Assembly: GCA_020627685.1 (NCBI GenBank) | Contig: JAHDGK010000007.1 | Span: 91,612 to 129,633, forward strand | DNA from: Granulosicoccus sp. | GTDB taxonomy: Bacteria; Pseudomonadota; Gammaproteobacteria; Granulosicoccales; Granulosicoccaceae | Length of the DNA stretch: 38,022 nucleotides | Reading direction: 5' to 3' | Shown: positions 1 to 38,022 of the stretch, in pieces | Position numbering within the stretch: position 1 is the stretch's first letter | Layout of the letters: each line of letters opens with the position of its first letter | Program-made: the position numbers and the translations under genes | The notes under the pieces: model-generated | Database searches by the model: none | What the model was told of the DNA's origin: nothing | What the model saw: only the letters and a program-made list of their open reading frames with translations

Positions 1-466
1 GCGATGAGAAATTTTGAGCCTCTAAATTGAGCGTAATTGCGTGTGAAGCGCTTAGTAAAGTCTGGCCCACCTGCGTAATCGAGCACCCCGACGCGAGTTC
101 AAAACGCCATTTTCCATTACTGGCAGCAATTTGAGAGTCTCTATAAAAACAATTACCTTGTACCGACAAGCCAGATGGAAGACTCGTTGCAGCGATCAAT
201 CCATTGGCTGTAGCGGCTTCTGCATCGGCATTGGGTAATTCAATGATGCTTTCCAGTGGATCGGGAGGGGGTGCGAGGATGATCTTGTTATCGTTAAGTA
301 CCGGCCCGGGTTGCGCTACGACCGCTGGAGTCATCGCTGCAACATCTATGGGGTTTGCAGATGCAGCGGTAGTCGGCACACTACTCGAATCTAATGAACA
401 CGCGGATTGAAAAACGAGTACGCAGCCGCACAAAACACCAGCGATTGATCGAAGCCGATGGTTCAT
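1..466 (-). CDS. Putative lipoprotein of unknown function, C-terminus cut by window edge
   Basis: Reading the minus strand from an ATG at 466 gives an open frame that runs off the window start (at least 155 codons). The N-terminus is basic (MNHRLRSIAG), followed by a short hydrophobic stretch and FQSAC, so Cys23 could be a lipidated cysteine, although Gln at -3 is not a classical lipobox residue. After it come about 60 low-complexity residues rich in Ser, Ala and Pro (including APPPDP), then a more folded-looking part with two cysteines (QGNCFYRD and ASGCSITQVG). I do not recognise the family. It diverges from the secreted beta-helix gene at 601, sharing about 134 bp of upstream DNA, and both have a Pro-rich linker, which suggests two exported proteins with related surface roles (inference). 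Confidence 0.6.
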   Translation of the reverse strand, partial: MNHRLRSIAGVLCGCVLVFQSACSLDSSSVPTTAASANPIDVAAMTPAVVAQPGPVLNDNKIILAPPPDPLESIIELPNADAEAATANGLIAATSLPSGLSVQGNCFYRDSQIAASNGKWRFELASGCSITQVGQTLLSASHAITLNLEAQNFSS

Positions 467-600
467 ATCGTGTTTGCTGGGCGAGCTTTACGATTCATTG
501 ATAATGCTTAGTCTATTTTCGAAAAAATGTAGATTAATTGATGTTCACTTGTAACCTTTGCTGACAGATGGCACTGTTCGTCCCGGGAAGTTTTAACTAC

Positions 601-2496
601 ATGGCTTTGGTGAAAAAAGTGTTCAAGTCTGCGAGCGCGGCTAAATTAATTTTAGTCTATTTATTCTGCAATATATTTCTTTCTAACGCGCTGGCTGAGG
701 GGGAGCCCTCGGATGTACGAGCACTGGTTTACTCCTCCACAGCAGCAGAATTGCAATGGACGAGAGTCGAGTCGGAGCTCGTAGAAATCACCTACAACGG
801 CAACGTCGTTGCGACAATAGATGCTGACAGCTATTTCGTAGATTCACTCGATCCAGCCCTATTTCACCGTTTTGGCGTCAGAGGTGTGTTGGCTGATGAA
901 ACCCGATCCGATGAAGTCGCCGTATCGTTCAGCACCGCGAATTTCCAACCTCCGATTAGAGAAGTTCTCCCGCAGTCAAGCAGCGCCGGAACTTCAGCGC
1001 TTCTATCTGCCGTTAAATTAGTCGCGTATTCAAACAGCGCTGTCGAGCTGTTCTGGAATCGCTCTGAGTCAGAAGTTATTAGCGTAGAAGTCTTCCATAA
1101 TGACTTCTCGCAAGGTGTGCTAGACGCGTCGAGTTTCTTCATCGATGGGCTATCAACAGACCGAGAACACGTCTTCAAAGTTTCACCGGTTTCTGATAGT
1201 GCGCAGCCGGGTGAGTCTTACACGGTGTATTTCAATCCTGCTGAATTTGCAGGCCAAGTTGTTGAAGTGTCTGCGACATACCAGCAAATGGCGGAAGGTT
1301 CGCAATCCCAAACCTCGAACACAGTGGCGAGTAATGATTCCACCAGCTCCGATGAACAAAGCAATGAGCCTGATGCGAGCGCATCTCCAACAGCGCAAGT
1401 AAGTGAGCCAACAACAGTGTTGGCACCGCCGCCGCCAGCTCCCGAACAACCCAGCGATGACGACGCGTCTGTCGTTAGCACGCAATCGAGCATTCAGTCT
1501 GGTGATTGCGTCGTTCGTTCTTTGTCTGACTTAAATGATTGCGCGAATGCTGCTCAAGGGCTTGATCGTATAAACATCCAAGCAGATTTAAGTTGTACCA
1601 GTGCAAACTGTTGTCCCACCGGTGGCGCTTTAATGCGATTCGATAATGTATCTAATTTGACTATCGTGGGTAATGGACACCAATTGCTAAGACAAGGCGG
1701 GCAGCGCCAGTGCAGCCTATTAGATGTGACTAATTCCAGAGATATCACACTCGAAAACTGGACTCTGGATGATGATGCTCGAGTGGCTCCGTGCGTTGTA
1801 GATGACAAATGCCCGAGGATGTTGCACATCCGTACATCTTCAGATATCAAACTGAACAATGTCACCATAGATAACGGTAAGAGCTACGTTGTCTATGTGC
1901 AGCAGGTGAATGGTTTTGAATTTACCAACAGTACCTTGAAAAACTCGGGCGTATTGGGAATGTATATCGGCCACGACGATAAGGCTTCCACCAATATCAA
2001 AATTCAGAATTCAACGTTTCACGATAACCAGACTAACGGTCTGGCGTTGTTAGGCGTAACCGGGTCATCAACCAGCACTAACATTGTCAGCAACAATGAG
2101 TTTCGTCGAAACCATTGGAGAGGACAATGGCAGGTTGCTCCAAGATACGGTACCGGTTTTACTGGAGGTGGTCAGATGTATATCGCTCAGGCATCGGGCT
2201 TGACCATTCGCGATAACTTGATAGCAGACGGTTACTGCGAAAATTGTTTTATCCAATCCACCATGGGGTCCGGTGTGAGTGGCATAGAGCTCGCGATACC
2301 AGGGCGAGAATCGGTTAGCAATACGTTGATTACCAACAACACCGTGCGAAACCATGATGCCTGGGGCATTTTTGTTAATCAGGGCAGTACATTGAATTCG
2401 TCTGTCGTGATTAGTAACAACCAGCTTATCGATAACACAGTAGGGCTGAAACCGGGAGCTGCCAGCGTAAGCGGCAATACCGTCGATAACCGATAG
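601..2496 (+). CDS. Secreted parallel beta-helix protein with two fibronectin-like N-terminal repeats
   Basis: Likely exported carbohydrate-interacting or surface protein with a right-handed parallel beta-helix (NosD/pectate-lyase-like fold). From ATG 601 there is a good signal peptide (MALVKKVFKS, hydrophobic core, cleavage near NALA-EG). Two repeats of about 90 residues follow and align with each other (VRALVYSSTAAELQWTR and VKLVAYSNSAVELFWNR), resembling FN3 strands. A linker of about 85 residues rich in Ser, Thr and Pro (APPPPAPEQPS) leads to about 330 residues of short repeating turns such as SNLTIVGNG, SDIKLNNVTIDNG and TNIKIQNSTFHDN, the rung pattern of a beta-helix. An upstream in-frame ATG at 568 lacks a ribosome site and would add 11 residues before the signal, so 601 is preferred (GGGAAG upstream). 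Catalytic residues cannot be assigned; substrate unknown. Confidence 0.8.
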   Translation: MALVKKVFKSASAAKLILVYLFCNIFLSNALAEGEPSDVRALVYSSTAAELQWTRVESELVEITYNGNVVATIDADSYFVDSLDPALFHRFGVRGVLADETRSDEVAVSFSTANFQPPIREVLPQSSSAGTSALLSAVKLVAYSNSAVELFWNRSESEVISVEVFHNDFSQGVLDASSFFIDGLSTDREHVFKVSPVSDSAQPGESYTVYFNPAEFAGQVVEVSATYQQMAEGSQSQTSNTVASNDSTSSDEQSNEPDASASPTAQVSEPTTVLAPPPPAPEQPSDDDASVVSTQSSIQSGDCVVRSLSDLNDCANAAQGLDRINIQADLSCTSANCCPTGGALMRFDNVSNLTIVGNGHQLLRQGGQRQCSLLDVTNSRDITLENWTLDDDARVAPCVVDDKCPRMLHIRTSSDIKLNNVTIDNGKSYVVYVQQVNGFEFTNSTLKNSGVLGMYIGHDDKASTNIKIQNSTFHDNQTNGLALLGVTGSSTSTNIVSNNEFRRNHWRGQWQVAPRYGTGFTGGGQMYIAQASGLTIRDNLIADGYCENCFIQSTMGSGVSGIELAIPGRESVSNTLITNNTVRNHDAWGIFVNQGSTLNSSVVISNNQLIDNTVGLKPGAASVSGNTVDNR

Positions 2497-2501
2497 AACG
2501 C

Positions 2502-2517
2502 GGGTTTTACTAAACCC
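2502..2517. terminator. Weak hairpin between convergent genes
   Basis: GGGTTT-TACT-AAACCC is a perfect 6-bp stem with a 4-base loop lying between the convergent stops at 2496 and 2533. There is no downstream T run on either strand, so intrinsic termination would be weak. Confidence 0.35.
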
Positions 2518-2532
2518 TGCTTGCGTACGGTA

Positions 2533-3450
2533 CTAATCGTTGGCGGGTTCTCCCGCCACGTATTCCATTAACGCGATGGCTATTGCTCCTAAGAGCATTA
2601 AGCCAATTGCGATCCATGTGCTTGCATCCTGCAGCAGCGGCATAAACCATTCATAACTGGTTACCACTTCTCTAGGTGGTTTACCCACGCGCTCCACAGT
2701 TTTAGTAATCGCATTCTTCCAGGGCCAAATAACTACCAGGGAACCGATGACAAAACCTGTCATCAATGCGAGTGTCTGATTGGGGCATCGTTTGAAAACC
2801 CACGATAGGATGTGCGAGAACGCAATTAATCCAAATCCGCAGCCAATCGCCAAAGGAATAAGAATGTCAAAGGCCAGCGAGCTTATTGCACCGAGTACGA
2901 GTGCGTAGTTCCCCATCAGTATTAGGACGAAGGAGCCAGACAACCCTGGCAGAATCATGCTGCTTATGGCGAAAACGCCGCACAGGAATACGTAGAAAGC
3001 GCCGTCGTTTTCGGACGCCGGCGCCAACATCGCAATACTGATAGCGATTGCCGTACCGACAAGCAGGGAGACGATTGAGCTTGTATTCCATTGATCAACA
3101 CGCTTAGCAACGAAAACAATAGACAGCACGATCAGTCCGAAAAAGAAGGCCATGGTGTAGCGTTCATGATGTTCCAGCAGATACTCAAACAGCTTGGCCA
3201 GAGAGACGATACTGATGGCTACACCTGCCATCAAAATGAATAGCCATCGTCCGTCGATGTGCTGCCAAAATCCTTTCACATTGCCTTTGAGCAGCAGTTT
3301 TGCAGCGCTTATATCGCACCGCTTTATGGCATTGATGAGACGTTCGTAGATGCCTGTTATCAGCGCAATCGTTCCACCTGAAACTCCGGGTATTACGTTA
3401 GCGGCCCCCATCGCGAGGCCTTTGAGAAACAGCGGAAGTGCATCACTCAT
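2533..3450 (-). CDS. DUF368 family membrane protein (PopT-type undecaprenyl-phosphate translocase)
   Basis: 305 residues, almost entirely hydrophobic, with roughly eight to nine membrane segments. The N-terminal signature GLAMGAANVIPGVSGGTIALITG is characteristic of DUF368, and a second related segment, SSMILPGLSGSFVLILMG, lies in the middle, giving the inverted-repeat layout of the family. DUF368 proteins (PopT) have been shown in other bacteria to return undecaprenyl phosphate, the lipid carrier for peptidoglycan and O-antigen building blocks, across the inner membrane. Its ATG overlaps the stop codon of the upstream phosphoribosyltransferase (ATGA at 3447-3450), so the two are almost certainly translationally coupled. 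The family call is firm from the motif; transport of the lipid here is by homology. Confidence 0.88.
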   Translation of the reverse strand: MSDALPLFLKGLAMGAANVIPGVSGGTIALITGIYERLINAIKRCDISAAKLLLKGNVKGFWQHIDGRWLFILMAGVAISIVSLAKLFEYLLEHHERYTMAFFFGLIVLSIVFVAKRVDQWNTSSIVSLLVGTAIAISIAMLAPASENDGAFYVFLCGVFAISSMILPGLSGSFVLILMGNYALVLGAISSLAFDILIPLAIGCGFGLIAFSHILSWVFKRCPNQTLALMTGFVIGSLVVIWPWKNAITKTVERVGKPPREVVTSYEWFMPLLQDASTWIAIGLMLLGAIAIALMEYVAGEPAND

Positions 3451-4067
3451 GTTGGGTTGACGTCGTCCAGGCTTTTGAGAATCGGAAGCATCCAGGGCTT
3501 ATTCTCAGCTATTTCCGCAAAAGTCAGGCCACTTAGCTCGTAGGGCATCACTAACCAGTCGTCAGTTTTATTGACGTAGAAATCGGGAGTGAGGGTCGTT
3601 CTGTTGTAAAGCGGTTTGTACCAAGGCACGGCAATGCGGACATCTTCAGGCATGTTATTTTTCAGCCGGGCTGTCAATCGCCGGATAACGGCACTCGTCG
3701 TCAAACCTGAGCTGAAGACATCATCCACAATCAGCAGCGAATCTGTGTGGCTCAGGGTATCCAGCAGGTATTGTGTGCCGTGAATGCGTATTTCTGTCTC
3801 CGGGTTATCGACCATCTGCTGATAGCTGGCTAAGCCTCTGTAAGAGGTTCTAATGGCGATGTGGTCCGTTGGGATATCCAGATATTGCAAACACTCTTGT
3901 ACGGCGATTCCGGCAGCGCTCCCGCCGCGCCACAAACCGACAATAAATGTGGGACGAAAGTCACTCTGCGCTATTTGAACACCCAGTCGATAGGCATCGT
4001 GTAGTAGTTCAGATTCGGTGACAAAAGTTTTTCGTTGGGCGACAGTCACAGTAAGCAGCAAGCTCAA
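3447..4067 (-). CDS. Phosphoribosyltransferase family protein (copy 1)
   Basis: Type I phosphoribosyltransferase fold of about 200 residues. The PRPP-binding loop is LLIVDDVFSSGLTTS, keeping the double acidic pair and the Ser/Gly phosphate-binding turn. FRPTFIVGLWRGG is the first conserved strand and loop, and VRIAVPWYKP with TPDFYV follows. The closest well-known groups are purine (hypoxanthine/guanine/xanthine) phosphoribosyltransferases, but the base specificity cannot be read here. The frame opens at TTG 4067; an in-frame GTG at 4049 would start nearer the point where the paralogue at 4248 begins, and neither has a good ribosome site. It is coupled by ATGA to the DUF368 gene and diverges from its paralogue. 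Confidence 0.82.
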   Translation of the reverse strand: MSLLLTVTVAQRKTFVTESELLHDAYRLGVQIAQSDFRPTFIVGLWRGGSAAGIAVQECLQYLDIPTDHIAIRTSYRGLASYQQMVDNPETEIRIHGTQYLLDTLSHTDSLLIVDDVFSSGLTTSAVIRRLTARLKNNMPEDVRIAVPWYKPLYNRTTLTPDFYVNKTDDWLVMPYELSGLTFAEIAENKPWMLPILKSLDDVNPT

Positions 4068-4247
4068 TGGGTATGGCCGGAAGTGTACCTATTCGTGAGT
4101 TTGTCTGGCAAATTAGTGACGTTTGCAGCGATGTACGGGCGGGCTTAAGGTTTCACACGCTTTGATCAGCATAGACACGTTAAACTACCGTAGGCGACGG
4201 GGCTCTTCGTGAACCATCGCTTTTACGCTGACGACCGGACATGACTC

Positions 4248-4811
4248 ATGAGTGAAAAACTGTATTTGGATGCCCAGCAACTGTTGGAAGATTCGTTCAA
4301 GCTGGCAGCAAAGGTATACCGAAGCGGTTTCCGCCCTAGCTTTATTGTTGCAGTTTGGCGGGGTGGGGCACCCATGGGAATTGCCGTGCAGGAGCTTCTT
4401 GCCTATCGAGGAATACACTCAGACCACATCACAGTTCGCACATCGTCCTACCACGATATTGATCAACAGGCTAGTCGCGTGCAGGTGTATAGCATGAACT
4501 ACCTGGTTAGAAAAATTAGTGCAGATGATCGATTATTGATTGTCGATGATGTTTACGACACAGGTAAAAGTGTACAGGCGATTATCGATACGCTTAAACA
4601 GAAAACCCGCCGCAACGTTCCACACGATATTAGAGTGGCTGTTCCTTATTACAAACCTACGCGTAATCAAACAGGACAGGCACCAGATTATTATTTGCAC
4701 GAAACAGATCGATGGTTAAAGTTTCCTCATTCTTTAGAGGGCTTGACAGACGAAGAAGTACGCGAAAACAGACCTGAACTTGCTGCCATACTCGACAAAT
4801 ATATGACGTAA
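4248..4811 (+). CDS. Phosphoribosyltransferase family protein (copy 2)
   Basis: 187 residues, aligning over its whole length with the product of 3447-4067: FRPSFIVAVWRGGAPMGIAVQE against FRPTFIVGLWRGGSAAGIAVQE, and VRVAVPYYKP-type blocks near the end. The PRPP loop is LLIVDDVYDTGKSVQ, the more typical form with Asp-Thr-Gly-Lys-Ser, and differs from the FSSGLTTS loop of the other copy. Both copies therefore seem catalytically competent but may prefer different bases (inference). ATG 4248 gives MSEKLYLDAQQLLEDS and begins at the natural start of the domain. The two genes diverge from a shared 180-bp region. No downstream partner is coupled: the next gene starts 169 bp away. Confidence 0.82.
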   Translation: MSEKLYLDAQQLLEDSFKLAAKVYRSGFRPSFIVAVWRGGAPMGIAVQELLAYRGIHSDHITVRTSSYHDIDQQASRVQVYSMNYLVRKISADDRLLIVDDVYDTGKSVQAIIDTLKQKTRRNVPHDIRVAVPYYKPTRNQTGQAPDYYLHETDRWLKFPHSLEGLTDEEVRENRPELAAILDKYMT

Positions 4812-4824
4812 TTCATCATGAATT
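4810..4824. repeat. Perfect inverted repeat overlapping the stop codon
   Basis: AATTCAT-C-ATGAATT is a 7-bp perfect palindrome with a one-base centre just at the end of the phosphoribosyltransferase gene. The loop is too small for an RNA hairpin with a full stem; it could be a protein site or chance. Confidence 0.3.
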
Positions 4825-4980
4825 GCGACAATAAAATGACTATGTCACGAAATGATTCGATAGCTTGCCGCAGCTAATTTTATCAGGGTAAACTAATCAA
4901 ACTTCGCGTTGCTTGAGTTGTAGTTTTACAGCTTTGACAACTTAATTTTTAGATTAGAAAAGCTTGTCTGGACATCATTC

Positions 4981-5472
4981 TTGAGCAGTCAACACGACAT
5001 AAAAACTTCTGCTGAGATAGTCGATATGGCTCGGCTATTTAAAAAGTCGGGACGGCGTAAAACAGTACAAGCTGCTGACTATAGAGCCACGGCAAGTCTG
5101 CTCTCCATTAGACAAAACCTGATCTACCAAGCGACGGTTGGTATCGACGACATAGACCGGATTGCTGCCGACCAGCCAAAATCCGTTGCGCTTGCTGTTA
5201 ATGGTTTGTTGAGACAACTGCTTAATAAAGAATTCGGTTCGCTGCGTGTGCATAAGCACCGTCGAGTTTTTACCGTAGGACATCATTCGCTGGAAACTCT
5301 GGTCGCGGGTTTACTAAGAGTGCAATACCACGCGAAGCAAACCGACACATCGACTATCAAGCCTGACGTTCTCTCTACGGATATAGGGTTGCCAGTTACG
5401 TGGGGTGTTGGAAACAGTGTTCCAGAAGCGGAGACTGAGCGCTCACGGCGGCGTGCTCTAAAGCGACTTTAA
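4981..5472 (+). CDS. Hypothetical protein, basic and mostly helical
   Basis: 163 residues if started at TTG 4981, 148 if started at ATG 5026 (MARLFKKSGRRK); neither has a clear ribosome site, and the ATG is preferred on general grounds. The composition is basic, with Arg-rich ends (KKSGRRK near the start, RSRRRALKRL at the end), and no signal peptide or membrane segment. The central part (IDRIAADQPKSVALAVNGLL) looks helical. I do not recognise a family. It is convergent with the ABC permease gene and the two stop codons overlap by three bases (5469-5472). The Arg-rich tail might bind nucleic acid, but that is only a guess from charge. Confidence 0.5.
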   Translation: MSSQHDIKTSAEIVDMARLFKKSGRRKTVQAADYRATASLLSIRQNLIYQATVGIDDIDRIAADQPKSVALAVNGLLRQLLNKEFGSLRVHKHRRVFTVGHHSLETLVAGLLRVQYHAKQTDTSTIKPDVLSTDIGLPVTWGVGNSVPEAETERSRRRALKRL

Positions 5473-6293
5473 TTATCGCTACCCCATTGCTGATTTTGTC
5501 TTAGGCGCTTCTCAAGGCGTCTTAATGCTAGCGACAAAAGTAGGGTGACCAACAAGTAGATGTACGCAACGATGTTGTAGGTCTCCATAAATCGGAACGA
5601 ACCTGCTGCGTAGATCTTTCCCAGTTGTGTGATATCGGCAACGCCCAGCACAGAGACTAAGGCTGAGTCTTTAATCATCGCGATAAAGTCGTTTCCAAGT
5701 GGAGGAAGAATGGTTCTGAACGCCTGCGGGAACGTGACATAGATGAATCTGTTTAAGGGCGATAGCCCGAGCGATTGAGCAGCCTCTCTCTGGCCAATAC
5801 TTACGGCTTGAATGCCGGCTCTGAATACCTCGGCGATAAACGCTGAGTAGCCCAAGGTGAGTGCAATGATGGCGCGCCAGATTAACGGGAAATCACGGGT
5901 TCGCATTGGGCTGTCTAACCAACTGCCAAAGACGTAGTTGATTGAGGCCACGATTGCCGGGGCTCCGACAAAGGCGATATAAAACAGCAATACGAGTATG
6001 GGTATACCGCGCATGACTTCAATATAGAAACGCGCGGCCTGGCGTAAAATGAGAAACGGAGACAGTACGGCAGCTGCTAGCAACAGCCCAAGAATGCATG
6101 CGAGGGAAAACGCCGTTATGGTGACAAACGCAGTAACGCCAATTCCTTTGTAGAGAATAGAAAATACTTCGGAGTACAAATCATCACTAATGATCTGATA
6201 CCCGAGCCAAGCGCCAATGCTCAATGTCAATACAAGCCACCACGGAAAATCCGTGGTGTCATGTGCATTTTGAGTAGAGCTATTACGTCCCAA
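5469..6293 (-). CDS. Amino-acid-type ABC transporter permease (HisM/GlnP family)
   Basis: 274 residues with about five to six membrane spans. The EAA loop of importer permeases is present near the C-terminus: GIQAVSIGQREAAQSLGLSP, with TFPQAFRTILPPLGNDFIAM just after it, a sequence style specific to the polar amino acid (HAAT) family. The N-terminal residues FYIEVMRGIPILVLL also match that family. The frame opens at TTG 6293 with AGAG nine bases upstream; no ATG is available before the first membrane span. It lies 38 bp downstream of the binding-protein gene in the same direction. No ATP-binding subunit is adjacent, so it must use one encoded elsewhere, perhaps the aapP-type protein at 36604 (inference). 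Confidence 0.88.
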   Translation of the reverse strand: MGRNSSTQNAHDTTDFPWWLVLTLSIGAWLGYQIISDDLYSEVFSILYKGIGVTAFVTITAFSLACILGLLLAAAVLSPFLILRQAARFYIEVMRGIPILVLLFYIAFVGAPAIVASINYVFGSWLDSPMRTRDFPLIWRAIIALTLGYSAFIAEVFRAGIQAVSIGQREAAQSLGLSPLNRFIYVTFPQAFRTILPPLGNDFIAMIKDSALVSVLGVADITQLGKIYAAGSFRFMETYNIVAYIYLLVTLLLSLALRRLEKRLRQNQQWGSDN

Positions 6294-6331
6294 AATATCG
6301 ATCTCTGTTAAGGCCGGGTAGGGCCCTTAGG

Positions 6332-7141
6332 TCATTGACCGATTTTATATTCCAGGAACCACTTGGTATTTAGCTTATCGATTGTACCGTCGGCTTTCAT
6401 GCTGGCTATCCCGCTATTAATCGCGTCAACCAGGTCCGAACCTTTGGGGAATATAAATCCGAAATCCTCGGTTCCCATCGCTTCGCCGACGAGTTTGAAT
6501 ACACCGGGGTTAGCATCGACATAACCGGCTCCGGCCGTTCCATCTGTGAGTACTAGATCGACATCGCCAGTACGTAAGGCCTGAATAGAGGCACCGAATG
6601 TTTCGAAGAGGCTGATACGAGGATTCTGCTCATTGCCGTCCAGAACTTCGTAAACTGCTGTGTAGAAAGGGGTAGTTCCTGCTTGCGCACCGATAAGTCC
6701 GTCTTCTATGGCCGCAAATTCCTCACCGCTTGAGAAACGCGTTTCATCAGCTCGAACTAGCATGAACATTTCTGAGCGCATATAGGCATCGGAAAAATCA
6801 ACTTTCTCACGACGATCGTCTCGAATGGTGATGCCTGTCATACCGATATCGTACTGACCTTCGCTAACGGCCGGAATCATCGCATCCCAACTGGAGTTTT
6901 CAATCACAGCTGTAAAGTTAAGACGGGTGGACAGCTCAGCCATTGCATCGTATTCCCAACCAATTGCCTCACCGGTTTTCGGGTTGACGAACTGTAAAGG
7001 CGGGTATGCGTTTTCCGTAACGACAACGACTTCCCGACCCTGAAGGTCTGGAAGGTCAGCTGCCAACACTTGGGGGCTGGCGATACACGTTGCCAGGGCA
7101 GCCGCTGCCAGTGAAATACCGCGTTGGATCGCTCCTTTCAT
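6332..7141 (-). CDS. Periplasmic solute-binding protein of an amino-acid-type ABC importer
   Basis: 269 residues of the SBP family 3 fold. A signal peptide is clear (MKGAIQRGISLAAAALATCIA, cleavage around VLA-AD). The mature part begins GREVVVVTENAYPPLQFVN, then GWEYDAMAEL, WDAMIPAVSEGQYDIGMTGI and RREKVDFSDAYM, all standard blocks of the glutamine/lysine-arginine-ornithine binding proteins. GAQAGTT and VDLVLTDG are hinge and second-lobe motifs. ATG 7141 has GAGGAA seven bases upstream. It heads the two-gene unit with the permease at 5469. The ligand cannot be read directly; the neighbouring Rieske oxygenase hints at a modified amino acid or betaine-like compound, which is inference. Confidence 0.88.
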   Translation of the reverse strand: MKGAIQRGISLAAAALATCIASPQVLAADLPDLQGREVVVVTENAYPPLQFVNPKTGEAIGWEYDAMAELSTRLNFTAVIENSSWDAMIPAVSEGQYDIGMTGITIRDDRREKVDFSDAYMRSEMFMLVRADETRFSSGEEFAAIEDGLIGAQAGTTPFYTAVYEVLDGNEQNPRISLFETFGASIQALRTGDVDLVLTDGTAGAGYVDANPGVFKLVGEAMGTEDFGFIFPKGSDLVDAINSGIASMKADGTIDKLNTKWFLEYKIGQ

Positions 7142-7153
7142 ATCGAATTCCTC

Positions 7154-7199
7154 ACGTGAATAGACTTAACCGATATTCATTGTGATCGCGCCACGTGAT
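7154..7199. repeat. Two CACGTGA elements upstream of the binding-protein gene
   Basis: The palindromic core CACGTG, each time followed by A, occurs twice about 38-40 bp apart just upstream of the binding-protein start at 7141. It could be a regulator site; no consensus is recognised. Confidence 0.25.
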
Positions 7200-7239
7200 G
7201 CATGCAAGTGACGGTTCGAGGAGGGCGGGCTTTGGGAAT

Positions 7240-7458
7240 TTAGATAAAGCCTAATTTGTCAGCGATGAGATAGGCAAGACTCAACACGATGAGCCCGATA
7301 CTCCAGGCTTTCATCCACATGATGTTGCCATGCCTACCAGCTATGAAAAGACAGACCCCAATGACCAGAGACAGGACCATTGATAGAGTGATCATGTCAT
7401 GCATGGATTCCCCGTAGGGGATATCCGGGTTGGGTGGTTCTCCATCGAGGTAACGCAT
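7240..7458 (-). CDS. Small two-span membrane protein, unknown function
   Basis: 72 residues. A polar N-terminus with GEPPNPDIPYGES is followed by two predicted membrane helices (ITLSMVLSLVIGVCLFIAG and AWSIGLIVLSLAYLIA) joined by a short loop with RHGNIMWMK. The ATG lies two bases after the stop of the Rieske oxygenase gene, so the two are very likely cotranscribed and coupled. I recognise no family. Because it follows a Rieske oxygenase with no reductase gene beside it, a membrane-anchoring or accessory role is possible, but nothing in the sequence (no Cys or His pair for a cofactor) proves it. Confidence 0.6.
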   Translation of the reverse strand: MRYLDGEPPNPDIPYGESMHDMITLSMVLSLVIGVCLFIAGRHGNIMWMKAWSIGLIVLSLAYLIADKLGFI

Positions 7459-7460
7459 AA

Positions 7461-8645
7461 CTAACTAGGCTCAGTGTTTGACCCTCTGAGCAAGCACTGT
7501 GCTACCCAGCGGTGGAAATGAACAGTGGGTTCATCCATGGCTGGAGCAAATTTTCCGCCCAGATACCCAGGCGAGTTTCGACCTTTTTGCATTCGCTCTA
7601 CCGCAAAAATGTCTTCACCGAAAACTTCGCTCCAATTGTCCAGCATGGTTTTATGGTGCTTAGTGTACTGGCTATCTAAGGCGTCGTCTCCAACATAACT
7701 GATACGCACATGTTCCACCGTCTCATCTTTACTGATGGGTTGCAGCATCATGATAAACAAATGATCGGAGTGCAAACCGATAAGCGTGTTCGGGTAGAGC
7801 GTCGGGTAGAGCGCTTTATTCATTTGATCTTCCGGCCATCCGGCCAGATTTGGAAGCTGTTTGTCATCAATGCTCAAACGCTGGTAGTTCAAACTGCCTT
7901 GTCCTGCCCCTTGGGCGAAGTAGTCTAAAGAGAAATGTTCCTGTAGCGGTGAAATACGGTTGAGCTCGGGATGAACTGAAGGCAAATGGTAGGACTCAAG
8001 GTAGTTTTCAACAGCAAGCTTCCAGTTGGATTTCACGGTTAACTGCGTACGTCCTGATTGATTGTCAGAGACAAACCGTTGGCGTTCATCTACAGAGCAC
8101 AGTTCATTAAATTGCCGTGTTAAAGGGGCTATATAAGATTGGAAGTCTTCAGCGGTACCTGACAAATTAACGAATACGCAGCCTAACCAGGTTTCAGTTC
8201 TTACTTCGCGCAGGGCGCCTTCCGCTTTGTTAAATTCCGGGTGTTCATGAACACCGAAACCGCCAATATGCGGAGTACCGCGTAGTTTTCCATCCAGCTG
8301 ATATGTCCAACTATGATACGGGCAACGCACCAGCCCGTTAGTTCTGCACGGAGCATCGGCCAGGTGCATACCTCGATGGCTGCACACATTGTGGAAAACT
8401 CGAATGACATCATCGTTGTCACGGGTAATCAGTAGTGGCAGACCCATAAAATCGACCGGGTAGACATAGTTAGGCTCCGGTAGATCGTCTACAAATCCAA
8501 TGCAGGCCCAGGAGGGTGCGATAACTTTTTCGCGGTCCTCGATAAAACCTTCATCGCTGGTATAACGCTCATTAGGCAAGCCCACAGCCGCGGCTATCGG
8601 CTTGTTGATATTGCGGTGTATTTCGATAACCGATTCTTTGAGCAT
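7461..8645 (-). CDS. Rieske [2Fe-2S] oxygenase alpha subunit (aromatic-ring/quaternary-amine type)
   Basis: 394 residues. The Rieske cluster motif is intact: Cys88-x-His90, 17 residues, then Cys108-x-x-His111 (CPYH). The mononuclear iron site follows in the form NWKLAVENYLESYHLPSVHP, giving His220 and His225 with bridging Glu217 in place of the more usual Asp. Length and motif spacing match the single-component alpha subunits that include glycine betaine demethylase (GbcA), stachydrine demethylase and carnitine oxygenase, and the Glu bridge is typical of that branch. The electron-supplying reductase is not in the window. ATG 8645 has GGGAG six bases upstream. It is followed by the small membrane gene at 7240. 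Substrate unproven; an N-methylated compound is the best guess. Confidence 0.85.
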   Translation of the reverse strand: MLKESVIEIHRNINKPIAAAVGLPNERYTSDEGFIEDREKVIAPSWACIGFVDDLPEPNYVYPVDFMGLPLLITRDNDDVIRVFHNVCSHRGMHLADAPCRTNGLVRCPYHSWTYQLDGKLRGTPHIGGFGVHEHPEFNKAEGALREVRTETWLGCVFVNLSGTAEDFQSYIAPLTRQFNELCSVDERQRFVSDNQSGRTQLTVKSNWKLAVENYLESYHLPSVHPELNRISPLQEHFSLDYFAQGAGQGSLNYQRLSIDDKQLPNLAGWPEDQMNKALYPTLYPNTLIGLHSDHLFIMMLQPISKDETVEHVRISYVGDDALDSQYTKHHKTMLDNWSEVFGEDIFAVERMQKGRNSPGYLGGKFAPAMDEPTVHFHRWVAQCLLRGSNTEPS

Positions 8646-8669
8646 GCGAGTCTCCCGTTGGAGGGTTGC

Positions 8670-9236
8670 CTAGGTTGGTAATTTCGGCCGATTGTAAAGC
8701 TCTTCAACCGACGGTACATCCTCAGATGAGACATTTGAGTCGCTGTTCCATAAGTCGGCAGCTCTTATTGCCCGTGCGTTTTGTACATAGGCACTTTCAA
8801 CCGTGATTAGCATCACGGTTACAGGACGGGAGCCGTCCAGAGTGAATCGATCCAAAAGCGTTGGATTGACTGAGATACAGGCAGTGCCCCTAATTCGCAG
8901 AGCTTCCTCGATACCCGGAATGAGAAAGACCAGGCCAACTCGTGGGTCTTTCAAAATATTTTTTAAGGTATCTATGCGGTTGTTACCGCGTCGGTCGGGT
9001 ATTGCGATGGTGTTGCTATCGATAACCTGAAAAGCTTCGCCGGGTTTATCTCCACGTGGAGAGCAGTCGATACTGCCGGAAGCCACGCTTGATAAAACGA
9101 AGAACGGCGAATGTGCCAGCCAATTTCTCATTGCGTCGGTGAGGCAATTCTGGACTTTCGAACTCGATGAGCGGCGAGGGGCCGGGTACTGGCTTTCCAG
9201 TTCCTCCAATGAGGTAATGAGATGGGGTGTGTTCAC
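8670..9236 (-). CDS. PPOX-class FMN-dependent flavoprotein (pyridoxamine phosphate oxidase-like)
   Basis: 188 residues with the split-barrel flavin-binding pattern: PFFVLSSVASGSIDCSPRGD, then TIAIPDRRGNNRIDTLKNILKDPRVGLVFLIPG, and LRIRGTACISV. This is the arrangement of the MSMEG_1061-type subgroup of the pyridoxamine 5'-phosphate oxidase family, whose members bind FMN or related flavins; enzymatic roles are mostly undefined. The start is GTG 9236 (MNTPHLITS), with no strong ribosome site. It lies 24 bp upstream of the Rieske oxygenase gene in the same direction, so the two are probably one transcript. An electron-transfer link to the oxygenase is possible but not shown by any motif. Confidence 0.82.
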   Translation of the reverse strand: MNTPHLITSLEELESQYPAPRRSSSSKVQNCLTDAMRNWLAHSPFFVLSSVASGSIDCSPRGDKPGEAFQVIDSNTIAIPDRRGNNRIDTLKNILKDPRVGLVFLIPGIEEALRIRGTACISVNPTLLDRFTLDGSRPVTVMLITVESAYVQNARAIRAADLWNSDSNVSSEDVPSVEELYNRPKLPT

Positions 9237-9319
9237 GAATTCAAGCCGGCATAAGACGACTTAAGTTTGTATCAGATTAACGACCGCACAAGCAATGACA
9301 ATGAGGCCAAATTGCGTGT

Positions 9320-10459
9320 TTAAACCGAATGAGGATCTCTGAAAAGTTGATTCATGTTGTCTGGGGTCCAATTCACAATTGAAGCAGGCTTTGAATAGCC
9401 CGGAGGTGTGATTAGAGGCGACTTAATTTGCGTGCGTCTGTATTCCAGTATGGCTGACGCTAACGCTTTAGATAAACGATCACGGTACTCGTCAGTCAAC
9501 AGTTTATCGGCTTCGCCAGGGTGTGAAAGACAGGTCAGTTCCATCAAAGCGCCGGTTTTATAGCTCTGGGTCAGGACAAACAAAGTGTCACTTTTTACGC
9601 CTGCGTCCTGAGCTGCGGTGTTGTCTTGTTCAACTTCACCATAAACATGTTTATGCAGCATTTGGGCGAGTTGTTTCGACCCCTGGGTAAATGAAAAGTC
9701 CGCGTTTGCCATTGTGTGTATTGAATGGCTGCCGTGTGTGTGTGAATGCCCGTGAGCACTTCTTCGGCTTAAACTATCTTCGATATTGGCCATACCGGCA
9801 TAGTAAGTCTCTACCAGTGCGATATTCTTTTGAGGCAAATCGTTAAAGTGAAGTGAGATAACAATATCCGCATCGCTATGGCGTATTTTCTTCACGCGCG
9901 TTGAGCGTGACATACCGGCATCATCGTCGCGTGTGAATTGCACGTCGATATTGGGATACTTGGCCAGGTGTTGGCGTGTGCGTTTCGCAATATCAAGCGT
10001 TAGGTGTTTCTCGACAAGTCCGTTGTGCGCGATAGCTCCCGGGTCTGTACCACCGTGTCCGGGATCCAGCATCACAACCATTTGTTGGGTTTCGAAAGGC
10101 TTGCTGCTGACCCACAGGCTGCCTTCATTGACTGTCCAGTCCGATCGATTCAAACCGACTGGTTTTAGAACGCTGGCAATCATCGGGCTGTCGAAAATTT
10201 TCAGCCGTTCCGGGGGGGAGACAAGTACTGTATCAGCCAGTTCAGTGGTCGCAGCTTCAACGCTCACTAGCGCTACTTCCGAGTCTACGCTTGGCTCAAT
10301 GAGCAGACTGTCAGCAGTGGATTTAACGCTTGCCGTGCTTACTGACGCAGTGTGTGTAGGTGAGGCAACCGTGTTGGGCGAAAACGTCGCATAGTCAAAA
10401 AGCAGCACGGAAAACGATGCTATGGCAACACTGCTGCAGGCAAATAATTTAAAGTCCAT
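9320..10459 (-). CDS. N-acetylmuramoyl-L-alanine amidase (Amidase_3) with histidine-rich insert
   Basis: Periplasmic zinc amidase that cuts the bond between MurNAc and the stem peptide. A hydrophobic N-terminal segment (FACSSVAIASFSVLLF) acts as signal or anchor, followed by a Ser/Thr/Val-rich region of about 90 residues. The catalytic domain starts at VVMLDPGHGGTDPGA. Zinc and catalytic residues are visible: His of GHGG, Glu of VEKH, His of SLHFND and Glu of ALMELTCLSH. Unusually, the loop before the third helix holds six histidines in 13 residues (HGHSHTHGSHSIH). I prefer ATG 10459; a TTG at 10468 would add three residues. There is no AMIN domain of the AmiB/AmiC type, so targeting must differ. 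It is a single gene between the thioesterase and the flavoprotein. Confidence 0.85.
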   Translation of the reverse strand: MDFKLFACSSVAIASFSVLLFDYATFSPNTVASPTHTASVSTASVKSTADSLLIEPSVDSEVALVSVEAATTELADTVLVSPPERLKIFDSPMIASVLKPVGLNRSDWTVNEGSLWVSSKPFETQQMVVMLDPGHGGTDPGAIAHNGLVEKHLTLDIAKRTRQHLAKYPNIDVQFTRDDDAGMSRSTRVKKIRHSDADIVISLHFNDLPQKNIALVETYYAGMANIEDSLSRRSAHGHSHTHGSHSIHTMANADFSFTQGSKQLAQMLHKHVYGEVEQDNTAAQDAGVKSDTLFVLTQSYKTGALMELTCLSHPGEADKLLTDEYRDRLSKALASAILEYRRTQIKSPLITPPGYSKPASIVNWTPDNMNQLFRDPHSV

Positions 10460-10535
10460 CTGACGCAAGCGCTAAAGTCAAAGGTGTCCCTTCGACTAAT
10501 CACATAACGTGCCACAGGTTACTTCTTAAGGGAAA

Positions 10536-11318
10536 CTATCGGGCGCGAAGCACCAGAGTCTGCAGAGCTCGCCCCACGACGCCGGTAGCATCAAACAACA
10601 TGGCATCGGCCAGTCCTATGCCGTTGGGCTCCCAAAAACCGGAGCTTTGTGTCCCTAACCACTCACCCTCGGGGTCCCGGTGAAGCACCACGGTCAGGTC
10701 GGTGTTCATGAAAGTGACTTGCGACGGGTCAGCATTGCGCCCGAAAGCATTGCCGCAATCGGCTAGTGGACAGATTTTTTGGAACGGGCTAGGGGTTTCG
10801 TAGTCCAGCAACGGCACGGTTTTCAACCAGGCGGTTGTGGGCCCTGGCAGGTGATCCTGTCCTTCCGGGTAGCGAACGGCGACGCCATCTCCGTTGAATG
10901 CGGGTTTACCGTGAAGCGTTTGAGTGATGGGAAATAATCCCGTTTTGGCTTCATCGGGTGATCCCATTGGAATGTGCTGAGTTGGCATCTTCTGCGGCGG
11001 GGCTGGAGTTAAATGCATGCCGGCGGCAGTCACGATCGATTTTCCTGATTCATCAAGCAGCACAGCTGATGTGGTGCTTACCGTTCGACCCTGGCGTTCG
11101 ATAGCCGTCTGGATGCGTATTTTTTGAAACGGAATAGGGCGAATCAAATTGACACTCAAGCGAGTGAGCCGTTGATCAGGTAATAGGAGCTCGACGGCCC
11201 TTGCAAGCAACGCGGTGGGTGGGCCAGCGTGGCAGGCGTTTTCATCCCACGGGCCTCGGGTATGAGACGTGGGTTCGAACCAGAGGTTGTCCTCACTGGT
11301 GAAAAAGCTGTCTGCCAT
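10536..11318 (-). CDS. TesB-like acyl-CoA thioesterase (double hot-dog)
   Basis: 260 residues with two hot-dog halves. The N-terminal half has GPWDENACHAGPPTALLARAVE, the usual helix start of the TesB-like thioesterase family, then RLSVNLIRPIPFQKI. The second half ends with WLGTQSSGFWEPNGIGLADAMLFDATGVVGRALQTLV, matching the C-terminal block of the same family in which Asp and Gln/Ser/Thr residues act on the thioester. The family cleaves acyl-CoA to free acid and CoA; chain-length preference is unknown. ATG 11318 has GGGAG eight bases upstream and lies five bases after the stop of the giant UvrA paralogue, so the two genes form an operon although no functional link is obvious. Confidence 0.82.
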   Translation of the reverse strand: MADSFFTSEDNLWFEPTSHTRGPWDENACHAGPPTALLARAVELLLPDQRLTRLSVNLIRPIPFQKIRIQTAIERQGRTVSTTSAVLLDESGKSIVTAAGMHLTPAPPQKMPTQHIPMGSPDEAKTGLFPITQTLHGKPAFNGDGVAVRYPEGQDHLPGPTTAWLKTVPLLDYETPSPFQKICPLADCGNAFGRNADPSQVTFMNTDLTVVLHRDPEGEWLGTQSSGFWEPNGIGLADAMLFDATGVVGRALQTLVLRAR

Positions 11319-11323
11319 ATCCG

Positions 11324-14300
11324 CTACTCCCGAAACATCTCTTTAAGAAAGGGGGCTGTTCTGGAGCGTTTAGAGCTAGCCACTTTCTTCGGTGTGCCTT
11401 TGGCAACTACCTTACCACCGCCAACGCCGCCTTCAGGTCCCATGTCAATAATCCAGTCAGCTTCTGCCATGATGTCCAGATTGTGCTCAATGACAATGAC
11501 CGAGTTTCCTGCATCGACGAGTCTATGCAGGACATGTATTAATCTTGCGACATCAGCCATATGCAAGCCGACCGTAGGCTCGTCCAGAATGTACAGCGTG
11601 TGCACGTTAACAATACTTTTTCCAGACGAGTCTTTTACCGACGGCTTGGCTTTAGCCAGTTCAGAGACCAGCTTAATGCGCTGAGCTTCTCCACCACTTA
11701 AGGTACGACTTTGTTGACCCAAGGTGAGATATCCAAGCCCTACATCTTGTAGTAGTTTCAATGCGTGATGAATGCTGTTGTGGCTTTCAAAAAACTCAAC
11801 ACCTTCATCTACATTCATCATTAGCACATCGCCTATAGACTTATCTTTGTATTGAACAGACAGAGTCTCATGGTTGAAGCGTTGTCCATTGCAAACCTCG
11901 CACAACACACGTACATCGGGAAGAAAGCTCATCTCAACGCGTTGCATTCCCTGTCCTCCGCATTCCTCACAGCGGCCTGAGCCTGTGTTGAAGGAGAATC
12001 GGCTGGCATCGTAACCGCGAATACGCGCTTCGGTTGTATCTGCATACAACCGTCTAATGTTGTCCCAGAAACCGATATAAGTTGCCGGGCAGGAGCGCGA
12101 TGTCTTACCAATGGGGGTTTGGTCAACTTCGAGTAGGCGGGAAATACTTTCCCATCCTGTTAAATTTTCACAGCCTATAAGTTCACCAAGTTTGCGTTGT
12201 CTTTTCTGTGCGTTTAGAACGCGCAAATTATCGTGAACGACATTGCGAATTAGCGTACTTTTCCCCGAACCCGAAACACCGGTTACGCAAACCAGTTGTT
12301 GCAGTGGAATATCGACGCTGACATTGTGCAGATTATGTAGCGAGGCTTTTTCCACATGGAGGACATGCTCAGGCTTTGTGCGTGTTGGATATAACGGATG
12401 CTTTAAAGGTTCATCAAGCAATTTGCCCGTCACAGAGCCGGGTGTTTTACGAACTGTGGCAACAGTGCCCGATGCGACGATCTCGCCGCCGCGCACTCCA
12501 GCACCTGGGCCTATGTCAATAATATGATCGGCACTTAATATGGTTTCTTCGTCGTGTTCAACGACAACAATGGTATTGCCTTTGTCTTTTAATTTAGACA
12601 GCGTGTTGAGTAGCATACGGTTATCACGTGGATGAAGACCGATGGTGGGTTCATCAAGGATGTAGCAAACACCCTGTAAATTGGAACCTAACTGCGCTGC
12701 CAATCTTATTCGTTGTGCTTCGCCGCCACTTAAGGTGGGGGCAGAGCGTTCTAACGATAAATATGACAAGCCAACTTCTTCTAAGAATGACAGCCGGGAA
12801 TTCAATTCTTTTAAACTGTCTCGGGCGATAGTGGCATCACGTTCAGACAGTGAGATATCGGAGAATACTTTTGCCGCCTCAGTAATGGTCAAGGTAGTGT
12901 AGTCGGCAATATTCCAATCCTGGAAATACACCGCTAATGACTCAGGCTTGAGGCGTTGTCCCTCACAACTGGCGCATTCAATAGGGTCTTCATCTTTCGT
13001 TCGCCAGTTGCGTTCTTCACCGGTTTGTTCTTCATCAAAGCCTGGGATAATTTCACCGGTTCCAAAACAATCGCCACACCAGCCGTGTCGCGAGTTGTAA
13101 GAAAACATGCGCGGATCTAGTTCTGGAAAACTGCGTTGGCAGCTGGGGCATGCTCGCTGAGTTGAGAATAATTGCTCGTTAGCAGTCGAACTGCCAATCT
13201 TGACGACACCGCTACCGAAATCAACGGCGCGCTGGATCAGCGCTTTAAGTTCTGCTTCTAGTTTTACATCCACTTTTATCGAGCCCAGCGGTAGGTCTAT
13301 GGTGTGTTCTTTGAATCGATCCAATCTTGGCCAGTTATCCGTAGGCGTGGATTCTCCATCGACACGTAATGTCTCGAAGCCTTTGTTAAGGGCCCATTTC
13401 GCTAAGTCTGTGTAATAGCCTTTTCTGTCCACGATGAGCGGGGCATACAAAGCAACAGATTTTCCGCGATGACGTTTGATAATCTGTGCGGTAATGGCAT
13501 CAACAGATTGCGCGGAAATTTCAACTTCGCAATCAGGACAATACTGAATGCCGAGTTTGACAAACAACAGTCGCAAGAAGTGATAGATCTCAGTCATCGT
13601 TGCAACAGTACTTTTTCGACCTCCGCGACTGGTTCTTTGTTCAATCGCCACAGTCGGGGGGATGCCGGTTATGGCATCGACATCCGGGCGTGAAGCCGGT
13701 TGCACAAACTGCCTTGCATATGCATTTAAAGATTCCAGATAGCGGCGTTGTCCTTCGTTAAAAACGATGTCGAACGCGAGCGTACTTTTACCACTACCGC
13801 TCATTCCGGTAATGACGCTTAGCTTGTTACGCGGGATATCTACATCGATGTTCTTGAGATTGTTTTCACGGGCTTTGTGTACTTCAATGGAATCGTGCTT
13901 CAGGCTGGTAGCGTGGCTGGTGTGTGTCACGTAGTTATTGTGTTTCTCGGCGATACTGTCCTTCTGCAGTTTGTCAGTAGCACTTTGATACTCCCTTAAT
14001 GAGGCGGCAGTAACACTGTGTTTGTGGGCCATCACTTGTTTGGGTGTGCCTTTGCAAATTACTTTACCGCCATCAGCGCCGCCTGCTGGGCCTAAGTCAA
14101 TAATCCAATCGGCATTGATGATGACATCAAGATTGTGTTCAATAACGACTAATGAATGCCCTTGCTCTATCAGCTTTTCGAACGCGCTGAGTAGCTTGTC
14201 GATGTCTTCAAAGTGCAAGCCGGTGGTGGGTTCGTCAAACAGAAACAGTGTGTTGCCAGCGATGGTGCGTTTAGAACGCGTCATGGCTGCTTGACCTAGG

Positions 14301-16852
14301 TAGGCTGCAAGTTTTAATCGCTGAGCTTCACCGCCACTGAGCGTGGGAACCGGTTGACCCAGTTGCAAATATCCAAGTCCGACATCTTTGAGAGGGGTAA
14401 GCGCGAGGATGACAGCCTTGTCGTCGACAAAAAACTCCAATGCATCGTCAACTGTCATGTCGAGCACATCGGCAATGGAGTAGCCTTCGCTCTGATGCGC
14501 ATTGAACAATTTAATTTCCAGAAGTTCTGAGCGATAGCGTCGTCCCTGGCATTCAGCGCAACGTAAATACACATCAGAGAGAAACTGCATTTCTACATGT
14601 TCAAAGCCATTACCGGAGCAAACCGGGCAGCGCATGCCTGAGTTAAAACTGAATGAACTGGCTTTGTATCCTCGCTCTTTAGATTCGGGTAGTTTTTCGA
14701 AAAGCTTTCGAATAGCTTCGAATGCACCTGTGTAACTTACCGGGTTCGACCGGGCTGATTTACCGATGGGCGATTGGTCTACCAGTATGACGTCCGTGAA
14801 ATGCTCGTGGCCTTGGATGTCTTTGTAAGGCTCTGCCAGCTCTTTGGGTTTTCCTTTCAACGCTGACAAGGCTTTAAACAGAGTGTCTTGAATCAGTGTT
14901 GATTTTCCTGAACCGCTAGGCCCGGTTAAACACACCAGACGGTTCAGCGGTATTTCGATACTGATGTTTTGCAGGTTGTGTCCGCTTGCCCCTTTGAGTA
15001 CTAACTTATCAGTGCCGCGAATTCCACGGCTTGTCGATGAAAAGCTCAACTGCTTTTCACCTTTTAAGTACTGCGCTGTCAGTGACTTTTTATGATTCAG
15101 TAGCGTGGTGGGTTTGCCATTAAAAACAATTTGCCCACCGGCAGCCCCCGGTCCTGGTCCAATATCAATGATGCGATCGGCTGCCATCATCAGTTGTGGG
15201 TCGTGTTCTACAACGATGAGCGTGTTACCGGCGTCACGCAGTCGTTGCAGTACTCTGATAACTCGATCCATGTCCTGTGCATGCAATCCAATACTGGGTT
15301 CATCTAGAACAAACAGCGTATTGACTAACGATGTCCCCAGCGCTGTGGTCAAATTAATTCGCTGTACTTCGCCACCGGACAAAGTTCTGGATTGCCTATC
15401 CAAGGTGAGGTAACCCAATCCGACGTCGTTCAGATAGAGCAGGCGTGAGCGCATTTCCCGGACAACCATTTCTGTTGGGTCATCCGTGTGTCCTTTGGCA
15501 ATTTCTTCGACGAACTGCATGGCCTTATCTAAGGGCAGCCTCATGATATCGACGATATTGAGTCCGGGCAGGGACTTCATTCGTGCTTTTGAAATGGAGC
15601 TGTGTGCAGGACGATGACGATGAGTCGGGTCCAAAACTAACGACGCATCTTCTAATGAACCGACTCGCCAGTTCAGAGATTCAGGTTTTAGCCTTGCACC
15701 AAAGCAAGAGGTGCATTCGTCATAACTACGATATTTAGCCAGCATGACTCTGACATGCATACGATACGACTTGCTTTCCAGCCAGTTGAAAAAACCGACC
15801 ACGCCGTACCAGTGATCCTTGCCGCTTGCGCCGTCACCGTAAACAACCCAATGCTGCTCCTTGTCGGTCATCTCCTCATAAGGAGTATCTAGAGGGATGC
15901 CTTGTTTCTTGGCGGCCCGAACCATCTCGCGTTGGCAGATAGCAGACTTCTCTGTTTGGAATACCTTAACAGCGCCACCACTGAGCGTTTTAGTGGTGTC
16001 AGGAATAGCGAGACGGTAGTCGATACCGATGACCCGTCCAAAGCCTTTGCAAGTTTCACAAGCCCCTATGGGGGAGTTAAAAGAAAAGCTTGCAGGTGTA
16101 GCCTCGCGATATTTAATACCGCAGCCTTCACATTGCAAGGTGGTGGAGTAGGTGGATTCTGTCAACGATTCCCGATTGTCATCGAGTGTATGAACGCTTA
16201 CCTTGCCTTGGCCATACCGTAAGGCCGCTTCTACCGCCTCAACAAAGCGTCCGCGATTATCCGGATTGGTTTTGAGACGATCCTGTATGACATCTATGTG
16301 CTTTTTGGTTTGCTTTTGAACGCGGGTATAACCTTGTCTGGCCAGCCAGTCCTGAATTTCAGCGGCGTCAAAATTATCGGGAATAGGTACCCGAAAGGTG
16401 ACCATGATTCTCTGTTCTGCTTGTTCATCAAACCAGTGATTGCTGATGTTTTCAGCGGTGTCCTGTTTTACGGCTTGTCCGCATTTTTCGCAGAAGAGTT
16501 TTGCCGTGCGGGCAAAGAGAAGTTTTATATGATCGTTGAGTTCGGTCATGGTGCCCACCGTCGATCTGGACGTTCTAACCGGATTGGTTTGGTCGATCGC
16601 GATAGCTGGGGGAATGCCCTCAATCCGATCAACCCGGGGTTTATCCATGCGATCAAGAAACTGTCGCGCATACGGGGAGAACGTTTCTACATAGCGGCGT
16701 TGCCCTTCCGCATAGATCGTGTCAAAGGCCAGAGTAGATTTGCCACTACCGCTTACACCGGTAATGACGATCAGTTCACCTTGCGGCAATGACAAATCGA
16801 GATTCTTGAGGTTGTTCTGGTGGGCATTCTCGATCAGTATGTGCTTACTCAT
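11324..16852 (-). CDS. Tandem double-length UvrA paralogue with four ABC ATPase modules
   Basis: 1842 residues, about twice a normal UvrA (about 940). Four Walker A motifs are seen (G-x-SGSGKST at about residues 32, 642, 1016 and 1526), four signatures (LSGGEVQRI, LSGGEAQRL, LSGGEAQRI twice) and four Walker B/D-loops (LDEPSIGLH, FDEPTTGLH, LDEPTIGLH, LDEPTVGLH). Each half also carries paired Cys-x-x-Cys zinc modules (for example CEGCG with CETCKGFG, CPVCSGNG with CAECQGRR, CPSCQ with CGDCFGTG, CEECGGQG with CEVCNGQR). A linker of about 50 residues, polar and rich in His and Lys, joins the two UvrA units near residue 960-1005. Such fused paralogues occur in several proteobacteria and are usually annotated as of unknown function; the ordinary UvrA is expected elsewhere. 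DNA damage recognition is inferred from the fold. Confidence 0.92.
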   Translation of the reverse strand: MSKHILIENAHQNNLKNLDLSLPQGELIVITGVSGSGKSTLAFDTIYAEGQRRYVETFSPYARQFLDRMDKPRVDRIEGIPPAIAIDQTNPVRTSRSTVGTMTELNDHIKLLFARTAKLFCEKCGQAVKQDTAENISNHWFDEQAEQRIMVTFRVPIPDNFDAAEIQDWLARQGYTRVQKQTKKHIDVIQDRLKTNPDNRGRFVEAVEAALRYGQGKVSVHTLDDNRESLTESTYSTTLQCEGCGIKYREATPASFSFNSPIGACETCKGFGRVIGIDYRLAIPDTTKTLSGGAVKVFQTEKSAICQREMVRAAKKQGIPLDTPYEEMTDKEQHWVVYGDGASGKDHWYGVVGFFNWLESKSYRMHVRVMLAKYRSYDECTSCFGARLKPESLNWRVGSLEDASLVLDPTHRHRPAHSSISKARMKSLPGLNIVDIMRLPLDKAMQFVEEIAKGHTDDPTEMVVREMRSRLLYLNDVGLGYLTLDRQSRTLSGGEVQRINLTTALGTSLVNTLFVLDEPSIGLHAQDMDRVIRVLQRLRDAGNTLIVVEHDPQLMMAADRIIDIGPGPGAAGGQIVFNGKPTTLLNHKKSLTAQYLKGEKQLSFSSTSRGIRGTDKLVLKGASGHNLQNISIEIPLNRLVCLTGPSGSGKSTLIQDTLFKALSALKGKPKELAEPYKDIQGHEHFTDVILVDQSPIGKSARSNPVSYTGAFEAIRKLFEKLPESKERGYKASSFSFNSGMRCPVCSGNGFEHVEMQFLSDVYLRCAECQGRRYRSELLEIKLFNAHQSEGYSIADVLDMTVDDALEFFVDDKAVILALTPLKDVGLGYLQLGQPVPTLSGGEAQRLKLAAYLGQAAMTRSKRTIAGNTLFLFDEPTTGLHFEDIDKLLSAFEKLIEQGHSLVVIEHNLDVIINADWIIDLGPAGGADGGKVICKGTPKQVMAHKHSVTAASLREYQSATDKLQKDSIAEKHNNYVTHTSHATSLKHDSIEVHKARENNLKNIDVDIPRNKLSVITGMSGSGKSTLAFDIVFNEGQRRYLESLNAYARQFVQPASRPDVDAITGIPPTVAIEQRTSRGGRKSTVATMTEIYHFLRLLFVKLGIQYCPDCEVEISAQSVDAITAQIIKRHRGKSVALYAPLIVDRKGYYTDLAKWALNKGFETLRVDGESTPTDNWPRLDRFKEHTIDLPLGSIKVDVKLEAELKALIQRAVDFGSGVVKIGSSTANEQLFSTQRACPSCQRSFPELDPRMFSYNSRHGWCGDCFGTGEIIPGFDEEQTGEERNWRTKDEDPIECASCEGQRLKPESLAVYFQDWNIADYTTLTITEAAKVFSDISLSERDATIARDSLKELNSRLSFLEEVGLSYLSLERSAPTLSGGEAQRIRLAAQLGSNLQGVCYILDEPTIGLHPRDNRMLLNTLSKLKDKGNTIVVVEHDEETILSADHIIDIGPGAGVRGGEIVASGTVATVRKTPGSVTGKLLDEPLKHPLYPTRTKPEHVLHVEKASLHNLHNVSVDIPLQQLVCVTGVSGSGKSTLIRNVVHDNLRVLNAQKRQRKLGELIGCENLTGWESISRLLEVDQTPIGKTSRSCPATYIGFWDNIRRLYADTTEARIRGYDASRFSFNTGSGRCEECGGQGMQRVEMSFLPDVRVLCEVCNGQRFNHETLSVQYKDKSIGDVLMMNVDEGVEFFESHNSIHHALKLLQDVGLGYLTLGQQSRTLSGGEAQRIKLVSELAKAKPSVKDSSGKSIVNVHTLYILDEPTVGLHMADVARLIHVLHRLVDAGNSVIVIEHNLDIMAEADWIIDMGPEGGVGGGKVVAKGTPKKVASSKRSRTAPFLKEMFRE

Positions 16853-16942
16853 GGTCCAGTCATCATGTATCAGTCGATATAGTGTACGGGTCAGGGCGAA
16901 AGTGGACTATCTGCAATTGCAGTAATATTTGAGGAATTGAAA

Positions 16943-17704
16943 GTGAGCGAACTTCAGTCAGCGGTAAATGACTTTAATCGCGACGGCTATTACATCGCGA
17001 AAGGGCTTATATCGCAGCAAGGTGTGGGTGAATTGGTGTCATTAATAGACTCATCCCTGTCACCGGCATTGGCACCGGTAGAGTTTGAAGCTGATGTTCA
17101 CTACCCTGGGGCGCCAAGCTCGCGCAGTGCGCCGGGTGGACAAACTCCCCGACGTTTATTGCATGCCTTTGGCCGTGATTCCTTATTCCAGAAAATCGGA
17201 CAGCACCCGAAGGTTCTGACACTTTTGAAAGAACTCATTGGTTCTGAAGAAATTCGGCTGTCACAGAACCACCACAATTGCGTGATGACTAAGCATCCGG
17301 GCTTCAGCAGCGTGACGAGTTGGCATCAGGATATTCGTTACTGGCGTTTTGATCGCCGGGAGCTGGTGAGCACTTGGTTAGCACTGGGGCCTGAAAATCG
17401 TCAAAACGGCGGTTTGCTGGTCATTCCCGGATCACACACACTGGATTTTGAGCCGGGGCAATTCGATGCGTCATTGTTCCTACGAACCGATTTAGACGTC
17501 AATGAGGAGCTTCTCTCGCGGGCAATCCCGGTTGAATTAGAGGCGGGTGATATGTTGTTCTTTCACTCCCGAACTCTGCATGCAGCCGGACAGAATGAAT
17601 CGGATGTTATAAAACGGTCGCTGGTCTTTACCTATCGGGCTGAAGATAACTATCCCATTCCAGAGACGCGCTCTGCGGTTTACGAAGATATCCCGGTCGG
17701 CTGA
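16943..17704 (+). CDS. Phytanoyl-CoA dioxygenase (PhyH) family Fe(II)/2-oxoglutarate oxygenase
   Basis: About 253 residues. The iron triad is visible: His128-x-Asp130 in SWHQDIRYW and His213 in SRTLHAAGQN, with Arg225 (KRSLVFTYR) placed to bind 2-oxoglutarate. NGGLLVIPGSH is the typical PhyH block between them. GTG 16943 is chosen because GAGG at 16931-16934 sits eight bases upstream; an in-frame TTG at 16937 is too close to that site. The family hydroxylates many small molecules and acyl groups, so the substrate is open. Only five to eight bases separate it from the following phosphopantetheinyl transferase gene, suggesting that the oxygenase acts in a carrier-protein-linked or secondary pathway (inference). 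Confidence 0.87.
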   Translation: MSELQSAVNDFNRDGYYIAKGLISQQGVGELVSLIDSSLSPALAPVEFEADVHYPGAPSSRSAPGGQTPRRLLHAFGRDSLFQKIGQHPKVLTLLKELIGSEEIRLSQNHHNCVMTKHPGFSSVTSWHQDIRYWRFDRRELVSTWLALGPENRQNGGLLVIPGSHTLDFEPGQFDASLFLRTDLDVNEELLSRAIPVELEAGDMLFFHSRTLHAAGQNESDVIKRSLVFTYRAEDNYPIPETRSAVYEDIPVG

Positions 17705-17709
17705 GACTG

Positions 17710-18396
17710 TTGGTGCCTATCGAGAATCCGATTGATGCCTTGAGCAATCCGTCAGAATGGGCGGGGTTGCCTGTGTCTATTACCGCTCGGGCGGTTGAGG
17801 ATTGCACCGTCGATTTGCACCCTGATGAATTGTCTCTCGCTAGTCGCTTTGGCGCCAAACGAAGCAATACGTTTTCCAGCGGCAGGAAGTGCGCACGTGA
17901 TCTTTTAATTAGCCTGGGGCAACCAGCTGTGCCACTGCCGCGTGCTGATGACGGTTCCATTGTTTGGCCTCAAGGCTTTATGGGGAGTGTTAGCCACACA
18001 GATCATTGGGCGGTGGCAGCGGTCGCTCGAAAAGGGCCAGGAACGGCGAAGGCTCTGGGTATAGATCTGGAGCCCAGGCAGGTTTTGTCGTCTCGATTGC
18101 TGTCGAAAATAGCAACCGAGGCAGAGCAGCTAGCGCTTGAAAAGGAGAAAGACTGGCAGGGTATCGCGCTATTTAGCCTCAAAGAGAGTCTCTACAAATG
18201 CCTTCGGCCGTCGTTTGGCAAATTTATCCGCTTTCACGACGTGGAATTGAGTGGTTTAGACACACCGCAGCCCACCATTAAATTTTGCTCTCAGGAATTG
18301 ATTAGCCATTGTGATTCAAAAGACTTGGAGTTGCGATTGTCAATCACAGCAGAGCATGTCTTTTCTATGGTCTGGTGGCGTGCTGAGTCGGTTTAA
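17710..18396 (+). CDS. 4'-phosphopantetheinyl transferase (EntD/Sfp superfamily)
   Basis: 228 residues. Transfers phosphopantetheine from CoA to a serine of carrier proteins. Family blocks are clear: GSVSHTDHWAVAAVA, then ALGIDLEP with the magnesium-binding Asp and Glu, and FSLKESLYKCLRP with the conserved Lys-Glu-Ser-x-Tyr-Lys. The length and the position of these motifs match the EntD-like broad-range enzymes rather than the short AcpS type. The start is TTG 17710 or GTG 17713. It is cotranscribed with the PhyH oxygenase at 16943. No polyketide or nonribosomal peptide genes occur in the window, so its carrier partner is elsewhere. Confidence 0.88.
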   Translation: MVPIENPIDALSNPSEWAGLPVSITARAVEDCTVDLHPDELSLASRFGAKRSNTFSSGRKCARDLLISLGQPAVPLPRADDGSIVWPQGFMGSVSHTDHWAVAAVARKGPGTAKALGIDLEPRQVLSSRLLSKIATEAEQLALEKEKDWQGIALFSLKESLYKCLRPSFGKFIRFHDVELSGLDTPQPTIKFCSQELISHCDSKDLELRLSITAEHVFSMVWWRAESV

Positions 18397-18437
18397 ATTA
18401 GGTTGCCATTTAGACTCACACCCTCGGTACAACTTGT

Positions 18438-18455
18438 GCTCGTCATAAGACGAGC
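18438..18455. terminator. Perfect hairpin after the phosphopantetheinyl transferase gene
   Basis: GCTCGTC-ATAA-GACGAGC forms a 7-bp perfect stem with a four-base loop, 42 bp after the stop at 18396 and about 93 bp before leuS. There is no T run, so it is either a weak terminator or a leader element of leuS. Confidence 0.4.
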
Positions 18456-18547
18456 TATAAGCGTATAGAGAGTTCAGCCGCACATTTGTTGGCTCCTGTA
18501 TATTAGGGGCTCGCAATTTCCTATGTCATTACTACCAAAGGTTTCTC

Positions 18548-21175
18548 ATGCAGGACCAATACGATTTCCGCCGCACAGAAAACGAAGTGCAGTCTGTTTG
18601 GAATACTAACGAGGCGTTCAAAGTCACCGAAGACCCGACGCTTCCAAAGTACTACTGTCTCTGCATGTTTCCGTACCCCAGTGGCAGTCTCCACATGGGT
18701 CACGTGCGTAACTACACCATTGGCGACGTCGTTTCTCGCTACAAGCGTATGCAAGGTTTCAATGTGCTTCAGCCCATGGGTTGGGACGCGTTTGGTTTAC
18801 CGGCGGAAAACGCCGCAATCAAAAACAATACAGCTCCGGCTAAGTGGACCTACGCCAATATCGATGAAATGCGCGAGCAGCTGCAAAAGCTCGGTATTGC
18901 CTACGATTGGTCTCGAGAGCTGGCCACCTGTACACCGGAGTACTACCGCTGGGAGCAATGGTTCTTTACCAAATTGGTCGAGAAGGGGCTGGCTTACAAA
19001 AAAATGGCGGTGGTCAACTGGGACCCGGTTGAGGGTACCGTTCTGGCCAATGAACAGGTCGATGCAAACGGTTGCGGTTGGCGATCCGGCGCTAAAGTTG
19101 AGCGACGGGAAATTCCGCAATGGTTTTTAAAGATCACTCAGTACGCCGAAGAACTGATTGAAGAGACTGACAAACTCGAGGGCTGGCCTGAGGCTGTTCG
19201 CACGCAGCAGAAAAACTGGATCGGCCGCTCTGAAGGTGTCGAGTTCGATTTCGCACTAGCCGGTCGCGGCGACAAGCCTCTGGATGTCACTAATGACGGC
19301 CTTGCTGATTCCATCCGCGTGTACACAACGCGCCCGGATACCGTGGCAGGGGTGACCTACATGGCGGTAGCCGCGGAGCACCCGGTTGCCAAGGCGATGG
19401 CCATTGGAAATTCCGAAGTGGCGGACTTTATTGCCGAGTGCACCAGCACAGGCACGTCTGAGGCGGCCATGGAAGCGATGGAAAAACGCGGTGTGCCACT
19501 GGGATTGGAAGTCATCAATCCCGTCTCTGGCGAGCGAGTCCCTGTGTTTGTGGCGAATTTTGTACTGTATTCATACGGTACCGGAGCCGTCATGGCAGTG
19601 CCGGGTCATGATCAACGCGATTTTGATTTTGCCAGCAAATACGGTCTGCCGATTAAACAAGTTATTCAATCTAACGACGCGCCAGTCGATCTGAGCGAAG
19701 GGGCCTTCACGGACAAAGAAAATACCGTGACGATCAATTCGGGTGAGTTTGACGGCCTGGATTATGCCGCAGCCTTCGAGGCCACCGCCGATCACCTGGT
19801 TAAAACGGCTAATGGCGAACGTAAGGTTAATTATCGCTTACGTGATTGGGGTGTCTCGCGACAGCGCTATTGGGGTTGCCCAATTCCGGTCATTTATGAT
19901 GAAGAGGGCAACGTACATGTTGTTCCCGAAGAAGACTTACCGGTTCGGCTGCCTGAAGACGTTGCGTTCTCCGGCGTAAAGTCTCCTATTAAGGAAGATC
20001 CTGATTTCATCAATACAACCGTTCCGGGTACTGATAAGCCAGGTACGCGTGAAACAGATACCTTCGATACGTTCTTCGAATCCAGCTGGTATTACGCGCG
20101 TTTTTGCAGCCCGGATGCCATGAAAATGGTGGATGAGCGCGCCAATTACTGGTTGCCGGTTGATCAATACATTGGTGGTGTTGAACACGCTGTATTGCAT
20201 TTACTGTACGCACGTTTCTTCCATAAACTGATGCGCGATGTCGGTTTGGTTGTCAGCGACGAACCGTTTACTCGTCTGCTAACGCAGGGCATGGTTGTGG
20301 CTGAGTCTTTTTACCGCGAAACAGATTCCGGCAAGCCTGAGTACTACAACCGAAAAGAACTTGATATTGAGTACGACGACAAAGGTCGTATTTCGGGTGC
20401 AACCTTAATCAGTGATGGCCAACCTGTCACCGTTGGTCGTATCGAAAAAATGTCCAAGTCTAAGAGCAATGGTGTGGATCCTTTGGAGATGGTCGAACGC
20501 TATGGTGCCGATACCATGCGATTGTTCTCTATGAGCGATACACCACCGCATCAATCTTTGGAATGGAAAGAGGGTGGTGTAGAAGGTATGCATCGCTTTT
20601 TAAAGCGGGTTTGGCGAGAGGTCTCGTCGATCGATGCCTCGTTTATTGAAGCCGAACTTGATGTTGATAATCTTAACGGTGATCAAAAAGCGCTGCGTCG
20701 TAAAACGCACGAAACCATTGCGAAAGTGACGGATGATATTGAGCGGCGTATGACGTTCAATACTGCTATCGCATCGATGATGGAATTGTTTAACGACATA
20801 GCCAAGTTTGATGATCGAACTGATGCCGGTAAAGCGGTGCTGTTTGAAGCCTGCAGTTCACTGGTCAGATTGCTAAGCCCGTTTGTGCCGCATATCACCC
20901 ATGAGTTGTGGGAGCACCTGGGCTATACGACAGCCTTGGTGAACGAGGCTTGGCCAGAGACTGATGAGGCTGCGTTGACACGTGACGAACTTGAGCTCGT
21001 CGTACAAGTGAACGGCAAGCGTCGTGCGTCAGTCACAGTGTCTGCTAGCGCCAGCAAAGATGATTGCGAGGCCGCAGCCATGGCGCACGCTGATGTACAG
21101 CGTCATACAGAGGGTCTCAACGTAGTGAAGGTCATTGTGGTTCCGGGGCGTTTGGTGAATATCGTCGCTAAGTAG
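18548..21175 (+). CDS. leuS: Leucyl-tRNA synthetase
   Basis: 875 residues (E. coli LeuS has 860). Charges tRNA-Leu with leucine in the cytoplasm. The class I signatures are intact: [21 protein letters not shown] (HIGH-type HMGH) near residue 50 and [12 protein letters not shown] (KMSKS) near residue 635. The editing domain has [16 protein letters not shown], with the Thr-rich and Asp residues used in hydrolysis of mischarged tRNA. ATG 18548 has AAAGG six bases upstream. The following EamA transporter GTG overlaps the last base of the leuS stop. In many gammaproteobacteria lptE follows leuS; here lptE lies about 7.3 kb away. Confidence 0.98.
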
Positions 21176-22080
21176 TGCGCTCGTTAGCCAAAGTAGTATT
21201 TGGAAACGCTTACATACTGCTCATTATCGCCCCGTTATTTTGGGGTGGTAATGCAGTTGCCGGTCGCTTCGCAGTGGGTGAGTGGCAACCCTTTACTATT
21301 ACTAGTTTGCGTTGGTTGAGTGTGGCCGTGTTGCTGCTTCCGTTTGCCTGGAAACCTTTAAAACAAGATTGGCCGTTAATAAAAAAGCATTGGCTCACCT
21401 TATTTTTACTCGGCTCATTGGGTATGTCCGGGTTCAGCTTACTCATGTATTGGGCGCTGAACTACACAACCGCTATCAACGTTAGCATTGAGCAGGCATC
21501 TATGCCTGTGCTCATTATGCTGGCCAACTTTTTTATCTTGTCTCAACGAGTGCGGGCACTGCAAATAGTCGGACTTTTCATATCAGTGTTCGGTGTATTG
21601 GTAACCACGACAGCGGGTGAGCCAACGACTTTCTTCACCAAAGGATTGAATAAAGGTGATGCGATCATGCTAGTCGCCTGCGTTTTTTATGCAGGATATA
21701 CATTCGGTTTACGCTGGCGCCCTAACATTCATTGGCTCAGTTTCTTGTGCATCATATCGGCCAGCGCGTTTGTTATGACTATTCCCTTCGCCGGTTGGGA
21801 ATTAAGCCAACAGGCGTTTGTGATGCCGGGCATTAAAGGGTGGATGGTACTCGTTTACCTGCTTATATTTCCAACGCTTATCAGCCAGTTAAGTCATGCA
21901 CGTGGTGTTGAGCTTATTGGTAGCAATAGGGCGAGCCTTTTTCTAAATCTCGTCCCTATCTTTGGTTCTTTGTTGGCCGTGCTGATTCTGGGGGAAGCCT
22001 TCCGCTGGTATCACTTCTTAGGGCTAACCATGGTGTTGGCTGGTATTGGGATGGCTGAGCGTGCCGCGGATAAATCGTAG
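21175..22080 (+). CDS. EamA/DMT family drug-metabolite transporter
   Basis: 301 residues with about ten membrane helices in two EamA repeats. The first repeat opens with IAPLFWGGNAVAGRFAVGEW and includes LRWLSVAVLLLPFAW; the second ends with GSLLAVLILGEAFRWYHFLGLTMVLAGI, the usual C-terminal block in which the acidic residue of LGE is conserved. The family exports amino acids, nucleosides, drugs or other metabolites; the substrate here is unknown. GTG 21175 overlaps the leuS stop codon by one base, giving likely translational coupling. It is convergent with the DUF1989-GcvT gene ending at 22122. Confidence 0.88.
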   Translation: MRSLAKVVFGNAYILLIIAPLFWGGNAVAGRFAVGEWQPFTITSLRWLSVAVLLLPFAWKPLKQDWPLIKKHWLTLFLLGSLGMSGFSLLMYWALNYTTAINVSIEQASMPVLIMLANFFILSQRVRALQIVGLFISVFGVLVTTTAGEPTTFFTKGLNKGDAIMLVACVFYAGYTFGLRWRPNIHWLSFLCIISASAFVMTIPFAGWELSQQAFVMPGIKGWMVLVYLLIFPTLISQLSHARGVELIGSNRASLFLNLVPIFGSLLAVLILGEAFRWYHFLGLTMVLAGIGMAERAADKS

Positions 22081-22121
22081 CTGCGTAGGGTCTCAAGTTG
22101 AATTTCGCTACGCTGAAGTTG

Positions 22122-24524
22122 CTATGCTCTGGCTCGGCTTCTTGTCGGGTCAACAAAAGGGATGCTGCAGCGTACCGCGTCCAAGCGTTTGCCGTGTCCA
22201 TCAAGTTTCCCAATTTCTAATTTTTCGTCGCTGTCGGCATACTCGACGGCAATTCTTGCCATCGCAATTGCGCAACCGAGTGCGGGGGAATTTGTTGCGC
22301 TGGTAATAACACCTATCTGCCGCCTTCCCGCGAACACACCATCTCCATGCACGGGTGCTTCTTGACTGGAAAATTTTAAACCGGTTAAAACCCGTCTGGG
22401 TTGTTCCAAGTTTCTTGCGAGTGCCGGTTTTCCGATAAAGTCTGCCTTGTTCAAATCAACCGCGAAACCCAATCCGGCTTCAAACGCATCAACATCATTG
22501 GTGAATTCTGCATTGGCTGCCATCAAGCCTGCTTCAATGCGAATGGTTTCCAAGGCTTCTAAACCCATCGGTGTAATACCCAGATCTTTTCCTTCATTGA
22601 TGAGGGCATCCCAAATCGGTATGGCAGAGTTGGTGCTACAGAAAATTTCATATCCCAGTTCTCCAGTGTAGCCAGTACGTGTGAGATGGAAGGGGTGGCC
22701 TTCACGGTCATATAGACGGGCGATGGTGGAGCCGAACCAGCGTAGTTGTTCCGAATCGGTCTGATTTGGCTGCGTAAAGGCAACTCGATTGATTAACTCG
22801 CGACTTTTCGGTCCTTGTATGGCCAGATTCGGCATGGCTGCGAACAAGGATTTAATCCAAACGTTCAGACCTGCGTCTTTAGCAATTTTCTTCAGATGCA
22901 AACCACTGTCATCCGAGCCACAGCACCATCGAAACGTTTCGTTGCTCAATCGAAATAAGGTGCCATCGTCGATAACGCAGCCGGTTTTGTCACACATAAG
23001 CGCATAGACACCACGGTTAATGCTTAACTTATTCATGTCTCGCGTTAAGGCTAGTTGCAGCAGTTTTTCAGCATCGGGTCCCAGTACATCAAACTTACGA
23101 AGTGATGACATGTCCTGTATAACGACGGCATCGCGGCAAGCATTGTATTCCTCGGCTGCCCGAGTACTTTCAAAGGAGCTCGGTAACCAGACGTCCCGTG
23201 CAATTGCAAAATTGCGAGTTAAGGCACTTGTTCGTTCATGAAACGCGGAATGTTCAGTCAAGATAGCCTCCGATTCGGGCTCGGGTCGATAGGCGACAGC
23301 ATGTTGAATAGGTGTGTCTTTTTTATAAATTCGGACATGAATGTCGGTTGGATGCCATCCGTTGATCGGGTCTACATCATCCGGACAAGCTGTTGTTACG
23401 GCGACCAGATCATTCATAGCTTCCATGGCAATGTAGTCGCCGGGGCGAGACCAGGCTTCGTCACTACGAAGTCGATTGTCGTGATGATCTATCCAGGAGT
23501 TGAAGAAAAAATTAATGGCAGGCCATGCCTGCTTAGGTGAGATACCAAAGGGTGCGTACGCGTGACTGATGTTATCCGTACAGTTTAGGTGGCCAAAAAA
23601 TCCGCGTTCTTCATACCCTCTGGCTGTGCAAGCGTAAGCGAAGGTGTCATGCCGTCCGACCGTATCAATTTTAAGTTTTAACAGAGGTCGTAAATCCTGA
23701 TCGAAGAATTTATCGAACAGACCTGGGATAGGGTAAGCGCCACTAGTCATTGACCGTGTAACGGTCGAGTCTATATACCGTTCCTTACCTGCCGCCAGTG
23801 AACGAGCGTTCATTGCCATAAAGTCAGAGCATTGCTGGCCCTGAACATCAATGATTTGAACGGTTTCACCGGCATTAAGTTCATAGGCTTTGGCGGTTCC
23901 CGCCGGAACCGTAAATTCTTCTCTTACCGCGCCGAAGGGATCCGGTAGTGGATTAGCAGCAGCGCCATCACGTACATGATCCAGCGTAATCGATCCGCCC
24001 ATGCCTCCTTCGTAGAGACGCTTAGCTGAGTAAACATGCGATGGGTGTATGAGAAACCAAGCAGTGATGTCATGTTCAACTCGTAGAGAGAAGTGTTCAC
24101 CAGCAACAGTTTCATCATCAAAGATACAAACAGCGGCAACGTTGGCGTGCTCATCAGACACGCCGCCTCCTTGTTGCCGATACCACTGTTTGATAACGCT
24201 AAATCCTTGCGCATTCAAATCGCAAGATGTCTGCGTGTTTTCAGCAAGCCCTATGGCATCGAACTGTGAGTTTCCACGCTCGTTGAACGTGAGTATTAGG
24301 AGCGGGGTAGCACCATCAACGTTTTCAATGTTGAGAAGGTCGCTAGCTTTGAGTTCCAGCTTCACAGGCGTTGCAGGCCGCAGAAGTCGAGGCCGTTTGT
24401 TCGTTTGAAAGCCAAAGTAATGCCGACCGGAAAGCCCACGTCCCAAATTTTCGGGGCTGTACAGCCATCCTATTTCAGCGCTACTTACCCGCTGTTGGTC
24501 ATGCGTTACTTTATCTGAGCTCAT
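22122..24524 (-). CDS. Fusion of DUF1989 (urea carboxylase-associated type) and GcvT-like aminomethyltransferase
   Basis: 800 residues in three parts. Residues 1 to about 185 are an uncharacterised N-terminal part (LYSPENLGRGLSGRHYFGF). About 190-400 is the DUF1989 domain, with FTVPAGTAKAYELNAGETVQIIDVQGQQCSDFMAMNA and HLNCTDN, the family known from proteins next to urea carboxylases. From about 430 to the end is a GcvT/DmdA/sarcosine-dehydrogenase-type tetrahydrofolate domain: GCVIDDGTLFRLSNETFRW, then RTGYTGELGYEIFC and GLEALETIRIEAGLMAANAEF. The GcvT part normally takes a one-carbon unit from an aminomethyl or N-methyl donor to tetrahydrofolate. The reaction of the fusion is unknown. ATG 24524 is preceded by AAGAGTG within an inverted repeat. 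Zwf lies upstream in the same direction. Confidence 0.87.
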   Translation of the reverse strand: MSSDKVTHDQQRVSSAEIGWLYSPENLGRGLSGRHYFGFQTNKRPRLLRPATPVKLELKASDLLNIENVDGATPLLILTFNERGNSQFDAIGLAENTQTSCDLNAQGFSVIKQWYRQQGGGVSDEHANVAAVCIFDDETVAGEHFSLRVEHDITAWFLIHPSHVYSAKRLYEGGMGGSITLDHVRDGAAANPLPDPFGAVREEFTVPAGTAKAYELNAGETVQIIDVQGQQCSDFMAMNARSLAAGKERYIDSTVTRSMTSGAYPIPGLFDKFFDQDLRPLLKLKIDTVGRHDTFAYACTARGYEERGFFGHLNCTDNISHAYAPFGISPKQAWPAINFFFNSWIDHHDNRLRSDEAWSRPGDYIAMEAMNDLVAVTTACPDDVDPINGWHPTDIHVRIYKKDTPIQHAVAYRPEPESEAILTEHSAFHERTSALTRNFAIARDVWLPSSFESTRAAEEYNACRDAVVIQDMSSLRKFDVLGPDAEKLLQLALTRDMNKLSINRGVYALMCDKTGCVIDDGTLFRLSNETFRWCCGSDDSGLHLKKIAKDAGLNVWIKSLFAAMPNLAIQGPKSRELINRVAFTQPNQTDSEQLRWFGSTIARLYDREGHPFHLTRTGYTGELGYEIFCSTNSAIPIWDALINEGKDLGITPMGLEALETIRIEAGLMAANAEFTNDVDAFEAGLGFAVDLNKADFIGKPALARNLEQPRRVLTGLKFSSQEAPVHGDGVFAGRRQIGVITSATNSPALGCAIAMARIAVEYADSDEKLEIGKLDGHGKRLDAVRCSIPFVDPTRSRARA

Positions 24525-24533
24525 GTGATAGAC

Positions 24534-24547
24534 ACTCTTGAAAGAGT
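24534..24547. promoter_or_regulatory. Inverted repeat over the ribosome-binding region of the DUF1989-GcvT gene
   Basis: ACTCTT-GA-AAGAGT is a perfect 6-2-6 palindrome. On the coding strand its right arm supplies the AAGAG that would pair with 16S rRNA, so a bound protein or RNA fold here could affect translation. Confidence 0.4.
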
Positions 24548-24556
24548 AAAAATCGG

Positions 24557-24573
24557 TGTAAGTTTTTCTTACA
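24557..24573. promoter_or_regulatory. Inverted repeat TGTAAG-N5-CTTACA
   Basis: A perfect 6-5-6 palindrome in the interval between zwf and the DUF1989-GcvT gene. Its TGTAA/TTACA half-sites recur in the next palindrome, which suggests an operator. Confidence 0.45.
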
Positions 24574-24578
24574 TACTC

Positions 24579-24602
24579 AAAAATGTAACCGGGTACATTT
24601 TT
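24579..24602. terminator. Inverted repeat AAAAATGTA-N6-TACATTTTT
   Basis: A perfect 9-bp stem with a six-base loop. Read on the minus strand it lies 74 bp after the zwf stop and ends in five T, so it may terminate zwf; it also shares the ATGTAA half-site with the palindrome at 24557-24573 and could be an operator instead. Confidence 0.45.
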
Positions 24603-24675
24603 CGCGCTTTATTGTTAGCGTATCTACCCTAGGAGTCAAGAGTGCACATAGTGACACTGGGTCATTGGAGGCCCG

Positions 24676-26121
24676 TTAAGCCCGCCAACTTCTCTCAAAC
24701 GGTAAGCGCCACGCCCTGGGTGCAATCAATTGATGTATGGAGTTTGGTCCCCAAGACTCCTGAGCATAACGGCTCACAGGGGGTGGTGAATCGATTAAAG
24801 GGGCGGAAACTTCCCACAAGCGTTCAATACCTTTGGACGTAGTAAACAATGTGTGGTCACCGCTCATCGCATCCAGTATGAGTCGTTCATAGGCTTCAAG
24901 CACTTCACCAATGTGTTTGGTTTCATCCATAGCAAACTGCAAGCTGTGTTTATCCAGTTTCATTCCAGGACCCGGTCGCTTTCCATAAAAGGACAGTGAC
25001 GTGCGTGAAGAATCAGATAGATCGAATGTTAAGTGATCCGGTCCTTGTAGACCCACGCCTGAGTCTTTAGGAAACATACTCTTCGGTGGTTCATGGAATG
25101 CGATAGAGATTATGCGTTGGCCTTCGCCTAAACGTTTGCCCGTTCTTAAATAAAAGGGGACACCTGCCCATCGCCAATTATCGATTGAACACTTCAATGC
25201 GATAAATGTTTCTGTATCCGATTCAGGGTCAACACCTTCAAGGTCTCTATAACCCGTGAACTGCCCGCGCACGGCATGATGAGGTTGAATAGGCATCATG
25301 CTTCTAAATACTTTGTTCTTTTCTTCGCTAATGGAATTGGGTTCCAATGCAACCGGGGGCTCCATTGCAACGAAGGCCAGAATTTGAAACAGGTGCGTGA
25401 CTACCATGTCTCTGAACGCACCGGTGTTCTCGTAAAACCCTGCGCGGTTATCCAGCCCTAGTGTTTCAGGGACATCTATTTGAATGTGCTCAATAAAGTT
25501 GCGATTCCAGATAGGCTCAAACAAACCGTTAGCAAAGCGAAACGCTAAAATATTTTGAGCAGGCTCTTTTCCCAGAAAATGATCTATACGAAACACTTGT
25601 TCTTCTTTAAAAACCTTATGAACTTCAGCGTTGAGTTTTATCGCTGACTGCAAATCGACGCCGAAAGGTTTTTCCATAATGACTTTGGCGTCATCAATGA
25701 GTTTCGCTTCGCCCAGCAACTCTATAACTGATAAAGCAGCATTGGGTGGGACACTTAGGTAGTGCAGTAGACGCGATTCGCCTTCAATCTCTTTTTGAGC
25801 ACGCTTTACCGCTTTTTGTAAACCGCTTGCACCAGCTGACCCGGATACATAATCTAATCGGCTTTTAAAAAGCTCCCAGGCTTCAGGGTCTACCTCACGA
25901 GAGGAAAATTCAGTTAAAGCTTCTAAACATAAATTTTGAAATTCTTCTGCGTTGAGTTCGGTCAGGGATGTACCAATGATTCGGCAATCGGGGATAAACG
26001 AGGAAGACGATAAATGAAACAGCCCCGGAATAAGCTTACGCTTTGCTAGGTCGCCTGTTGCTCCAAAGAGAACGACTACCTGTGGGTGTTCAGGTCCAAC
26101 ACCGTTAGCTGCTTTTGCCAT
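24676..26121 (-). CDS. zwf: Glucose-6-phosphate 1-dehydrogenase
   Basis: 481 residues, close to the usual 490. Oxidises glucose 6-phosphate to 6-phosphogluconolactone with NADP, feeding the pentose phosphate and Entner-Doudoroff routes. The dinucleotide-binding [10 protein letters not shown] lies at residues 20-29. The substrate and active-site block [20 protein letters not shown] is intact near residue 177, including the catalytic Lys, and is followed by [27 protein letters not shown] and [24 protein letters not shown] 26121 is used. There is no pgl or edd next to it, unlike the common arrangement. Upstream (26122-26298) a TATACT hexamer lies close to the start but without a convincing -35. 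Confidence 0.97.
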
Positions 26122-26298
26122 TTCGATACCCCGAGTCTATTTGCAAAAAGTATAGCTCTGCGCATTGCCGTGGTTTAGAAATGTTTCAACGACGTAGGCG
26201 AGCGTTACCGATGTAACACATACATGCAAGAACGGTGCACTATAGCTCGTTAACTTTTTTAACTAGCCATTTGTAGATGGTGTGTCAATTAACTGTCT

Positions 26299-27864
26299 TT
26301 AAGCGTGAGAGATAGAAAAAACAAACCGGGAGCGTTCTTTGTCGTAGCGCAGAAGCTTTAGTGCGACAAAATCTCCCAGCTGCCAGCTTGGTTTGTTGTC
26401 TGAGGAGGGCGTTGCAATGGCTTTGCTCAACGTATATTCGGTTTCCAGTACGGCGTTTAAGTCATCTTTGTAAACCTTGATGTCTAACGCGGTGTCATCT
26501 AAAGAGACATACAGGCGATCGTTTCTCATTCCCATAATAGTGCCCATGTGGCTTTTGGACTTTCCGCTGACAAGCTCGCTTGAAAACGCCTGATGCAATG
26601 CTGCAAGCTCTATTTTTTTGTCCAACTGGCGTTGTTTAGATCTAGCCATGGTTGCGGCATCAATCACTGAATCCCGAAGTTTTTCATCCAAGTGATTTTC
26701 GGAGGCATCCGCACCAAGCGCTTCGAGTAATTCTTTATGCGTAAATATTCCCACCACCTCTCTCATGGGGGAGGAAAAACGAGCGTAGCTAGCGGCTTTT
26801 AGAGCGTGGTGCTCGGATGCTTCCGGCTCATATGTTGATCCTCGTTGCGCCTGCATGATTTGTCGTTGTATAGAGCGTACTTTGCGTTTGTCACTCTCAG
26901 AGTCAGGTAGCTGGTCTAGGTACTCAGATAAGCTTTGATCCTTATTCCAACGCCACAGAGCAGGTTCATCTTGTAAGTGAGAAAATTGATCGATCGTTTC
27001 CCTGAGACCGTTAAGGCTTTTTCGCAACGGTGCATCATGCACTCGGAAAATCGCCTGTAATACATTGCTGGCACCTTGCAGAACCAACAGCATTTCTGCA
27101 CCTTGCATGTTGCACATCAGACTAATTTGTTCGTTGTAGCGCTCTGTGTCGTATCGTTTGCGAACAGATAATTTAAATTGAGCAGGATCGCCTTCTACTT
27201 TTATGTGCGTTTCCGTACGGTCAAACTTAACGACTCCACGTAGCTCTGATGCATTAATGAGTTTGTTTCCCAGTTCCCGAAGCAATAACAAAGAGTTTTC
27301 GTAGGGTTTATCAGCCGGAGTGTTGGAATCCAGCCAGTCTTGAACCCCTGCATAATTGAGTTTTGCCTGACTGCAAATCTTTGCGCGTACAACCGTCGTT
27401 TTTCGCACGCTGCCATCGTTATTTACGTGCATGTCGAACACTAAAGCCCGTCTATCAACCAATGGGTTGAGCGACACCAGCCCCTCAGACAGTTCTACCG
27501 GGAGCATGGGGGCTGCCATTAAGGGCGTGTAGTAGGTTGTACCGCGTCGCAAGGCTTCTTGAAACAACGCACTCTCCGGGCGAATGTAATAAGCCGCATC
27601 AGCTAACGCATAGCGAACTCTATATCCGGACGAAGTTTGTTCTATTAGTAGGGCTTGATCCAAATCTCTTGAGTCAGGGTTATCAATAGTGACGAAGGGC
27701 AGTGAGGACCAATCCGTCAATGCGGGATCGTCCAGCCCTGGGTTGTCTAACCAATGCTGTGTCTCCGCGAGGCAATCCTTATCATGTGCGACAACAATGT
27801 CCAAGGTTTCAAGCGTCTCGCTGATGAGTTGCTCTGGGCTGATTGTCGGCGGGATGCTACTCAT
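26299..27864 (-). CDS. RNB-domain (RNase II/R family) exoribonuclease lacking N-terminal cold-shock domains
   Basis: 521 residues. The RNB domain begins near residue 55, so the cold-shock domains that precede it in E. coli RNase II are missing. The metal site reads VTIDNPDSRDLDQA: Asp61, Asp67 and Asp69 are kept, but the fourth acidic residue is Gln70. The DLDQA form also occurs in a recognised branch of RNB proteins, so this is probably a lineage feature rather than decay. Further blocks are YRVRYALADAAYYI, LPVELSEGLVSLNPLVDRRALVF, and NEQISLMCNMQGAEMLL. The C-terminal part (HMGTIMGMRNDRLYVSLDD, ending RFVFSISHA) looks like a divergent S1 domain. RNA degradation from the 3' end is inferred. 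Confidence 0.85.
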   Translation of the reverse strand: MSSIPPTISPEQLISETLETLDIVVAHDKDCLAETQHWLDNPGLDDPALTDWSSLPFVTIDNPDSRDLDQALLIEQTSSGYRVRYALADAAYYIRPESALFQEALRRGTTYYTPLMAAPMLPVELSEGLVSLNPLVDRRALVFDMHVNNDGSVRKTTVVRAKICSQAKLNYAGVQDWLDSNTPADKPYENSLLLLRELGNKLINASELRGVVKFDRTETHIKVEGDPAQFKLSVRKRYDTERYNEQISLMCNMQGAEMLLVLQGASNVLQAIFRVHDAPLRKSLNGLRETIDQFSHLQDEPALWRWNKDQSLSEYLDQLPDSESDKRKVRSIQRQIMQAQRGSTYEPEASEHHALKAASYARFSSPMREVVGIFTHKELLEALGADASENHLDEKLRDSVIDAATMARSKQRQLDKKIELAALHQAFSSELVSGKSKSHMGTIMGMRNDRLYVSLDDTALDIKVYKDDLNAVLETEYTLSKAIATPSSDNKPSWQLGDFVALKLLRYDKERSRFVFSISHA

Positions 27865-27869
27865 TGTGT

Positions 27870-28403
27870 CTATCTATTCAGTTCATCAATAGGGTCCGGG
27901 CAGTACGCACGGCGTTGACAGTTAATGCAATGATTACCCAAATACAATTCGTCAATCCATGTCATGAGTTGCGCTAGGTGCGCTTGATCATCAAAGACGA
28001 ATCCTGCCTCGAAATTTCGTCTATCTGCGTTTTTTGCGCCCATGCCTGCGCCGGTCAAATTGGCAGAACCAACGAAGGCTAAGCGACCATCAATGACGAT
28101 CGCTTTGGTATGGACTCTTGGACATAGAATGCGTTCGAATAAATCGTTGTTGATTAATGCGTCAAAGCGGTCGAATTCTTCGCGAAATCGAGGGCCGGGT
28201 TCTTTAGCGTGGATTAGCCTAACAGCGACGCCGCTTTCGACCAGACTACTGAGCACTTCCAGAAGCGGTTGAAAGCGGTTGTTGACATCAATATGGAGAT
28301 CTTTGATGTCAGCCGTGACGATCCAGAGAAATCGTTTTGCTTCAGGTAGTGATTCCTGAACAAATTGCGTGTAGATCTCTCTATTTAGCAGGAGTTGGTG
28401 CAT
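27870..28403 (-). CDS. Phospholipase D-like domain protein with a single HKD motif
   Basis: About 177 residues from ATG 28403. It contains one HKD motif, HTKAIVIDGRLAFVGSANLTG, with the Ser-Ala-Asn block right after it, so a dimer would be needed for a complete active site, as in Nuc-type nucleases and related PLD proteins. The C-terminus has a compact Cys-x-x-Cys-x5-Cys group (HCINCQRRAYCPDP) that could bind a metal. The upstream frame extends to a TTG at 28487 through a Cys-rich stretch, but this would overlap the lptE start, so ATG 28403 is preferred. The stop is five bases before the RNB gene start, giving an operon; joint action on nucleic acid is plausible but unproven. Confidence 0.75.
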   Translation of the reverse strand: MHQLLLNREIYTQFVQESLPEAKRFLWIVTADIKDLHIDVNNRFQPLLEVLSSLVESGVAVRLIHAKEPGPRFREEFDRFDALINNDLFERILCPRVHTKAIVIDGRLAFVGSANLTGAGMGAKNADRRNFEAGFVFDDQAHLAQLMTWIDELYLGNHCINCQRRAYCPDPIDELNR

Positions 28404-28478
28404 GCCATCAGTGTAACCGCAGACGGAACAGGTACAATAGGAAAACACGGTGAAGTATTGAGAAGAGCAGGTATCCGT

Positions 28479-29096
28479 ATGAGTCAACTTACAAGTGTTT
28501 TGCGCTCTGGACGCGTTGTCGGCCTCTGTTTCGCCTTGAGTTTAGTAACAGCATGTGGCTTCCATCCCAGAGGCAGTGTCACGCGTTTGTCAGACTTAGG
28601 CAGTATTTACATAGACTCTTCACGAAACCTCACAATCGCCGATGACATTCGCGATGCCTTGGTTGATGCCGCATTTACTATTGCACCCAACCGGGACGAG
28701 GCGGACATCATGCTCAGACTGACCGGTGAAGAGCAAAAAGAACGCGTTGTGTCTGTTCGTAGTACCGGCCGCGTCAGCGAACTAGAATTAAGCCATGCAG
28801 TAGACATGCTGATAGCAGAATCCATAGACGGCAAAGAGCCCGTTTACTCAGAAAGTCAGAGTCTGAATCGGGTAGAGGTCATACGCGAATACACCTACGA
28901 TGAAAAAGGCGTACTGGGGAAAGAAAACGAAGCCAGGATCCTGCGTTCAGAAATGGAGTCAGAGCTGGTCAGACAAATCGTGCTGCGTACTATCGCAAGC
29001 CTGGCGCCCTCAATATCCTCTGTCACGATTGACCAAGCCGGGTGGCAGATCGCCGCGTTCGACATGTCGGATACTGTCGATAATTTGATCCGCTGA
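28479..29096 (+). CDS. lptE: LPS-assembly lipoprotein LptE
   Basis: 205 residues. Outer-membrane lipoprotein that plugs the LptD barrel and helps insert LPS. ATG 28479 with AGAAGAG nine or so bases upstream gives MSQLTSVLRSGRVVGLCFALSLVTAC, a lipoprotein signal with Cys26, directly followed by GFHPRG, the LptE hallmark. LTGEEQKERVVSV and SRVEVIREYTYDEKGVLGKENEARILRSEMESELVRQIVLR-like blocks match the family's middle and end. The frame continues upstream to 28395 without a signal peptide, so that longer start is rejected. Its last 87 bases overlap, on the opposite strand, the 3' end of the hydroxyacid dehydrogenase gene. Confidence 0.93.
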   Translation: MSQLTSVLRSGRVVGLCFALSLVTACGFHPRGSVTRLSDLGSIYIDSSRNLTIADDIRDALVDAAFTIAPNRDEADIMLRLTGEEQKERVVSVRSTGRVSELELSHAVDMLIAESIDGKEPVYSESQSLNRVEVIREYTYDEKGVLGKENEARILRSEMESELVRQIVLRTIASLAPSISSVTIDQAGWQIAAFDMSDTVDNLIR

Positions 29097-29951
29097 TTTA
29101 TCCGGCACGCTCTTGGCAGCAACGTGTGGCGTGACGATAATTTTAGGGTGATTCCAGAAAGGGTGGCTGCTCACAAGCGGCTCTTCATGAAATACGTCCA
29201 GTAGAGCACCAGAGAGCTTACCTGAGTCGAGGGCTTCTATTAAATCGTTATCAACCAAATGCCCACCTCGGCCTGGGTTGATAAGAAAAGCCCCGGTCGG
29301 TAATTTATCAAACAACTCACCGTTCAGTATTCCATGAGTGTTTTCTGTCAACGGAAGTAAGCAGACGAGAACATTGGATTGCGCAAGAAATGCATCCAGC
29401 TCGTTCGCACCGTGCATAGATACTATGGGTTTTGGAAGCGTGTGTGGTGAGCGGCTCCAGCACGTCACTGGATAATTATTTAAGGCGAGTCGTTCTGCGA
29501 CTTTACTACCCAGTGCGCCGGCACCCAAAACGCCTACTCGGGTGCTAATAGCCGTATCTGCACTGATTTCGTGGCGCCATTGATTCTCAGATTGTGCAAT
29601 TGAAATTTGCACCATCTTCCGTTGTGCCATGAGGGTACCCAACAAGGCGTACTCCGCCATTTGTTCACCCATGCCGGCGTCACGAAGCCTGACGACATTG
29701 ACATGAGGAGGCAGGCCAGGATGCTTCAGCAGATGGTCAACACCCGCGGCTAGTGCATAAACGTGGGTGAGGTTGGGAAGCCCTTCGAAAAAATGATCAG
29801 GTGGCAACCAGACAATGGCAGCGTCGATATTCTCTAGTGGAATATCTTGATCGTTTAGCCAGTCGAATACGTGGTGGGAATTGCCTAACTTCTCGCGTAC
29901 AGCCTGCAGAAGCTTCCCGTTGTCGTCCTGACAGTAATATAGAAAATTCAC
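29010..29951 (-). CDS. ghrA: D-2-hydroxyacid dehydrogenase (glyoxylate/hydroxypyruvate reductase A type)
   Basis: 313 residues, same length as E. coli GhrA (312). Reduces glyoxylate and hydroxypyruvate with NADPH. Conserved blocks: HVYALAAGVDHLLKHP, GMGEQMAEYALLGTL, the nucleotide-binding GVLGAGALGSKVAERL, FLINPGRGGHLVDNDLIEALDSGKLSGALLDVFHEEPL with the catalytic Arg and Glu, and the His of ITPHVAAKS-type sequence. The C-terminus, LVNRDRGY, matches the conserved GhrA ending, so the stop at 29010 is real although it lies 87 bases inside the convergent lptE gene. The ATG overlaps the stop of the flavin reductase gene (ATGA at 29948-29951). Confidence 0.9.
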   Translation of the reverse strand: MNFLYYCQDDNGKLLQAVREKLGNSHHVFDWLNDQDIPLENIDAAIVWLPPDHFFEGLPNLTHVYALAAGVDHLLKHPGLPPHVNVVRLRDAGMGEQMAEYALLGTLMAQRKMVQISIAQSENQWRHEISADTAISTRVGVLGAGALGSKVAERLALNNYPVTCWSRSPHTLPKPIVSMHGANELDAFLAQSNVLVCLLPLTENTHGILNGELFDKLPTGAFLINPGRGGHLVDNDLIEALDSGKLSGALLDVFHEEPLVSSHPFWNHPKIIVTPHVAAKSVPDKSADQIIDSIRHVERGDLPPGLVNRDRGY

Positions 29952-30466
29952 AAAGGTACGGGTTGTACGACAGCGAATCGTCTGTCGGTGTACAGCAGGG
30001 GTTCTCCACTGGTGGTTCTCACATCGACCACTTTACCGAAGAAAACCCTGTGCGAGCCTTTAACCAAGCTGGAATCCAGTTGGCAATCTAGGGCTACTAA
30101 GGCGTTGCTTAAAATGGGGGAACCTGTTGATAGCCGGGTCCATTCCCCGACATCAAATCGAGATTGTTCTGGATCCTCACCCAGCCCTGCAAATACTGCC
30201 GCTAAATCTACGCAATCACTTGGGATGATGTTGACAGCGAAGCTACCGCTGTCGATCGCCATCTGGCAAAACTCGTTGTCGAGATTGACGCAAACCAACA
30301 GGAGGGCGGGGTCTGCACAGACGGAGCACATGGAGCTAACGGTCAGGCCTGCGTCCTGACCGTTATTCGAGGTAGTAACAACTGAAACACCATTGGCTGC
30401 TTGCGACAATGCGGAAGTGAACGCAGATGCGGTAACGCTTGGCATTGTGTCGGCCTTGGAGTTCAT
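29948..30466 (-). CDS. Flavin reductase-like FMN-binding protein
   Basis: 172 residues of the flavin reductase domain family. NGVSVVTTSNNGQDAGLTVSSMCSVCADPALLLVCV is the typical flavin-binding start, followed by GSFAVNIIPSD and the C-terminal HRVFFGKVVDVRTTSGEPLLYTDRRFAVV. Such proteins reduce FMN or FAD with NAD(P)H, often for a partner monooxygenase, or act as FMN-containing oxidoreductases. ATG 30466 is 21 bases after the gltA stop, and its stop overlaps the ghrA start, so the three genes appear to form one transcript. No flavin-dependent monooxygenase is beside it; it may instead serve the Rieske oxygenase at 7461, but that is speculative. Confidence 0.85.
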   Translation of the reverse strand: MNSKADTMPSVTASAFTSALSQAANGVSVVTTSNNGQDAGLTVSSMCSVCADPALLLVCVNLDNEFCQMAIDSGSFAVNIIPSDCVDLAAVFAGLGEDPEQSRFDVGEWTRLSTGSPILSNALVALDCQLDSSLVKGSHRVFFGKVVDVRTTSGEPLLYTDRRFAVVQPVPL

Positions 30467-30487
30467 GTTGCTATTTGCTAGTACCGC

Positions 30488-31768
30488 TTACCGAGGGTAG
30501 TCGCGTGTCGCAGCACCGGTGTAAATCTGGCGAGGACGGCCAATACGGAATTCAGGATCTTCGTGCATTTCCATCCAGTGTGAAATCCATCCGACAGTAC
30601 GTGCCATGGCAAACATAACCGTAAACATGTTCATTGGAATACCCAGCGCTCGAAGGATGATGCCGGAGTAAAAATCAACGTTAGGGTACAGGCGGCGTTC
30701 TACGAAGTATTCGTCTTCTAATGTCGCTTTCTCAAGCTCCATTGCGAGTTCGAACAGAGGTTGGTCACCGTCGAGATCTTTAAGAAGGTCGTGACACATC
30801 TTCTGGATGAGTTTGGCACGCGGATCGAAGTTTTTGTATACACGGTGACCAAAGCCCATGAGTCGGAAAGGATCGTTTTTATCTTTCGCTCTAGCGATGG
30901 TTTGTTCGATGGTTTCGCCGGAATATAGAATGGCATCAAGCATGTTGATAACCGCTTCATTGGCACCGCCGTGGGCTGGACCCCAGAGACAAGCCACGCC
31001 TGCAGCAATTGAGGCAAATGGGTTTGCACCAGAACTACCTGCTAGGCGCACTGTAGAGGTGCTTGCATTTTGCTCGTGATCAGCGTGCAAAATCATAATG
31101 AGTTCCAGGGCTTTCACAGCCACCGGGTTGGGCTCAAAATCTTCAGCTGGAACCGCAAACATCAGGCGGGTGAAGTTTTCTACGTAGCTAAGGTTGTTAT
31201 CGGGGTACATGAACGGCATGCCGCGATAGTGGTTGTAGCAATAAGACGCGATAGTGGGCATTTTGGCGATCAGACGCTGAGCCGAAATCTCGCGATGTAG
31301 TGGGTTATTGATGTCCAATGAGTCGTGATAGAACGATGACATCGCGCCGACAGTACCTACCAGCATAGCCATTGGGTGGGCGTCGTATCGGAATCCGTCA
31401 ATAAAATCACGGATATTCTCATGGACCATGGTGTGCTGAGAAATGATGTGATTGAAGTCTGTGCTTTGCTCAGGTGTCGGCAGCTCACCGTACATGAGGA
31501 GGTAGCAGACCTCCAGGTAAGTGCTGTGTTCGGCCAATTGCTCGATAGGGTAGCCTCGGTACAACAATATGCCCTCGTCACCGTCGATGAAAGTTATTGC
31601 GCTCTTGCAGCTAGCAGTGGTCGCGAAACCGGGATCGTAAGTGAAGAGTCCTGTGTCCTTGTACAGAGAGCGCACGTCCGCTACATCGGGTCCGTGAGTA
31701 GGGGTGATTCTTGGAAGGGCCGATTCCCGGCCGTCTGCCGTTTTCAATGTGATCGTGCTGTCAGTCAT
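30488..31768 (-). CDS. gltA: Citrate synthase
   Basis: 426 residues, same class as E. coli GltA (NADH-regulated type II). Joins acetyl-CoA and oxaloacetate to make citrate, the entry step of the TCA cycle. Catalytic blocks: [35 protein letters not shown], and [16 protein letters not shown], containing the two His and the Asp of the active site. The N-terminal region ([39 protein letters not shown]) is as in the E. coli enzyme. ATG 31768 has GGAGAG about five bases upstream. A good sigma-70 promoter lies just ahead. Expressed with the flavin reductase and ghrA downstream, by close spacing. Confidence 0.98.
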
Positions 31769-31794
31769 TACATCTCTCCATCAGAATTGCGGAC

Positions 31795-31823
31795 ATTATA
31801 GTGCGGATACGCTTAACTCTTAA
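31795..31823 (-). promoter_or_regulatory. Sigma-70 promoter of gltA
   Basis: On the minus strand TTAAGA, 17 bases, then a perfect TATAAT whose last base is 26 bases upstream of the gltA ATG. Start of transcription would be near 31788. Confidence 0.65.
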
Positions 31824-32016
31824 TAATAGAAACTATAAAAGTCATTGAGTTCGTAAAAAAGCCAGCCTCAGATCATTGTCTATACTCAAGACGATGCTAG
31901 GGGCAGACGTGTGTTGCTTGTCCTTTAAACGCGATACGGTGGCCGTGCTCGGAACCAGCTTTATGAACATATTGAGTCTTTATAGAGTCACGCTCGGGCG
32001 AACACGTTCCCCACAT

Positions 32017-32766
32017 GTGCCCAATAACGGTGCAAAAATTAGGCTTCACCAATATCTATGGCTCGGGTTAGCGTGTTTTATTACCCTCAGCGCTTGTTCT
32101 ACGCCTCCTATTCAGCAGGGGCGTTACACTAGCACGGGTGTTGCCGTTCTTGGAGTAGCAGCAAAAAACGGGCTAAAGTCCAACATCAACCGCAATGCTC
32201 TCGCCGCTGACTTCAGTAAACTGTTAGATGAGCGCAAAGCATTCGCTGTGATACCTGCATCCACGGTGCGTCAATATCTCGGTGCGGAACGCGTCAACGA
32301 TATTCTTAATCGTTTGGCAGAGAACGGGCGCTTAGAAAGTAGAGATATTCAGTTGTTGATGTCTGCAGGACTCCCGGCTCAACGCATCGTGTTAGCCAGG
32401 CTTGAAGAGGATTACGTGGTTAACCTGCCTGCCAGGCGAGAGCCGGTATTAAACCGGAACGGCAAAGTGCTCGCAGATCGTGAAAAAAAGGTTTTGGCGA
32501 CGCAGCGTGTGACTCGGGTTTCTGCAACGCTTATAGACTTACGTGACGGCAGTCAGCTCTGGAATCGTCATTTCCGTGTGGACCCTGTAGCCGAAGCCGC
32601 TAGTACCCAATATCTGGGCAGCAGTTTCAGCGGAAGTCTGGCGGCGGCGTTTGCCAACACCATGGTCAATGGGATTCGGGTGGTTCGATACCCCGAGCCG
32701 CCTACGCTGACGCTTAGCATGTTGTCTCTGCTTCGCGAGATATCTGTGAGCTTGCCAGCGCGTTAA
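32017..32766 (+). CDS. Putative outer-membrane lipoprotein, CsgG/LpoB-like core
   Basis: From GTG 32017 the N-terminus MPNNGAKIRLHQYLWLGLACFITLSAC gives a lipoprotein signal with the lipidated Cys in LSAC. The open frame continues upstream to 31876 (with an ATG at 31963), but those starts place 30 to 60 residues before the signal; no start has a good ribosome site. The mature part, GVAVLGVAAKN..., FSKLLDERKAFAVIPASTVRQYLG, RIVLARLEEDYVV and TLIDLRDGSQLWNRHFRVDP, resembles the strand-helix pattern of CsgG-type or LpoB-type lipoproteins (an early VAVL strand, then a late line on how the substance is built), but this is a weak similarity by eye. It is a single gene between gltA and aapJ. Confidence 0.65.
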   Translation: MPNNGAKIRLHQYLWLGLACFITLSACSTPPIQQGRYTSTGVAVLGVAAKNGLKSNINRNALAADFSKLLDERKAFAVIPASTVRQYLGAERVNDILNRLAENGRLESRDIQLLMSAGLPAQRIVLARLEEDYVVNLPARREPVLNRNGKVLADREKKVLATQRVTRVSATLIDLRDGSQLWNRHFRVDPVAEAASTQYLGSSFSGSLAAAFANTMVNGIRVVRYPEPPTLTLSMLSLLREISVSLPAR

Positions 32767-32968
32767 TCCTTCTCAGGCAAGGCCGGGCAAAGCGGATACT
32801 GTATACATTGAGATCTGTGTAACTAATCAGTCGCGCTAAGTCCGTGATATTCGTGATGTTCCACATATCGAAACAAATTTAGCCGCTGTTATGGTGAAAA
32901 ATTGTCGAAAAAGGGTACAATTCACTCGCCTCGATTCTCAAAAGCGAATCTGAACGCCCCTGTTTTGT

Positions 32969-32986
32969 GATGTTCTTCGGGACATC
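32969..32986 (+). ncRNA. UUCG-tetraloop hairpin in the aapJ upstream region
   Basis: GATGTTC-TTCG-GGACATC gives a 7-bp stem closed by C(UUCG)G, an unusually stable tetraloop, if the region is transcribed. It lacks a T run, so it is not an intrinsic terminator; a leader or small-RNA element is possible. Confidence 0.35.
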
Positions 32987-33112
32987 GGGGTCACGCACTG
33001 GATGCGGCGATTGGCCGAGTCGTGAACGATGTCGTGGACCAGCATTTTTCGATTGTCTGTCTTGCCAGGAATATGTTAAGTTCCGCGCGGGAACATAGGC
33101 GGTCACAGCCGG

Positions 33113-33142
33113 TTTACAAAAAATTCCTAAATTTTTTAGAAT
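33113..33142 (+). promoter_or_regulatory. Sigma-70 promoter of aapJ
   Basis: TTTACA, 18 bases, TAGAAT (each one mismatch from consensus), in an A/T-rich setting. Transcription would start about 20 bases ahead of ATG 33170. An inverted repeat CTAAA-TTT-TTTAG overlaps the -10. Confidence 0.6.
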
Positions 33143-33169
33143 ATTTCACAAGTTAACTTGGAGTTCTTA

Positions 33170-34183
33170 ATGCAATTCATTAAAACGATTGCGGTTTCAG
33201 CAGCTTTGGCAGCAACAGCTGGTTTTGCACACGCTGATGAAACCCTCGACGCAGTAAAAGAAAAAGGTTTCGTACAGTGTGGCGTATCTCAGGGTCTGCC
33301 TGGTTTCTCTAACCCTGACGATCAAGGTAACTGGACTGGTCTTGATGTTGACTTCTGCCGTGCGATGGCAGCAGCAGTATTCAACGACGCAGATGCAGTA
33401 AAATTCACTCCTCTGTCAGCTAAAGTTCGTTTCACAGCTTTGACTTCTGGCGAGATCGACGTTCTTTCTCGTAACACTACTTGGACTATGAGCCGCGATT
33501 CTGACTTCGGTGAGTTCGTTGGTGTTAACTACTATGACGGTCAAGGTTTCATGGTTCCTAAGAGCCTGGGCGTATCAAGCGCAATGGAGCTGGACGGCGC
33601 TGCTGTATGCACAAACACAGGAACAACAACTGAATTGAACGTTGCTGATTTCTTCCGTGCAAACAAAATGAACTACACCGTTGTTGCTTTCGAAAAGGCT
33701 GACGAAGTTGTAGCTGCATACGACGCTGGTCGTTGTGACGTTTACACCACTGACCGTTCAGGTCTTGCTGCACAGCGTACTAAGCTGTCTGCGCCAGACG
33801 ATCATGTTGTACTGCCAGAAATCATTTCTAAAGAGCCACTGGGTCCTCTAGTTCGTCATGGCGACAACCAGTGGGGCGACATCGCTCGTTGGACTCTGAA
33901 CTGCATGATCAACGCTGAAGAAATGGGCGTTACTTCTGCAAACGCTGCTGACATGGCTAGCTCTGCTAACCCAGGAATCAAGCGTCTGATGGGTACAGAA
34001 GGCGACTTAGGTGGAAAAATTGGCCTGGGTAACGACTTCTGCGCGAACATCATCGCATCTGTTGGTAACTACGGCGAAAGCTACGACCGTAACGTTGGTC
34101 CAGATACTCCTCTGAAACTTGACCGTGGTGTAAATGCACTTTGGTCACAAGGTGGAATCCTGTACGCAGCTCCTCAGCGCTAA
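33170..34183 (+). CDS. aapJ: General L-amino acid ABC transporter, periplasmic binding protein
   Basis: 337 residues. Signal peptide MQFIKTIAVSAALAATAGFAHA, cleaved before DETLD. The mature protein has GFVQCGVSQGLPGFSNPDDQGNWTGLDVDFCRAMAAAVF and LSRNTTWTMSRDS, CTNTGTTTELNVADFF and CDVYTTDRSGL, the standard AapJ blocks, and ends with YGESYDRNVG and ALWSQGGILYA. ATG 33170 has GGAG six bases upstream; the longer start at 33158 covers that site and is rejected. Codon choice is strongly biased to a small set (cgt, ggt, ctg, aac, gct), much more than in the genes around it, so expression is probably high. Binds several L-amino acids and delivers them to AapQM. Confidence 0.95.
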   Translation: MQFIKTIAVSAALAATAGFAHADETLDAVKEKGFVQCGVSQGLPGFSNPDDQGNWTGLDVDFCRAMAAAVFNDADAVKFTPLSAKVRFTALTSGEIDVLSRNTTWTMSRDSDFGEFVGVNYYDGQGFMVPKSLGVSSAMELDGAAVCTNTGTTTELNVADFFRANKMNYTVVAFEKADEVVAAYDAGRCDVYTTDRSGLAAQRTKLSAPDDHVVLPEIISKEPLGPLVRHGDNQWGDIARWTLNCMINAEEMGVTSANAADMASSANPGIKRLMGTEGDLGGKIGLGNDFCANIIASVGNYGESYDRNVGPDTPLKLDRGVNALWSQGGILYAAPQR

Positions 34184-34207
34184 TATTGTTTAGTACTGTA
34201 GATCTAG

Positions 34208-34232
34208 AGGGCCGCTTCACGCGGCCCTTTTT
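34208..34232 (+). terminator. Strong intrinsic terminator between aapJ and aapQ
   Basis: AGGGCCGC-TTCAC-GCGGCCCT followed by TTTT, a perfect 8-bp GC-rich stem with a T run, 24 bp after the aapJ stop. Partial read-through would give more binding protein than permease. Confidence 0.9.
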
Positions 34233-34252
34233 GCACCCAACGGATTCTATGT

Positions 34253-35458
34253 ATGGCAAATAACAATTCCTCATCGGCTGCAAGTGCGGCGCCCAAAGCA
34301 TCGTTTTGGCGTGACCCGGACAAGCGCGCCATCATTTACCAGGTTGCAGTCGTTGCTGTGCTGGCTTGGTTTGTTTACGCGATAATAAATAACACTGCGA
34401 CGAACATGGAGCAGCGGGGCTTAGCGTCCGGTTTTGGCTTCCTAAGCACATCAGCAGGCTTTGGCATCATTTCAACGCCATTTGTTGAGTACTCTGAGGA
34501 ATCAAGCTACTTCACCGTATTTCTGGTGGGATTAGTGAATACCATCATCATGGCTTTTATAGGCTGTGTGTTGGCTTTAATTTTGGGCTTTATCGTGGGT
34601 ATAGCCCGGCTTTCCAGTAACTGGTTGGTCAAAAAAATTGCCACGTTCTATATCGAATTATTTAGAAACGTTCCTCTTCTGTTGCAGATTCTTTTCTGGT
34701 ATAGCGCGGTGTTAAAACCATTGCCTGGTCCTCGCGAGTTGCACGAAGCCGGCGAGAAAGTATTTTTCTCAATTAACAACCGGGGTTTGATTTTTGCCGA
34801 GCCGGTTGGTCAGCCGGGTTTTGAGAACGTTTGGTATGCATTCTTTGCCGCCATTATTGTCACTTGGGTGATAAAAAAATGGGCGGCCATCCGGCAGATG
34901 AAAACGGGTCAGCAATTCCCGGTTTTCTTAACAGGGTTGGTGCTGATTATTGGTGCTCCTCTTGTTACCTATCTAGTTATGGGGCGTCCGCTGAATTTTG
35001 AACCGGCAGAAATGTCGCGATTCTCATTGAGGGGTGGTGTCACCGTAATCCCGGAATTTGTAGCTCTCCTTTTGGCGCTGGTTGTGTATACCGCCTCGTT
35101 CATCGCAGAGATTGTTCGCGCGGGTATACAAGCGGTCAGCCATGGTCAAACAGAAGCAGCATCAGCTCTGGGTATCAAACCCACACATCGTATGCGGCTG
35201 GTTGTCGTGCCTCAGGCAATGCGGGTCATTGTGCCGCCTCTGACCAGTCAGTTTTTAAACTTAACTAAGAACTCAAGTCTGGCAACAGCCATTGCTTATC
35301 CAGATTTATTCTCCGTGTTTGCGGGCACGACATTGAATCAGACGGGGCAGGCGGTTGAGATCATGGCAATGACTCTTGCCGTATACCTCACGTTGAGTCT
35401 GCTCACATCGGGCTTTATGAACTGGTACAACTCGCGAATCAAGTTGGTGGAGCGCTAG
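34253..35458 (+). CDS. aapQ: General L-amino acid ABC transporter permease
   Basis: 401 residues, a long HAAT permease with a large periplasmic insertion, as in AapQ. The N-terminal region (WRDPDKRAIIYQVAVVAVLAWFVYAII) is typical, followed by GFGFLSTSAGFGI and FLVGLVNTIIMAFIGCVLALILGFIVGIARLS. The EAA loop near the end, GIQAVSHGQTEAASALGIKP with VVVPQAMRVIVPPLTSQFLNLTKNSSLATAIAYPDLF, shows contact to the ATPase. The gene follows the terminator after aapJ and is 3-9 bp from aapM. Pairs with AapM to form the membrane channel. Confidence 0.95.
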   Translation: MANNNSSSAASAAPKASFWRDPDKRAIIYQVAVVAVLAWFVYAIINNTATNMEQRGLASGFGFLSTSAGFGIISTPFVEYSEESSYFTVFLVGLVNTIIMAFIGCVLALILGFIVGIARLSSNWLVKKIATFYIELFRNVPLLLQILFWYSAVLKPLPGPRELHEAGEKVFFSINNRGLIFAEPVGQPGFENVWYAFFAAIIVTWVIKKWAAIRQMKTGQQFPVFLTGLVLIIGAPLVTYLVMGRPLNFEPAEMSRFSLRGGVTVIPEFVALLLALVVYTASFIAEIVRAGIQAVSHGQTEAASALGIKPTHRMRLVVVPQAMRVIVPPLTSQFLNLTKNSSLATAIAYPDLFSVFAGTTLNQTGQAVEIMAMTLAVYLTLSLLTSGFMNWYNSRIKLVER

Positions 35459-35467
35459 GGGATGGCT

Positions 35468-36604
35468 ATGGATAATTCAACTGGCTACAGCGGCGTTGTC
35501 AACTCAGGTGATCTACCTGACAAGCCCGCTCCAATTAAAACAGATGGTGTAGGTCCTTGGATTCGAGACAATCTGTTTAACGGTGCATTTAACAGCATCT
35601 TAACCATATCGTCTTTACTGCTCGTCCTGTATACGCTGCCTTCGGCCTTGAACTGGTTGATTTTCAATGCAGTTTGGACCGGTGGTTCAGATGCCTGTCG
35701 TGCCAATCCAGATGGTGCGTGCTGGACATTTGTTACGTCACGTTGGGAGCAATTTTTGTATGGCTTCTACGAAAAATCAGAGCGTTGGCGAATTGATATT
35801 CTGTTGGTCATTCTGGCCGTTGGAATTGCGTGGCTAGCCTGGGAGCGTACGCCCGGTAAAAAGCTGATGGCTTTCTTTATGTTGGTCATCTACCCCATTT
35901 TTGCGTTTTTCATGATGTACGGAAACGAAGCTATGGGGCTGCCTATTGTTGAAACACCTCAGTGGGGCGGGTTTACACTCACGTTGGTCATCGCCTTAAG
36001 TGGCATCGTTGCGTCCTTGCCAATAGGTATCGTCCTAGCGCTAGGACGGCGCTCTGAAATGCGGATCATTAGTCTGCTTTGTACGATTTTTATCGAGTTC
36101 TGGAGAGGAATTCCCTTGGTTGCGGTGCTCTTCATGGCAACCATCATGTTCCCGCTGTTCTTGCCAGCTGGAGTCACCTTCGATCAGCTGCTCAGAGCGG
36201 TTATTGGGGTGGCACTGTTCGCGTCCGCCTATATGGCCGAAGTGGTACGAGGTGGTCTGCAGGCAATTCCAAAAGGGCAGTACGAAGGTGCGATGGCACT
36301 GGGTCTTCCATTTTGGAAGATGATGCGGCTCATCATCCTGCCTCAAGCGCTCAAAATTGTTATTCCCGGCATCGTGAATACCTTTATCGGATTATTTAAA
36401 GATACGACGCTGGTATTGATCATCGCTTTGTTCGATTTATTAGGAATCGTCCAAGCGTCTATTGCGGACCCTAACTGGTCCATCAAGTCGGTGCCTTATA
36501 CAGGCTACGCATTTGTGGCTATCGTATTTTGGATATGCTGTTACAGCATGGCGCTATACAGCCGGTACATTGAAGACAAACTGCACACAGGACACAAACG
36601 ATAA
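35468..36604 (+). CDS. aapM: General L-amino acid ABC transporter permease
   Basis: About 378 residues. Second HAAT permease, with a longer N-terminus and a Cys-bearing periplasmic loop ([19 protein letters not shown]) as in AapM. The permease core includes [44 protein letters not shown] and the EAA loop [25 protein letters not shown] followed by [40 protein letters not shown] 35468 has AGGGG six bases upstream; ATG 35462 is directly against that site and less likely. Its stop overlaps the aapP start codon by one base (TAATG). Confidence 0.95.
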
Positions 36605-37389
36605 TGGAACTCGACCAGAATCAAGCAGCGCCAGCCTCCATGCAGGTGAGCGACGAGTCAGTTATTAAAATCACTGACATGAATAAGTGGTACGGGCAGT
36701 TTCACGTACTTAAAGAAATCAACCTGAATGTAAACCGCGGTGAGCGTATCGTCATATGCGGTCCCTCAGGTTCGGGTAAATCAACGCTGATTCGGTGCAT
36801 CAACCGCTTAGAAGAACATCAGCAGGGATCAATCAACGTTGATGGCATCGAGCTCAACAATGATTTGAAAAATATCGACGCTATTCGCCGTGAAGTCGGC
36901 ATGGTGTTTCAGCACTTCAATCTGTTTCCGCACCTGACGGTTTTGGAAAACTGCACCTTGGCGCCCATCTGGGTCAAAAAGATGCCTAAAAAAGAGGCGG
37001 AAGAGGTGGCAATGAAATATCTGGAGCGTGTTCGGATTCCTGAGCAGGCGCTTAAATTTCCTGGTCAGCTCTCGGGTGGTCAGCAGCAGCGTGTGGCAAT
37101 TGCTCGCTCTTTGTGTATGAATCCTAAAATCATGTTGTTTGATGAGCCTACATCGGCACTTGATCCTGAGATGATCAAAGAAGTGCTGGATGTCATGATT
37201 GAGCTCGCTCACGAAGGTATGACCATGATTTGTGTGACCCACGAAATGGGTTTTGCAAAAACGGTGGCGAATCGCGTCATTTTCATGGATGGTGGCCAGA
37301 TTATTGAAGAGAATGAGCCGAACGAGTTTTTCAATAATCCTCAGTCCGAACGAACGCAGCTTTTCTTAAGTCAAATTCTCGCGCATTAA
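36604..37389 (+). CDS. aapP: General L-amino acid ABC transporter ATP-binding protein
   Basis: 261 residues. Walker [11 protein letters not shown] at residues 52-61, Q-loop in [19 protein letters not shown], signature [15 protein letters not shown], Walker [16 protein letters not shown] and the switch His in [10 protein letters not shown]. These are the features of HAAT-family ATPases, the closest group being GlnQ/AapP. Its ATG overlaps the aapM stop, completing the aapJQMP operon. It is the only such ATPase in the window, so it may also energise the orphan permease at 5469 (inference). Confidence 0.96.
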
Positions 37390-37403
37390 AATTGCACGGG
37401 TTG

Positions 37404-37432
37404 TTGACAGATAGAAGATAAGGTTCCATAAT
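37404..37432 (+). promoter_or_regulatory. Promoter of the tRNA-tuf transcript
   Basis: A perfect TTGACA, 17 bases, then CATAAT, followed by a G/C-rich discriminator (CGGC). Transcription would start near 37439, ten bases ahead of tRNA-Tyr. The GC-rich discriminator fits stringent control of stable RNA. Confidence 0.75.
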
Positions 37433-37448
37433 TATCGGCTTGCCTGAA

Positions 37449-37533
37449 GGAGGGATTCCCGAGCGGTCAAAGGGGGCAGACTGTAAATCTGCTGGCTCAG
37501 CCTTCGGAGGTTCGAATCCTCCTCCCTCCACCA
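37449..37533 (+). tRNA. tRNA-Tyr (GTA)
   Basis: Acceptor stem GGAGGGA pairs with TCCCTCC, the anticodon loop CTGTAAA carries GTA at 37483-37485, and a long variable arm makes it a class II tRNA as expected for bacterial tRNA-Tyr. CCA is encoded. Confidence 0.97.
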
Positions 37534-37535
37534 TC

Positions 37536-37548
37536 AGTGCAAGCAGTT
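37536..37548 (+). repeat. 13-bp direct repeat, copy 1
   Basis: AGTGCAAGCAGTT starts three bases after tRNA-Tyr and recurs at 37857-37869 after tRNA-Thr. Confidence 0.5.
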
Positions 37549-37621
37549 TGGCTCTGCGTTTTCCGAGAGTTGTGTAGTGAAAACAAAGAGTTGTACGGTA
37601 ATTAAGATTTTTCTGTTCCGT

Positions 37622-37721
<100 letters not shown>

Positions 37722-37746
37722 CCAGGCAGGCCAGCGTCTTTAAAGT

Positions 37747-37822
<76 letters not shown>

Positions 37823-37856
37823 TTGAGTGCGCTAGTGTTTAAAGATCGTCAAAAGT

Positions 37857-37869
37857 AGTGCAAGCAGTT
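37857..37869 (+). repeat. 13-bp direct repeat, copy 2
   Basis: AGTGCAAGCAGTT, identical to 37536-37548, 34 bases after tRNA-Thr. Confidence 0.5.
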
Positions 37870-37966
37870 ATTAAGTAGTTAAAAACGTATTTCAGTCGCG
37901 GCGTCGCGCGACCATGTTTCCAGGCCGACGACAGAACAACTTTAATCCGGTAGAGGCAGCGACCTG

Positions 37967-38022
37967 ATGTCTAAGGAAAAATTCGAACGAACCAAACCCC
38001 ATGTCAACGTAGGCACGATAGG
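37967..38022 (+). CDS. tuf: Translation elongation factor Tu, N-terminus only
   Basis: The window ends 56 bases into this gene. The visible start, MSKEKFERTKPHVNVGTIG, is that of EF-Tu, the GTPase that brings aminoacyl-tRNA to the ribosome. GAGG at 37953-37956 lies ten bases upstream of the ATG. The order tRNA-Tyr, tRNA-Gly, tRNA-Thr, tuf is the classic tufB transcript of gammaproteobacteria, so the gene is probably read from the promoter at 37404. The leader from 37823 to 37966 has a GTCGCG/CGCGAC hairpin near 37896-37913. Confidence 0.95.
   Translation, partial: MSKEKFERTKPHVNVGTI

Follow-up and report, generated by a model that had tools for sequence, protein, structure and literature searches.

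A Granulosicoccus member of the TMAO demethylase family falls in a sister clade with a probably different substrate

The closest described system is the TMAO demethylase, Tdm, which is represented by the curated family NCBIfam NF053776, by the solved structures PDB 9q59, 9q5l and 9q5a, and by the enzyme of M. silvestris BL2. Tdm converts TMAO to dimethylamine, as stated in the available excerpts of PMC8918994, and releases formaldehyde, as stated in those of PMC12560246. The latter excerpts assign C263, C279 and C343 to Zn and H276 and D346 to Fe, with D198 in addition, and describe, from an AlphaFold model of the M. silvestris enzyme, a degenerate N-terminal DUF1989-like domain without metal ligands. 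According to the same excerpts, two folate contacts have been lost, with Phe in place of Tyr101 and Leu in place of Arg223, and tetrahydrofolate is dispensable, slightly lowering the release of formaldehyde. We infer that 9q59 is the M. silvestris enzyme; an offset of 22 places all eight of the published residues, F487 and L618 included, correctly onto this chain.

The gene analysed here lies in a window, i.e. the whole stretch of 38,022 nucleotides of Granulosicoccus sp. DNA, and its features are collected in Table 1. On the minus strand it forms a single unbroken open reading frame with an ATG start, while the plus-strand reading contains many stops. Pfam recognised a DUF1989 domain, followed by GCV_T and GCV_T_C, the last two above their cut-offs, and gave no match to residues 1–204 at E 0.001. 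Judged by these E-values, the three-part domain reading is far beyond chance; together with the open reading frame they bear out the description in an earlier note, namely an N-terminal region, a DUF1989 domain and a GcvT-like domain in one protein. The novelty that the note saw in this fusion does not stand, since the full-length domain order is the known layout of Tdm (NF053776, 9q59). A new domain fusion was considered as a candidate and ruled out by the solved Tdm structures and the curated NCBI family with the same layout; architecture and family are already known (NCBIfam, PDB, PMC12560246). The activity proposed in the note, in which a protein with a folate-type domain strips a one-carbon unit off a small methylated compound of nitrogen type, is that of the Tdm family, as far as the available excerpts of PMC8918994 and PMC12560246 describe it.

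Table 1. Features of the Tdm-family gene, with positions in the window
Feature	Position	Strand	Evidence
Whole gene, encoding 800 aa (Tdm family, clade A)	22122..24524	(-)	ORF, NF053776, PDB 9q59, trees
Degenerate N-terminal DUF1989-like domain (predicted), residues 36–196	23937..24419	(-)	AlphaFold2, structure matches, hhalign
DUF1989 domain, residues 205–374; by analogy the metal-dependent demethylation site	23403..23912	(-)	PF09347 E 2e-40; 3oru Z 20.7
GcvT folate-type domain, residues 429–688	22461..23240	(-)	PF01571 E 1e-55; T-protein 1yx2 Z 34.1
GcvT C-terminal barrel, residues 711–792	22149..22394	(-)	PF08669 E 2e-14
Metal-residue span: D234, C299, H312, C315, C380, D383	23376..23825	(-)	Alignment with 9q59
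Residues 303–309, the stretch that differs in clade A, flanked by metal ligands C299 and H312	23598..23618	(-)	Alignment

Residues 44–800 matched NF053776 at E 8e-304, the score of 1010 bits falling short of the curated 1100 bits, and residues 191–799 matched 9q59 at E 1e-188 in a sequence search; 9q59 was absent among the fold-search matches listed, though the sequence search had found it. In a tree of the DUF1989-GcvT part, 67 clade A proteins (from the best 80 of 89 matches) were separated from 35 clade B proteins across a branch with 100% support. The solved Tdm 9q59 fell within clade B, grouping with L170/L171 at 99%, and the window protein within clade A; both trees were made by a quick method with midpoint rooting, and L037 is a long branch. 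Scores with NF053776 were 1010 (window protein), 1016, 1034, 1062 and 1094 bits for five clade A proteins, i.e. 0.5–8.2% under the Tdm cut-off, and 1190–1283 bits for five clade B proteins. Because its score lies under the cut-off, we file the window protein in a sister clade rather than as a TMAO demethylase equivalog. As the relatives of the window protein were limited to the best 80 of 89 matches, sampling of clade A favours proteins like it. For the alignment and trees, the 67 proteins were those of L046–L112 minus L109, plus the window protein, L009 (641 aa, split) being left out; for the neighbourhood, the 67 loci were L046–L112 minus L109, plus L009. L109, a 434-aa fragment, is in neither set, and its genome (G089) is counted as clade-A-only; L015 duplicates L002 and was removed, and L017–L035, several of which are, judged by length and identity, the same contigs as L046–L062, are outside the counts.

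Among 57 relatives, clade A occurred in 20 genomes, clade B in 24 and both in 14. When 398 genomes were drawn evenly from the phylum and the two best candidates per genome scored, 27 genomes had a match; by score, clade A was present in two of them (the window genome and G155) and clade B in 26, the window genome being in both counts, so that clade A is the rarer. Judging by the locus titles, many clade A loci come from genera that we take to be marine. In the available parts of the literature on tdm, TMAO demethylase and DUF1989 outside subscription journals and preprints, we found no paper splitting the two clades; a separate clade with its own neighbourhood is apparently new. Three genes on rhizobial plasmids (L010, L011 and L013) are annotated merely as 'DUF1989 domain-containing protein'. 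L010 and L011 exceed the Tdm cut-off, at 1269 and 1283 bits, L010 having a Tmm gene above its own cut-off nearby, and all three are likely to be under-annotated TMAO demethylases.

Other known systems cover the protein in part. The GcvT part shares its fold with 1yx2 (T-protein, Z 34.1), 3tfh (DmdA, Z 30.1) and 5x1i (Z 24.8), and the matches to GcvT/T-protein, DmdA, LigM and dimethylglycine oxidase leave the DUF1989 half uncovered. The GcvT, DmdA and LigM models scored under their cut-offs (NF001567, 225 against 300 bits; TIGR00528, 173 against 236; NF009133, 164 against 410; NF047885, 44 against 580). Stand-alone DUF1989 proteins (3oru, 3siy and 3di4; the urea amidolyase-associated UAAP1/2) share the fold of residues 199–403 (3oru, Z 20.7), resemble residues 36–196 more distantly (Z 10.1) and are without the GcvT half. 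The UAAP1/2 models also fell under their cut-offs (TIGR03424, 83 against 285 bits; TIGR03425, 55 against 206), and with these scores the suggested link to urea carboxylase falls away.

The N-terminal part, called unassigned in the earlier note, has relatives. Modelled alone (AlphaFold2, 54-row alignment), residues 36–196 gave a pLDDT of 89.9, and a structure search with this model returned DUF1989 proteins as the top three PDB entries: 3oru (Z 10.1, 138 residues at 3.3 A), 3siy (Z 10.0, 136 residues at 3.1 A) and 3di4 (Z 8.5, 148 residues at 5.2 A), the next row reaching only Z 6.3. In Foldseek, 3di4 came first (E 4e-5), an unrelated chain followed as early as E 4e-3, and the DUF1989 rows were modest (TM-scores 0.48–0.55). 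With hhalign, the clade A N-terminus matched that of clade B at 98.6%, and the clade B N-terminus matched its own DUF1989 domain at 86% over 135 columns; the clade A N-terminus compared directly gave weak results (probability 10% with its own DUF1989 domain, 22% with the clade B one), so the link from the clade A N-terminus to DUF1989 runs via the clade B N-terminus and the predicted structure. In clade A, no column of this part reaches more than 37% conservation of Cys or His. The N-terminal part thus models as a second, degenerate DUF1989 domain, a feature in common with Tdm, down to the lack of metal ligands; a domain without known relatives, the other candidate, was ruled out by hhalign, Foldseek and the structure matches.

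In the second DUF1989 domain, the six published metal residues of Tdm are all present: D234, C299, H312, C315, C380 and D383 of the window protein align with D198, C263, H276, C279, C343 and D346. Five of them are invariant across the 67 clade A proteins (from the best 80 of 89 matches) and the 35 clade B proteins, and D383 is kept in 66/67 and 35/35, respectively. The two altered folate contacts are likewise the same as in Tdm, Phe (F524) and Leu (L655), position 655 being variable in clade A, where the commonest residues among 67 proteins are Gly (26), Leu (19) and Ser (13). By analogy, a mechanism like that of Tdm is very likely, with a methyl group removed as formaldehyde in a metal-dependent reaction beside a GcvT-type domain. 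The Zn/Fe site would rearrange a methylated oxide-type substrate, yielding formaldehyde and the demethylated product. The C-terminal GcvT domain would receive or hold the formaldehyde and possibly hand it on to tetrahydrofolate, and the degenerate first DUF1989 domain would be structural. Since Tdm works without tetrahydrofolate, the folate step is uncertain both in Tdm and in the window protein.

Our favoured reading, held with moderate confidence, is that the window protein is a Tdm-family member of sister clade A, a metal-dependent demethylase whose substrate is TMAO-like, though probably a different compound. TMAO itself may be a substrate of clade A, since all known catalytic residues, the Zn/Fe residues included, are common to both clades and the clade A scores lie near the Tdm cut-off. 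Clade A would in that case be a second TMAO demethylase, an isozyme with another importer and regulator that supplies energy or one-carbon units while dimethylamine is excreted. This is the chief rival reading, which we regard as possible and lean against.

The sequences of the two clades differ between the metal ligands, which speaks against such an isozyme. Each clade is at least 90% uniform, yet with a different residue, at 26 positions, nine of which lie within residues 198–402. In the stretch between metal ligands C299 and H312, clade A (again from the best 80 of 89 matches) has G303 (66/67), R307 (67/67) and F309, where clade B has Tyr (35/35), Leu, Ala, Met or Ile (Arg in 0/35) and Tyr. 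Six of the nine near-fixed differences are G303 and F309 together with S320 (Asn in clade B), A333 (Gly), S343 (62/67; Thr) and I387 (Ala). Aligned by eye, 9q59 has the clade B residue at 303, 309, 320, 333, 343 and 387, and Ile at 307. The change from Tyr to Gly at 303 and the invariant Arg307 perhaps point to a larger substrate, possibly a carboxylated, methylated onium compound.

The window genome (4.93 Mb, 117 contigs) contains a second copy of the gene on contig C11, 44% identical to the first and scoring 1202 bits with NF053776, above the cut-off of 1100. This copy shares its cluster with an ABC importer, the binding protein of which matches TmoX (4xz6; E 9e-156), and with a DmmA-family gene, an ammonium transporter gene and a gln_synth_III gene, which we take to encode gamma-glutamylmethylamide synthetase; by its gene content, the C11 cluster is of the TMAO type. 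Tmm, Dmm, GMAS and TmoXWV genes were absent among the window genes scanned. Across 64 of 91 genomes (G007, G011 and G013, three of the 30 clade A or B genomes among the relatives, being outside the 64), clade A only was found in 24, clade B only in 9, both clades in 28 and neither in 3, and the presence of both clades together in 28/64 counts against an isozyme.

The same genomes differ in the accompanying methylamine genes. Tmm and DmmA were each found in 0/24 clade-A-only genomes, a further point against the isozyme, and gln_synth_III in 9/24. The clade B genomes had Tmm in 32/37, DmmA in 16/37 and gln_synth_III in 34/37, and the three genomes with neither clade had no Tmm or DmmA and two gln_synth_III. 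Fisher P values for Tmm, DmmA and gln_synth_III co-occurrence were 2e-12, 7e-5 and 8e-6, respectively, calculated with kinship ignored and from genomes that are not independent. A query gene that we presume to be DmmD-like gave, at E 1e-60, matches in 0/24 clade-A-only genomes compared with 20/37 clade B genomes, five of the 20 at just 41–45% identity. These counts come from a set in which several genomes are incomplete and completeness is unknown for 34/64, and the clade-A-only sample from the window's own family amounts to four genomes. DmmA is missing from 21/37 clade B genomes as well, and its absence is not decisive, because SAR11 strain HTCC1062 grows with TMAO without DmmDABC, as the available excerpts of PMC8918994 report; this leaves room for an isozyme.

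In the window, the gene has an EamA gene on one side and a gene for glucose-6-phosphate dehydrogenase on the other. Ten window genes, the Rieske gene and the importers among them, were sought in 67 related loci with flanks of up to 10 kb (one of 12 kb), and none recurs there. The pathway that the earlier note had drawn from the Rieske gene and two importers finds no support in these loci, a comparison that reaches close linkage only, the Rieske gene lying 13.5 kb away; the importers in the window are of the polar amino-acid type. The Rieske gene itself (7461–8645, minus strand) encodes an oxygenase alpha subunit, its best NCBIfam match being glycine betaine monooxygenase GbcA at just 115/670 bits. 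Another gene of the window (11324–16852, minus strand) is an open reading frame of 1842 residues with three UvrA-matching stretches (NF001503, 2058 bits). Against PRK00635, a model of 1809 positions with a cut-off of 3054 bits, it scored 1173 bits, and from its sequence it looks like a double-length UvrA.

Elsewhere in clade A the gene has a setting of its own, whereas Tdm lies in a TMA/TMAO cluster. In most cases a LacI-type regulator gene stands directly upstream in divergent orientation, and directly downstream, again mostly, follows a betaine-type ABC importer of three genes in one of two orders. Counting tblastn matches (E 1e-30) within 6 kb at loci with enough flank, and drawing clade A from the best 80 of 89 matches, we found the LacI-type regulator in 35/46 and the full importer in 29/39 loci outside the window's subclade. 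Within that subclade (19 loci) the counts were 3/16 and 1/12, and in clade B 0/27 and 0/22. The importer ATPase query also matched 8/22 clade B loci, as expected for a large family, and the binding protein query 0/22. Since the window's subclade is mostly without this neighbourhood, the transporter argument reaches the window gene via kinship only. One clade A locus, L068 from Marinomonas pollencensis, has a reverse-transcriptase-like and a TnsA-like open reading frame (5689–9024) upstream of the gene, and no LacI-type regulator was found there.

The linked binding proteins are distant from TmoX. The one at locus L091 (Marinobacterium profundum) matched 4xz6 at E 2e-9, behind 3tmg, and for the one at L072 (Roseovarius nubinhibens, whose strain ISM carries both clades), 4xz6 was not listed at E 0.001. 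In TmoX, Glu131 bonds the oxygen of TMAO and W55, W102, W177 and W222 form the cage, according to the available excerpts of PMC8918994. We compared 38 binding proteins, 36 from clade A loci and two from the window genome away from its clade A gene. Much of the quaternary-amine aromatic cage is retained (W55 in 38, W102 in 38, W177 in 37, with Trp or Tyr at W222), which fits an isozyme; Glu131 is replaced in 38/38, which does not, and it is present in 8/8 TmoX-type proteins (that of the C11 copy and of seven other clade B loci). A free-standing betaine-type importer of the window genome (locus L179; contig C109, 6091–9885, minus strand) has a binding protein that shares 49% identity with the one linked to the clade A gene at L091 and lies about 5 kb from a trans-3-hydroxy-L-proline dehydratase gene. 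Because the importer and regulator are other than those of Tdm and the sampled clade-A-only genomes are without Tmm and DmmA, clade A probably acts on a compound other than TMAO.

What that substrate might be can be put more narrowly, and with far less confidence. Clade A would demethylate a zwitterionic, carboxylated, methylated onium oxide, taken up by its own betaine-type ABC importer under LacI-type control and with no link to trimethylamine, a specific proposal that we consider unlikely as it stands. That the substrate is carboxylated is a guess, hinted at by an Arg that lies near the metal ligands in the sequence and by the betaine-type importer. A carboxylated amine N-oxide would be one possible candidate and dimethylsulfoxonium propionate, the sulfur analogue, another; the available parts of the literature on dimethylsulfoxonium propionate and homarine gave no link to clade A among the matches listed. 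A folate-dependent methyltransferase of betaine-like compounds, comparable to DmdA and with a merely structural or regulatory DUF1989 metal site, would suit the betaine-type importer adjoining the gene in many relatives and the likeness of the GcvT domain to DmdA (164 bits with the model; 3tfh, Z 30.1), but is very improbable given metal residues that are conserved rather than decayed, a DmdA score far under the cut-off of 410 bits, and F524 and L655 at contacts that the available excerpts of PMC12560246 describe as lost in Tdm, even though position 655 varies.

Returning to the favoured reading, a Tdm-family demethylase with a probably different substrate, the separation of clade A bears on how tdm genes are read. 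Tdm genes serve as markers of methylamine turnover, and if clade A acts on something else, two processes are being mixed. Should the narrower onium-oxide proposal be true, clade A would represent an unrecognised demethylation route for marine osmolytes. An enzyme encoded beside its own regulator and importer also offers a direct handle on its substrate.
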